From Alphaproteobacteria bacterium (lineage in GTDB: Bacteria; Pseudomonadota; Alphaproteobacteria; Geminicoccales; Geminicoccaceae), in assembly GCA_027045875.1 (NCBI GenBank), contig JALUAG010000082.1, positions 1-39,361 on the forward strand: DNA of 39,361 nt, in the 5' to 3' direction. Made by a program: the position numbers and the translations under genes. Shown one piece after another: positions 1 to 39,361 of the stretch. Positions within the stretch are counted from its first letter, which is position 1. Every line of letters starts with the position of its first letter. The notes under the pieces were generated by a model. It made no database searches, was not told the origin of the DNA, and was given only the letters and a program-made list of their open reading frames with translations.

Positions 1-2
1 GC

Positions 3-965
<963 letters not shown>

Positions 966-981
966 GCCCTCCGCGGCTCCG

Positions 982-1013
982 TTAACCGACGATTTACCGC
1001 TTGCGTCTAGGCT
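982..1013 (+). promoter_or_regulatory. CtrA-like box with promoter-like element, copy 1
   Basis: TTAA (982-985), seven bases, TTTACC (993-998), nine bases, then TAGGCT (1008-1013). A site at 15428 has the same layout, base for base in the conserved parts, and a weaker copy lies at 12963. TTAA-N7-TTAA(C) is the known CtrA half-site arrangement in alphaproteobacteria. The element lies 37 bp upstream of the sensor kinase start, so it probably drives the kinase/regulator/Hpt operon. The CtrA assignment is inference. Confidence 0.5.
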
Positions 1014-1049
1014 CTTCGCCGCAGGGCCGGGTGGCCGCGAAGGAACGGC

Positions 1050-2579
1050 ATGGCGATGGCGCAGGACGTGCAGCTGCGGGAGATCGGGACGGGCGAGGGC
1101 TCGTACCGCGTGCTCCTCGTCGAGGACAATGTCGCCGATGCGCGCCTGACCCGGGAGCTGATGGCGGAGGCCGGCGGCTTCGAGGTCCGCTGGGCGAGCC
1201 GGCTGGCGCCCGCCCTCGAGAGCCTCGCGCGGGAGCCCGTGGACGTCGTGCTCCTCGACCTGCTGCTGCCCGACGGCATCGGCATGGAGGTGGTGGAGCG
1301 GGTGCGGGCGGCGGCACCGGAGACCCCGGTGGTGGTGCTCTCCGGTCTCGGCGAGGACGATCTGGCGCTGGCCCGGCGGGCGGTCCTGCGGGGTGCTCAG
1401 GACTATCTGCCGAAGAGCGCCGTCGACGGCAATCTCCTCAAGCGCACCATCTCGACGGCCATCGAGCGGGCGCGCCTCGAGAACGCGCTGCGCCGCCGCG
1501 AGGCCCAGCTCGAGGAGGCCCAGGCGCTGGCCCGGATCGGCGATTGGTGGTGGCGCCCGGGCGACCGCGCGATCTCCCTCTCGGCCCAGCTCCATCGCCT
1601 GATCGGCCGCCAGCCCGCGGATTTCACCGCCACCCTGCCGGCGATCCTGCGCATTCTCGAACCCGCTTCGCGACCCGTCCTCCTCCGGGCCGTACGCCGT
1701 CTGCAGGCCGGCGGCGCCCCGCGCGAGCTGCTGCTGTCCGTGCGCCTGCCCGAGGGGGCGGTGCGCGTCTTCCGCACCGAGCTGCGCCGCCAGGAGACCG
1801 GGGAAGGCGGGGGCGGCCTCTACGGCGTCTGCCAGGACGTCACCGAGCAGCAGCTCGTCGAGCGCATGAAGAACGAGTTCGTCTCGGTGGTCAGCCACGA
1901 GCTGCGGACCCCCCTCACCTCGCTCCTCGGCGCGCTGCGCCTGCTGCGGGGGCTGCACGGCGGGGGGTTCGACGCCCGCACCCGCGAGCTGCTCGACATC
2001 GCCACCCGCAACGGCGACCGTCTCAAGCTGCTGGTCGACGACCTCCTCGATCTGCAGCGGATCGAGAGCGGTGCCCTCGCCTTCGAGCCGCGGCGGGTGG
2101 AGCTCGTGGCCTTCCTGCGCGAGCTCCTGCGCCAGCACGAGGCCTATGCCGTCGAGTTCGGCGTCCGGCTGGAAGCCGACCTGCCCCCCGGGGGCGCCCT
2201 CTGTCGCACCGACCCCGGCCGTCTCGCCCAGGCGGTCGGCAATCTCCTCTCCAACGCCGTCAAGTTCTCGCCGCCCGGCGAGACGGTCCGGGTCTCGCTG
2301 CGCCCGCGGGAGCGCCACTGGCGCATCGCGGTCGCCGACCGCGGGCCGGGCATCCCCCCCGAATTCCGGCCCCGGCTGTTCGAGAAGTTCGCCCAGGCCG
2401 ACAGTTCGGACCGGCGCCGCGGCCAGGGCACCGGCCTCGGGCTCGCCATCGTCAAGGCGATCGTCGAGCGGCTGGGCGGCGCCTGCGGCTTCGAGAGCGA
2501 ACCGGGGCGGGGCGCCACCTTCCACATCGACCTTCCCCGCAGGGCGGGAAGCGACGGCACGAAAGGAAGCGAACCGTGA
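1050..2579 (+). CDS. Hybrid sensor: N-terminal receiver, PAS-like segment and histidine kinase
   Basis: Soluble two-component kinase of 509 residues with no membrane segment. The domain order is unusual, with the receiver first. REC spans about residues 19-135, with the acidic pair E25-D26 and phosphoacceptor D70. A PAS-like segment follows (about 155-268, with the ARIGDWWW start typical of PAS and ending YGVCQDVTEQ). HisKA carries H283 in VSHELRTPL. HATPase_c shows the N box (N402 in NLLSNAVKFS), G1 (DRGPGIP, about 430) and G2 (GQGTGLGLAI, about 458). It should autophosphorylate in response to a cytoplasmic signal and to the state of its own receiver. The 3' end overlaps the next gene by 4 bp, which suggests translational coupling. 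The signal is unknown. Confidence 0.92.
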   Translation: MAMAQDVQLREIGTGEGSYRVLLVEDNVADARLTRELMAEAGGFEVRWASRLAPALESLAREPVDVVLLDLLLPDGIGMEVVERVRAAAPETPVVVLSGLGEDDLALARRAVLRGAQDYLPKSAVDGNLLKRTISTAIERARLENALRRREAQLEEAQALARIGDWWWRPGDRAISLSAQLHRLIGRQPADFTATLPAILRILEPASRPVLLRAVRRLQAGGAPRELLLSVRLPEGAVRVFRTELRRQETGEGGGGLYGVCQDVTEQQLVERMKNEFVSVVSHELRTPLTSLLGALRLLRGLHGGGFDARTRELLDIATRNGDRLKLLVDDLLDLQRIESGALAFEPRRVELVAFLRELLRQHEAYAVEFGVRLEADLPPGGALCRTDPGRLAQAVGNLLSNAVKFSPPGETVRVSLRPRERHWRIAVADRGPGIPPEFRPRLFEKFAQADSSDRRRGQGTGLGLAIVKAIVERLGGACGFESEPGRGATFHIDLPRRAGSDGTKGSEP

Positions 2580-3040
2580 TCCTGGGCGATCCTCCCGTAC
2601 TCACACCAACCGCGGACCCGGACGGCGAGGAGGAGCGCGGCACGCCGCGTGCCACCCCGCCCGGCAGGCTCGAACACGTGCTCTGTGTCGAGGACGATCC
2701 CGACATCCGGGCGCTCGTGGAACTGTCGCTGGCGACGGTGGGCGGGCTGCGGGTCACCTCCTGCGCCTCGGGCCGCGAGGCGCTGGAGCTGTTCGTGGCG
2801 GCGCGGCCGGACGTCGTGCTGCTCGACGTGATGATGCCCGAGATGGACGGCATCGAGACCTTCCGCCGGCTGGCCGGGGAGGACGGGGCGGAACCGCCGC
2901 CGGTCGTCTTCATGACCGCCAGGGTGCAGCCCCGGGAGGTCGAGCGCTATCTGGCCCTCGGCGCCCTCGGGGTGATCGCCAAGCCGTTCGACCCGATGAC
3001 GCTGGCAGCCGATCTCCGCCGTCTCTGCGGCTGCCCGTGA
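2576..3040 (+). CDS. Single-domain response regulator
   Basis: Receiver-only protein of 154 residues, starting at a GTG that overlaps the kinase stop (GTGA) with AAAGGAAG just upstream. After a 32-residue proline- and acid-rich leader, one REC domain runs to the end. It has the acidic pocket E39-D40-D41, phosphoacceptor D84 in VLLDVMMPEMDG, T114 in FMTAR and K136 in AKPFD. There is no DNA-binding or enzymatic output domain, so it should act by protein contact or as a phosphate carrier between the kinase and the Hpt protein encoded next. The start depends on accepting GTG; no ATG fits better. Confidence 0.88.
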   Translation: MILGDPPVLTPTADPDGEEERGTPRATPPGRLEHVLCVEDDPDIRALVELSLATVGGLRVTSCASGREALELFVAARPDVVLLDVMMPEMDGIETFRRLAGEDGAEPPPVVFMTARVQPREVERYLALGALGVIAKPFDPMTLAADLRRLCGCP

Positions 3041-3372
3041 GCGGTCCCCTCGAGAGCGGTCTCGAGGTCCTGCGGGCCCGCTTCCGGGAGCGCGTCCGCG
3101 GCGATCTCGCGACCCTGAACGACGCCCTCGACGCGCTCGAGGCGGGAAGGCGCACCGCCACCGAGGTGCATGCCGAGATGCGCGCCGTGCTCCATCGCCT
3201 GGCCGGCGCCGCCGGCAGCTTCGGCTGGCCGGAGATCGGCACGCTGGCGGGAACCCTCGAGCAGGAGCTGGGCGCGGCGCCGGATCCCGGCGCCGATCCC
3301 GTCCTGACGGCGGCGCGCTGGCGCGCGGGGATCGCCGAGCTGGCCCGCCGCACACCTCCGACCGGGGCGTGA
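3037..3372 (+). CDS. Histidine phosphotransfer (Hpt) protein
   Basis: Small helical protein of 111 residues starting at GTG, again in a GTGA overlap with the preceding stop. The phospho-accepting histidine is H53 in VLHRLAGAAGSFGW, a good match to the Hpt motif HxLKGxxxxxG. Helices before and after it fit a four-helix bundle. Hpt proteins pass phosphate between receiver domains in multistep phosphorelays. Together with the two upstream genes it completes a possible H-D-H relay with no output domain in the operon, so the final target must be encoded elsewhere. Confidence 0.85.
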   Translation: MSGPLESGLEVLRARFRERVRGDLATLNDALDALEAGRRTATEVHAEMRAVLHRLAGAAGSFGWPEIGTLAGTLEQELGAAPDPGADPVLTAARWRAGIAELARRTPPTGA

Positions 3373-3656
3373 GCCGCGTCGGGCCCCGGCGCCACCCGTC
3401 ACCCGTCGATCGCGCCGTCCGAGAGCCGCTCCCGGCCCGGTGCGGTGGCGATGACGGAGGTCGGCAAAGCGATGGTGACCGGGCTTTTGGCTCCGGCGTG
3501 CCGTGCCGCGCGCCCGCATGCCGCGCCGGGCGATCGGCAGCCGTGGCCGGCACCGAGCCGGTGGTCGGCGTCCGACACGGGCGGGTTCGCGCCGACGCCG
3601 TCCGATGCGCCGCGCCACCGCCGGCGACCCACCTCACCCGGGGACTTGCGGAACGC

Positions 3657-3733
3657 TGGCGCGCCCGACAGGATTCGAACCTGTGACCCCCGGATTAGGA
3701 ATCCGATGCTCTATCCTGCTGAGCTACGGGCGC
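3657..3733 (-). tRNA. tRNA-Arg (anticodon CCU), 3' CCA encoded
   Basis: The reverse complement of 3657-3733 folds as a cloverleaf. The acceptor stem is GCGCCCG/CGGGCGC, followed by a D arm with GCTCAGCAGGATAGAGC. The anticodon stem-loop is TCGGA-TTCCTAA-TCCGG, giving anticodon CCT, which decodes AGG. The T arm contains the universal GGTTCGAATCC. The discriminator G and CCA are encoded. Length is 77 nt. No phage or integrase gene lies next to it. Confidence 0.97.
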
Positions 3734-4524
3734 GCGGCGGCCCTTATATCAGCCGCCGAAACGCCGGGACAAGGGGCCGGCACCGGAGGCGGCCGCTCGC
3801 GCTGCTCCTGCTGCTCCTGCTCCCCGCCCTCGCCGTGCCCGCGGCGGCGCAGCCCCTCTTCCGCTGGTCGCCGCCCCTGGCGGTGGAGACGATCGCCGCG
3901 GGCCCGGTGCTGCGTCTCGCCGACGGCCGCCGGCTGCTGCTGGCCGGCATCCGCCTGCCGCAGGCGACGCGGCAGCGGGCGCGCGATGCCGTCGCCCGGG
4001 CGCTCGCCGGCGGAGGCATCCGGATCGCCGAGGATCGTCTCGCCCGCGACCGCTACGGCCGGCTGCTGGCCCCGATCGCCGATGCTTCCGGTGCCTGGCT
4101 GCAGGCGGCGCTGCTGCGCCGCGGGCTCGCGGTGGCCGACCCCCTGACCGCGCCCCCCGGCACGGCGGACGCATTGTTCGCGGCCGAGGCCGAGGCGCGC
4201 CGGGCAGGGCGCGGGGTCTGGGCCGGCGCGCTGCCCCTCGCCGCCGATCGGGTGCGGGCGACGCCGCTCCGTTTCGCCGTGGTCGAGGGTCGGCCACGCC
4301 GGGCGGGGCGTGGACGGACCTTCCTCTACCTCAACTTCGGCGACGACCGGCGGCGCGACTTCACCCTGCGCATCCGCCTCGGGCGGCTGCGGGCCCTCCT
4401 GCGCGAGGGTCTCGACCCCGAAGCCCTGGTGGGGCGTCGGATCCGCGTGCGCGGCTGGATTTTCCCGGCCGGCGGGCCCATGATCGAGATCACCGATCGC
4501 CGTCAGATCGAGGTACGAGAATGA
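3706..4524 (+). CDS. Secreted thermonuclease (SNase)-like protein with C-terminal OB-like domain; start uncertain
   Basis: The body of the protein is an exported SNase-fold domain. A run of Arg/His is followed by LALLLLLLLPALAVPAAA, a clear signal peptide. Next come RLADGRRLLLAGIRLP and DRYGRLLAPIA, the core strands and the D-R-Y-G-R segment of staphylococcal-nuclease-like proteins. The last 80 residues (FLYLNFGDD to VRGWIFPAGGPMIEI) look like the OB-type domain found at the end of many alphaproteobacterial SNase proteins. The start is a problem. The only in-frame ATG before the signal peptide is 3706, inside the antisense of the tRNA gene. No ATG, GTG or TTG lies between 3734 and the hydrophobic core, and GTG 3835 would cut the signal. 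The stop overlaps the next start (ATGA). Nuclease activity is likely but the catalytic Glu/Arg set was not fully traced. Confidence 0.72.
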   Translation: MLYPAELRARGGPYISRRNAGTRGRHRRRPLALLLLLLLPALAVPAAAQPLFRWSPPLAVETIAAGPVLRLADGRRLLLAGIRLPQATRQRARDAVARALAGGGIRIAEDRLARDRYGRLLAPIADASGAWLQAALLRRGLAVADPLTAPPGTADALFAAEAEARRAGRGVWAGALPLAADRVRATPLRFAVVEGRPRRAGRGRTFLYLNFGDDRRRDFTLRIRLGRLRALLREGLDPEALVGRRIRVRGWIFPAGGPMIEITDRRQIEVRE

Positions 4525-6011
4525 GTCGGAACCGTTCCCGCCGCGGCCCCGCGGTCGCGCTCCTGCTCCTCCTCTCGCTGACGCCGGCCGCCTGCACGCC
4601 GGTCCGCAACCCGGCCACCGGCGAGCTCCAGTACACCTCGATGACGCCGGCCGAGGAGCGGAGGATCGGCCGCGAGGAACACCCCAAGATCCTGGAATCC
4701 TTCGGCGGCGCCTACGACGACCCGGAGCTCGCCGCCTATCTGGAGGAGGTCGGCCAAAGGGTCGCGCGCGTGTCCGAGATCCCGGAGCTGCGCTTCACCT
4801 TCACCCTGCTGGATACGCCCGATGTCAACGCCTTCGCGCTGCCGGGCGGTTACGTCTACGTCACCCGCGGCCTGCTCGCGCTGGTCAACGACGAGGCCGA
4901 ACTCGCCGGCGTGCTGGGGCACGAGATCGGCCACATCGCGGCACGGCACACGGCGCTGCGCTACGATCAGGCGATGCTGGGTCAGCTCGGGGCCCTCGGC
5001 GCCACCATCCTCGGCGCCGTGCTTTTCGGCGAGGAAGGGGCCCGCCTCGGCGCCGATCTCGGCACCCTCGCCGCCACCGCCTACGTCCAGGGCTATTCCC
5101 GCCAGCAGGAGTTCGAGGCCGACCAGCTCGGCATCCGCTATCTGGTGCGGGCGGGCTACGACGCCCGGGCGATGGCCAGCTTCCTCGATTCCCTCGAACG
5201 TTACGACGCCCTGCAGACGAAACTGCGCGGCGGCCGCGGGGAGGAGATTCCGAGCTGGCTCGCGAGCCATCCCCGCACCGCCGACCGGGTGCGGCGGGCC
5301 GCCGAGGAGGCGATGGCCGCGGCCGGCGGCGCGACCGATCGCGAACGCCTGCTGGCCGCCATCGACGGCATGGTGTTCGGCGACAGTCCGGCCCACGGCT
5401 GGGTCGAGGGGCGGAGCTTCGTCCATCCGGTGCTGCGCTTCCGGTTCACCGCCCCAGAGGGCTTCCGACTGGAGAACAGCCCCGAGGTGGTGGCCGGCGA
5501 GGACGGTGACGGCCGGCTGCTGCTGTTCGACATCGCCGCCCGTGAGCCCGGCACCTCGCTCGTCGGCTATCTGCGCCGGGTGTGGGGCGAGGATCTCGAC
5601 TTCGACGAGCTGATGCCCGGCTGGACCGAACGCGGCTACGACGCCGCCATCGGCATCGCCCGGGTGCGGGTGGACGGTGAGCGGCGTCGCGCCTTCTTCG
5701 GGGTGATCGCCGGCGAGGGACGGACCGTCTACCGCTTCCTCTATCTCACGAGACGCGCGAACCGGCGCGAGCGCCGGCGGTTCGAGGCCGTCCTCGACAG
5801 CTTCGCGCGGCTGACGCCGGCCGAGGCGGCGCGGCTCCGACCCCTGCGCATCGTCGTCCACCGGGTCGAACCCGCGGACACGGTCGACCGGCTGGTGGCC
5901 CGCATGCAGGTGGAGCGGCTGCCGCGCGAGCATTTCCTGGTGCTCAACGCCCTCCGCGAAGGGGTGCCCCTGCAGCCGGGGCGCCGGGTCAAGCTGGTGC
6001 GCCGGCGCTGA
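4521..6011 (+). CDS. M48-family metalloprotease lipoprotein (BepA/LoiP-like)
   Basis: Zinc protease of 496 residues at the periplasm/outer membrane. The signal ends in TPAAC with lipidated Cys25, which makes it a lipoprotein. The zinc motif HEIGH (H134, E135, H138) follows AELAGVLG, and the third-ligand helix is QQEFEADQLGIRYL. An ASHPRTADRV segment typical of M48B/BepA-type proteases follows. The C-terminal third has an unassigned beta-rich domain and ends in a LysM-like stretch (VEPADTVDRLVARM to GRRVKLV), which may bind peptidoglycan. Relatives clear misfolded outer-membrane proteins. It is coupled to the upstream SNase gene by a 4-bp overlap and converges on dctM with a 4-bp gap. Confidence 0.9.
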   Translation: MSRNRSRRGPAVALLLLLSLTPAACTPVRNPATGELQYTSMTPAEERRIGREEHPKILESFGGAYDDPELAAYLEEVGQRVARVSEIPELRFTFTLLDTPDVNAFALPGGYVYVTRGLLALVNDEAELAGVLGHEIGHIAARHTALRYDQAMLGQLGALGATILGAVLFGEEGARLGADLGTLAATAYVQGYSRQQEFEADQLGIRYLVRAGYDARAMASFLDSLERYDALQTKLRGGRGEEIPSWLASHPRTADRVRRAAEEAMAAAGGATDRERLLAAIDGMVFGDSPAHGWVEGRSFVHPVLRFRFTAPEGFRLENSPEVVAGEDGDGRLLLFDIAAREPGTSLVGYLRRVWGEDLDFDELMPGWTERGYDAAIGIARVRVDGERRRAFFGVIAGEGRTVYRFLYLTRRANRRERRRFEAVLDSFARLTPAEAARLRPLRIVVHRVEPADTVDRLVARMQVERLPREHFLVLNALREGVPLQPGRRVKLVRRR

Positions 6012-6015
6012 CGGA

Positions 6016-7311
6016 TCAGCCGCCGTAGCCGAACTGCCGCGGCAGCCAGAGCACCGTCTCGGGCACCAGCAGCATCACCAGCAGGGCCGCCAGCAGCACG
6101 CCGAGGAACGGCCAGAGTTCGGCGATCGTCTCGCGCAGCGAGATCCCGGTGAGCCCGTTGATGACGAACAGCAGCACGCCGTAGGGCGGCGTGATCAGCC
6201 CGATCATGATGTTGACGGTGATGGTGACGCCGAAATGCACCCGGTCGATGCCGAGGTGGTCGAGGCTCGGCAGGACGAGGGGCACCAGCACCAGCAGCAT
6301 GGTGGTGGCGTCGAGGAAGCATCCCGCCAGCAGGAAGGCGAGCGCCACCAGGAGCAGGAAGACGGTCGGCGAGACCTCGCGGCCGGCGAGCCAGGCGGCG
6401 AGCTGGGCCGGCACCTGCTCCGCCGCCACCACATAGTTGACCACGAAGGCGCCGGCGATGATCAGCGTCACCACCGCGCTCGACCGGGTGCTCTCGACGA
6501 GCACCCCGTAGAGCCCGCGCAGGGACAGCGCCCGGTAGCCGAAGACGGCGAGCAGCAGCGCGTAGGCGGCGGCGATGGAGGCGGCCTCGGTGGGCGTGGT
6601 GACGCCGCCGTAGATCGCGCCCAGCAGGATCACCGGCAGCAGGAGGGCCGGGAACGCCCGCACGGTGATGCGCGGCACGGCCCGAAGCGGCACCGACCGC
6701 TCGGTGGGGAAGTTCCGTCGGCGGGCGATCACCACCACCGCCGCCATCAGCGCGAGCCCCATGAGCAGACCGGGAAGGATGCCGCCCAGGAACAGGTAGC
6801 CCACCGAGGTGTTGGAGACGAGGGCGTAGAGCACCATCGGGATGGAGGGGGGGATGATCGGCCCGATGGTGGCCGAGGCGGCGGTGATGGCGGCGGCGAA
6901 GCCCGGCGTGTAGCGCTCGCGCTCGCGCATCATGTCGATCATCAGCCGGCCGATGCCGGCGGCGTCGGCGATGGCCGAACCGCTCATGCCGGAGAAGATC
7001 AGCGAGGCGACGATGTTGACCTGGGCGAGGCCGCCGCGGAAGCGGCCCACCAGCGCCTGGCAGAAGTCCAGCAGCCGGTTGCTGATGGTACCGGCGTTCA
7101 TGATGTTGGCGGCGAAGATGAACAGCGGCACCGCCAGCAGCACGAAGCTGTTGAACAGGCTGTTGAGCACCTGCTCGGCGGCCAGTGCCAGATCCTGGCC
7201 GGTGACCCAGAGATAGAGCACGCCGGCGTTGATCATGGCGAAGCCCACCGGCATGCCGATGGCGCCCATCGCCAGGAAGCCGAGCAGCAGCACGAGAAAG
7301 CCGGTGGACAT
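6016..7311 (-). CDS. dctM: TRAP transporter large permease
   Basis: Membrane subunit of 431 residues that couples sodium-driven uptake of an organic acid to the periplasmic binding protein. About twelve hydrophobic segments are visible, and family-typical stretches include LNSLFNSFVLLAVPLFIFAA, FSGMSGSAIADAAGIGRLMI and GGVTTPTEAASIAAAYALLL. Length is normal for DctM. It is the last gene of a three-gene minus-strand operon (dctP-dctQ-dctM), 3 bp after dctQ. The substrate cannot be read from the permease. Confidence 0.96.
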   Translation of the reverse strand: MSTGFLVLLLGFLAMGAIGMPVGFAMINAGVLYLWVTGQDLALAAEQVLNSLFNSFVLLAVPLFIFAANIMNAGTISNRLLDFCQALVGRFRGGLAQVNIVASLIFSGMSGSAIADAAGIGRLMIDMMRERERYTPGFAAAITAASATIGPIIPPSIPMVLYALVSNTSVGYLFLGGILPGLLMGLALMAAVVVIARRRNFPTERSVPLRAVPRITVRAFPALLLPVILLGAIYGGVTTPTEAASIAAAYALLLAVFGYRALSLRGLYGVLVESTRSSAVVTLIIAGAFVVNYVVAAEQVPAQLAAWLAGREVSPTVFLLLVALAFLLAGCFLDATTMLLVLVPLVLPSLDHLGIDRVHFGVTITVNIMIGLITPPYGVLLFVINGLTGISLRETIAELWPFLGVLLAALLVMLLVPETVLWLPRQFGYGG

Positions 7312-7314
7312 GGC

Positions 7315-7791
7315 TCAGCGCTGCCAGGGGCGAAGGCCGAACTGGCGCAGGAGCGCCGCACCGGCACGCAGGATCACCGCCACCATGAACAGGAGATAGA
7401 TGGAGAACAGCAGATCGAAGCGGATGCCGAGCGTCCAGGTGCGATCGATGGCCATGAAGGCGACCCAATCGACGGTGGCCGGCAGAGCGCGCAGGAACAG
7501 CACCAGCGTCACCAGCGCCGACAGGGCCGCGAGCAGCCGTCGCACGGGCGGCGGCGCCACCCGCAGCAGGATGTCGAAACGCACATGGTCGCGCTCGTCG
7601 AGCATCAGGGCGCAGGCCCAGAAGACGAACCACAGATAGGTGACGAGGCAGGCTTCCAGGGTCCAGCCGAGTGGGGCGTTGAGCACATAGCGGCTGAACA
7701 CCTGGAGCAGGAAGGCGGCGAACATCAGTGCGAAGAAGAGGGCGCCGACCGCGTCGGCGCCCCCCCGCGCGATGCGCAGAATGCCGTGCAT
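7315..7791 (-). CDS. dctQ: TRAP transporter small permease
   Basis: Protein of 158 residues with four hydrophobic segments. It has the DctQ hallmark of a conserved Trp-rich second segment (LGWTLEACLVTYLWFVFWACAL) followed by DERDHVRFDIL. DctQ stabilises the large permease and helps dock the binding protein. It lies between dctP (14 bp upstream) and dctM (3 bp downstream). Length and order are those of a standard DctPQM system. Confidence 0.94.
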   Translation of the reverse strand: MHGILRIARGGADAVGALFFALMFAAFLLQVFSRYVLNAPLGWTLEACLVTYLWFVFWACALMLDERDHVRFDILLRVAPPPVRRLLAALSALVTLVLFLRALPATVDWVAFMAIDRTWTLGIRFDLLFSIYLLFMVAVILRAGAALLRQFGLRPWQR

Positions 7792-7805
7792 TCCCGCCTA
7801 GCTGT

Positions 7806-8807
7806 TCACTGGATGGCGTTGATGCGGTCGAGGAGCCCCTCGGGCCAGTCCTTGGCGTACTTGCTGTTGAGATAGCACTCCTGGACCTGCTTGCGGAACG
7901 CCTCGCGGTCCGGCTCGGTGATGGTCAGGCCCTGCTCCTTGAAGAACTCCACGAGCTTGGCCTCGTCGCGGATGCGGTTGTTGTTGTTGAAGAAGGCGGC
8001 CACCTGGGCGGCCTCCCGGAACACCTCGCGCTGCTCCTCGTTGAGCTTCTCCCAGGTCTTGCCCGAAATGGCGAGGAACACCGCGTCCACCAGATGTCCG
8101 GTCAGCACGATCTGCTCGGTGACCTCGTAGAACTTGGCCTTCTGGTCGGTGGGCAGCGGGTTGTCCTGACCGTCGATGGTGCCGGTCTTGAGGGCCAGAT
8201 AGACCTCGTTGAAGGCCAGCGGCGTGGGATCGGCGCCCAGGCACTTGCCGAGGAACTGCCAGGTCTCGGAGCCCGGCATCCGCAGCTTCACGCCTTTGAG
8301 ATCGGCCGGCGTCCGGACGTCGCGGACCTTGCGCAGATTGAGCTGCCGCGTGCCCAGATAGGCCACCGACAGGATCTGCAGCCCCATCTTGTCCTTGACG
8401 AGCTGGTGCATCTCGGCACCGATGTCGCTCGCGAACACCTTGCGCTGGTGCTCCGGGTCGCGGATCACGTAGCCGGCGGTGAAGATCGACCACTCGGGGA
8501 TCTGCTTGCTGATGTCCTGGGCCGAGATCATCGCCATGTCGAGATTGCCGCGCTGCATGGCGGCGGGTTCCGTCCCCTGCTTGAACAGGGTGGCGTTGAG
8601 ATGGATCTCGACGTCGATCTGTCCGGGCAGCGATCGCTCCACATACTCCTCGAACAGGTACAGCATCTCGGCGTGCCAGTCGCCCGGCACCGCCGGCGTC
8701 GAGATGCGGATCTTCATCGGCTGCGCCACCGCCGAGACAGCCAGGCCGCCGGCGACGAGCGCCGCGGCCACGGCGCCCAGTGCACCGCGTCGGTAGTCGA
8801 TGGTCAT
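7806..8807 (-). CDS. dctP: TRAP transporter periplasmic substrate-binding protein
   Basis: Periplasmic binding protein of about 333 residues that delivers substrate to DctQM. A signal peptide (RRGALGAVAAALVAGGLAVSAVAQ) is followed by the family pattern: LRKVRDVRTPADLKGVKLRM, where the Arg of KLRMPGS is the usual carboxylate-binding position, and LALKTGTIDGQDNPLP. Two ATGs compete. The one at 8813 is only 2 nt from GGGAGG (8816-8821), while the one at 8807 sits 8 nt away, so 8807 is preferred. The sequence resembles C4-dicarboxylate/organic-acid-type DctP proteins, but the ligand is not determined. Confidence 0.93.
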   Translation of the reverse strand: MTIDYRRGALGAVAAALVAGGLAVSAVAQPMKIRISTPAVPGDWHAEMLYLFEEYVERSLPGQIDVEIHLNATLFKQGTEPAAMQRGNLDMAMISAQDISKQIPEWSIFTAGYVIRDPEHQRKVFASDIGAEMHQLVKDKMGLQILSVAYLGTRQLNLRKVRDVRTPADLKGVKLRMPGSETWQFLGKCLGADPTPLAFNEVYLALKTGTIDGQDNPLPTDQKAKFYEVTEQIVLTGHLVDAVFLAISGKTWEKLNEEQREVFREAAQVAAFFNNNNRIRDEAKLVEFFKEQGLTITEPDREAFRKQVQECYLNSKYAKDWPEGLLDRINAIQ

Positions 8808-8917
8808 GCTCATGGCCTCCCTATGTGTCGGGGCGGCCTCTGCGGGCCGCGTCCGTTCGCGATGGGCGCGATCATGCCAGCCGGCAGATGGGAGGGCAAG
8901 GCCGGCCACCGCCGCGG

Positions 8918-9236
8918 TCAACGCCCGTCGTGTCGGCGCCGCGCGAGAATCCGCCGCGCGGTGGGATCGCCGACGGCCGCGGCGGCACGGTAGAGGGCAA
9001 GGGCGCGTTCGGGATCCACAGGCACCCCGAAACCGGCCTCGTACAGGCCGGCGAGCGCCACCGTCGCCGTCGCTGTCCCCGGCCGCCGCCCGCTGGCGCC
9101 GGATGCGGGCCGCCTCCGCATAGTCCCCGGCATCGTAGGCCGCGAGCGCGTCGACGGACACCTCGCCCTGCGCCGTCGCCGCGGCGCAGGCCGCCAGCGG
9201 CAGGATGGTCGCGAGGACCCGCAGGATGCCGCGCAC
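8918..9236 (-). pseudogene. Frameshifted Sel1-repeat protein gene
   Basis: A GTG at 9236, with AAGGAGG 4 nt upstream, starts a signal peptide (MRGILRVLATILPLAACAAATAQ). It continues into a Sel1/TPR-like helix (LAAYDAGDYAEAARIRRQRAAAGD) in one frame. The matching second half, VALAGLYEAGFGVPVDPERA and on to GDPTARRILARRR, a textbook Sel1 repeat, is in another frame and stops at 8918. The switch lies in the GC-rich repeat-like stretch near 9065-9085 (ACAGCGACGGCGACGG). A one-base change there would restore an exported protein of about 105 residues. It could be a real pseudogene or a sequencing error. Sel1 proteins are protein-interaction scaffolds; the partner is unknown. Confidence 0.65.
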
Positions 9237-9384
9237 CGTTCCTCCTTCCCGGCTCCTTCCTCCCCAGCCTGGCGGCACCCCGGCGCGGGGGTCGTCACGA
9301 GCCGGTGAGGTGTCGCTCTGCAGGTGACAGGATTTCGTTCCTATGCTATCCTCGTTCCGGATCGGAACCTCTACGGAGCAAGCC

Positions 9385-10080
9385 ATGTCCCAGCCCATCG
9401 ACGTCCGCGCCGCTGCCAAGGCGGCGCGCACGCCCGCGCAGATCGAGGCCTCGCGCCGCAACGGCGCCCGTTCGCGCGGTCCCCGCACCGCCGAGGGCAA
9501 GGCCCGCAGTGCCGCCAATTCGCGTCGTCACGGCCTCTGTTCGGCACAGCTCATGCTGCGCGGCGAGGAGGAGCGCCGGGCGTTCGCCGCCCTCCTCGCC
9601 GATCTGGAAGGCCGCCTCGCCCCGGAGGGCGAGACGGAGCGCCATCTGGTGGAGGAGCTGGCGACCATCGCCTGGCGTCAGCGCATGCTGCGCACCGTCG
9701 AGGCGCGTGCGCTGGAAGCGCTGGCCGGAGGCGAGCCGGCGCCCGGCCTGCCGACGCTGGCCACCCTCTGCCGTTACCGTGCCCGCCTCGACCGCGATCG
9801 TCGGCGCACGCTGGAGGCGCTCGAGGAGCTCCAGGAGCAGCGCCGCCGGCTGAGCGGCGCCGCCCGCATGGCCAATCCCGCCCAGCTCCGCTGGCTCGCC
9901 GCCCTCATCGAGCGCCGGCAGGACGGGGAAGGCACGAACGAACCCGAGCCGGTTCCCCCCTTCCGCGACCGGGACGCGGGCATGAACGAACCCGAGCCGG
10001 CCCGCGCTCGCGCGCGCAGCCCCCGGCCGGCCGTCGCCACCGGTTCGACCGCCGGCCCCGCGGAGGCCGGCCTTCCCTGA
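9385..10080 (+). CDS. Conserved hypothetical protein with SRNGARSRGP-type N-terminus and NEPEP repeats
   Basis: Protein of 231 residues starting at ATG 9385 behind GGAG. The N-terminus (EASRRNGARSRGPRTAEG, then NSRRHGLCS) matches a widespread family of uncharacterised bacterial proteins. A mostly helical, charged middle follows (about residues 50-180, RDRRRTLEALEELQEQRRR). The tail is disordered and rich in Pro/Arg, and it holds two copies of NEPEP coded by a 17-bp exact direct repeat 48 bp apart. No signal peptide or membrane segment is seen. The basic Gly/Ser/Arg N-terminus suggests nucleic-acid contact, but this is only inference. The function is not known. Confidence 0.75.
   Translation: MSQPIDVRAAAKAARTPAQIEASRRNGARSRGPRTAEGKARSAANSRRHGLCSAQLMLRGEEERRAFAALLADLEGRLAPEGETERHLVEELATIAWRQRMLRTVEARALEALAGGEPAPGLPTLATLCRYRARLDRDRRRTLEALEELQEQRRRLSGAARMANPAQLRWLAALIERRQDGEGTNEPEPVPPFRDRDAGMNEPEPARARARSPRPAVATGSTAGPAEAGLP
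9936..10000 (+). repeat. Two exact 17-bp direct repeats within a coding region
   Basis: GAACGAACCCGAGCCGG occurs at 9936-9952 and again at 9984-10000, a spacing of exactly 48 bp (16 codons). Both copies are in the same frame and encode NEPEP. The sequence between the copies is unrelated to what follows the second copy, so the repeat is the motif itself and not a long duplication. Confidence 0.9.
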
Positions 10081-10184
10081 CCGGGGGCTCGGCACGGTTC
10101 CGGAGACGCGCCCACCGGGTGTAGATACGGGTGGCGCCGAAGGTGGCCGATTCCCCGGCCGCCGGCCCCGTCGAGGAAACGCGC

Positions 10185-10898
10185 ATGCCCGGATCTCGCC
10201 CTGCCGGCACGATCGCGCCACCGGCGACGGATCGGTGCCGCGCATCGATCCGCTGGCCCACGGATCCGCGCGAGGCGCGGGCGCTGCAGGAGGCGCTGCG
10301 CGGGCGCGTGATCCGCGAGGACCGGAGCGGCGAGCCCCGCCAGGTGGCCGGCATCGACCTCGCCTACACCCGCCATCGTGACCTGACATGGGCGGCGGTG
10401 GCGCGGCTCTCCCTGCCGGGGCTCGAACTCGAGGAGAGCGTGCTGGCCGCTCTGCCGACGCGGTTCCCCTACGTGCCGGGACTCCTGTCCTTCCGCGAGA
10501 CGCCGGCGGTGCTCGAAGCCCTGCCGCTTCTTGCCCGCGCGCCCGATCTGCTGATGGTGGACGGGCACGGCTACGCCCATCCCCGCCGCTTCGGCATCGC
10601 CTGCCACATCGGCGTACTGACCGGCCTGCCGACGGTGGGCGTCGCCAAGTCGCGGCTCGTCGGCCGGCACGGGGAACCCGGCCCGGAGCGCGGCGACCGG
10701 GTGCCCCTCCTCGACGGCGGGGAGGTGATCGGCATGGTGCTGCGCACCCGCCGCGGGGTGAAGCCGGTCTACGTCTCGGTCGGCCATCTCGTGAGCCTGG
10801 AGCGGGCGGTCGATCTCGTCCTCGCCTGCGGCCGCGGCTTCCGCCTGCCGGAACCGACCCGGATCGCCGACCGGCTGTCGCGTGCCCATGGGGGATGA
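10185..10898 (+). CDS. nfi: Endonuclease V (deoxyinosine 3'-endonuclease)
   Basis: Repair enzyme of 237 residues that cuts the second phosphodiester bond 3' of deoxyinosine left by adenine deamination. The metal ligands are visible in order: D58 in AGIDLAY, E105 in YVPGLLSFRE and D126 in VDGHGYAHPRRFG, matching D35/E89/D110 of E. coli Nfi. The strand-separating PYVPG wedge is present, and VGVAKSRL is typical. The start is ATG 10185 behind GAGGAAA; the first 30 residues are extra compared with E. coli. The 3' end overlaps the next gene by 17 bp. Confidence 0.96.
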   Translation: MPGSRPAGTIAPPATDRCRASIRWPTDPREARALQEALRGRVIREDRSGEPRQVAGIDLAYTRHRDLTWAAVARLSLPGLELEESVLAALPTRFPYVPGLLSFRETPAVLEALPLLARAPDLLMVDGHGYAHPRRFGIACHIGVLTGLPTVGVAKSRLVGRHGEPGPERGDRVPLLDGGEVIGMVLRTRRGVKPVYVSVGHLVSLERAVDLVLACGRGFRLPEPTRIADRLSRAHGG

Positions 10899-12378
10899 GG
10901 CGGCAAGGGGCGTCGTGGTCGCCGGGACGCCGGCCGCGGCCCGGGCCGGCGCCGGGATCCTCGAAGCCGGCGGCAGCGCCGCCGATGCGGCGATCGCCAC
11001 CGCGCTCGCCCTCTGCGTGAGCGATCCCGCCAACGCCACCATCGCCGGCCGCGCCCAGATCCTGTGGCGCGACGCCACGGGCATGATGGGGACGATCGAC
11101 GGGACCACGCGGGTGCCCGCCCGGGTGCCCGCGCAGGCGCCGCCGGTGCCGCTGCCCGGTCTGCCGGCGGCCCTCTTCCGGCTCCATCGCGAACGCGGCC
11201 GTCTCCCGTTCCCGCGCCTCCTGGAACCGGCGCTCGCGCTGGCGGCGGAGGGCTTCGCGGTGACGCCCCGGCTCGCCGCCGCCTGGCGGCGACAGGCGCC
11301 ACGGCTTATGCGCGATCCGGTCGCCTCCCGCGTCTTTCTCGATGCCCGCGGGCGGGCGCCGGCAGCGGGGGCCCGGTTCCGGCAGCCCGGCCTCGCGCGG
11401 CTCCTGGAGGCGATGGCGCGGCAGCCCCCCGGGCGTTTCGAGGCGCTGCTGCTGCGCGCCCATCCCCTGGCCGCCGCGGCGGCGACCGGCGGCCGCCCGG
11501 CGCCCGACGGGGAGCTTCTCGAAGGGCACCGCTTCGGCCGGGCGATCGCGACGGTGGGAAGGCAGGGCTGGGGCCACGCCCTCCTCCTGCTCCTGGCCCT
11601 GCTCGAAGGCTCGGGCGGGGCCTGCGATCCCGGCGATGCCGCCTGCCTCGCCCGCCTCGCCGCCTGCGTCGCCTGGGCGGTCCACGACCGCGCGCGGGCG
11701 GCGCCGCGCGACGGGCCGGAGCCCGATCCCGCCGTGCTCGACCGGCTGCTGGCCCCCGATCACGTGGCCGCTCGCCTCGAGGAGGTAGAGCGCTGCCGCC
11801 TGCCGCCCCTTCCGCGGCCGGGCGGCGGCCGGTGGGGGGATACGACCCATCTCTCGGTGATCGGACCGGACGGCGAGGCGGTGGCCGTGACCCTCTCCGC
11901 CGGTCCCCATTTCGGCAGCGCCATCGCCGATCGGGCATTCGGCCATCTCTATCCGCTGAGCTACCGGATGGCGGCCGGGAGGGCCGGGCCGGGGCCGGAC
12001 CGGACGGAGATGACCCCCGCCCTGGTGGCGGGCGACGGCGGACGCCTGCTCGTGCTCGGCGCCGGTGGCAGCGAGCGCATCCCGGCGGCGGTCGGCCTCG
12101 TCCTCTGGCACCTGATGGCGCGGCGGCTTTCCCCCGCCGAGGCGGTGGCGGCGCCGCGGGTGGTGGTCCACGGCGGCGCCCTGCGTCTGTGGGAAGGTGC
12201 GCCCGGGGCGCTCGTCGCGGCGCTCCGTGCCCTCGGCCGGCCGGTGGCGAGGGCGGATGCGGAAGGCCCCGATCACTGCGGCATCGTGCATCTCGCGGCA
12301 ACGGATGCCGGCGGCCTGCCGGACGGGGCCGCCGATCCCGCCTGGGACGGGGCGGTGGCGGTCGCCGGCGCGCCCTAG
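10882..12378 (+). CDS. Gamma-glutamyltranspeptidase-like N-terminal nucleophile hydrolase
   Basis: Divergent Ntn-hydrolase of 498 residues. The start of the GGT fold is recognisable (VVVAGTPAAARAGAGILEAGGSAADAA). The autoprocessing/catalytic threonine is T321 in RWGDTTHLSVIGPDGEAVAV, matching the TTHxSV motif. The later GGSERIPAAV segment takes the place of the GGxxI oxyanion region. It is shorter than E. coli GGT (580) and has no signal peptide, so it is probably cytoplasmic. The substrate may not be glutathione. It overlaps nfi by 17 bp, and its last 4 bp overlap the tail of the convergent flavin reductase gene. Confidence 0.82.
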   Translation: MPMGDEAARGVVVAGTPAAARAGAGILEAGGSAADAAIATALALCVSDPANATIAGRAQILWRDATGMMGTIDGTTRVPARVPAQAPPVPLPGLPAALFRLHRERGRLPFPRLLEPALALAAEGFAVTPRLAAAWRRQAPRLMRDPVASRVFLDARGRAPAAGARFRQPGLARLLEAMARQPPGRFEALLLRAHPLAAAAATGGRPAPDGELLEGHRFGRAIATVGRQGWGHALLLLLALLEGSGGACDPGDAACLARLAACVAWAVHDRARAAPRDGPEPDPAVLDRLLAPDHVAARLEEVERCRLPPLPRPGGGRWGDTTHLSVIGPDGEAVAVTLSAGPHFGSAIADRAFGHLYPLSYRMAAGRAGPGPDRTEMTPALVAGDGGRLLVLGAGGSERIPAAVGLVLWHLMARRLSPAEAVAAPRVVVHGGALRLWEGAPGALVAALRALGRPVARADAEGPDHCGIVHLAATDAGGLPDGAADPAWDGAVAVAGAP

Positions 12379-12881
12379 AGCCGGTCGGCGCGGGCGTAGC
12401 GGCGGCTGCCGTAGAGGAGCGGCTGGCCGGCGCCGGCGAAGGCCTCGATCACCTCGCCGATGAAGATGCGGTGGGTGCCGGCGTCGTAGGAGGTGAGGAG
12501 CCGGCAGTCGAAGGCGGCGACCGCTCCCTGCAGGATGGGCGCCCCCGAATAGTGGACCCGCCACTCCGCGCAGCCGAAGTCGAAGGGGGGCCCGGAGGGG
12601 GAGCGGCCGGCGAAGATCTGGGCCACCTCCCGCTGTTCGGTGCTCAGCACGTTGACCCCGAACACGCGGTTCTCGGCGATCGCCCGGCAGGCGGGGCTGC
12701 GGCGGTTGATGCAGGCGAGCAGGAGGGGCGGATCGGCGGACACCGAGCTCATGGCGCTCACCGTCACCCCGAAGCGTCCGGCGCCGCCGTCGGTGGTGAC
12801 GATGGTCACACTCGCCATCACCCGGCCCATGGCGCCGATGAAGGCCTCGCGCAGCCGTTCCGGCGTCTGTTCCTCGATCAC
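12375..12881 (-). CDS. Flavin reductase-domain protein (flavin:NAD(P)H oxidoreductase-like)
   Basis: FMN-binding split-barrel protein of 168 residues. Conserved parts are EAFIGAMGRVMASVTIVTT at the N-terminus, GVTVSAMSSVSADPPLLLACINRRS in the flavin site, FGVNVLS and a C-terminal HRIFIGEV strand. Such proteins usually supply reduced flavin to a two-component monooxygenase; no monooxygenase gene is next to it. The start is set at GTG 12881, with GGAGG 5 nt upstream. A longer frame to 12950 exists but has an unrelated arginine-rich extension. Confidence 0.85.
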   Translation of the reverse strand: MIEEQTPERLREAFIGAMGRVMASVTIVTTDGGAGRFGVTVSAMSSVSADPPLLLACINRRSPACRAIAENRVFGVNVLSTEQREVAQIFAGRSPSGPPFDFGCAEWRVHYSGAPILQGAVAAFDCRLLTSYDAGTHRIFIGEVIEAFAGAGQPLLYGSRRYARADRL

Positions 12882-12962
12882 CCGCACCTCCACCAACGGG
12901 GCGTCACTGCAACAGGAACGGGACGGCGTCAATCGGCGTCGCGTGCGCACCGCCGGCGGCCG

Positions 12963-12995
12963 TTAACGGAACGTCAAGCCGGCGCGTGATATGGG
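12963..12995 (+). promoter_or_regulatory. CtrA-like box with promoter-like element, weak copy
   Basis: GTTAAC followed by TTAA-N7-TCAA (12963-12977) and, at the same distance as in the other two copies, TATGGG (12990-12995). It lies 41 bp before the small secreted protein gene at 13037. The second half-site is degenerate, so support comes mainly from spacing and position. Confidence 0.3.
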
Positions 12996-13036
12996 AGCGC
13001 GGTACCGGCCGGCACGGCCGCCGCGGAGTGGAGACG

Positions 13037-13357
13037 ATGCGTCGAGCGATCCTGCCCCTCGCCCTGTCCTGGCTGCTCGCAGCCGGAGCGGACCGGCTCG
13101 CGGCCGAGCCGCCGTCGGCGGGCCCTGCGCTCTGCGACGACTACCGCACCATCGTCGAGCTGCTGGCGCGGCGCTACGACGAGCGGCCGCTGTCGCTGGG
13201 GCTCGGCGACGACGGCCGGGTGATCGAACTGTTCACCTCGCGGGACGGCGGGAGCTGGACCATGCTCAGCGTGGCGCCCGACGGGCGCAGCTGCGTGCTG
13301 GCCACCGGCCGCAGCTGGCAGCGGCGTCGTGCCGCCATCGCGGAACCCGGGGCGTGA
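13037..13357 (+). CDS. Small exported protein of unknown function
   Basis: Protein of 106 residues starting at ATG 13037 behind GGAG. A signal peptide (MRRAILPLALSWLLAAGADRLAA) is followed by a short domain with two cysteines (in ALCDDY and RSCVLATG), which may form a disulphide. The stretch ELLARRYDERPLSLGLGDDG and the following strands VIELFTSRDGGSWTMLSVAPDG give a pattern I have seen annotated only as hypothetical in alphaproteobacteria. I do not recognise a function. The GTTAAC box at 12963 is the likely promoter. Confidence 0.75.
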   Translation: MRRAILPLALSWLLAAGADRLAAEPPSAGPALCDDYRTIVELLARRYDERPLSLGLGDDGRVIELFTSRDGGSWTMLSVAPDGRSCVLATGRSWQRRRAAIAEPGA

Positions 13358-13398
13358 TCGGGGCCACGGCGCCGGCCGGCGCCGGCTTGCGTGCGGGA

Positions 13399-13665
13399 TC
13401 AGTGGCGGGCGCGGCTCGGCGTCTCGAGATCGGCGAGGCCGCTGCTGTCCTTTTCGTCGAACAGCCAGGCGAGAAGCGCGTCCTCGACCGCCCGCCGGGT
13501 GGTCTCGGGATAGGCGCGCAGGCAGCGGAAGGCCTCCTCGAGGAGGGCCTCGTCGTTGCGCCGCAGGGCGGCGTCGAAGCGGGCGAAGAGCAGCGAATCG
13601 GTGCCCAGGACCGCAGCGAGGCGCTGCCGGAGCCCGCCCAGGGAAACTATCCGCACGTTGGCCAT
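13399..13665 (-). CDS. Small hypothetical protein
   Basis: Predicted soluble, helical protein of 88 residues starting at ATG 13665, with GGGAAG 8 nt upstream. Sequence features are LRQRLAAVLGTDSLLFARFDAAL, an acidic helix RRNDEALLEEAFRCLRAYP and DALLAWLFDEKD. There is no cysteine pattern, signal peptide or known domain. It is convergent with the small exported protein gene, and its upstream side is the AT-rich stretch near 13710-13735. I do not recognise the family. Confidence 0.6.
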   Translation of the reverse strand: MANVRIVSLGGLRQRLAAVLGTDSLLFARFDAALRRNDEALLEEAFRCLRAYPETTRRAVEDALLAWLFDEKDSSGLADLETPSRARH

Positions 13666-13761
13666 CTCTTGTCTTCCCGCTGCCGTCAACGCGTTTCGGG
13701 GTCGTCGTGATTTTGCTAAAATTTTATCGATCCCGCTGGGCGGCGCAACGCAGCAGGCGGG

Positions 13762-13790
13762 TTGCCAGCCCTACCGCAATACGCTTTAAG
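13762..13790 (+). promoter_or_regulatory. Possible sigma-70-type promoter of mlaA
   Basis: TTGCCA (13762-13767), 17 bases, TTTAAG (13785-13790), in a gap that is less GC-rich than its surroundings and about 105 bp before mlaA. The -10 match is weak, so this is only a suggestion. Confidence 0.25.
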
Positions 13791-13895
13791 AGCCGGCAGC
13801 GGAGGGGGGTGGCAATCCGGAAGACTCTCGCAGGGCAGGCGCAGGAGCGCGAAGCACGCCGATGCGCGAGCAAGGTGCCGCTGCCGGAATTCCCG

Positions 13896-14660
13896 ATGAG
13901 ACTCGCGCGAATCCCGACCGTACTCCTGGTCCTCGGCCTGACCCTCGCCGGACCCGCGCGGGCGGAGGAAAACAACGGCGATCCGTTCGAACCGTTCAAC
14001 CGCGCCGTGTTCGCGTTCAACCGGGTGGTCGACGGGCTGGTGCTGAAGCCGGCCTCGGAGCTCTACGGGCTGACGGTCCCGGGTCCGGCCAAGACCGCGG
14101 TCGCCAACCTTCTCGACACCTTGCGAGCGCCCGTCGTCTTCATCAACGATCTCCTCCAGGGAGAACGGGAACGAGCCGGGATCACCCTTTCCCGCTTCAT
14201 GATCAACGGCACGCTCGGCTTCTTCGGCCTCTTCGACATGGCCGCGGAATTCGGATACGTGAGGCATCGCGAGGATTTCGGCCAGACCCTGGCCGTCCAC
14301 GGCGTCGGCGAGGGCCCCTATCTCGTGCTGCCCCTTCTGGGCCCTTCCAACCCGCGCGACGCGATCGGTCTGCTGGTCGACTCTTTCCTGTTCGACCCCA
14401 TGGGCTATCTTGCCTCGACGCGGGCGAGGACGCTACGCACCGCCACGAGCGCGGTGGTCACCCGATACGAACTCGGACCCTCGCTCGACGAGCTGGAACG
14501 CACCAGTCTCGACTTCTACGCCGCCCTGCGCAGCGTCTATCGGCAGCGACGCCAGGCGGAGATACGCAACGGCGCGCCCCCCTCGGATGCCGGCTACGAG
14601 GACATCTTCGATGAAACCTTCGACGACATGTTGTCCGAAGACGCCCCTGCCGTGGAATGA
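13896..14660 (+). CDS. mlaA: MlaA/VacJ family outer-membrane lipid-asymmetry protein
   Basis: MlaA removes phospholipids from the outer leaflet of the outer membrane and hands them to MlaC. The protein has 254 residues with a signal peptide (MRLARIPTVLLVLGLTLAGPARA). The family core follows: NGDPFEPFNRAVFAFNRVVD, then RFMINGTLGFFGLFDMAAEFG, REDFGQTL, GPYLVLPLLGPSNPRDAIG and a C-terminal acidic tail. Unlike E. coli MlaA it has no lipobox cysteine, as is common in alphaproteobacteria. It overlaps the following MlaC-like gene, so the two probably act as a pair. The MlaFEDB inner-membrane transporter is not in this window. Confidence 0.95.
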   Translation: MRLARIPTVLLVLGLTLAGPARAEENNGDPFEPFNRAVFAFNRVVDGLVLKPASELYGLTVPGPAKTAVANLLDTLRAPVVFINDLLQGERERAGITLSRFMINGTLGFFGLFDMAAEFGYVRHREDFGQTLAVHGVGEGPYLVLPLLGPSNPRDAIGLLVDSFLFDPMGYLASTRARTLRTATSAVVTRYELGPSLDELERTSLDFYAALRSVYRQRRQAEIRNGAPPSDAGYEDIFDETFDDMLSEDAPAVE

Positions 14661-15306
14661 GCCGGCCGTCGGCGGCCGCTGGTCGCGACGTTCGCTCCTG
14701 CTCACGGCGGGAACGCTGCCGGTCGCGGCGGTGGCGCTTCCTGCGCTCGCCGCCCGCTCGCAGGAAGCGGCCGTCTTCATCCGACGGATGGTCGACCGGG
14801 CACTCGAGATCCTCTCCCGAACCGACAGGAGCCGGGAGGCGCGGATCGCCGAACTCGAACGGCTGCTCGAGGAGGCGACCGATCTCGACCTCATCGCCAA
14901 GCTCGTGCTCGGCGCCTACTGGCGCAAGGCGACGCCGGAACAGCGGCGGCGCTATCTCCAACTGTTCCGCAAGATGATCCGCAGGCAGATTGCGGCCAAC
15001 ATCAGCCGCTACGACGGCCAGCGGATCGAGATCGTCGGCAGTCGGGACATCGACGATCGCGATATCATGGTACGTACACTGGTCTACGATTCGAAGCGCG
15101 ACGCACCCTATCGCATCGACTGGCGGGTCCGGCATTCCGACGGCCGCTTCCTGATCATCGACGTGGTCGGCGAGGGCGTCAGCCTGCTGATCACCAAGCG
15201 CAAGGAATTCGGAGAGATCGTCAGCGCCAAGGGGATCGAAGGGCTGCTCACGGCGATGGCCCGCAAGATCGAAGGAAACGACGATCCGCCACGCGCGCGC
15301 AGCTGA
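14611..15306 (+). CDS. mlaC: MlaC/Ttg2D-family phospholipid-binding protein with twin-arginine signal
   Basis: Periplasmic lipid carrier of 231 residues for the Mla pathway. The start is taken as ATG 14611, inside the end of mlaA (50-bp overlap) behind GAGGA; no ATG lies closer to the signal. The leader contains SRRSLLLTAGTLPVAAVALP, a twin-arginine pattern, which is unusual because E. coli MlaC is Sec-exported. The MlaC domain shows LVLGAYWRKATPEQRRRYLQ, DRDIMVRTLVYDS and the segment YRIDWRVRHSDGRFLIIDV, typical of the family. It ends KGIEGLLTAMARKI. The overlap suggests coupled synthesis with MlaA. Confidence 0.9.
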   Translation: MKPSTTCCPKTPLPWNEPAVGGRWSRRSLLLTAGTLPVAAVALPALAARSQEAAVFIRRMVDRALEILSRTDRSREARIAELERLLEEATDLDLIAKLVLGAYWRKATPEQRRRYLQLFRKMIRRQIAANISRYDGQRIEIVGSRDIDDRDIMVRTLVYDSKRDAPYRIDWRVRHSDGRFLIIDVVGEGVSLLITKRKEFGEIVSAKGIEGLLTAMARKIEGNDDPPRARS

Positions 15307-15427
15307 CGACGACCCGCGATGCGACATCCCGGGGAGAACGTCCCGCCATGGTGATCGCGCGCTCGCTCCCGCATGACGCGGCCCGGCGGCCAGGGTTCCG
15401 TCCGATGTCGAAGAATTCGCCGCCGGG

Positions 15428-15459
15428 TTAACTCCCGTTTTACCTCTTCGCCCTATGAT
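15428..15459 (+). promoter_or_regulatory. CtrA-like box with promoter-like element, copy 2
   Basis: TTAA (15428-15431), seven bases, TTTACC (15439-15444), nine bases, TATGAT (15454-15459). Spacing is identical to the copy at 982-1013. No protein gene follows; the candidate small RNA does, with an expected start near 15466. Confidence 0.5.
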
Positions 15460-15465
15460 CGCCGC

Positions 15466-15572
15466 CGGCACCGAAGACGAGCCGCGAGGCTTCGATCTTC
15501 GGCCTTCGTCCTCCCTGACGTTGTGATGCCTCCCCGAAAACTTGGCCGCCGGTGATCCGGCGGCCTTTTTTT
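15466..15572 (+). ncRNA. Candidate small regulatory RNA
   Basis: A stretch of about 107 nt between mlaC and the convergent S24-type regulator, with no coding potential. It has a promoter-like element just upstream and a perfect intrinsic terminator at its end. The 5' part folds into a long hairpin (15471-15502): arms CCGAAGACGAGCC and GGCTTCGATCTTCGG around a GCGA (GNRA) tetraloop. The middle is predicted single-stranded and holds two anti-Shine-Dalgarno-like C-rich motifs, TCCTCCC (15509-15515) and CCTCCCC (15529-15535). The architecture of 5' hairpin, exposed CCUCC and terminator is that of many trans-acting alphaproteobacterial sRNAs. No known Rfam family is recognised. It could instead be just the trailer of the mla operon. 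Confidence 0.5.
15544..15572 (+). terminator. Perfect Rho-independent terminator
   Basis: GGCCGCCGG (15544-15552), loop TGAT, CCGGCGGCC (15557-15565), then seven T (15566-15572). It is the only textbook intrinsic terminator noticed in the window. It ends the candidate sRNA and possibly mlaAC read-through. Confidence 0.93.
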
Positions 15573-15623
15573 CCGCCATCCGGGCCGCGGCACGACCGTC
15601 CCCACCCGGGCCCGGCGGTCCGT

Positions 15624-16265
15624 CTACTGGCTCACCCAGACGATCCGCGACAGCCAGCTCAGGGCCTCGAGATCGAAGGTGGTCTCGCGCTCCGTGACCA
15701 CCGGATGGCGCAGCACCACCCGCGCCGCGGTGCGCCGTTCGAGCAGCCCCACCGCCAGCTCCTCGCTCCTGAGATGGACGAGGACCCGGTCGTTGCGCCG
15801 CACGCTGCTGTTGGGTGAGACCACCAGCAGATCGCCGGCCCGGTAGACGGGCGGTGCGAGATCCCGGTCGAGTTCGAGGATGTAGGCCTGGGGATCGTCG
15901 ATCTGCGGGAACTCGATCTCTTCCCAGCGCTCGCCGACGGGAAAGCCGGCGGCGTCGAAATTCCCGCCCGCCGCCACCTCGCTCAGCCGGATCGCCTTGA
16001 GCCGCTGCAGGGAGACGATGCCCCCCGGCCCCCGCCGGTCCTCGATGAGCGCCACCAGCTCGGCCATGCTGCTGCCGGTCGCCTGAAGGATCTTGGCCAG
16101 GCTCTCGGTGCTCGGCCAGCGGGCCTTGCCCTCCTTGGTCTTGCGCTTGCTCTTGTTGAACGTCGTCGGATCGAGCCCGGCCTTGCGCGCCAGCCCCGAG
16201 GGCGACATGCCGTGCATCTCGGCGAGCCGGTCGATGCCCTTCCAGATGTCTTCGTGTGTCAGCAT
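15624..16265 (-). CDS. Helix-turn-helix transcriptional regulator with degenerate S24/LexA-like domain
   Basis: Repressor-type protein of 213 residues. The N-terminal HTH covers about residues 5-65: SPSGLARKAGLDPTTFNKSK, with the recognition helix in the second half, then WPSTESLAKILQATG. The C-terminal S24-like domain spans about 92-213 (AYILELDRDLAPPVYRAGDL, LVVSPNSSVRRNDRVLV). Alphaproteobacterial relatives usually have GDSMEPVYR-type and AKxL-type motifs holding the catalytic Ser and Lys. Here those positions read RDLAPPVYR and VGLL, so both residues seem lost and self-cleavage is unlikely. Start ATG 16265 behind GGAAGG; an in-frame GTG at 16280 is possible. It is divergent from the phage-like block and faces a strong operator-like inverted repeat. 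Confidence 0.85.
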   Translation of the reverse strand: MLTHEDIWKGIDRLAEMHGMSPSGLARKAGLDPTTFNKSKRKTKEGKARWPSTESLAKILQATGSSMAELVALIEDRRGPGGIVSLQRLKAIRLSEVAAGGNFDAAGFPVGERWEEIEFPQIDDPQAYILELDRDLAPPVYRAGDLLVVSPNSSVRRNDRVLVHLRSEELAVGLLERRTAARVVLRHPVVTERETTFDLEALSWLSRIVWVSQ

Positions 16266-16305
16266 GGGGGACCCTTCCACGCATGCGCCGCCCGTCCTCG
16301 GCGCC

Positions 16306-16359
16306 CTAGGAACATTATCTTGACAACGAGGTGACCTGTCATCAGGATAATTGTCCTAG
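16306..16359. promoter_or_regulatory. Operator-like inverted repeat in the divergent promoter region
   Basis: CTAGGAACATTATC (16306-16319) and GATAATTGTCCTAG (16346-16359) form an inverted repeat, 12 of 14 positions matching. Nested inside is TGACA (16321-16325) with TGTCA (16337-16341). Leftward, ATGACA-17-GATAAT forms a plausible promoter for the regulator. Rightward, TTGACA (16320-16325) and GATAAT (16346-16351) are 20 bp apart, longer than usual. The arms overlap both -10 regions, as expected for an autoregulatory repressor. Confidence 0.65.
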
Positions 16360-16403
16360 CCCTGCCCACCATCCCGGTGTCCGCCGGCAGCCGGAGGAAG
16401 GAG

Positions 16404-16811
16404 ATGCCGCGTCTCCAGGCTCTCGTCGTCTTCGAGGACCGTCCCGAAAGTTTCTGGCTGCGCCTGCTGCAGCCGGGCTTCCGCCACTGTTTCTGCCTCC
16501 TCCGTCAGCCGACCGGATGGCTGCTGCTGGACAGCCGCAGCCGGTCCCTGGACATCCGCCAGGTGCCGCCCTGCGGCGCCGATACCCTCGCCCGCGCCTT
16601 CGTCGAACTGGGCGCTCACGTCGTCGGCCTCGCCGCCGGCCGCGGCACCGATCGCCGTCTGCCGCCGCGCCCCTTCACCTGCGTCGAGCTCGTCAAGCGG
16701 GCGGTCGGATGCGGCGATCCGGGCGTCCTTTCCCCCTTCCAGCTCTATCGCCGGCTGCGCGCGGATCCGCGGCGACTGCTCCTCGCGCGCCCCCGTAGCG
16801 GCGGTGGTTGA
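16404..16811 (+). CDS. Small phage-associated protein, possible permuted NlpC/P60-type cysteine hydrolase
   Basis: Protein of 135 residues starting at ATG 16404 behind a strong GGAGGAAGGAG. Two islands stand out: H28 in GFRHCFCLL, followed by a strand GWLLLD, and C93 in RPFTCVELVKRAVG. A His near the N-terminus and a Cys in a xCxELVxRA helix near the C-terminus is the order found in circularly permuted papain-like hydrolases (YiiX/YycO type), where the helix reads CSELVWRA. Homologues I recall lie next to portal genes in alphaproteobacterial prophages. A role in cell-wall or lipid cleavage during entry or release is inference. It is the first gene downstream of the operator, 58 bp before the portal gene. 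Confidence 0.65.
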   Translation: MPRLQALVVFEDRPESFWLRLLQPGFRHCFCLLRQPTGWLLLDSRSRSLDIRQVPPCGADTLARAFVELGAHVVGLAAGRGTDRRLPPRPFTCVELVKRAVGCGDPGVLSPFQLYRRLRADPRRLLLARPRSGGG

Positions 16812-16835
16812 CGGATGAAATAGGATTTGATACCT

Positions 16836-16848
16836 TTGTCTCCGACAA
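16836..16848. promoter_or_regulatory. Short inverted repeat upstream of the portal gene
   Basis: TTGTC (16836-16840), TCC, GACAA (16844-16848), in a locally AT-rich 58-bp gap that also contains TTGATA (16827-16832). The pentamers GACAA and TTGTC also occur at 16322-16326 and 16351-16355 in the regulator's operator region. A second repressor site or a secondary promoter is possible. The start codon at 16870 has its own TAGGAG. Confidence 0.35.
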
Positions 16849-16869
16849 TGATCCGATAGGAGATATTGC

Positions 16870-18387
16870 ATGGCCTCTGTCTCGCCGGCCTCGCTGGAAA
16901 AGGCCTACCAGACGGCCAGGCGCCGCCGCCAGCCCTGGGAGCCTCTGTGGCGCGAGTGCTTCGCCTACGCCTCGCCGGTGCGGGGCGGCGGCCTCGGGCC
17001 CGAATTCGGACCCGCCAACCGCCTGAGTGACCGTCTCTTCGACGGTACCGCTCCCGACGCCGTCGAGCAGCTCGCCGCCAGCCTCCTCGCCGAACTCACC
17101 CCGCCCTGGTCCCGCTGGTTCGAGATCGTGCCGGGAACGGAGCTCGACGCCGACGGTCGCAGCCGTGTGGCGCCGCTCCTGGAACAGGCGACGCGCACCC
17201 TGCTCGGTCACTTCCAGCGCTCCAACTTCGCCGTCGAGGTCCACCAGTGCTATCTCGACCTGGTGACCATCGGCACCGCCACCCTCCTCTTCCAGGAGGC
17301 GGCGCCCGGTACCGGCAGCGCCTTCCGCTTCACCGCCGTCCCCGCCGCCGAGATGCGCGTGCTGGCCGATGCCGAAGGCCGCATCACCCAGCAGTTCCGC
17401 ACCACCTCCATGCCCGTCGTCGAACTGCGCGAGCGCTTTCCCGCGGTCACCATGCCGCCGGGGCTCGAGCAGCGCCTGAAGGAGGATCCCGACTGTCGCG
17501 TGGAGCTGGTCGAAGCCGTCCAGCCCGAGGGGGCGCATTTCCGCTACGCCGCCTTCGTCCCCAGGGAGGAGGCACGCAGCCGCGAGGCCCTGCTGCTCGC
17601 CGAGGGGCATTTCGAACGTTCGCCCTTCATCACCTTCCGCTGGCTCAAGGCCGCCGGCGACATCTACGGCCGTTCGCCGGTGATGACGGCACTGCCCGAC
17701 ATCAAGACCGCGAACAAGGTGGTGGAGCTCATCCTCAAGAACGCCTCCATCGCCGTCACCGGCATCTGGCTGGCGGAGGACGACGGGGTGCTCAACCCGG
17801 CCAACATCGATCTCTCGCCGGGCTCGATCATCCCGAAGGCGGTGGGATCCGCCGGTCTCACCCCGCTCCAGGCGCCCGGCCGCTTCGACGTCTCCGAACT
17901 CGTCCTCGGCGATCTCCGGGCCCGCATCCGCCACACCCTCCTGGCCGACCGGCTGGGTCCCGTCCAGGACCGGCGGATGACCGCCACCGAGGTGCTGGAA
18001 CGCAGCGCCGAGATGGCGCGGCTGCTCGGCGCCACCTTCGGGCGCCTGCAGGGCGAGCTCCTGGTCCCCCTTCTGCATCGCGCCGCCGCCATTCTGCGGC
18101 GCCGCGGCGAGATCGCCGCCCTCCCCCTCGACGGGCGCATCGCCGACATCGCCGTGCGCTCGCCCATCGCCCGCCTCCAAGCCCGCGACGACGTGGGCAA
18201 CATCGTGAGCTGGCTGGAGACCGTGAACGGGCTCGGGCCGGAGGCCGCCGCCACCGTCGATCTCCCGGCCACCGTCCGCTGGCTGGCGGCCACGCTGGGC
18301 GTGCCGGCGGAGCTCGTGCGCGACCTTCCCGATCCGCTTTCGGCGCTCGCCGGCGAACTGGTCGAGGGAGACGGCGATGACGCGTGA
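16870..18387 (+). CDS. Podoviral portal protein (head-tail connector, T7 gp8-like)
   Basis: The portal forms the dodecameric ring at one capsid vertex through which DNA is packaged and ejected. Length 505 (T7 gp8 is 536). Family features are the early LFDGTAPDAVEQLAASLLAEL, the WSRWFEIVPG motif, the segment NFAVEVHQCYLDLVTIGTA, the FRWLKAAGDIYGRSPVMTAL motif and IKTANKVVELILKNASIAV. The clip/crown helices include DRRMTATEVLERSAEMARLL. All core segments of the bacteriophage head-to-tail connecting family are present without a break. It overlaps the next gene by 11 bp. Confidence 0.95.
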   Translation: MASVSPASLEKAYQTARRRRQPWEPLWRECFAYASPVRGGGLGPEFGPANRLSDRLFDGTAPDAVEQLAASLLAELTPPWSRWFEIVPGTELDADGRSRVAPLLEQATRTLLGHFQRSNFAVEVHQCYLDLVTIGTATLLFQEAAPGTGSAFRFTAVPAAEMRVLADAEGRITQQFRTTSMPVVELRERFPAVTMPPGLEQRLKEDPDCRVELVEAVQPEGAHFRYAAFVPREEARSREALLLAEGHFERSPFITFRWLKAAGDIYGRSPVMTALPDIKTANKVVELILKNASIAVTGIWLAEDDGVLNPANIDLSPGSIIPKAVGSAGLTPLQAPGRFDVSELVLGDLRARIRHTLLADRLGPVQDRRMTATEVLERSAEMARLLGATFGRLQGELLVPLLHRAAAILRRRGEIAALPLDGRIADIAVRSPIARLQARDDVGNIVSWLETVNGLGPEAAATVDLPATVRWLAATLGVPAELVRDLPDPLSALAGELVEGDGDDA

Positions 18388-18646
18388 CCGCGAGGAGGGG
18401 GGCTGGAAGGCCCTCGACAGCGGGCGACGCAAGGCCCCGCCCCACGAACTCGCCGAGGCCTTCGCGAGCTGCTTCTCGAGCCCGGCGGGGGCGATGGTGA
18501 TCGAGTATCTGCGCCGTACCTTTCTCAACCGCCGGGTGCCGCCCACCGCCTGCGACGCCGTGCTGCGTCACGTCGAGGGCCAGCGCAGCGTCGTCGCCCA
18601 CATCCAGTCCCTGGTCGAGCAGGGCCTGATCGTTCGCCGCAGCTGA
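18377..18646 (+). CDS. Bbp19-like small phage protein
   Basis: Protein of 89 residues. The central part, LAEAFASCFSSPAGAMVIEYLRR, together with CDAVLRHVEGQRSVVAHIQS, resembles the Bbp19 family named after a Bordetella phage protein encoded beside its portal/terminase genes. In such phages the pattern is F..p.G..vl..L followed by a GqRsvv.~I helix. It is helical and soluble. The molecular role is unknown, perhaps assembly or packaging. It starts inside the end of the portal gene, and the scaffold gene follows after 10 bp. Confidence 0.7.
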   Translation: MTRDREEGGWKALDSGRRKAPPHELAEAFASCFSSPAGAMVIEYLRRTFLNRRVPPTACDAVLRHVEGQRSVVAHIQSLVEQGLIVRRS

Positions 18647-18656
18647 GGATTTCCAG

Positions 18657-19529
18657 ATGACAGAGCATCACCCTTCCGAGCTCGCCGAGAGCGAGAGCCT
18701 GCCCGCCGACGCCACCGCCGTGCCGACGGAGGAGGACCTGCCGGCGGAGGGAACGCCGGCGGAAGACGCGGCCCGGCAGCAGCAGGACGCGCCGGAGGCC
18801 GCACCGACCGAGGCCGCGGAGGAGGACAGGGCGGCGGCCGCGGCCGAGCGTCCGGCCGGCGTACCCGACAAGTTCTGGGATGCCGAACGCGGCGAGATCC
18901 GGCTCGAGGCCCTTCTCAAATCCTACGCCGAGCTCGAGCGGCGGCTCACCCGGAGCCTGCCCCTCCCCGCCGACGCCGAGGACGAGGCGGCGGTGCGCCG
19001 CCTCCGTCAGGCCCTGGGCTGGCCGGAGGATCCCGAGGGCTACGAGATCACTCCCGCCCATCCGGCTCTCGAGGTCGATCCCGAGCTCAACCGGCGCCTT
19101 CACGAAGCGGGCTTCACCCGCGAGCAGGCCCAGCTCGTCTACGACCTCGCGGCCGAACGGCTGCTGCCCGCCATCGACGCCGTCGCCGAGAACTTCCGCG
19201 CCGAACAGGAACGGGAGCGCCTCGTCCGCCACTTCGGCGGCGAGGAGGTGTTCGAGACCGTCGCCCGCCAGCTCAAGAGCTGGGCCGAAGCGCATCTCGA
19301 ACCCGAGGTCTACGAAAGCCTCGCGGGCTCCTACCGCGGCGTCCTCGCCCTCCATCGGATGATGCAGGCGGAGGAGCCGGACGTCATCGGCGAGTCCGGC
19401 AGCGGCGGCGCCGGGCTCGGCGAGGATCAGCTCTACGAGATGATGCGCGATCCCCGCTACTGGCGCGATCGCGATCCCGAATTCGTGGCGCGGGTCACCG
19501 AGGGCTTCAGGAGGCTCTACGGCGAATGA
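18657..19529 (+). CDS. Capsid assembly scaffolding protein (T7 gp9-like)
   Basis: Acidic, largely helical protein of 290 residues. The first 70 residues are low-complexity Ala/Glu/Pro. The motif VPDKFWDAERGEIRLEALLKSYAELE follows, which marks scaffolding proteins of T7-like and related phages (pDKFwd..kg.i..eallksY.elE). A long coiled helix (about 160-240) leads to a basic C-terminal patch (RVTEGFRRLYG) that would contact the capsid. It lies directly before the major capsid gene, as in T7. Scaffolds direct procapsid assembly and then leave. Confidence 0.85.
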   Translation: MTEHHPSELAESESLPADATAVPTEEDLPAEGTPAEDAARQQQDAPEAAPTEAAEEDRAAAAAERPAGVPDKFWDAERGEIRLEALLKSYAELERRLTRSLPLPADAEDEAAVRRLRQALGWPEDPEGYEITPAHPALEVDPELNRRLHEAGFTREQAQLVYDLAAERLLPAIDAVAENFRAEQERERLVRHFGGEEVFETVARQLKSWAEAHLEPEVYESLAGSYRGVLALHRMMQAEEPDVIGESGSGGAGLGEDQLYEMMRDPRYWRDRDPEFVARVTEGFRRLYGE

Positions 19530-19654
19530 CCCGCGCCCGGCAGGCGGGCAACCGCTGACGCGGTCCGCCGCCCTTCCCGATGCCACCCGGCCGGCCCGCT
19601 CGCCGGACAACCCGCCGGAGGCAAGCCGCAACACGTGCAGGAGATGAACGCACG

Positions 19655-20473
19655 ATGACCACTTCGATCGACCAGGCATTCGTCAAGCAGTTCGAGCGCG
19701 AGGTCCACGAGGCGTACCAGCGCCAGGGCTCGAAGCTGCGCGCCACCGTGCGCGTCAAGAACGGCGTCCGCGGCAGCTCCACCGTCTTCCAGAAGATCGG
19801 CAAGGGCGCCGCGGCGACCAAGGCACGCCACGGCATGGTACCGGTGATGAACGTCGACTTCAGCACCGTCGAGGCGTTCCTCGCCGACTACTATGCGGGC
19901 GAGTGGGTCGACAAGCTCGACGAGCTCAAGACCAACATCGACGAGCGACAGGTGCTCGCCAACGCGGGGGCCTACGCCCTCGGCCGCAAGACCGACGAGC
20001 TGATCATCGAGGCCCTCGACAAGGCCACCGCCCAGGCCGGCAGCGACACCACCGGCCTGACCAAGGAGAAGGTGCTCGAGGCGTTCGAGATGCTGGGCGC
20101 CAACGAGGTGCCCGACGACGGCCAGCGCTATGCGGTGATCGGCTGGAAGCAGTGGTCGGAACTCCTCAATCTGCCGGAGTTCGCCAACGCCGATTTCATC
20201 GGCGACGACCAGCTGCCCTGGCGGGGCACCCAGGCCAAGTACTGGCTCGGGACGCTGTGGATCCCGCATTCCGGCCTGCCGATGGCGGGCAACGTCCGCA
20301 CCTGCTTCTGGTACCACAGGAGCGCCGTCGGGCACGCCGTCGGCCAGGACGTTACCACCGACATCAGCTGGCACGGGGAGCGGGCGGCCTACTTCGTCTC
20401 CAACTCCATGTCCCAGGGTGCCGCGCTGATCGACGAGGACGGCGTGGTCAAGATGCGCTGCACGGAGGTCTGA
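19655..20473 (+). CDS. Major capsid protein
   Basis: Head subunit of 272 residues. Phage capsid features are the N-terminal QAFVKQFEREVHEAYQRQGSKLR, the long-loop region SSTVFQKIGKG, then FLADYYAGEWVDKLDELKTNIDERQ, LGRKTDELIIEALDKA and the C-terminal domain with FYHRS-like WYHRSAVGHAVGQDV. It is short compared with T7 gp10A (345) but normal for the family found in small alphaproteobacterial podoviruses. The start is ATG 19655. AGGAG at 19638-19642 is 12 nt away, a rather long spacing. A 125-bp gap without a gene precedes it. Confidence 0.88.
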   Translation: MTTSIDQAFVKQFEREVHEAYQRQGSKLRATVRVKNGVRGSSTVFQKIGKGAAATKARHGMVPVMNVDFSTVEAFLADYYAGEWVDKLDELKTNIDERQVLANAGAYALGRKTDELIIEALDKATAQAGSDTTGLTKEKVLEAFEMLGANEVPDDGQRYAVIGWKQWSELLNLPEFANADFIGDDQLPWRGTQAKYWLGTLWIPHSGLPMAGNVRTCFWYHRSAVGHAVGQDVTTDISWHGERAAYFVSNSMSQGAALIDEDGVVKMRCTEV

Positions 20474-20475
20474 TC

Positions 20476-20745
20476 ATGGCGTACGATCCCCGCAATCTGA
20501 GTGCCCTGTCCTACGCCAACGGCTTCACGCTCTGGCATTACCGCACCGAGGACATGCCGGCCGACGTCGACAACGCCGGCTATTTCAACGACGCGGCCAA
20601 GATGCTGCGGGAAGGCGATTTCGTCTTCGTCAACGCGGGCATCGGCACCGCTCCCTCCCACGGCGTGTTCGTCGTCCTCTCCAACACCGGTGGCGTCGTG
20701 GACGTCTCCAACCTGACCACCTTCGGCGCCGTCAACGCCGACTGA
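20476..20745 (+). CDS. Small capsid-linked protein (possible decoration or adaptor)
   Basis: Protein of 89 residues, 2 bp after the capsid stop, with a strong GGAGGT. The sequence has an N-terminal YDPRNLSALSYANGFTLWHYR motif, then EDMPADVDNAGYFNDAAKML, then a beta-rich end (GDFVFVNAG, VFVVLSNTGGVVDVSNLTTF). Proteins with the same LWHYRT...GYFNDA pattern are encoded next to capsid genes in many phages. Some could decorate the capsid, but this has not been assigned here. No cysteine, no signal. Position and expression with the capsid suggest a virion component. Confidence 0.7.
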   Translation: MAYDPRNLSALSYANGFTLWHYRTEDMPADVDNAGYFNDAAKMLREGDFVFVNAGIGTAPSHGVFVVLSNTGGVVDVSNLTTFGAVNAD

Positions 20746-20783
20746 CCGACGCCGGGCTCGCCCCGGTCCCCCACGGTCGGACG

Positions 20784-20807
20784 CCGGGAGGTCTCCGGAC
20801 CTCCCGG
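20784..20807 (+). terminator. Strong hairpin after the capsid genes (attenuator-like)
   Basis: Perfect 10-bp stem CCGGGAGGTC / GACCTCCCGG with a TCCG tetraloop, in the 143-bp gap between the capsid-linked gene and tail tube A. There is no T run, so full intrinsic termination is doubtful. The position matches that of T-phi in T7, the partial terminator after gene 10 that lowers tail gene expression. Confidence 0.55.
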
Positions 20808-20888
20808 CTGCCCCGGGCCGACGCCCGGTGCGCCGTTCGACCCGGCAATCGTGGCTGCGTCCCGGCAGTCTCACCCAGGTGACGGATC

Positions 20889-21455
20889 ATGTACACGGAT
20901 GTGAGCATCTGCTCGAAAGCCCTTGTCAAGATCGGCATCCCGCCGATCGCCTCGTTCGACGAGCCGCGGGTGGAAGCCGAGGTCGCCGGCGAGCTCTATC
21001 CGACCGTTCGCGATGCGCTGCTGGTGGCGTATCCCTGGTCGTTCACCATCGCGCAGGCGGAGCTGACGCGCGATCCGGCCCTCGAACCGGCCGATTTCGC
21101 CTACGCCTATTTCCTGCCGACCGACATGCTGCGCAGCATCTCCGCCGGCAGCGGCGGCCGCGGCCGCGGCCTGCTGTTCCGGATCCGCGGCAGCCGGCTG
21201 GTGACGGACGCGGATACGGTCACCCTCACCTACCAGCGCCGGGTGCCGGAAGCGGAGTTCCCGAGCTTCTTCGTGAGCGCCCTCGTGGCCCGCCTCGCGG
21301 CCGAGTTCGCGATCCCCCTGACCGAGGCGACGGCACGCAGCGAGACCCTGCAGCGGCTGGCGGCGGCCGAGTTCAAGCTGGCGCGACTCGTCGACAGCCA
21401 GCAGGCGACGCCGCTCAAGGTCGAGGACTTCACGCTGATCCGGGTACGCGGCTGA
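20889..21455 (+). CDS. Tail tubular protein A (T7 gp11-like)
   Basis: Adaptor/gatekeeper of 188 residues joining portal and nozzle in short-tailed phages. The N-terminus VSICSKALVKIGIPPIASFD, with ICS.AL..IG, is the family signature. LYPTVRDALLVAYPWSFT (W in PWsFa) and the strand TVTLTYQRRVPEAEFPSFF follow, then helices LVARLAAEFAIPLTEATARS. Length matches T7 gp11 (196). The stop and the next start overlap (TGATG), suggesting coupled translation with tail tube B. Confidence 0.92.
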   Translation: MYTDVSICSKALVKIGIPPIASFDEPRVEAEVAGELYPTVRDALLVAYPWSFTIAQAELTRDPALEPADFAYAYFLPTDMLRSISAGSGGRGRGLLFRIRGSRLVTDADTVTLTYQRRVPEAEFPSFFVSALVARLAAEFAIPLTEATARSETLQRLAAAEFKLARLVDSQQATPLKVEDFTLIRVRG

Positions 21456-23368
21456 TGGCACGGGCGATCAGGATCCAGACCAGCTTCTCCAGCGGCGAAC
21501 TGGACCCCCTCCTGTTCGGCCGGGTCGATCTGCGGGCGCAGGAGGAGGGCGCGGCACGGCTGCGCAACGCCATTCCCCTGACCACCGGCGGCGTTCGCCG
21601 GCGCCCCGGCACCGTGCGGCTGGCGGAGCTGTCCGGAGCCGTGAGACTGGTCGGTTTCGCCGCCGCCGACGGCGACTATCTGGTGGCGCTCGCGGCCGAC
21701 CGCATCGAGATCCTCCGGCCGGACGGCGCCACCGAGGCCACCCTCGTCCCCTCGCCTTGGAGCGCCGCCCAGGCGCGCGAGCTCACCTGGGTGGCGGACG
21801 GCGAGCGGCTTCTCCTCTGTCATCCCGAGGTGCCACCCCAGGAACTCCTGCGCGACGGCGGCGGCTGGCTGCTGCGCCCCTGGCCCTTCGAACCGGTCGA
21901 TCCCTCCGATCCGCTGTCGCCGCGACGCGAGCCCTTCGCCCGCTTCGCTCCGCCCGAGGTGCGGCTGCAGCTGCGGCTCGGCACCACCCCGCCGAGCGAC
22001 CCCCTGCCCGCCGGCTCCCTGGTCGAGATCCTCCTCACCGCGCCGGTGTTCACCAACGAGCATGTGGACGGCTGGCTGCGGGTGCGCGGCGGCCATGTGC
22101 GGATCACCAACGTCCGCAGCGCCACCGAGGCGGACGGGCTGCTGTTCGAGGCCCAGCCCGACGGCCGGACCACCACCGACTGGCAGGAGCAGGCGTTCGG
22201 CCCCGTCCACGGCTGGCCCCGCAGCGTCGCCTTCCATCAGAACCGGCTCGTGATCGGCGGCTCCCGCGATCTGCCCGATCATCTCTGGCTCTCGCGCTCG
22301 GGCGCGATGTTCGATTTCGATCCCGGCACCGGCCTCGACGACGAGGCCATCGCCTTCCGCCTCACCGCCGACCGCCGCCAGATCGTGCGCCAGGTCTATT
22401 CGGGGCGACGGCTGCAGATCTTCACCGACGCCGGCGAATGGGTCGCGGAGGGCGATCCCCTCACCCCCTCCGACATCCGCGTCGCCCTGCAGACCCGGAT
22501 CGGCTCGCGCCTCGACGCCAATCCGCGGCCGGCGGAAGTGGACGGCGCCACCATGTTCGTGGGCGCCGGCGGCCGCGAGGTCCGCGAGTTCATCTTCACC
22601 GACAGCGAACAGGCCTACCAGGCCGCCGACATCGCCCTGCTCTCGCGCCATCTGGTGGTCGAGCCCGAGGACATGCTGTTCGACCGGCGGCGCCGCCTCC
22701 TCCTGCTGCTGCGTGCCGACGGCCGTCTCGCCACCGCCACCATCGACCGCAACAGCAACGTGGTCGCCTGGTCCCTCCACCGCTTCGGGGGCGAGCTGCG
22801 GGCCGTCGAGGAACTCGGCGGCGAGATCTTCCTGCTGATCGAACGGGGCGACGGCCGCTTTCTCGAACGCTGGGACGAGAGCGCGCGGATGGACGCCCTC
22901 CGCACGCTCACCGCCTCCCCCCCGACCACCCTCTGGAGCGGTCTCGACGACCTCCAAGGGCAGCGCGTGGGCGTCTTCGCCGACGGCAGTTTCGCCGGCG
23001 TCTTCGAACTCTCCTCTCCCACCCTGGAGCTGCCGTCGCCGGCGAGCACCATCACCCTGGGCATCCTCTATGCCACCGAGATCGAGCCCGTGTCCGCCGT
23101 ACCGGCGGCGGCGGGGCTGGCTCCGGATGCCCTCTACCGGCCGGTCCGCATCTCGCTCCGGCTGCACGAGACGGCGCGGCTTTCCGTCGACATCGGCCGC
23201 GGGTTGCGGGAGGTGCCGCTGCCGGCGGATCCCTTCACCGGCGATCTGTCCCTGCGCGCCTTCGGCTGGCGCCGCGGCCGCGACGGTCCCCCCTGGCGCA
23301 TCCGCCAGGAGCTGCCGTTTCCCTTCACCCTTCTCTCGGCAACCACGGAACTCGAGGTGAACCGATAA
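21455..23368 (+). CDS. Tail tubular protein B / nozzle (T7 gp12-like)
   Basis: Large beta-propeller-type nozzle protein of 637 residues (T7 gp12 is 794). Family hallmarks are the N-terminal FSSGELDPLLFGRVDL and ARLRNAIPLTTGGVRRRPGT, the WPRSVAFHQNRLVIGGSRDLP motif, then SRSGAMFDFDPG, the region FTDAGEWVAEGD and the segment FVGAGGREVREFIF. All repeats appear intact. It starts at ATG 21455 within the TGATG overlap and ends in a TAATG overlap with the next gene. No tail-fibre gene follows, so the nozzle would lack a visible receptor-binding partner. Confidence 0.93.
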   Translation: MARAIRIQTSFSSGELDPLLFGRVDLRAQEEGAARLRNAIPLTTGGVRRRPGTVRLAELSGAVRLVGFAAADGDYLVALAADRIEILRPDGATEATLVPSPWSAAQARELTWVADGERLLLCHPEVPPQELLRDGGGWLLRPWPFEPVDPSDPLSPRREPFARFAPPEVRLQLRLGTTPPSDPLPAGSLVEILLTAPVFTNEHVDGWLRVRGGHVRITNVRSATEADGLLFEAQPDGRTTTDWQEQAFGPVHGWPRSVAFHQNRLVIGGSRDLPDHLWLSRSGAMFDFDPGTGLDDEAIAFRLTADRRQIVRQVYSGRRLQIFTDAGEWVAEGDPLTPSDIRVALQTRIGSRLDANPRPAEVDGATMFVGAGGREVREFIFTDSEQAYQAADIALLSRHLVVEPEDMLFDRRRRLLLLLRADGRLATATIDRNSNVVAWSLHRFGGELRAVEELGGEIFLLIERGDGRFLERWDESARMDALRTLTASPPTTLWSGLDDLQGQRVGVFADGSFAGVFELSSPTLELPSPASTITLGILYATEIEPVSAVPAAAGLAPDALYRPVRISLRLHETARLSVDIGRGLREVPLPADPFTGDLSLRAFGWRRGRDGPPWRIRQELPFPFTLLSATTELEVNR

Positions 23369-23799
23369 TGGGCGGTATCAGCACTCTCGCCAGCCTGGGC
23401 CTCAACGCGGCCCTCCAGCGCGAAGCACAGAAGCGTGCCGACAGGAACCTGCGCCGGGAGGAAAAGCGGCGCCGCAAGGAGCTGCTGCAGCGCTTCGAGG
23501 CCGAGGCGCGCAAGTCCGACCAAGCGCTCCGGCGCAGGCTGGCCGCCGAACGGGCCCGCGCCGGTGCCGCCGGCGTGGCCACCGGCGGTTCCTTCGACGC
23601 CATCCTGCGGGGGCTCGAGAGCGAGGCCGAGCGCCGCCTCAAGGAGCGGCGCGATGCGCTGGCCCTCGACCTCGATGCCCTGAGCGCCCGCTTCGGCAGC
23701 CGGCGGCGGCGCAATCTCCTGGAGCGCAGCACCGGGCTCTTGGGTCTCGGCCGACGGGCCCTCGGCGGGTTCGGCTCGCGTCGCAGTCTGCTGGGCTGA
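23368..23799 (+). CDS. Small internal-virion-like protein (T7 gp14 position)
   Basis: Very basic helical protein of 143 residues: LGLNAALQREAQKRADRNLRR, RRRKELLQRFEAEARKSDQALRR, a Gly/Ala hinge (GAAGVATGGSFDAIL) and an Arg-rich tail. Its place after the nozzle gene, the Gly-Ala-rich hinge and the coiled, Lys/Arg-rich composition resemble short gp14-type internal virion proteins. These phage proteins form the ejection channel core. The larger gp15 and gp16 partners are absent. It is coupled to the nozzle gene by a TAATG overlap and lies 5 bp before the terminase. The assignment is from context. Confidence 0.6.
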   Translation: MGGISTLASLGLNAALQREAQKRADRNLRREEKRRRKELLQRFEAEARKSDQALRRRLAAERARAGAAGVATGGSFDAILRGLESEAERRLKERRDALALDLDALSARFGSRRRRNLLERSTGLLGLGRRALGGFGSRRSLLG

Positions 23800-23804
23800 A
23801 GCGG

Positions 23805-25367
23805 ATGGTCATCTCGCCGACAGCCGGCGGCGGAGATCCCGCCGGCGCGATGCGCCGCATCCCGGCCGCCGACCGCGCCGCCTCCCTGACCGGCCCCCAC
23901 ACCTTCCGCCAGTTCGTCTGGCTGTGGAACGTGGTCCAGCGCCTGCAGACCCCCGAGCTCCACGCCCAGATCGCCCGCTGGCTCGAGGACTGCTGGGACC
24001 GCCGGCGCACGCGCCTGCTGCTGATGGTGTTCCGCAACGCCGGCAAATCGACCCTGGTGGGCCTGTTCTGTGCCTGGCTCCTGATGCGCAACCCCGACCT
24101 GCGGCTGCTCGTGGTCTCGGCCGAACATTCCCTCGCCACCCGGATGACCCGCAACATCCGCCGCATCATCGAGCGCCATCCGATGGTCAAGAAGCTGCTG
24201 CCCGGTCGCCTCACCTCCTGGGCCGCCGATCATCTCACCGTCGATCGCGGCCGCGACCTCCGCGATCCCTCGGTGATGGCGCGCGGTATCGGCGCCAACA
24301 TCACCGGCAGCCGCGCCGATGTCATCATCTGCGACGACGTGGAGGTGCCGCGCAACAGCGACACGCCCGGCAAGCGCGCCGAGCTGCGCGAACGCCTCGC
24401 CGAACTGTCCTTCGTGCTGTCGCCCGGCGGCACCATGCTCTACATCGGCACCCCCCACCATTACCATTCCATCTACGCCGACCGGCCGCTGCCCGAATAC
24501 GGGGAGGAGCGGCCGTTCCTCGACGGCTTCGAGCGGCTGGTGCTGCCGATCTTCGACGAGCGCGGGGCGAGCCGCTGGCCCGAACGCTTCAGCCTCGAGG
24601 ACATCGAGCGCATCCGCAGCGAGGTCGGTCCCGCGCGCTTCCGCAGCCAGATGCTGCTGCAACCGACGCCGCTGCACGAGGTACGCCTCGATCCCGACCG
24701 GCTGCGTCCCTACGAGGAGGAGATCGAGGTCACCGAAGCCAACCGCACCCTCGTGCTGCGCATCGGGGGGCGGCGGATGGTCTCGGCCAGCTGCTGGTGG
24801 GACCCGGCGATGGGCCGGCCCGATGGCGGGGACGCGAGCGTGGTGGCGGCGCTGTTCGTGGACGAGGAGGGACACTTCTACCTCCACGACATCGCCTATC
24901 TGGAAGCCCGCCCGGAAGGCCCCGAGGACGACGAGGCGAGCGCCATGTGCCGCCAGGTGGCCCGCTTCGCGGCCGCTCTCGAGATCCCCTGCATCACCGT
25001 AGAGACCAACGGCCTCGGCAAGTTCCTGCCGACCCTGCTGCGCCGCGAGATCGGGAGGGCGCGCGCCGCCATCAGCGTGCGCGAGCATGTGAGCTCGATC
25101 GCCAAGGATCGCCGCATCCTGGACGCCTTCGATCCGGTGCTGGCGGCCCGGCGCCTGCATGCGCACCGTCGCGTGTGGCGCACTCCCTTCGTCAGCGAGA
25201 TGCGGGAATGGCGGCCCGGCGCCGACTGCCGCGACGACGGCCTCGACGCGGTGGCCGGCTGCCTCGCCAGCGAGCCCGTGCGCCTCGGCACCTTCCCCGT
25301 CCGCCGGGGCCTCGACTGGCGGCCCGGCAGCCGGCCCCAGCGCGCCCGCACCGACTTCCGTCTCTGA
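23805..25367 (+). CDS. Phage terminase large subunit
   Basis: Packaging motor of 520 residues with ATPase and nuclease domains. The Walker A-like motif FRNAGKST ends near residue 83, and Walker B is VIICDD (173-178). The coupling motif lies near TMLYIGTP. The RNase H-like nuclease has D333 in CWWDPAMG, E400 in TVETNG and an acidic DDGLDAVAG near the C-terminus. All key acidic residues are present, so it should be active. Type: T7 gp19-like or a close relative. No small terminase is recognisable nearby. It is the last gene of the block. Confidence 0.95.
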   Translation: MVISPTAGGGDPAGAMRRIPAADRAASLTGPHTFRQFVWLWNVVQRLQTPELHAQIARWLEDCWDRRRTRLLLMVFRNAGKSTLVGLFCAWLLMRNPDLRLLVVSAEHSLATRMTRNIRRIIERHPMVKKLLPGRLTSWAADHLTVDRGRDLRDPSVMARGIGANITGSRADVIICDDVEVPRNSDTPGKRAELRERLAELSFVLSPGGTMLYIGTPHHYHSIYADRPLPEYGEERPFLDGFERLVLPIFDERGASRWPERFSLEDIERIRSEVGPARFRSQMLLQPTPLHEVRLDPDRLRPYEEEIEVTEANRTLVLRIGGRRMVSASCWWDPAMGRPDGGDASVVAALFVDEEGHFYLHDIAYLEARPEGPEDDEASAMCRQVARFAAALEIPCITVETNGLGKFLPTLLRREIGRARAAISVREHVSSIAKDRRILDAFDPVLAARRLHAHRRVWRTPFVSEMREWRPGADCRDDGLDAVAGCLASEPVRLGTFPVRRGLDWRPGSRPQRARTDFRL

Positions 25368-25398
25368 CTCCTCCGAACCGGGGAGCGGCTCCCCGCCC

Positions 25399-25425
25399 GG
25401 CCCGCCGGTCGCCGATCGGCGGGCC
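25399..25425 (+). terminator. Hairpin downstream of the terminase gene
   Basis: GGCCCGCCG (25399-25407) and CGGCGGGCC (25417-25425) form a 9-bp stem with a 9-base loop. A smaller GGGGAGC/GCTCCCC-type hairpin lies just before it (about 25380-25394). There is no T tract. Probably the 3' boundary of the phage-derived transcript. Confidence 0.5.
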
Positions 25426-25511
25426 GTCCTTCTCCGACCGCTTGCCAGCGGCGCCGCCGGCGCGTAAGCCCCGGGCGTGCCGCCACCCGCCCCGAAATCC
25501 GGAAACGCCCC

Positions 25512-26228
25512 ATGCTCCTCTCGGTCCTGGCCCTCGGCTTTCTGATCGGCATGCAGCATGCGCTCGAGGCCGATCATGTGGCGGCGGTGGCGAGCCTCGT
25601 GGACGGGGAGCGTCGGATCGGCGGTATCACGCGCTACGGGGCCTTCTGGGGCATGGGCCATACACTGACGCTGCTGCTCGTGGCGGGTGGCGCCGTGCTG
25701 CTGGGTGTCGGCATCGGCGACTTCTTCGCCAGCAGCGTCGAACTCGCCGTCGGCGTGATGCTGGTCCTGCTCGGCGGCCGCCTGCTGTGGCGCATGCGCC
25801 GCGAGCGCGTTCACTTCCACCTCCACCATCACGGCGACGGGCGCTGGCATCTGCACGCCCACAGCCACGCGGACGATACCGCGCCCCACGATCCCCGGGC
25901 CCACCGCCACGATCACCCCGAGGGACCGCCCTGGAAGGCGCTGGCGGTGGGGCTCATGCACGGCCTCGCCGGCTCCGCGCCGCTCGTGCTGCTGCTCGCC
26001 ACCAGCCTCGGTTCGCCCTGGCTCGCGCTCCTCTACATCGCCATCTTCGGTGCCGGCTCGATCGTCGGCATGGCGGCCCTGAGCATGGCGCTGGCGGTGC
26101 CCCTCGTCTGGTCGGCCCGCTCCATGACCCGCCTCAACCTGTTGCTGCGGCTGGCCATCGGCATCGCCGCGGTGGCCATCGGCATCGACATCGCCGGGAC
26201 CTCCGCCGCCGCCCTCTTCGCGGGCTGA
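25512..26228 (+). CDS. NicO/UreH-type nickel-cobalt transporter family protein
   Basis: Membrane protein of 238 residues with about six helices. The metal-binding signature of the NiCoT/NicO superfamily, HALEADHVAAVASL (H16, D21, H22), is in the first helix, followed by GMGHTLTLL. A long cytoplasmic or periplasmic loop (about residues 100-140) is very His-rich (FHLHHHGDG, HLHAHSHADD, HRHDH) and would bind Ni, Co or Zn. The second half carries LMHGLAGSAPLVLLL. No nickel enzyme lies beside it. ATG 25512 has no strong ribosome binding site. Specificity is unknown. Confidence 0.85.
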   Translation: MLLSVLALGFLIGMQHALEADHVAAVASLVDGERRIGGITRYGAFWGMGHTLTLLLVAGGAVLLGVGIGDFFASSVELAVGVMLVLLGGRLLWRMRRERVHFHLHHHGDGRWHLHAHSHADDTAPHDPRAHRHDHPEGPPWKALAVGLMHGLAGSAPLVLLLATSLGSPWLALLYIAIFGAGSIVGMAALSMALAVPLVWSARSMTRLNLLLRLAIGIAAVAIGIDIAGTSAAALFAG

Positions 26229-26254
26229 TCCCGGGGGCACGGCGGAGGGATCAG
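26225..26254. terminator. Possible bidirectional hairpin between convergent genes
   Basis: CTGATCCC (26225-26232) and GGGATCAG (26247-26254) are perfect inverted repeats that include both stop codons of the facing nicO and nosX genes. Loop of 14 bases, no T run. Confidence 0.4.
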
Positions 26255-27273
26255 ACGCGCCAGTGCTCCTCTCGCCCGTCGGTGTGCAGGATCCAGGCCT
26301 CCACCCCCTCGAGACCGTCGCGCAGCGCCTCGCGCTCGCCGTCCGACATGGCGTAGAGGGCGGTCGAGAGGGCGTCGGCGACCGTCGCCCGCGGGGCCAG
26401 TACCGAGACCGAGAGATAGCGCCGTGCGCTGACGCCGCTTCGCGGATCGAAGAGATGGTGGAACCGCCCCGCGGCGTCGAAGCGGGTACCCGAGCCGGCC
26501 GAGGTGGCGAGCGCCCGGCCCGCGAGCGGCAGCACGCGCAGCAGCCCCTCCCCCCGCGGGTCCCGGATCCCCGCCCGCCACGGCCGTCCGTCCGGATGCC
26601 GGCCGACGGCCCGGATCTCGCCCAGATCCACCAGCACGGTGCGCATGCCTTCGCGCTCGAGGAGATCGGCCACCCGGTCGGTGATGTAGCCCTGGGCGAT
26701 GCCGTTCAGGGTCACCGCCATGCCCCTGCGGGCGAGGGCGATGCCGGTACTCTCGACCCGGAGATCCCGCCAGCCGACGAGTGCGCGGGCGGCTTCCACC
26801 GCCGCCGCCGGGGGACCGGCGGGATCGGCGCCCGGCCGGGCGAAATGCCGGGCGTATAGCCGCCACAGCGGCTGCACCGTGGGATCGAAGGCCCCGCCCG
26901 TGCGCTCGGCGAAGGACCGCGCCGTCGCCAGGAGCTCGACGAGTTCGAGCGGCGGCACCGTGAGCCGCCCCTCCCGGTTGAGCCGCGACAGCGCCGAATC
27001 CTCGCGATAGAGACTGAACACGGCCTCCAGCCGCCGCAGCTCGGCGACCGCCGCCCGCAGCGATCGCCGGGCCTCCCCCGCATCCTCGTGATAGAGGGTG
27101 ATGGAGGCCTCGGCACCGAGGGCGGTGCCGCGCCAGATCTCGGCGGCGGGGCGGCCGCCCGCCGCCGCGCGCAGGATCGGGCCGGCGAGCGCCAGCCCGC
27201 CCGCCACCGCCGTCAGCCGGATCACCCGGCGTCTCGCGATCCGCCCTCCCGCAATCCGAGCCGGTTCGTCCAT
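26251..27273 (-). CDS. nosX: FAD:protein FMN transferase (ApbE/NosX)
   Basis: ApbE-type enzyme of 340 residues that attaches FMN covalently to a Thr in exported proteins, here probably NosR. A twin-arginine-like leader (ARRRVIRLTAVAGGLALAG) is followed by the ApbE core: RLEAVFSLYREDSALSRLN, RTGGAFDPTVQPLW, VTLNGIAQGYITDRVADLL, VDLGEIRAVG, the NosX-type replacement of the usual DLGGD, and VADALSTALYAM. The start is set at ATG 27273 with GGGAG 7 nt upstream; ATG 27291 is an alternative. It lies 1 kb from nosL, separated by the oppositely oriented cysH. Confidence 0.88.
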   Translation of the reverse strand: MDEPARIAGGRIARRRVIRLTAVAGGLALAGPILRAAAGGRPAAEIWRGTALGAEASITLYHEDAGEARRSLRAAVAELRRLEAVFSLYREDSALSRLNREGRLTVPPLELVELLATARSFAERTGGAFDPTVQPLWRLYARHFARPGADPAGPPAAAVEAARALVGWRDLRVESTGIALARRGMAVTLNGIAQGYITDRVADLLEREGMRTVLVDLGEIRAVGRHPDGRPWRAGIRDPRGEGLLRVLPLAGRALATSAGSGTRFDAAGRFHHLFDPRSGVSARRYLSVSVLAPRATVADALSTALYAMSDGEREALRDGLEGVEAWILHTDGREEHWRV

Positions 27274-27452
27274 CCGCTTTCTCCCGAACATCCTGCCCTT
27301 CGCTCACCGTAGCCGGTCGGCATCCGCAGCCTCAGTAATACGCTGGAAAATTGTATTATATATGATCATACTTGCATTCTGATGTGATTCGTGTTCCCGT
27401 TCCATGCGTGCAGTGTCCCTCTCTTCGTTCGTCAGCCTTCGGTCGTACGGCC
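27274..27452. promoter_or_regulatory. AT-rich divergent promoter region of nosX and cysH
   Basis: The stretch 27335-27390 is far more AT-rich than any other part of the window: TTGTATTATATATGATCATA and neighbours. It includes the perfect palindrome TATGATCATA (27361-27370). It should hold promoters for the two divergent genes. No clear FNR, CysB or Rrf2 consensus is visible. Confidence 0.5.
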
Positions 27453-28214
27453 ATGAAGCGTGAAGATTTCCAGCCGGCACCGCGGCGCGCCGCCGACGCC
27501 CCGTTCGAGCCCACCGTCCGGATGCTCGTGGGCATGGAGGGGCTGGAACTCGTGCGGCGGGCCCATCGTGTTTTCGGGCGCGAGGTCGCGCTGGTCTCCT
27601 CCTTCGGCCTGGAAAGCGCGGTCCTCCTCGACATGGTGGCCTCGGTCGACCACGCCTTTCCGGTGATCTTCATCGACACGGGGAAGCTGTTTCCCGAGAC
27701 CCTGGCCTATCGCGCGCGTCTGATCGAACAGCTGGGACTGCGCGACGTGCGCAGCGTGCGGCCCGACCCGCGCCAGCTCGCCCGGCACGATCCGGACGGC
27801 GGCCTGTGGCGCCGCGATTCCGAATTCTGCTGCCATCTGCGCAAGACCGAGCCGCTGCAGCTCGCGCTCGCCGGCTTCAGAGCCTGGATCACGGGCCGCA
27901 AACGCTACCAGGGCGGGCTGCGATCTTCGCTGCCCACCGTCGAGCGCGATCCCGCCTCGGGCTTGGTCAAGCTCAATCCCCTGGCCGGCTGGTCGTTGGA
28001 CGACATCCGGCACTACCGGCGCCTTCGCCAGCTTCCTCCGCATCCGCTGCTGCTCCGCGGCTACGGCTCGGTCGGCTGTGTTCCCTGTACGACGCCCGTC
28101 GAACCGGGCGAACCGGTCCGTGCCGGACGCTGGCGGGGCATCGACCGCACCGAGTGCGGGATCCATCTCGCGCCCGGACGCGCCCTCGGCGAGCGGAGTC
28201 CGGATCTCCGGTGA
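27453..28214 (+). CDS. cysH: Phosphoadenylyl/adenylyl-sulfate reductase
   Basis: Assimilatory enzyme of 253 residues that reduces activated sulfate to sulfite. The [4Fe-4S] ligand pattern of APS-type reductases is complete: CC at 126-127 (DSEFCCHLRK) and C209/C212 in SVGCVPCT. The catalytic redox cysteine C235 is in RTECGIH. The P-loop-like SSFGLESAVLL and FIDTGKLFPET are also present. The cluster cysteines mean that it probably uses APS rather than PAPS. It lies in opposite orientation between nosX and nosL, and no other sulfate gene is near. Confidence 0.95.
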   Translation: MKREDFQPAPRRAADAPFEPTVRMLVGMEGLELVRRAHRVFGREVALVSSFGLESAVLLDMVASVDHAFPVIFIDTGKLFPETLAYRARLIEQLGLRDVRSVRPDPRQLARHDPDGGLWRRDSEFCCHLRKTEPLQLALAGFRAWITGRKRYQGGLRSSLPTVERDPASGLVKLNPLAGWSLDDIRHYRRLRQLPPHPLLLRGYGSVGCVPCTTPVEPGEPVRAGRWRGIDRTECGIHLAPGRALGERSPDLR

Positions 28215-28299
28215 CGGCCCGCGGTCGCGGATCCGAGGCAAGGCCGGCGGATGGCCCGCCGCCGACCCTCTCGCCACGGCCGTCATCGCCGGACCCCCG

Positions 28300-28806
28300 T
28301 CATCCGGTCGGCGCTCCGGACGAGAAGATGTAGTCGTCGGGGATCTCTTCGAAGGTGACGATACGCCCCCCGTAGGTGCGGGCGAAGGCTTCGGCCTTCC
28401 CCCGGTCCGCGAAGGGCACCGCCTCGGGCATGCCCATGCCACCGCGTCGGCGGCTGCCGATCACGTACCAGGCGGTCTCGGCATCGATCCAGCTCCTGTC
28501 GCTGGGCCGGTTCCAGTCGGTGGAGCCCATGTCGTTGACGTAGAAGGCGCGAATGCGGCCGGGTTCGTCCTTCGCCCGCGAGAAGGCGATGCCGTCGCGC
28601 ACCGAGGTGAACCAGAAGGGGTCCTCGCGTCGGGAAAGGAAGATCTGGGCCTTCGGTCCCCTGTGCTCGACCACCACCATGTTGCAGTAATAGCCGAGCG
28701 CGTCCTCGTCCCAGGCGCGCGGCGGCGGCTTGGCCCGCTCCGCTTCGCCGCAGCCGGCGAGCCCGGCGCCCAGCAGCAGGAGAAGCAGGGCGGTGAGCCA
28801 TCGCAT
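28300..28806 (-). CDS. nosL: NosL, copper-binding outer-membrane/periplasmic lipoprotein
   Basis: Cu(I) chaperone of 168 residues for assembly of the CuZ site of N2O reductase. The lipoprotein signal ends in GAGLAGC, lipidated C19. The metal-binding motif YYCNMVVVEH has C41 and M43. Family strands follow: FLSRREDPFWFTSVRDGI, then YVNDMGSTDW, and WYVIGSRRRGGMG near the end with the GGMG loop. It is the last gene of the nos operon, with a 1-bp gap to nosY. Confidence 0.96.
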   Translation of the reverse strand: MRWLTALLLLLLGAGLAGCGEAERAKPPPRAWDEDALGYYCNMVVVEHRGPKAQIFLSRREDPFWFTSVRDGIAFSRAKDEPGRIRAFYVNDMGSTDWNRPSDRSWIDAETAWYVIGSRRRGGMGMPEAVPFADRGKAEAFARTYGGRIVTFEEIPDDYIFSSGAPTG

Positions 28807-28807
28807 C

Positions 28808-29632
28808 TCAGAGGTCCCGTCGCTGCAGGATGACGAGGGTGAGCAGGAGCGGTACCAGCAGCCAGCCGAGCATCGCCGCCACCGGGGCGAGACCGCCGAT
28901 CCCCGCCCTGGCGGCGGCGCCGGCGAGCCCGGCGACGGCGGCCACCGCCCGATCGCCGATCAGGTTGAGGATGCGATAGGCGTCGGTGGGGCTCGCCAGA
29001 AGGAGGGCCACGAACTGGCCGGCGCCGAGAGCGTCGCCGCCCGCGACCAGCAGTCCCAGGAGCGCGAGGTCGTAGAGGACCACCGCGAACAGCCAGAGGC
29101 CGAGAGCCCAGCCGGCGGCGGCACTGCGTTCACGGGCGAGCACGCTCACCAGATAGCCGAGGGCGAGGAACACACCCCCGAGCAGCACCGAACTCGCCAT
29201 CATCGCAAGGTAGGACCCGGCGCCCTCGACATCCCAGCCCCCCGACCAGGCCAGCAGGAGGCCCGCGCTGCCGTATCCCACGAGCACCGCCACCGCGAGG
29301 ATCGCGATGTGACCCAGGAACTTGCCCAGCACCACCTGCCAGCGGGTCACCGGATAGCTCAGGAGCAGCAGCATCGTGCCCCGCTCGAACTCGCCGACCA
29401 GCGCATCGAAGGCCAGCATCAGGGCGATCAGCGGCATCAGATAGACGGTCAGACTCGACAGGCCGGCCACGGCCACCGCGAGCTCTCCGGCCCGGGTGCT
29501 GCCCACCGGGGCCGATCCCAGAAAGGCCAGCGACAGCGCCAGCCCGGCGAAGGACAGGATGGTGCCGAGAACCCAGCGGTTCCTGAGCCCGTCCCGGATC
29601 TCCTTGTCGGCGAGGATCAGGATCGCCTTCAT
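28808..29632 (-). CDS. nosY: NosY, ABC transporter permease of the NosDFY complex
   Basis: Membrane protein of 274 residues with six hydrophobic segments. Family parts are the N-terminal ILADKEIRDGLRNRWVL, LMLAFDALVGEFERGTMLLL, YPVTRWQVVLGKFLGH and SPTDAYRILNL. NosY with NosF powers NosD in copper-sulfur site maturation of NosZ. It overlaps nosF by 4 bp, and the C-terminus ends LQRRDL as in many homologues. Confidence 0.95.
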   Translation of the reverse strand: MKAILILADKEIRDGLRNRWVLGTILSFAGLALSLAFLGSAPVGSTRAGELAVAVAGLSSLTVYLMPLIALMLAFDALVGEFERGTMLLLLSYPVTRWQVVLGKFLGHIAILAVAVLVGYGSAGLLLAWSGGWDVEGAGSYLAMMASSVLLGGVFLALGYLVSVLARERSAAAGWALGLWLFAVVLYDLALLGLLVAGGDALGAGQFVALLLASPTDAYRILNLIGDRAVAAVAGLAGAAARAGIGGLAPVAAMLGWLLVPLLLTLVILQRRDL

Positions 29633-30555
29633 TGCGGCGCCGCCTCCTCGCTGAAACGGTCGTAGATGTCCTCGAGGCTCGGCGGCACGATCTCGATGTC
29701 CTCCACAAGCTCGCCGAGCGCGCTCACCCGCCGCAGCAGATCCATCTTGGTGCCGTTGCGGCAGGCGAACTCGACGCTCCCCGGCGCCACGAGACGCGCC
29801 TCGCCCACTCCGGCGGCGGTGGTCATCAGCTCCTCGACGGCGGATGGTGCCGCCCGCACCCGGATCCGGGTCGGGCAGCCGGCCGCGCGTCGCAGCTCGA
29901 CCAGCGTCCCGCAGGCCACGAGCCGTCCCCGGCGCATGATGGCGATGCGGTCGGTACGGGCCTCGACCTCGCTCAGCGCATGGGAGGAGAGGAGGACGCT
30001 CGTCCCCTGCCGCTGGCGCTCCGCCACCAGCTCGTAGAACTGGCGCTTGAGCACCGGATCGAGGCCCGTGGTGGGTTCGTCGAGCAGCAGCAGCACGGGC
30101 TCTCCGAGGAGCGCCTGGGCCAGTCCCAGCCGCTGCCGCATGCCCTTCGAATAGGCGCGGACCCGCCGGTCCATGGCCGCCCCGAGGCCCACCCGCTCGA
30201 GCAACTCCGGCACGACCGCCACCGACCGACCCTTGAGGCGCGCGTAGAAGGTGAGGAGCTCGCGCCCCGTCATGGTGTCGTGAAACACGACGTTCTCGGG
30301 CAGATAGCCGATCCGCGCCCGCAGTGCCGAAAAGCCCCGCTCCCAGGGATGGCGGCCGCAGATGCGGACATCGCCGGCACTCGGCCGGGTGAGCCCGAGC
30401 ATCACCTTGATGAGGGTCGTCTTGCCGGCACCGTTGTGGCCGAGAAGCGCGAGGCTCTCGCCGGCACCCAGCCGGAGGTCCACCTCCCGCACCACCTCGG
30501 CGGCGCCGTAGCGCTTCGAGACCCCCTCGAGGGCGACGGCCTCGCTGTCGCTCAC
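29629..30555 (-). CDS. nosF: NosF, ABC transporter ATPase of the NosDFY complex
   Basis: ATPase of 308 residues. Walker A is GHNGAGKTT (39-47), the ABC signature YSKGMRQRLG (135-144), Walker B LLLLDEP (155-161) and the H-loop SSHALSE. The last 80 residues form an extra regulatory domain. It overlaps nosD and nosY by 4 bp each, so the three are translated together. Confidence 0.96.
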   Translation of the reverse strand: MSDSEAVALEGVSKRYGAAEVVREVDLRLGAGESLALLGHNGAGKTTLIKVMLGLTRPSAGDVRICGRHPWERGFSALRARIGYLPENVVFHDTMTGRELLTFYARLKGRSVAVVPELLERVGLGAAMDRRVRAYSKGMRQRLGLAQALLGEPVLLLLDEPTTGLDPVLKRQFYELVAERQRQGTSVLLSSHALSEVEARTDRIAIMRRGRLVACGTLVELRRAAGCPTRIRVRAAPSAVEELMTTAAGVGEARLVAPGSVEFACRNGTKMDLLRRVSALGELVEDIEIVPPSLEDIYDRFSEEAAPQ

Positions 30556-31841
30556 GAGAGGGCATCCGCGGGACGGGGAACGGGGATCGCCGGCGGCCGC
30601 ATCAGCGGAAAGCTGTCGGTCACCCCGCCCGGATGGAGGCCCGGGAATTCGCGCTGCGCCCAGCGCAGCAGATGGAGCGCGGGACTGTTGAAAAGCAGCT
30701 TGGCGAGCGGATAGCGCCAGAATATCTGGTCGACGAGATCGTTGGGACGGTAGGGCCGGTCACCGATGCCGTCGCGATCGAGATCGAAACCCAGATAGTC
30801 GCTCCAGTAGTTGCCCCGCCCGTCGCGCGACCATTCGAGATCGCGCGTACCCACGTATTTCACCTGCTCGCGATTGTCGACGAAGGCGTTGCCGTAGATC
30901 CCGTTGCGTTCGGATCCGGCGGTGAAATGGATGCCGATGTCGCATCCCTCGAACCAGTTGGAAGCGAACGTGTTCTTGTTGGAATTGTAGATGAACACGC
31001 ATTTCTCCGCACCACCGCGGACCACGTTGCCGCTGATCACCGAACCGTTCACGTAGTTGAGCAGGATCCCGCGCTGGGCGTCGCCCTCCGACAGATTGCC
31101 GGTCACCTTGAGCCCGGTGGAGAACATCAGCCCGAAACCCATGCTGTTGCCGAGCGACAGGTTGCCCTCGAGACGGCTGTCGTTGGTGTACATGTAGTGC
31201 ACGGCATAGCGCAGGCCACGGAACCTATTGCCGCGGAACAGGTTGTCGCGGCTGGTGGTGACGAAGATGCCGTCCCGGCCCCAGCGGATGTCGTTGTTTT
31301 CGACGATCGAGCCGGGGCTGTTCCAGATCCACACGTCGTCGCCGCGATCGTTCATCCGACGGTAGCGGCGCCCCTCGATCAGGTTGCCGCGCACGACCGC
31401 CTTTTCCGGACCGCGCAGACTGACGCCCATGAGGTTGTCGAGAATGCGGTTGTTCTCGATCACCGCGCCGTCGCCTTCGGCGTCCACCGTGACGCCCGAA
31501 TCCTGCGCGGCGAGATCGGCGCCCGAGTTGCGGATCACGAGGCCCCGCAGCACCACTTCCGGAGCCGAGATCGTGACTGTGCTGCCGGCCCCGCCACCGT
31601 CGATGATCGCTCCCGGCTCGCCGACCAGGGTCACCGTCCTGTCGATGCGCACGGGCCCCCTGTGCACCCCGGGTGCCAGCACCAGCACCTCCCCCGGCGG
31701 CGCCGCCGACAGCGCCACCGACAGCGCATCGCCGCCCGCCGGCACGCGGATCGCGGCCGCCGCGGCGGTGAGCTGCAGGAGGACGAGGCCGGCGGCGCAC
31801 GCCGCCGGCCCCCCGCTCCGAGATGACGTCGATCGAGGCAC
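30552..31841 (-). CDS. nosD: NosD, periplasmic right-handed beta-helix copper maturation protein
   Basis: Exported protein of 429 residues that receives copper from NosL and loads NosZ. The signal peptide (AACAAGLVLLQLTAAAAA) is followed by pectate-lyase-like repeats (IENNRILDNLMGVSLRGPE, VENNDIRWGRDGIFVTTS, NLSEGDAQRGILLNYVNG). The conserved YNSNKNTFASNWFEGCDIGIHF region is present, as is a C-terminal YRPNDLVDQIFWRYPLAKLL. It starts with GTG 31841 immediately after the nosZ stop (TGAGTG). Confidence 0.95.
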   Translation of the reverse strand: MPRSTSSRSGGPAACAAGLVLLQLTAAAAAIRVPAGGDALSVALSAAPPGEVLVLAPGVHRGPVRIDRTVTLVGEPGAIIDGGGAGSTVTISAPEVVLRGLVIRNSGADLAAQDSGVTVDAEGDGAVIENNRILDNLMGVSLRGPEKAVVRGNLIEGRRYRRMNDRGDDVWIWNSPGSIVENNDIRWGRDGIFVTTSRDNLFRGNRFRGLRYAVHYMYTNDSRLEGNLSLGNSMGFGLMFSTGLKVTGNLSEGDAQRGILLNYVNGSVISGNVVRGGAEKCVFIYNSNKNTFASNWFEGCDIGIHFTAGSERNGIYGNAFVDNREQVKYVGTRDLEWSRDGRGNYWSDYLGFDLDRDGIGDRPYRPNDLVDQIFWRYPLAKLLFNSPALHLLRWAQREFPGLHPGGVTDSFPLMRPPAIPVPRPADALS

Positions 31842-33794
31842 TCAGGCCTTCTTCGGCTTGACCAGCATGCGGCCGCGCATCTCCATGTGGAGGGCGTGGC
31901 AGAACCACTGGCAGTAATACCACCAGACCCCGGGACGGTCGGCGGTGAAGGTGACCGAGGCGGTGGCCTGCGGTGCGATCTCGAACGCGATGGCGTGGGC
32001 CTCCAAGGTGAAGCCGTGGGTGAGATCGTCGATATCGTCCATGTTGGTGATGACGATCGTCACCTCGTCGCCCTCGTTGACCTCGAAACTGTCGAGGCTG
32101 AACACCGGCGCCACCGAGTGCATGTACACCCGCACCTTGTTGCCGTCGCGGATGACGTCGGCGGCGCTTTCGAGATCGACACCGTCCTTCTCCGCCATCT
32201 TGCGCACGTCTTCCCACATGGGATCGTTGCGATCGTAGACCGAGCGCGGATTGACGATGTCCCGGCGGACGATGATGCAGTCGTGCGGCTCCGAGAAGGT
32301 CGGACCGTCGTGAACCAGCTTCATCTTGCCACCGCTGATGTCGATCAGCTGGTCGTTCTCCGGCTTCAGCGGACCGACGTTGATGAAACGGTCCTTGGAG
32401 AACTTGTTGAGGGAGATGAGCCATCGACCGTCGGCCTCCTTGGTCTCACCCATGGAGGTGGAGTTGTGGCCCGGCTGGTAGTGGACGTCGATCTTCTCGA
32501 GGATCGGGTCGACGTCCTCGCCGGCGTAGGCACGGCGCGCCTTCTCGATGTTCCACTTCACCATCTGGCTGTCGAGGAACAGGGTCGTGTAGGCGTTGCC
32601 CTCGCCGTCGAAGGCGGTGTGGAGCGGACCGAGGCCGAGCTCGGGTTCGGCGACCACGACGTCCCGCGGCGCGATCTTGTCGTCGAACAGATCGTCGAGC
32701 AGGGTGACGTCGAGCACCGAGACGGTGGGCGACAGCTTGCCGTTGATCACCACATGGCGACCGTCCGGTGCGGTGTTGCAGCCGTGGGGGCTCTTGGGGA
32801 TCGGGATGTAGCGGGTGTAGGGGGAGCCCTTGCGGCCGTCGACCACCGGCACCCCGCTCATCTCCTTGTAGTCGCCCTTCTTGATGGCCTCCTCGATCCG
32901 CCCGATATTGAACACCACCACCCAGTCCATGTCACTGGCGGTCATCTCGGCGAGCGTCACCCCCTCCTCGCTGTTGTAGCAGGTGGAGAAGGCGTACTTG
33001 CCCTGGTAGTCGGCGTCGGTATTGTCGAGATTGCCGTCCACTATCACCTGCCAGGCGATCTCCATGGTATCGCCGTCGATGGCGGTGTACACCGCGTGGT
33101 ATTGCTCGGGATCGTCGAGGATGCTGCCGTCGTTGGGCAGTGGCACCCGATGCTCGCCGTTGACGAACACGTAGCCGGTGCGGGGATATTTCTGCGGTCG
33201 CAGCCCGTGCAGGCCGGAGGCGTTCGGTACCTCGATGATCTTGTCGGGCTTCATGATGTCGCAGCGGATGCGCGCTACCCGGTTGTTGGCCTTGTCGTTC
33301 ATGAACAGGTAACGGCCGTCGTAGGTGCCGTCGGTGAACGACATGTGCGGGTGGTGCAGGTCGCCGTTCATGTAGCCGAGGATCCCCCCCCGCTTCTCGA
33401 TGAACTTCTTGGTCTCCGGCAGCAGGCCCTCGGTCAGGATCTTGCGGCTCTCGTTGGTGATCCCCCAGCCGGTGGCGCTGCAGCGATTGAACACCGGCAC
33501 GCGCAAGAGCTCGCGCATCGAGGGCACGCCGAAAATCCGGAGCTCGCCGCTCTGGCCGCTGCTCCAGAAGCCGTAGTAGTCGTCGAGATCGCCCGGCGCG
33601 ACCACGGCCGCGTCTTCGGCGGCCCGCGCCCGGCTGCTGCCGAACAGACTGCCGGCGGCGAGGCCGGCCGCGCCCCCGGCACCGGCCGCGAGGCCCGAAA
33701 TGGTGGCGATCCTGGCGGTTCCGCCCAGCAGCCCGCGACGCGAGACCTCGGGCAACGACAGCCGTTCGTCGGAGCGGCTCTTCTTCTCGGTCAT
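31842..33794 (-). CDS. nosZ: Nitrous-oxide reductase, Tat-exported clade I type
   Basis: Periplasmic copper enzyme of 650 residues that reduces N2O to N2. The twin-arginine signal [13 protein letters not shown] marks clade I. The seven-bladed propeller holds CuZ ligands, for example DLHHPH (H147/H148/H150) and EPHD later in the chain. The C-terminal cupredoxin carries CuA as C628-x3-C632-x3-H636-x2-M639 with W630. The start is ATG 33794 behind GGAGG. It is the second gene after nosR; the 97-bp gap could hold a weak internal promoter. Length and motifs are complete. Confidence 0.98.
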
Positions 33795-33891
33795 CCTTCT
33801 TCCTCCTTCCGGGTTGCCTTTCCCATCGCCTCCGCCGGGATCCGGTCCGTTCCCGCCTCCTGTCGCCGGCGTGGCCCGCACATCGAAGTCC

Positions 33892-36207
33892 TCACGGCTC
33901 GACGGTCTCCGTTCCCTGCCGGCGGACCGTCGGTCGACCGGCGGCCGTCGGCCCGGGCTCGAGACCCTTCGTGACGGCGGTGCGGCCGGCCCGTCGCTCG
34001 CGCCGGAGTCGCTTCTGGATCATCACCGGACAGCGATGATCGTCGTAGTAGAGGGTCTGACAGTGCAGGCAGTAGAGACATTCGTTGGGATTGATCTGGC
34101 CCTCGGGATGAATCGCCTGCACCATGCATTCGTTGGCACAGCGCTGGCAGGGATGCCCGCACTCGCGGTAGCGCTTGAGCCAGTCGAACATCCGCATGCG
34201 CCCCGGGATGCCGAGCGCCGCGCCCAGAGGACAGAGATAGCGGCAGTAGAAGCGCTCGACGAAGAGCCCCGCCACCAGCAGCAGCACGGCATAGAGCACG
34301 AACGGCCAGTCGCGTACGAACTTGAGGATGATCGCGGTCTTGAAGGGCTCCACCTCGGCGAGCGTCTCGGAAAGCGCCAGCGAGTGCAGCGACACCCCGA
34401 ACAACCCCAGGAAGACGATGTACTTGATCGGCCACAGTCGCTCGTGCAGGCCCCAGGGCAGAGCGATCTGCGGTACCCTGAGCGCCTTGGCGACCTTGTT
34501 CAGCAGCTCCTGCAGGGCGCCGAACGGGCACAGCCAGCCGCAATAGACGCCGCGCCCCCAGAACAGCAGCGATGCCGCCACCGATCCCCAGAGGATGAAG
34601 ATCAGCGGGTCGATCAGGAAATACTCCCAGCGGAAGCCGGTGATCAGGCTGTTGAAGAAGGTGGTGACGTTGACCACCGAGAGCTGGGCGTTGGCGTAGA
34701 AGCCGATGAAGAAAAGGGTGAAGATCAGGAAACCCGTGCGGACGTATTCGGTCAGTTTCGGACGGCGCACGAGCCAGTCCTGGAAGAAGAAGATGACGGT
34801 GAGCACGCCCAGCGCGGCGAGAAGGACGGCGATCTCGGGGATGCGGGAAAGCCAGACCTTCTGCCACAGCGGCCGCCCGTCTTCCGCTTCCGTCACCGCG
34901 CCGGCCGACGCCTCGGCAGCCGGCGCCTCCGCGGGAGGCGGCGTAGGCGGTGTCACGGTACGCAGGTAGCGCTCGGGTGGCGTGTAGGTCGCGGCGAAGA
35001 CGGTGAACACCTTGCTCGTGGGACCGGTGGCGCGCTGGACGAGCAGCTCCAGGGTCCACGGTCGGGCGGGATCGAACCCGCTGTCGGCCGGGACGCGGAA
35101 CAGATCCACCTCCTCGAAGCGCGGCGCCCCCTCGGCGGCGAGGCTGCGGCCGAGACGCCGGTGGTCGCGGTCGCGGAAACGGAAGGTCCGGTCGCCCTGG
35201 CGGATCCGGAAGCGGTCGAAGATGCCGCCGCGCACGTAGCCCGAGCCCTTGAAGGAGTACTGGCCACGGCCGGCGAGCAGGATCGCCTGATCGCCTTCCT
35301 CGAGCCATCTCCGCATGGCACGGTACTCGTTGTCGCCGAGCAGACTGCGCCCCACCGTGGGAATGGTGGCGAGGGCGGTGTAGAGGTCGACGAAGAGGTC
35401 GTCCGGATCGCCCGGCTGCGGGCGCTCGGCCGCCCGCGGATCGCCGAGCGCCTCGAAGGCGGCGTTGACCTCGCCCACGGTCACCTTGAGGCGGGCCACC
35501 GCCCCTTCCAGCAGCAGGTCGTTCCAGTCGCGGATCTCACCCTCGCCGGTGTCGATCAGGACCCTGCGCACCGCGGGGGCCGGTCTTCCCGCGGTCGCCT
35601 CGAGCCCACCCAGCCCGTAGGCCCTCGCCACCTCGAGAGCGGCCTCGATCACCGAATCGTCGATGACCATCACGGTCACCGTGGCGCCGCTCACGATGTC
35701 GAGCCGCGGCCGCTGCTGACCGCGGGCGAGGGCCGCGACGTCGAGCCCCGCGTAGCGGTCGATGACCTCGGTGATCTTCTCTTCGGGAATGCCCACGAGC
35801 ACGATCGGTTCGTGGTGCTCCACCAGCTCGAGGCCGGTGATGACACCGTTCATGTCGATGCCGACCAGCACCGAGATGGGCTTGCCCGAATAGCCGCTCG
35901 CATCGACGATGTCGGAATTGAGGAACACGTAACCGAGTTGCCGTTCGCCGGCGTAGACGGGCGCCACCGGCGGTGACCCGGTGATCTCGCCGTAGCGGTC
36001 GGCGCCCGGAAGGATCCTCGCCGGCGGAACCTCGGCCAGGAAGCGCGCGAGGCCGCCTCCCGCCTGCGCCGCCGGAGGCTGCCAGAACAGGCCCGCCAGC
36101 AGCGCCAGCAAGAGGATCATCGGCCCGGATGGGAGACGTCGCGAGACGGCATGGAAACGATCCGCGTCGACGCGCGACCAGGAGCGGGATCTATCCTGAC
36201 ACGCCAC
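33892..36207 (-). CDS. nosR: NosR, membrane FMN/iron-sulfur flavoprotein
   Basis: Electron donor and regulator for NosZ, 771 residues. After a hydrophobic leader comes the periplasmic FMN-binding domain, with [18 protein letters not shown] holding the flavinylated Thr. Several membrane helices follow, with two [11 protein letters not shown] / [12 protein letters not shown] motifs. The C-terminal ferredoxin-like part has [12 protein letters not shown] and [16 protein letters not shown]. The start is GTG 36207 with GAGGAG 6 nt upstream; ATG 36120 lacks such a site. The first gene of nosRZDFYL, it lies 61 bp downstream of an FNR-type box. Confidence 0.96.
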
Positions 36208-36267
36208 GCTGGACTCCTCTGGGATCGAATTGCGTTCCGTTCCTAGTGTCGCCGGACCTCTCCCTCA

Positions 36268-36281
36268 TTGATCGCTGTCAA
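36268..36281. promoter_or_regulatory. FNR/CRP-family (FNR, NnrR, Dnr type) box
   Basis: TTGAT-CGCT-GTCAA, nine of ten positions of TTGAT-N4-ATCAA. Its centre is 67 bp from the nosR start codon. If it sits at -41.5 the transcript would begin near 36233, 26 nt before the GTG. It lies in the region shared with the divergent gene at 36393, but its position fits nosR better. Confidence 0.8.
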
Positions 36282-36392
36282 TATCGGTGCCAGCATGGCG
36301 TGCCGGAGCGTTCTCCGGCCGCTGCCATTTCGTCGCAGCGCCGCGGACGGAACGAGATCCCTGCGCTGCATCCGGGACAGAGGATTCGCTGA

Positions 36393-37307
36393 ATGAGCGC
36401 CAAAGATCAAGTGTTCCCGCCACCTGAGGTGGAAATAGGCGATATCCTCGCTTATGCCGCCAGCTTCGGCGAGTGGCTGGCGGCCCGCTACGCGCGTGTG
36501 GCCGAGCGCGCCCGCTCCGCGGGTCGCGAGGAAACGGCGGGGCTGTTCGCCGAGCTCGCCGCGCGGGCCCGCGACGGCGTCGAGCGGTTGCGGCGATACG
36601 CCCGCGAACAGGGAATCGAGGCGGGCGCGCCGAGACCCCTGCCCGGCGACCTCCTCGAGGAGGACCTCCGCCACAGCCTCGAGCTCTGGGAACGCCGTCC
36701 CGAACTGGCGACCCCCTATCGCGTGCTGGCGGTGGCCGTGCGTCTCCAGGACACGCTGTTCCGCCTCTGCGCCGGACTCGGCGGTACCGCCGCCACCACC
36801 GAGGCGCGCGAGCTCGCCGAGCGGCTCGCCCGCGAGGCGCTGGCCGAGGCGGCGGATCTTCGCGGCCGACGCCGGGCGGCCTTTCACGCTGCACGACCGG
36901 AGCAAGCGACGGACGTGCCGTTCGGTGGCAGGGTGCGTTCGGCACCCGAGCTCGCGCAGGCGGCGGAACGCATCGACCGCGAGCTGGCCCGCCGCCTCGA
37001 GGCCGCCTGCAGGGCGCAGCCGGAGCTGCTGTCACGACTGCGGGACGATCCTGTGCTGGCGCCGCTGCTCGCGTCTCTCGCGGCCGCCGTCGAGACGCCG
37101 GCCGCGGGCGAGCCGGACCGGGAAACCGTCGAACCGCTGCGCGCCTTTGCCGAGCGCGCCTTCGAATTCTACGACCGCGTGTTCGCCGGCGCGGAATCGG
37201 AGGACGTCATGCTGGAGGCTCAGGAGCGTGAACGCGTCTGTCTCGCGCTCTTGCATGCCCTCGATGCCTTCGCCGCCGGCGCGGTTTCGCGGTCGAAGGC
37301 CGGATGA
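36393..37307 (+). CDS. Helical protein of unknown function divergent from nosR (ferritin-like fold possible)
   Basis: Soluble protein of 304 residues, mostly helix. The N-terminus (PPPEVEIGDILAYAASFGEWL, then ARYARVAERARSAGREETAGLFAELAARA) looks like the first two helices of a ferritin-like bundle. The matching ExxH metal motifs are not evident, so it may lack a metal site. The rest is charged and low in complexity, and the C-terminal part has EFYDRVFAGAESEDVMLEAQERERVCLALLHAL, another paired helix. It has one Cys in RLCAGLG and others late in the chain. Position beside the nosR FNR-type box suggests co-regulation with denitrification. I do not recognise the family. Confidence 0.7.
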   Translation: MSAKDQVFPPPEVEIGDILAYAASFGEWLAARYARVAERARSAGREETAGLFAELAARARDGVERLRRYAREQGIEAGAPRPLPGDLLEEDLRHSLELWERRPELATPYRVLAVAVRLQDTLFRLCAGLGGTAATTEARELAERLAREALAEAADLRGRRRAAFHAARPEQATDVPFGGRVRSAPELAQAAERIDRELARRLEAACRAQPELLSRLRDDPVLAPLLASLAAAVETPAAGEPDRETVEPLRAFAERAFEFYDRVFAGAESEDVMLEAQERERVCLALLHALDAFAAGAVSRSKAG

Positions 37308-37355
37308 GCGACGCGTCCCCCATCCGGGGACGGCGCAAGCCGAGGGGAGGACGAG

Positions 37356-38330
37356 GTGAAGATCGTGATCACCGGCGCCGCCGGATTCCTCGGGCGGAAA
37401 CTGACCCGGGCGCTGCTGCGGGCGGAGGGACCGCTCGCCGGCTTCGACCGGCCGCTGCGCGAGCTCGTGGCCGCCGATCTGCAGGCGCCACCGGAAACCG
37501 GCGACCCGCGCTTTCGCGGCGTGAGCTGCGACATCGGCGATCCGTCGGCGGTGGCGGCACTGGTCGAGGGAGCGGATCTCGTCTTCCATCTGGCGGCCAT
37601 CGTGAGCGCCGACGCCGAGGCCGACTTCGACCGCGGCATGCGGGTCAATCTCGACGGCACCCGGCATCTCCTGGAGGCGCTGCGCGCGGGTGGCCGATGT
37701 CCGCGTCTGGTGTTCGCGAGCTCGGTCGCCGTCTACGGCGGCACGCTTCCCGATCCCGTCACCGACGACACCCATCTCACCCCCCGGACCTCCTACGGCA
37801 CCCAGAAGGCGGTCGGAGAGCTGCTCGTCAACGACTACAGCCGCAAGGGCTACATCGACGGCCGCAGCCTCCGCCTGCCGACCATCGTGGTGCGGGCGGG
37901 CAAGCCCAATCTCGCCGCCTCCACCTTCGCGAGCTCCGTCATCCGCGAGCCGCTGGCGGGCGAGCGGGCGGTCTGTCCGGTGGCGCCGGAAACCGCCATG
38001 TATCTCCTCTCGCCACGTCGGGTGGTGGCCGCCTTCCTGCATGCCGCCGGCCTGCCGGCCGAGGCCTTCGGAGACTGGCGCAGCGTGGTCCTGCCGGGGC
38101 TCACGGTCACCGTCGGCGAGATGCTGGAGACGCTGCGACGCGTGGCCGGCGAGGAGGTGGCGGCACGGGTGCGTTTCGCGCCCGATCCCCGTATCCAGGC
38201 GATCGTCGCCGGCTGGCCCGCCCGCTTCGCCGCCGAGCGCGGGCGTGCCCTGGGCTTTTCGGCCGACGCGGATTTCGAGGAGATCCTCCGCGCCCACATG
38301 GAGGACGAGCTCGGCGGCCGCATCGGCTGA
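37356..38330 (+). CDS. NAD-dependent epimerase/dehydratase, D-erythronate dehydrogenase (DenD)-like
   Basis: Extended short-chain dehydrogenase of 324 residues. The Rossmann motif TGAAGFLG is at residues 6-13. The catalytic set is S123/S124 (VFASSVAVYGG), Y148 and K152 (SYGTQK). The sequence DYSRKGYIDGRSLRLPTIVVR with GKPNLAASTFASSVIREPL matches the DenD group, which oxidises D-erythronate at C2 in acid-sugar catabolism. The start is GTG 37356 behind GGGGAGG. No kinase or aldolase of that pathway is in view, so the substrate is inferred from family resemblance only. Confidence 0.85.
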   Translation: MKIVITGAAGFLGRKLTRALLRAEGPLAGFDRPLRELVAADLQAPPETGDPRFRGVSCDIGDPSAVAALVEGADLVFHLAAIVSADAEADFDRGMRVNLDGTRHLLEALRAGGRCPRLVFASSVAVYGGTLPDPVTDDTHLTPRTSYGTQKAVGELLVNDYSRKGYIDGRSLRLPTIVVRAGKPNLAASTFASSVIREPLAGERAVCPVAPETAMYLLSPRRVVAAFLHAAGLPAEAFGDWRSVVLPGLTVTVGEMLETLRRVAGEEVAARVRFAPDPRIQAIVAGWPARFAAERGRALGFSADADFEEILRAHMEDELGGRIG

Positions 38331-38717
38331 GGGCCGGAGCGCCGGCGGGTGCTGGTCCGGCAGGCGGCGTCGGACAAGCAAGCCTTCCTCACGGTGGCGG
38401 GCCGACGCCTTTCGCGCTCGGTGTTGGTCTCCACGCCATCGGTGTCGTGTACGGCAATGTCGCCACCTGCCAGCGGCCCGCCGCTCTCGCCGACCGGCTT
38501 GAGATGCTCACCCTACGCGAGTTCGCGAAAGGCTTCCTGAATGATGTATCGAGGAGGACCCTCGGACTGAAGATGGCTGGGAGCAATCCAGCCGCTGCCG
38601 CGCTGGATCAATCCGGTATCTTTGCATCCCGAGCGTGTCGCGCATGAATTCCTCGTGGAATCGCTGTATCGACGTCTGTAGGATGAAAAGCACGGTACCG
38701 CGAAGGGGACAGCGCGC
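38331..38717 (+). other. Intergenic region without a recognisable gene
   Basis: 387 bp with no supported reading frame. Short frames on both strands have no family-like sequence. The second half is lower in GC than the flanks and contains AGGGGA before the GTG at 38718. Compared with the surrounding compact gene layout, it may be the edge of a variable segment. Confidence 0.5.
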
Positions 38718-39240
38718 GTGGTCATCACGAAGATCTCGCTCCGGCAGTTCACCGCGTTCGAGCGACTGGAACTCGTGCCTTCGCCCGGCATCAACGTGCT
38801 CATCGGAACCAACGCGACCGGCAAGACGCATCTCATGAAGGTCGCTTACGCCGCCTGTGCGGTCGTCAAGGAGGACGGCACCGGTTTCGGCGAAAAGCTG
38901 GTCCGCGTCTTCCTTCCCTCACAGCGGAAACTCGGGCGCTTGGCACGTCGCGTTCAGGGCGTATCACGAGCTTCGGTGTCCATCCATCGAGGCGAGCGTC
39001 GCTTGACGCTCTCGTTCGCCGCCAACCAGAATGATCCGCGACATGCCGAAACGAAAGGTGAACGCGAATGGGTCCGCGCACCTCTCGAGTGCACCTACAT
39101 TCCCGTCAAGGAGATGCTCGCGAACGCACCTGGCTTTCTCTCCCTCTACAAGAACAGAGAAACGCATTTCGAAGAAGTCTACGCGGATCTCCTTCATCGT
39201 GCCTATCTGCCTCTCTTGAAAGGGCCGATGGAAGAGAGAC
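38718..39240 (+). pseudogene. AAA-family ATPase gene, N-terminal part, apparently interrupted
   Basis: From GTG 38718 (AAGGGG 9 nt upstream) the protein reads ITKISLRQFTAFERLEL, then the Walker A GTNATGKTHL. This is a RecF/SMC-like ABC ATPase of the kind found in defence and OLD-like systems. Family-like sequence continues (YIPVKEMLANAPGFLSLYKN, then FEEVYADLLHRAYLPLLKGP) to about 39238. After that the same frame stays open but turns into arginine-rich sequence unlike the family, and a second start behind GGAGGA lies at 39311. I infer insertion of foreign DNA near 39238-39250. The right side is beyond the window. It may also be a rearranged gene. Confidence 0.6.
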
Positions 39241-39310
39241 CTCCCCGTAACCCCTTGCCCGTGGCGTCGAGGCGTGATTCGAGGGTGGCGGCGGGACGGA
39301 GGAGCGTGGG

Positions 39311-39361
39311 ATGCGCCGGGAGCTCGAGGATCAGAGGGATTTCGCGGAGGCGTTCCTGCCG
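39311..39361 (+). CDS. Start of an unknown gene, possibly a transposase (3' end outside window)
   Basis: ATG 39311 with GGAGGA 8 nt upstream begins MRRELEDQRDFAEAFLP and runs off the edge. The MRxxLxxQ opening is similar to the first residues of some IS5-type transposases, and it follows the point where the ATPase gene loses its expected sequence. With 17 residues this is only a suggestion. Confidence 0.3.
   Translation, partial: MRRELEDQRDFAEAFLP

Follow-up and report, generated by a model that had tools for sequence, protein, structure and literature searches.

We analyzed a 39,361-nt stretch of alphaproteobacterial DNA (contig JALUAG010000082.1 of assembly GCA_027045875.1, hereafter the window) and found that the phage-type locus at positions 15624–25367 is real and intact and is not a decaying prophage. 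This locus is probably an operon for the head and nozzle of a T7-like podovirus that was domesticated long ago and that alphaproteobacterial hosts have kept as a GTA-like particle. The initial annotation was right to suggest domestication, but on far too small a scale: the capsid lineage (at least 56% identity) was detected in 64 of the 387 genomes sampled from the class. The best reading of the sequence comparisons is that the particle has been mainly vertically inherited and is old in Rhodospirillales, Acetobacterales, and Geminicoccales. Its genes are probably kept to pack the host's own DNA into particles and pass it to relatives. The window's family carries a reduced version, in which no fibre or TerS-like ORF was found and the LexA-like repressor lacks the Ser-Lys dyad.

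Gene content and control region

All genes that had been listed for the locus (portal, Bbp19-like, scaffold, capsid, capsid-linked, tail A, tail B, internal-virion-like, and TerL) are present with open frames (table 1), and the host-like GC content was also borne out (0.67–0.74 vs. 0.63–0.79 for the remaining window). The list omitted orf135, however, and left the S24-type gene at one end of the locus unnamed. The capsid gene most likely starts at 19655 and not, as annotated, at 19580.

Table 1. Features of the phage-type locus and its control region (positions in the window)
Feature	Position	Strand	Evidence
HTH/S24 (LexA/CI-like) regulator, divergent from operon	15624–16265	-	PF13443 HTH_26, PF00717 Peptidase_S24
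Control region between repressor and operon	16266–16403	.	TTGACA box, TAGG/CCTA-like half sites on both sides
orf135, predicted permuted NlpC/P60-like (YiiX-like) fold	16404–16811	+	Position, AF2 model
Portal (head-tail connector)	16870–18387	+	PF12236 E=6.6e-129
Bbp19-like protein	18377–18646	+	PF25181 E=4e-15
Scaffolding protein	18657–19529	+	PF05396 E=1.6e-15
Major capsid protein, 272 aa	19655–20473	+	phrog_3437 E=2e-74; PDB 9eg4_A E=1.5e-29
Capsid decoration/cement protein, 89 aa	20476–20745	+	phrog_18004; 9eg4_H
Tail tubular protein A (T7 gp11-like)	20889–21455	+	phrog_394 E=4e-41
Tail tubular protein B/nozzle (T7 gp12-like)	21455–23368	+	phrog_376 E=6e-97
gp14-like internal virion candidate, 143 aa	23368–23799	+	phrog_805 E=0.015 only
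Large terminase (TerL)	23805–25367	+	phrog_38 E=3.5e-86; T7-type DNA maturase B 4bij E=5.6e-24

Based on Pfam, PHROGs, and PDB matches, the particle proteins derive from a caudoviricete ancestor. The gene described as capsid-linked could be identified as a decoration/cement protein: its AF2 model (pLDDT 90) matched the 89-residue chain H of 9eg4 with a Z score of 11.1 (1.6 Å over 74 residues). The entry 9eg4 is the capsid structure of phage LME-1, which has this decoration protein fold and a capsid related by sequence. The proposed internal virion gene is present, but its identity is weakly supported; its position is kept in most loci of the window's family. The catalytic residues of the TerL ATPase and nuclease sites are conserved in 71–72 of 72 proteins. 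Tail-only bacteriocins (tailocins) consist of tail genes without capsid and terminase, both of which are present and conserved here.

The divergent regulator matched PF13443 above cut-off and PF00717 just below it, and an S24-type gene adjoins the operon in relatives too. Its dN/dS in the window's genus is 0.05–0.10. Among 25 distinct proteins of the window's family, 24 have lost both Ser and Lys of the catalytic dyad and one has Ser without Lys; induction in this family must therefore be under another control. The repressor of most other lineages retains the Ser-Lys self-cleavage dyad, implying that induction there is probably SOS-linked. The control-region motif was read by eye from 21 aligned intergenic rows of the family, which represent 20 distinct loci. 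A promoter-like scan of 15300–25700 gave a single match, on the minus strand at 16342–16314 (one found against 0.4 expected).

The orf135 gene is kept directly upstream of the portal in relatives, and its His28 and Cys93 are invariant across 32 sequences. The top VIA matches of its AF2 model (pLDDT 91) were YiiX (2if6, Z 6.8) and a cysteine peptidase (3kw0, Z 5.8), the next scoring 4.1; a Foldseek search against PDB gave nothing at E<=0.001 (586 matches at E<=10). The assignment of a permuted NlpC/P60-like, YiiX-like fold comes from VIA with Z under 8 and is therefore suggestive. A role of orf135 in lysis or entry is inferred.

Several prophage features were looked for. Among 28 other ORFs scanned in the window, 21 matched host-type families and seven had no match at E<=0.001; none matched an integrase or a phage family, in line with the reported lack of an integrase. 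The sole tRNA found lies far from the locus (3657–3733). Att repeats, a tail fibre, and a small terminase had been annotated as missing, and the searches agree: no convincing flanking direct repeat was seen, the T7-fibre N-terminal domain was found in none of 14 family genomes vs. 6 of 6 outside the family, and neither a TerS-like ORF nor orfA was found in the family's loci. T7-type RNA polymerase had no match in seven family genomes, a weak result, as the control also lacked one. A SleB-like hydrolase lies close to the cluster in only two family members (G003 and G004). With no recognisable fibre or TerS-like ORF and SleB-like genes rare, the family's particle may therefore not infect or may use unrecognised parts.

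Selection, descent and distribution

The earlier proposal that selection keeps particle assembly agrees with dN/dS values far below 1. In the window's genus the operon ranged from 0.09 to 0.31 (capsid 0.09–0.11, portal 0.12–0.13, TerL 0.15 in one pair, tail B 0.18–0.27, orf135 0.24–0.31), similar to neighbouring host genes (nicO 0.10, mlaA 0.18–0.19, apbE 0.25, mlaC 0.31–0.36).

We compared FastTree trees of the cluster with those of rpoB. Within the window's family the two were concordant: 12 of 14 splits and all 10 supported splits were common, with no supported conflict (shuffles gave at most three), which indicates vertical inheritance and co-diversification with the host. The class-wide tree shared 22 of 42 splits and showed three supported conflicts; transfer between families is therefore possible. 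A first version kept 46 of 54 genomes with an rpoB locus, those with rpoB shorter than 500 aa, no full-length capsid, or fewer than three long cluster proteins being excluded; it had 15 of 43 splits in common and 10 supported conflicts. G027, whose 523-aa rpoB piece contains a stop within the match, was then dropped, which led to the tree described above. In the sampled capsid tree, the bacterial copies form one clade, and the podovirus Hodr is sister to it.

Portal was found in 27 of the 31 genomes of the window's family, and portal or capsid in 28; both were absent from G005, G011, and the 70%-complete G012. G005 and G011 manage without the locus, which counts against the proposed reading. 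The gene order is mostly S24-orf135-portal-Bbp19-scaffold-capsid-dec-tailA-tailB-gp14-TerL, with Bbp19 or gp14 undetected in a few loci. The chromosomal position is constant within genera, but not beyond them: the mla/nicO flank occurs only in the window's genus.

Nearly all carriers in the class have a single high-identity copy. The RcGTA marker GTA_TIM (PF13547) was detected in 40 of the 387 genomes and in none of the 64 capsid carriers, the window's genome included (Fisher p=0.001, not corrected for kinship); on this single marker, we rejected membership in RcGTA. A plasmid-borne element was also discarded, 21 plasmid records having given only portals under 60% identity.

The locus is endogenised in the host genome, as indicated by the host flanks in the window and by the scatter of portal and capsid genes. 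In a set of 55 genomes (54 of the 64 class carriers plus G004), the two genes lay more than 20 kb apart on one contig in eight (57 kb to 1.9 Mb) and on different contigs in 11. Left out were five intact family members, G045 and G325 (fragmentary), G204 (capsid stop), G046, and G076. Among the scattered genomes, the portal of G077 is broken, and those of G200 and G405 may be non-orthologous, because their identity is low (40% and 38%) and the TerL matches of these two genomes are weak (28%, E about 1e-7; scored as not found). Such distances are not expected for a prophage, and packaging of the particle's own genome in one piece is implausible where its genes are up to 1.9 Mb apart.

Damaged copies also occur: tail A in Arboricoccus (L049/L086), several genes in L112, portal in L111 and L136, and tail B in L098, although these breaks may partly be assembly errors; capsid in G045 and, by a stop, in G204; TerL in G347 (stop); and portal in G077 (two pieces) and G152 (stop).

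The initial annotation had named relatives lacking the block, or nearly identical copies in active prophages, as signs of a recent remnant. The locus is intact in most relatives, however, and the closest named isolate phage in the searched collection, Pelagibacter phage EXVC031P Hodr, has a capsid only 48.5% identical (portal 35.4%). Hodr has portal before capsid, as in the locus, but is a complete 34-kb circular phage genome and not a host locus. An unannotated 5-kb faecal contig (MT838907) reached 57% capsid identity; this accession is not named in the available part of the Mexican virome paper (PMC8361208). In IMG/VR, 591 stretches encode a capsid relative, and the 80 of these that were retained are 63–81% identical; of the 12 copies placed in the capsid tree, two had zero distance, to two decimals, to a copy in a bacterial genome.

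Comparison with known particles and rival explanations

The locus resembles RcGTA (Rhodogtaviriformidae) in having host-endogenised phage head and tail genes, vertical descent, alphaproteobacterial hosts, and often several loci; however, RcGTA has another phage ancestor, the present locus having a T7-like portal, capsid, and nozzle. A GTA, as defined in the accessible text of PMC9662315, has caudoviricete-derived proteins, is fully endogenised (often at several loci) and mostly vertically inherited, packages mostly random host DNA while its own genome is not fully packageable, and delivers DNA to cells; the definition also asks for experiment. The proposal that such a particle was not yet described fits the literature searched (preprints and most subscription papers lay outside its scope), in which we found no description of this alphaproteobacterial group. 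A podovirus-like GTA-like element, FpGTA of Faecalibacterium, was reported in 2026 (PMC12946183). By its description in the text available, FpGTA is likewise of the short-tailed type with a compact 10.5-kb structural and packaging operon, but its host is Gram-positive and its fibre and lysis genes are in a second operon.

The present cluster was found in an A. lipoferum strain (L089). Azospirillum particles seen by Boyer et al. in 2008 are said to be long-tailed, which would speak against a link with this cluster. According to the part available of a 2012 paper (PMC3899980), the particles of Boyer et al., obtained from A. lipoferum and from strain B510 and suspected to be GTAs, contain random host DNA of about 10 kb; the 2012 paper proposes RcGTA-like prophage regions as their source.

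A mechanism can be proposed on sequence grounds. The operon would be kept off by the S24-type repressor, bound to operator-like repeats that flank the TTGACA box. Upon derepression, scaffold, capsid, and decoration protein would assemble on the portal; TerL, in the window's family lacking a recognisable small terminase, would fill the heads with host DNA from no specific start site; and tail A, tail B, and the gp14-like protein would close the head by a short nozzle. Cells would then lyse through orf135 and/or other hydrolases, and the particles would deliver DNA to kin.

The initial annotation left the choice between a GTA-like and a killing particle open, and the former is now favoured. A domesticated, podovirus-derived bacteriocin would fit the intact short-tail genes, and the authors of FpGTA consider, in the portion available, that their particle might act like PBSX (PMC12946183). 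We nevertheless regard this as unlikely, and as less likely than a GTA, because capsid, scaffold, and a catalytically intact terminase are under purifying selection, which on capsid, decoration protein, portal, and terminase is at least as strong as on the tail genes; tail-only bacteriocins drop such genes, and no fibre was found in the window's family. That neither the fibre domain nor a TerS-like ORF or orfA was found, while TerL and portal are conserved, would also fit a non-infectious DNA-storing or DNA-exporting compartment in that family, left after fibre and small terminase were lost. This seems rather improbable, as adsorption proteins could be unrecognised or unlinked and the nozzle genes are still conserved.

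A phage satellite or defence island turning structural genes against incoming phages is very unlikely. Host-encoded capsid genes could in principle interfere with related podoviruses, but the four proteins tested gave no PADLOC match, on which we rejected a defence system, and the packaging motor and scaffold are retained in a vertically inherited locus, with no integrase among the 28 other window ORFs scanned. A recent or repeated prophage remnant, intact by chance, might be suggested by the phage-type character of all the genes, the few copies that are broken, and the three class-wide tree conflicts. That explanation is largely contradicted already and hardly tenable: neither patchy occurrence nor convincing att repeats were seen, and we rejected a remnant on the occurrence in 28 of 31 family genomes, the rpoB-like family tree, the low dN/dS, and the capsid-portal scatter, the usual single copy pointing the same way.

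Implications for alphaproteobacterial gene transfer

Taking these observations together, we lean towards a second, independent, and ancient alphaproteobacterial GTA system, derived once from a T7-like podovirus, which may take the place of RcGTA-type elements in Rhodospirillales (including Azospirillaceae), Acetobacterales, Geminicoccales, and several families with small genomes. It would persist even in 0.9-Mb genomes, and re-wiring in Geminicoccales would have given it a repressor that is not cleavable and a particle without a fibre.

In the accessible part of a survey (PMC6821227), RcGTA-like clusters were found in none of the genomes from Acetobacterales (62), Azospirillales (13), and Rhodospirillales (24), and the present locus offers candidate GTA genes for several such orders. 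Viral databases probably list such host loci as viruses, as the IMG/VR relatives suggest. The carriers include cultured genera such as Azospirillum and Geminicoccus. The particle, whose capsid, motor, and tail differ from those of RcGTA, would represent phage domestication that occurred independently, and features it has in common with RcGTA, such as scattered genes and host control, would therefore become testable as convergence.

Gene content and maintenance of the cluster in Geminicoccaceae

The contig belongs to a 3.5-Mb genome (completeness 99.9%), and the locus is flanked by MlaA/MlaC on one side and a NicO-like gene on the other. Most operon genes are strong family matches, the gp14-like gene is a weak one, and no Pfam family was found for orf135. 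Both the capsid and the decoration protein (dec) matched the LME-1 phage capsid entry 9eg4, and TerL matched DNA maturase B (4bij), the T7 enzyme. When the 28 other ORFs of the window were scanned, 21 showed host-type families and the remaining 7 had no match; no phage or integrase family was among them, so the lack of an integrase noted in the initial annotation holds within the window.

Features of the particle locus in the window
Feature	Position	Strand	Remark
S24-type repressor	15624-16265	minus	divergent from operon
Operon: orf135, portal, Bbp19-like, scaffold, capsid, decoration protein, tail A, tail B, gp14-like, TerL	16404-25367		divergent from repressor

Within the family, the portal was present in 27 of 31 genomes, the window's own counted, and portal or capsid in 28; neither was found in G005, G011 and the 70%-complete G012. 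Gene order is constant across family loci of sufficient length, with Bbp19 or the gp14-like gene undetected in a few. The exception is genome G004, which has 1.93 Mb between capsid and portal; by eye, two ORFs with about three decoration-like repeats lie 3' of its relocated capsid (L323:8126-9816), and the window has one. The check proposed earlier, whether relatives carry the locus at the same position, gave agreement within genera: the mla/nicO flank is shared with the two genomes of the window's genus and does not extend beyond it. Other genus groups have their own shared flanks, indicating that the locus keeps its place within a genus and changes it from one genus to another.

The dN/dS comparison proposed earlier as a check of domestication gave 0.09 to 0.31 for the operon genes in three pairs of the window's genus (Nei-Gojobori), 0.05 to 0.10 for the repressor and 0.10 to 0.36 for host neighbour genes. 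Most genes had similar values in 12 pairs from other lineages, the exceptions being bbp19 (up to 0.47) and dec (up to 0.44), at small divergence.

Among 60 distinct S24 proteins, Ser and Lys were both retained in 32 of the 35 from outside the family; within it, Lys was retained in 0 of 25 and Ser in 1. Considering that the family repressor is strongly conserved and has lost these residues, it has probably kept DNA binding and lost self-cleavage. When 21 rows of the repressor-operon intergenic region were aligned, many of them had a TTGACA-like box together with half sites resembling TAGG/CCTA. At another locus, the S24 repressor is cut down to its DNA-binding half of 81 residues (L284:15317-15562).

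Distribution, ancestry and inheritance

A capsid search across a class-wide sample of 387 genomes detected matches in 97, and the best match per genome splits in two: at least 56% identity in 64 genomes and at most 39% in 33. PF13547, the marker for RcGTA, was detected in 40 of the 387 genomes and in none of the 64 capsid-lineage carriers (Fisher p=0.001, kinship ignored). A capsid scan of named genomes gave at least 537 relatives. Among the best 80 of these, which were kept, 77 are Alphaproteobacteria by record name, two have no rank, and one is Micavibrio, placed elsewhere by NCBI; the chief groups are Azospirillaceae, Roseomonadaceae, Acetobacteraceae, Elioraeaceae and Geminicoccaceae. The part of a 2019 survey dealing with Acetobacterales, Azospirillales and Rhodospirillales gives zero RcGTA-like clusters for these orders (PMC6821227).

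A capsid tree was built from 79 sequences. One clade (support 0.95) unites the bacterial group with the sampled IMG/VR copies and a faecal contig, and its sister is Pelagibacter phage Hodr (0.98); the remaining sampled phage and prophage capsids fall outside. The faecal contig, a 5-kb human 'bacteriophage' record (MT838907.1; capsid 57%, portal 53.5%), groups with small-genome bacterial lineages. Relatives of the window capsid are encoded on 591 IMG/VR stretches; many of the 80 retained loci span 12-14 kb, roughly the length of the cluster itself, suggesting that IMG/VR probably lists host loci as viruses.

Trees of concatenated cluster proteins and of rpoB, both built by FastTree, were compared. 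The initial annotation had called for such a comparison, and the result favors vertical descent: for the 17 family genomes, the two trees agreed on 12 of 14 splits and on all 10 well-supported ones, with no conflict, and 2000 label shuffles gave at most 3 splits in common. Class-wide (45 genomes, one dropped), 22 of 42 splits agreed between the trees. Of the supported cluster splits, 17 of 23 recurred in the rpoB tree and 3 conflicted with supported rpoB splits; therefore, transfer of the cluster between families is possible. In the dropped genome, G027, the rpoB match (L243) is interrupted by a stop and falls at an unusual place in the tree, and its contig is possibly a contaminant.

The positions of capsid, portal and TerL were compared in G004 and in 54 of the 64 class carriers, 55 genomes in all. 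In 32 of these, the three genes fall within 20 kb. The portal is on the same contig as the capsid at more than 20 kb in 8 genomes (57 kb to 1.93 Mb) and on another contig in 11, which, unlike the former, might reflect assembly breaks; it was not found in 2, and TerL is missing or weakly matched in 4. Among the 8 same-contig genomes, 5 (G004, G181, G221, G289 and G353) have open portals of 51-64% identity, the portal of G077 is broken into two fragments, and G200 and G405 have portals of just 38-40% identity.

Fuller and reduced forms of the cluster

Roseomonas and Azospirillum loci have three additions: a small ORF (orfA) that follows the repressor, a fibre whose N-terminus is of the T7 type (the match at L117 being under the Pfam cut-off) and, downstream, a SleB-like hydrolase. 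A further ORF, TerS-like and of about 100 residues, precedes TerL in Roseomonas and some others, at the position of the small terminase in T7. Using tblastn, orfA, fibre and TerS-like ORF were not found in family loci. The missing tail fibre reported initially was corroborated: the T7-fibre N-terminal domain was detected in 0 of 14 family genomes versus 6 of 6 outside, although only one of these six matches is above the Pfam cut-off and that of G116 lies on a contig other than its capsid's. A fibre was also detected inside the G116 cluster by tblastn. SleB-like hydrolases are present in 8 of the 14 family genomes and absent from the window's own.

By eye, two genes, one GGDEF-type and one histidine-kinase-type, lie between scaffold and capsid in one Azospirillum locus (L077:5683-9666), and several others have a similar gap. 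In G126, the neighbor of TerL is a GcrA-like regulator (by eye) encoded on the other strand (L294:15242-15919).

Packaging and possible function

The His and Cys of orf135 are invariant across 32 homologs. Its predicted structure is confident, and the top two solved structures in a second look (VIA) were YiiX and a cysteine peptidase, both permuted NlpC/P60-like proteins, at modest scores (Z 6.8 and 5.8). Judging from this predicted fold, orf135 may be a hydrolase for lysis or entry.

The ATPase and nuclease residues of TerL were retained across 72 distinct proteins, with a single exception at each of three of the ten positions. Such a conserved motor argues that DNA packaging is what selection maintains. 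Considering that no replication genes were seen around the locus and that the family has no recognizable packaging partner, host DNA is the likely cargo, and particle release and delivery would follow. In G093, G192, G337 and G397, the four capsid carriers of another family (f63), all with 0.9-Mb genomes, TerL is split into an ATPase-half gene and a nuclease-half gene about 3.4 kb apart; at L284, non-phage-set ORFs lie between the halves, one of them DnaB-helicase-like (by eye).

The section of PMC9662315 that defines GTAs names six features, three of which hold for the cluster as far as sequences tell. Particles that carry roughly 10 kb of host DNA are reportedly released by Azospirillum lipoferum and strain B510, and in that account RcGTA-like prophage regions are the proposed genes (PMC3899980); the present cluster is a candidate alternative source. 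Literature searches, preprints not covered, found no paper on this cluster group. The proposal that the cluster has been domesticated is very likely correct, and a GTA-like function appears likely from the genomic data. GTA-like elements are already known as a kind; what is new here is the independent phage ancestor and the wide distribution of the cluster.
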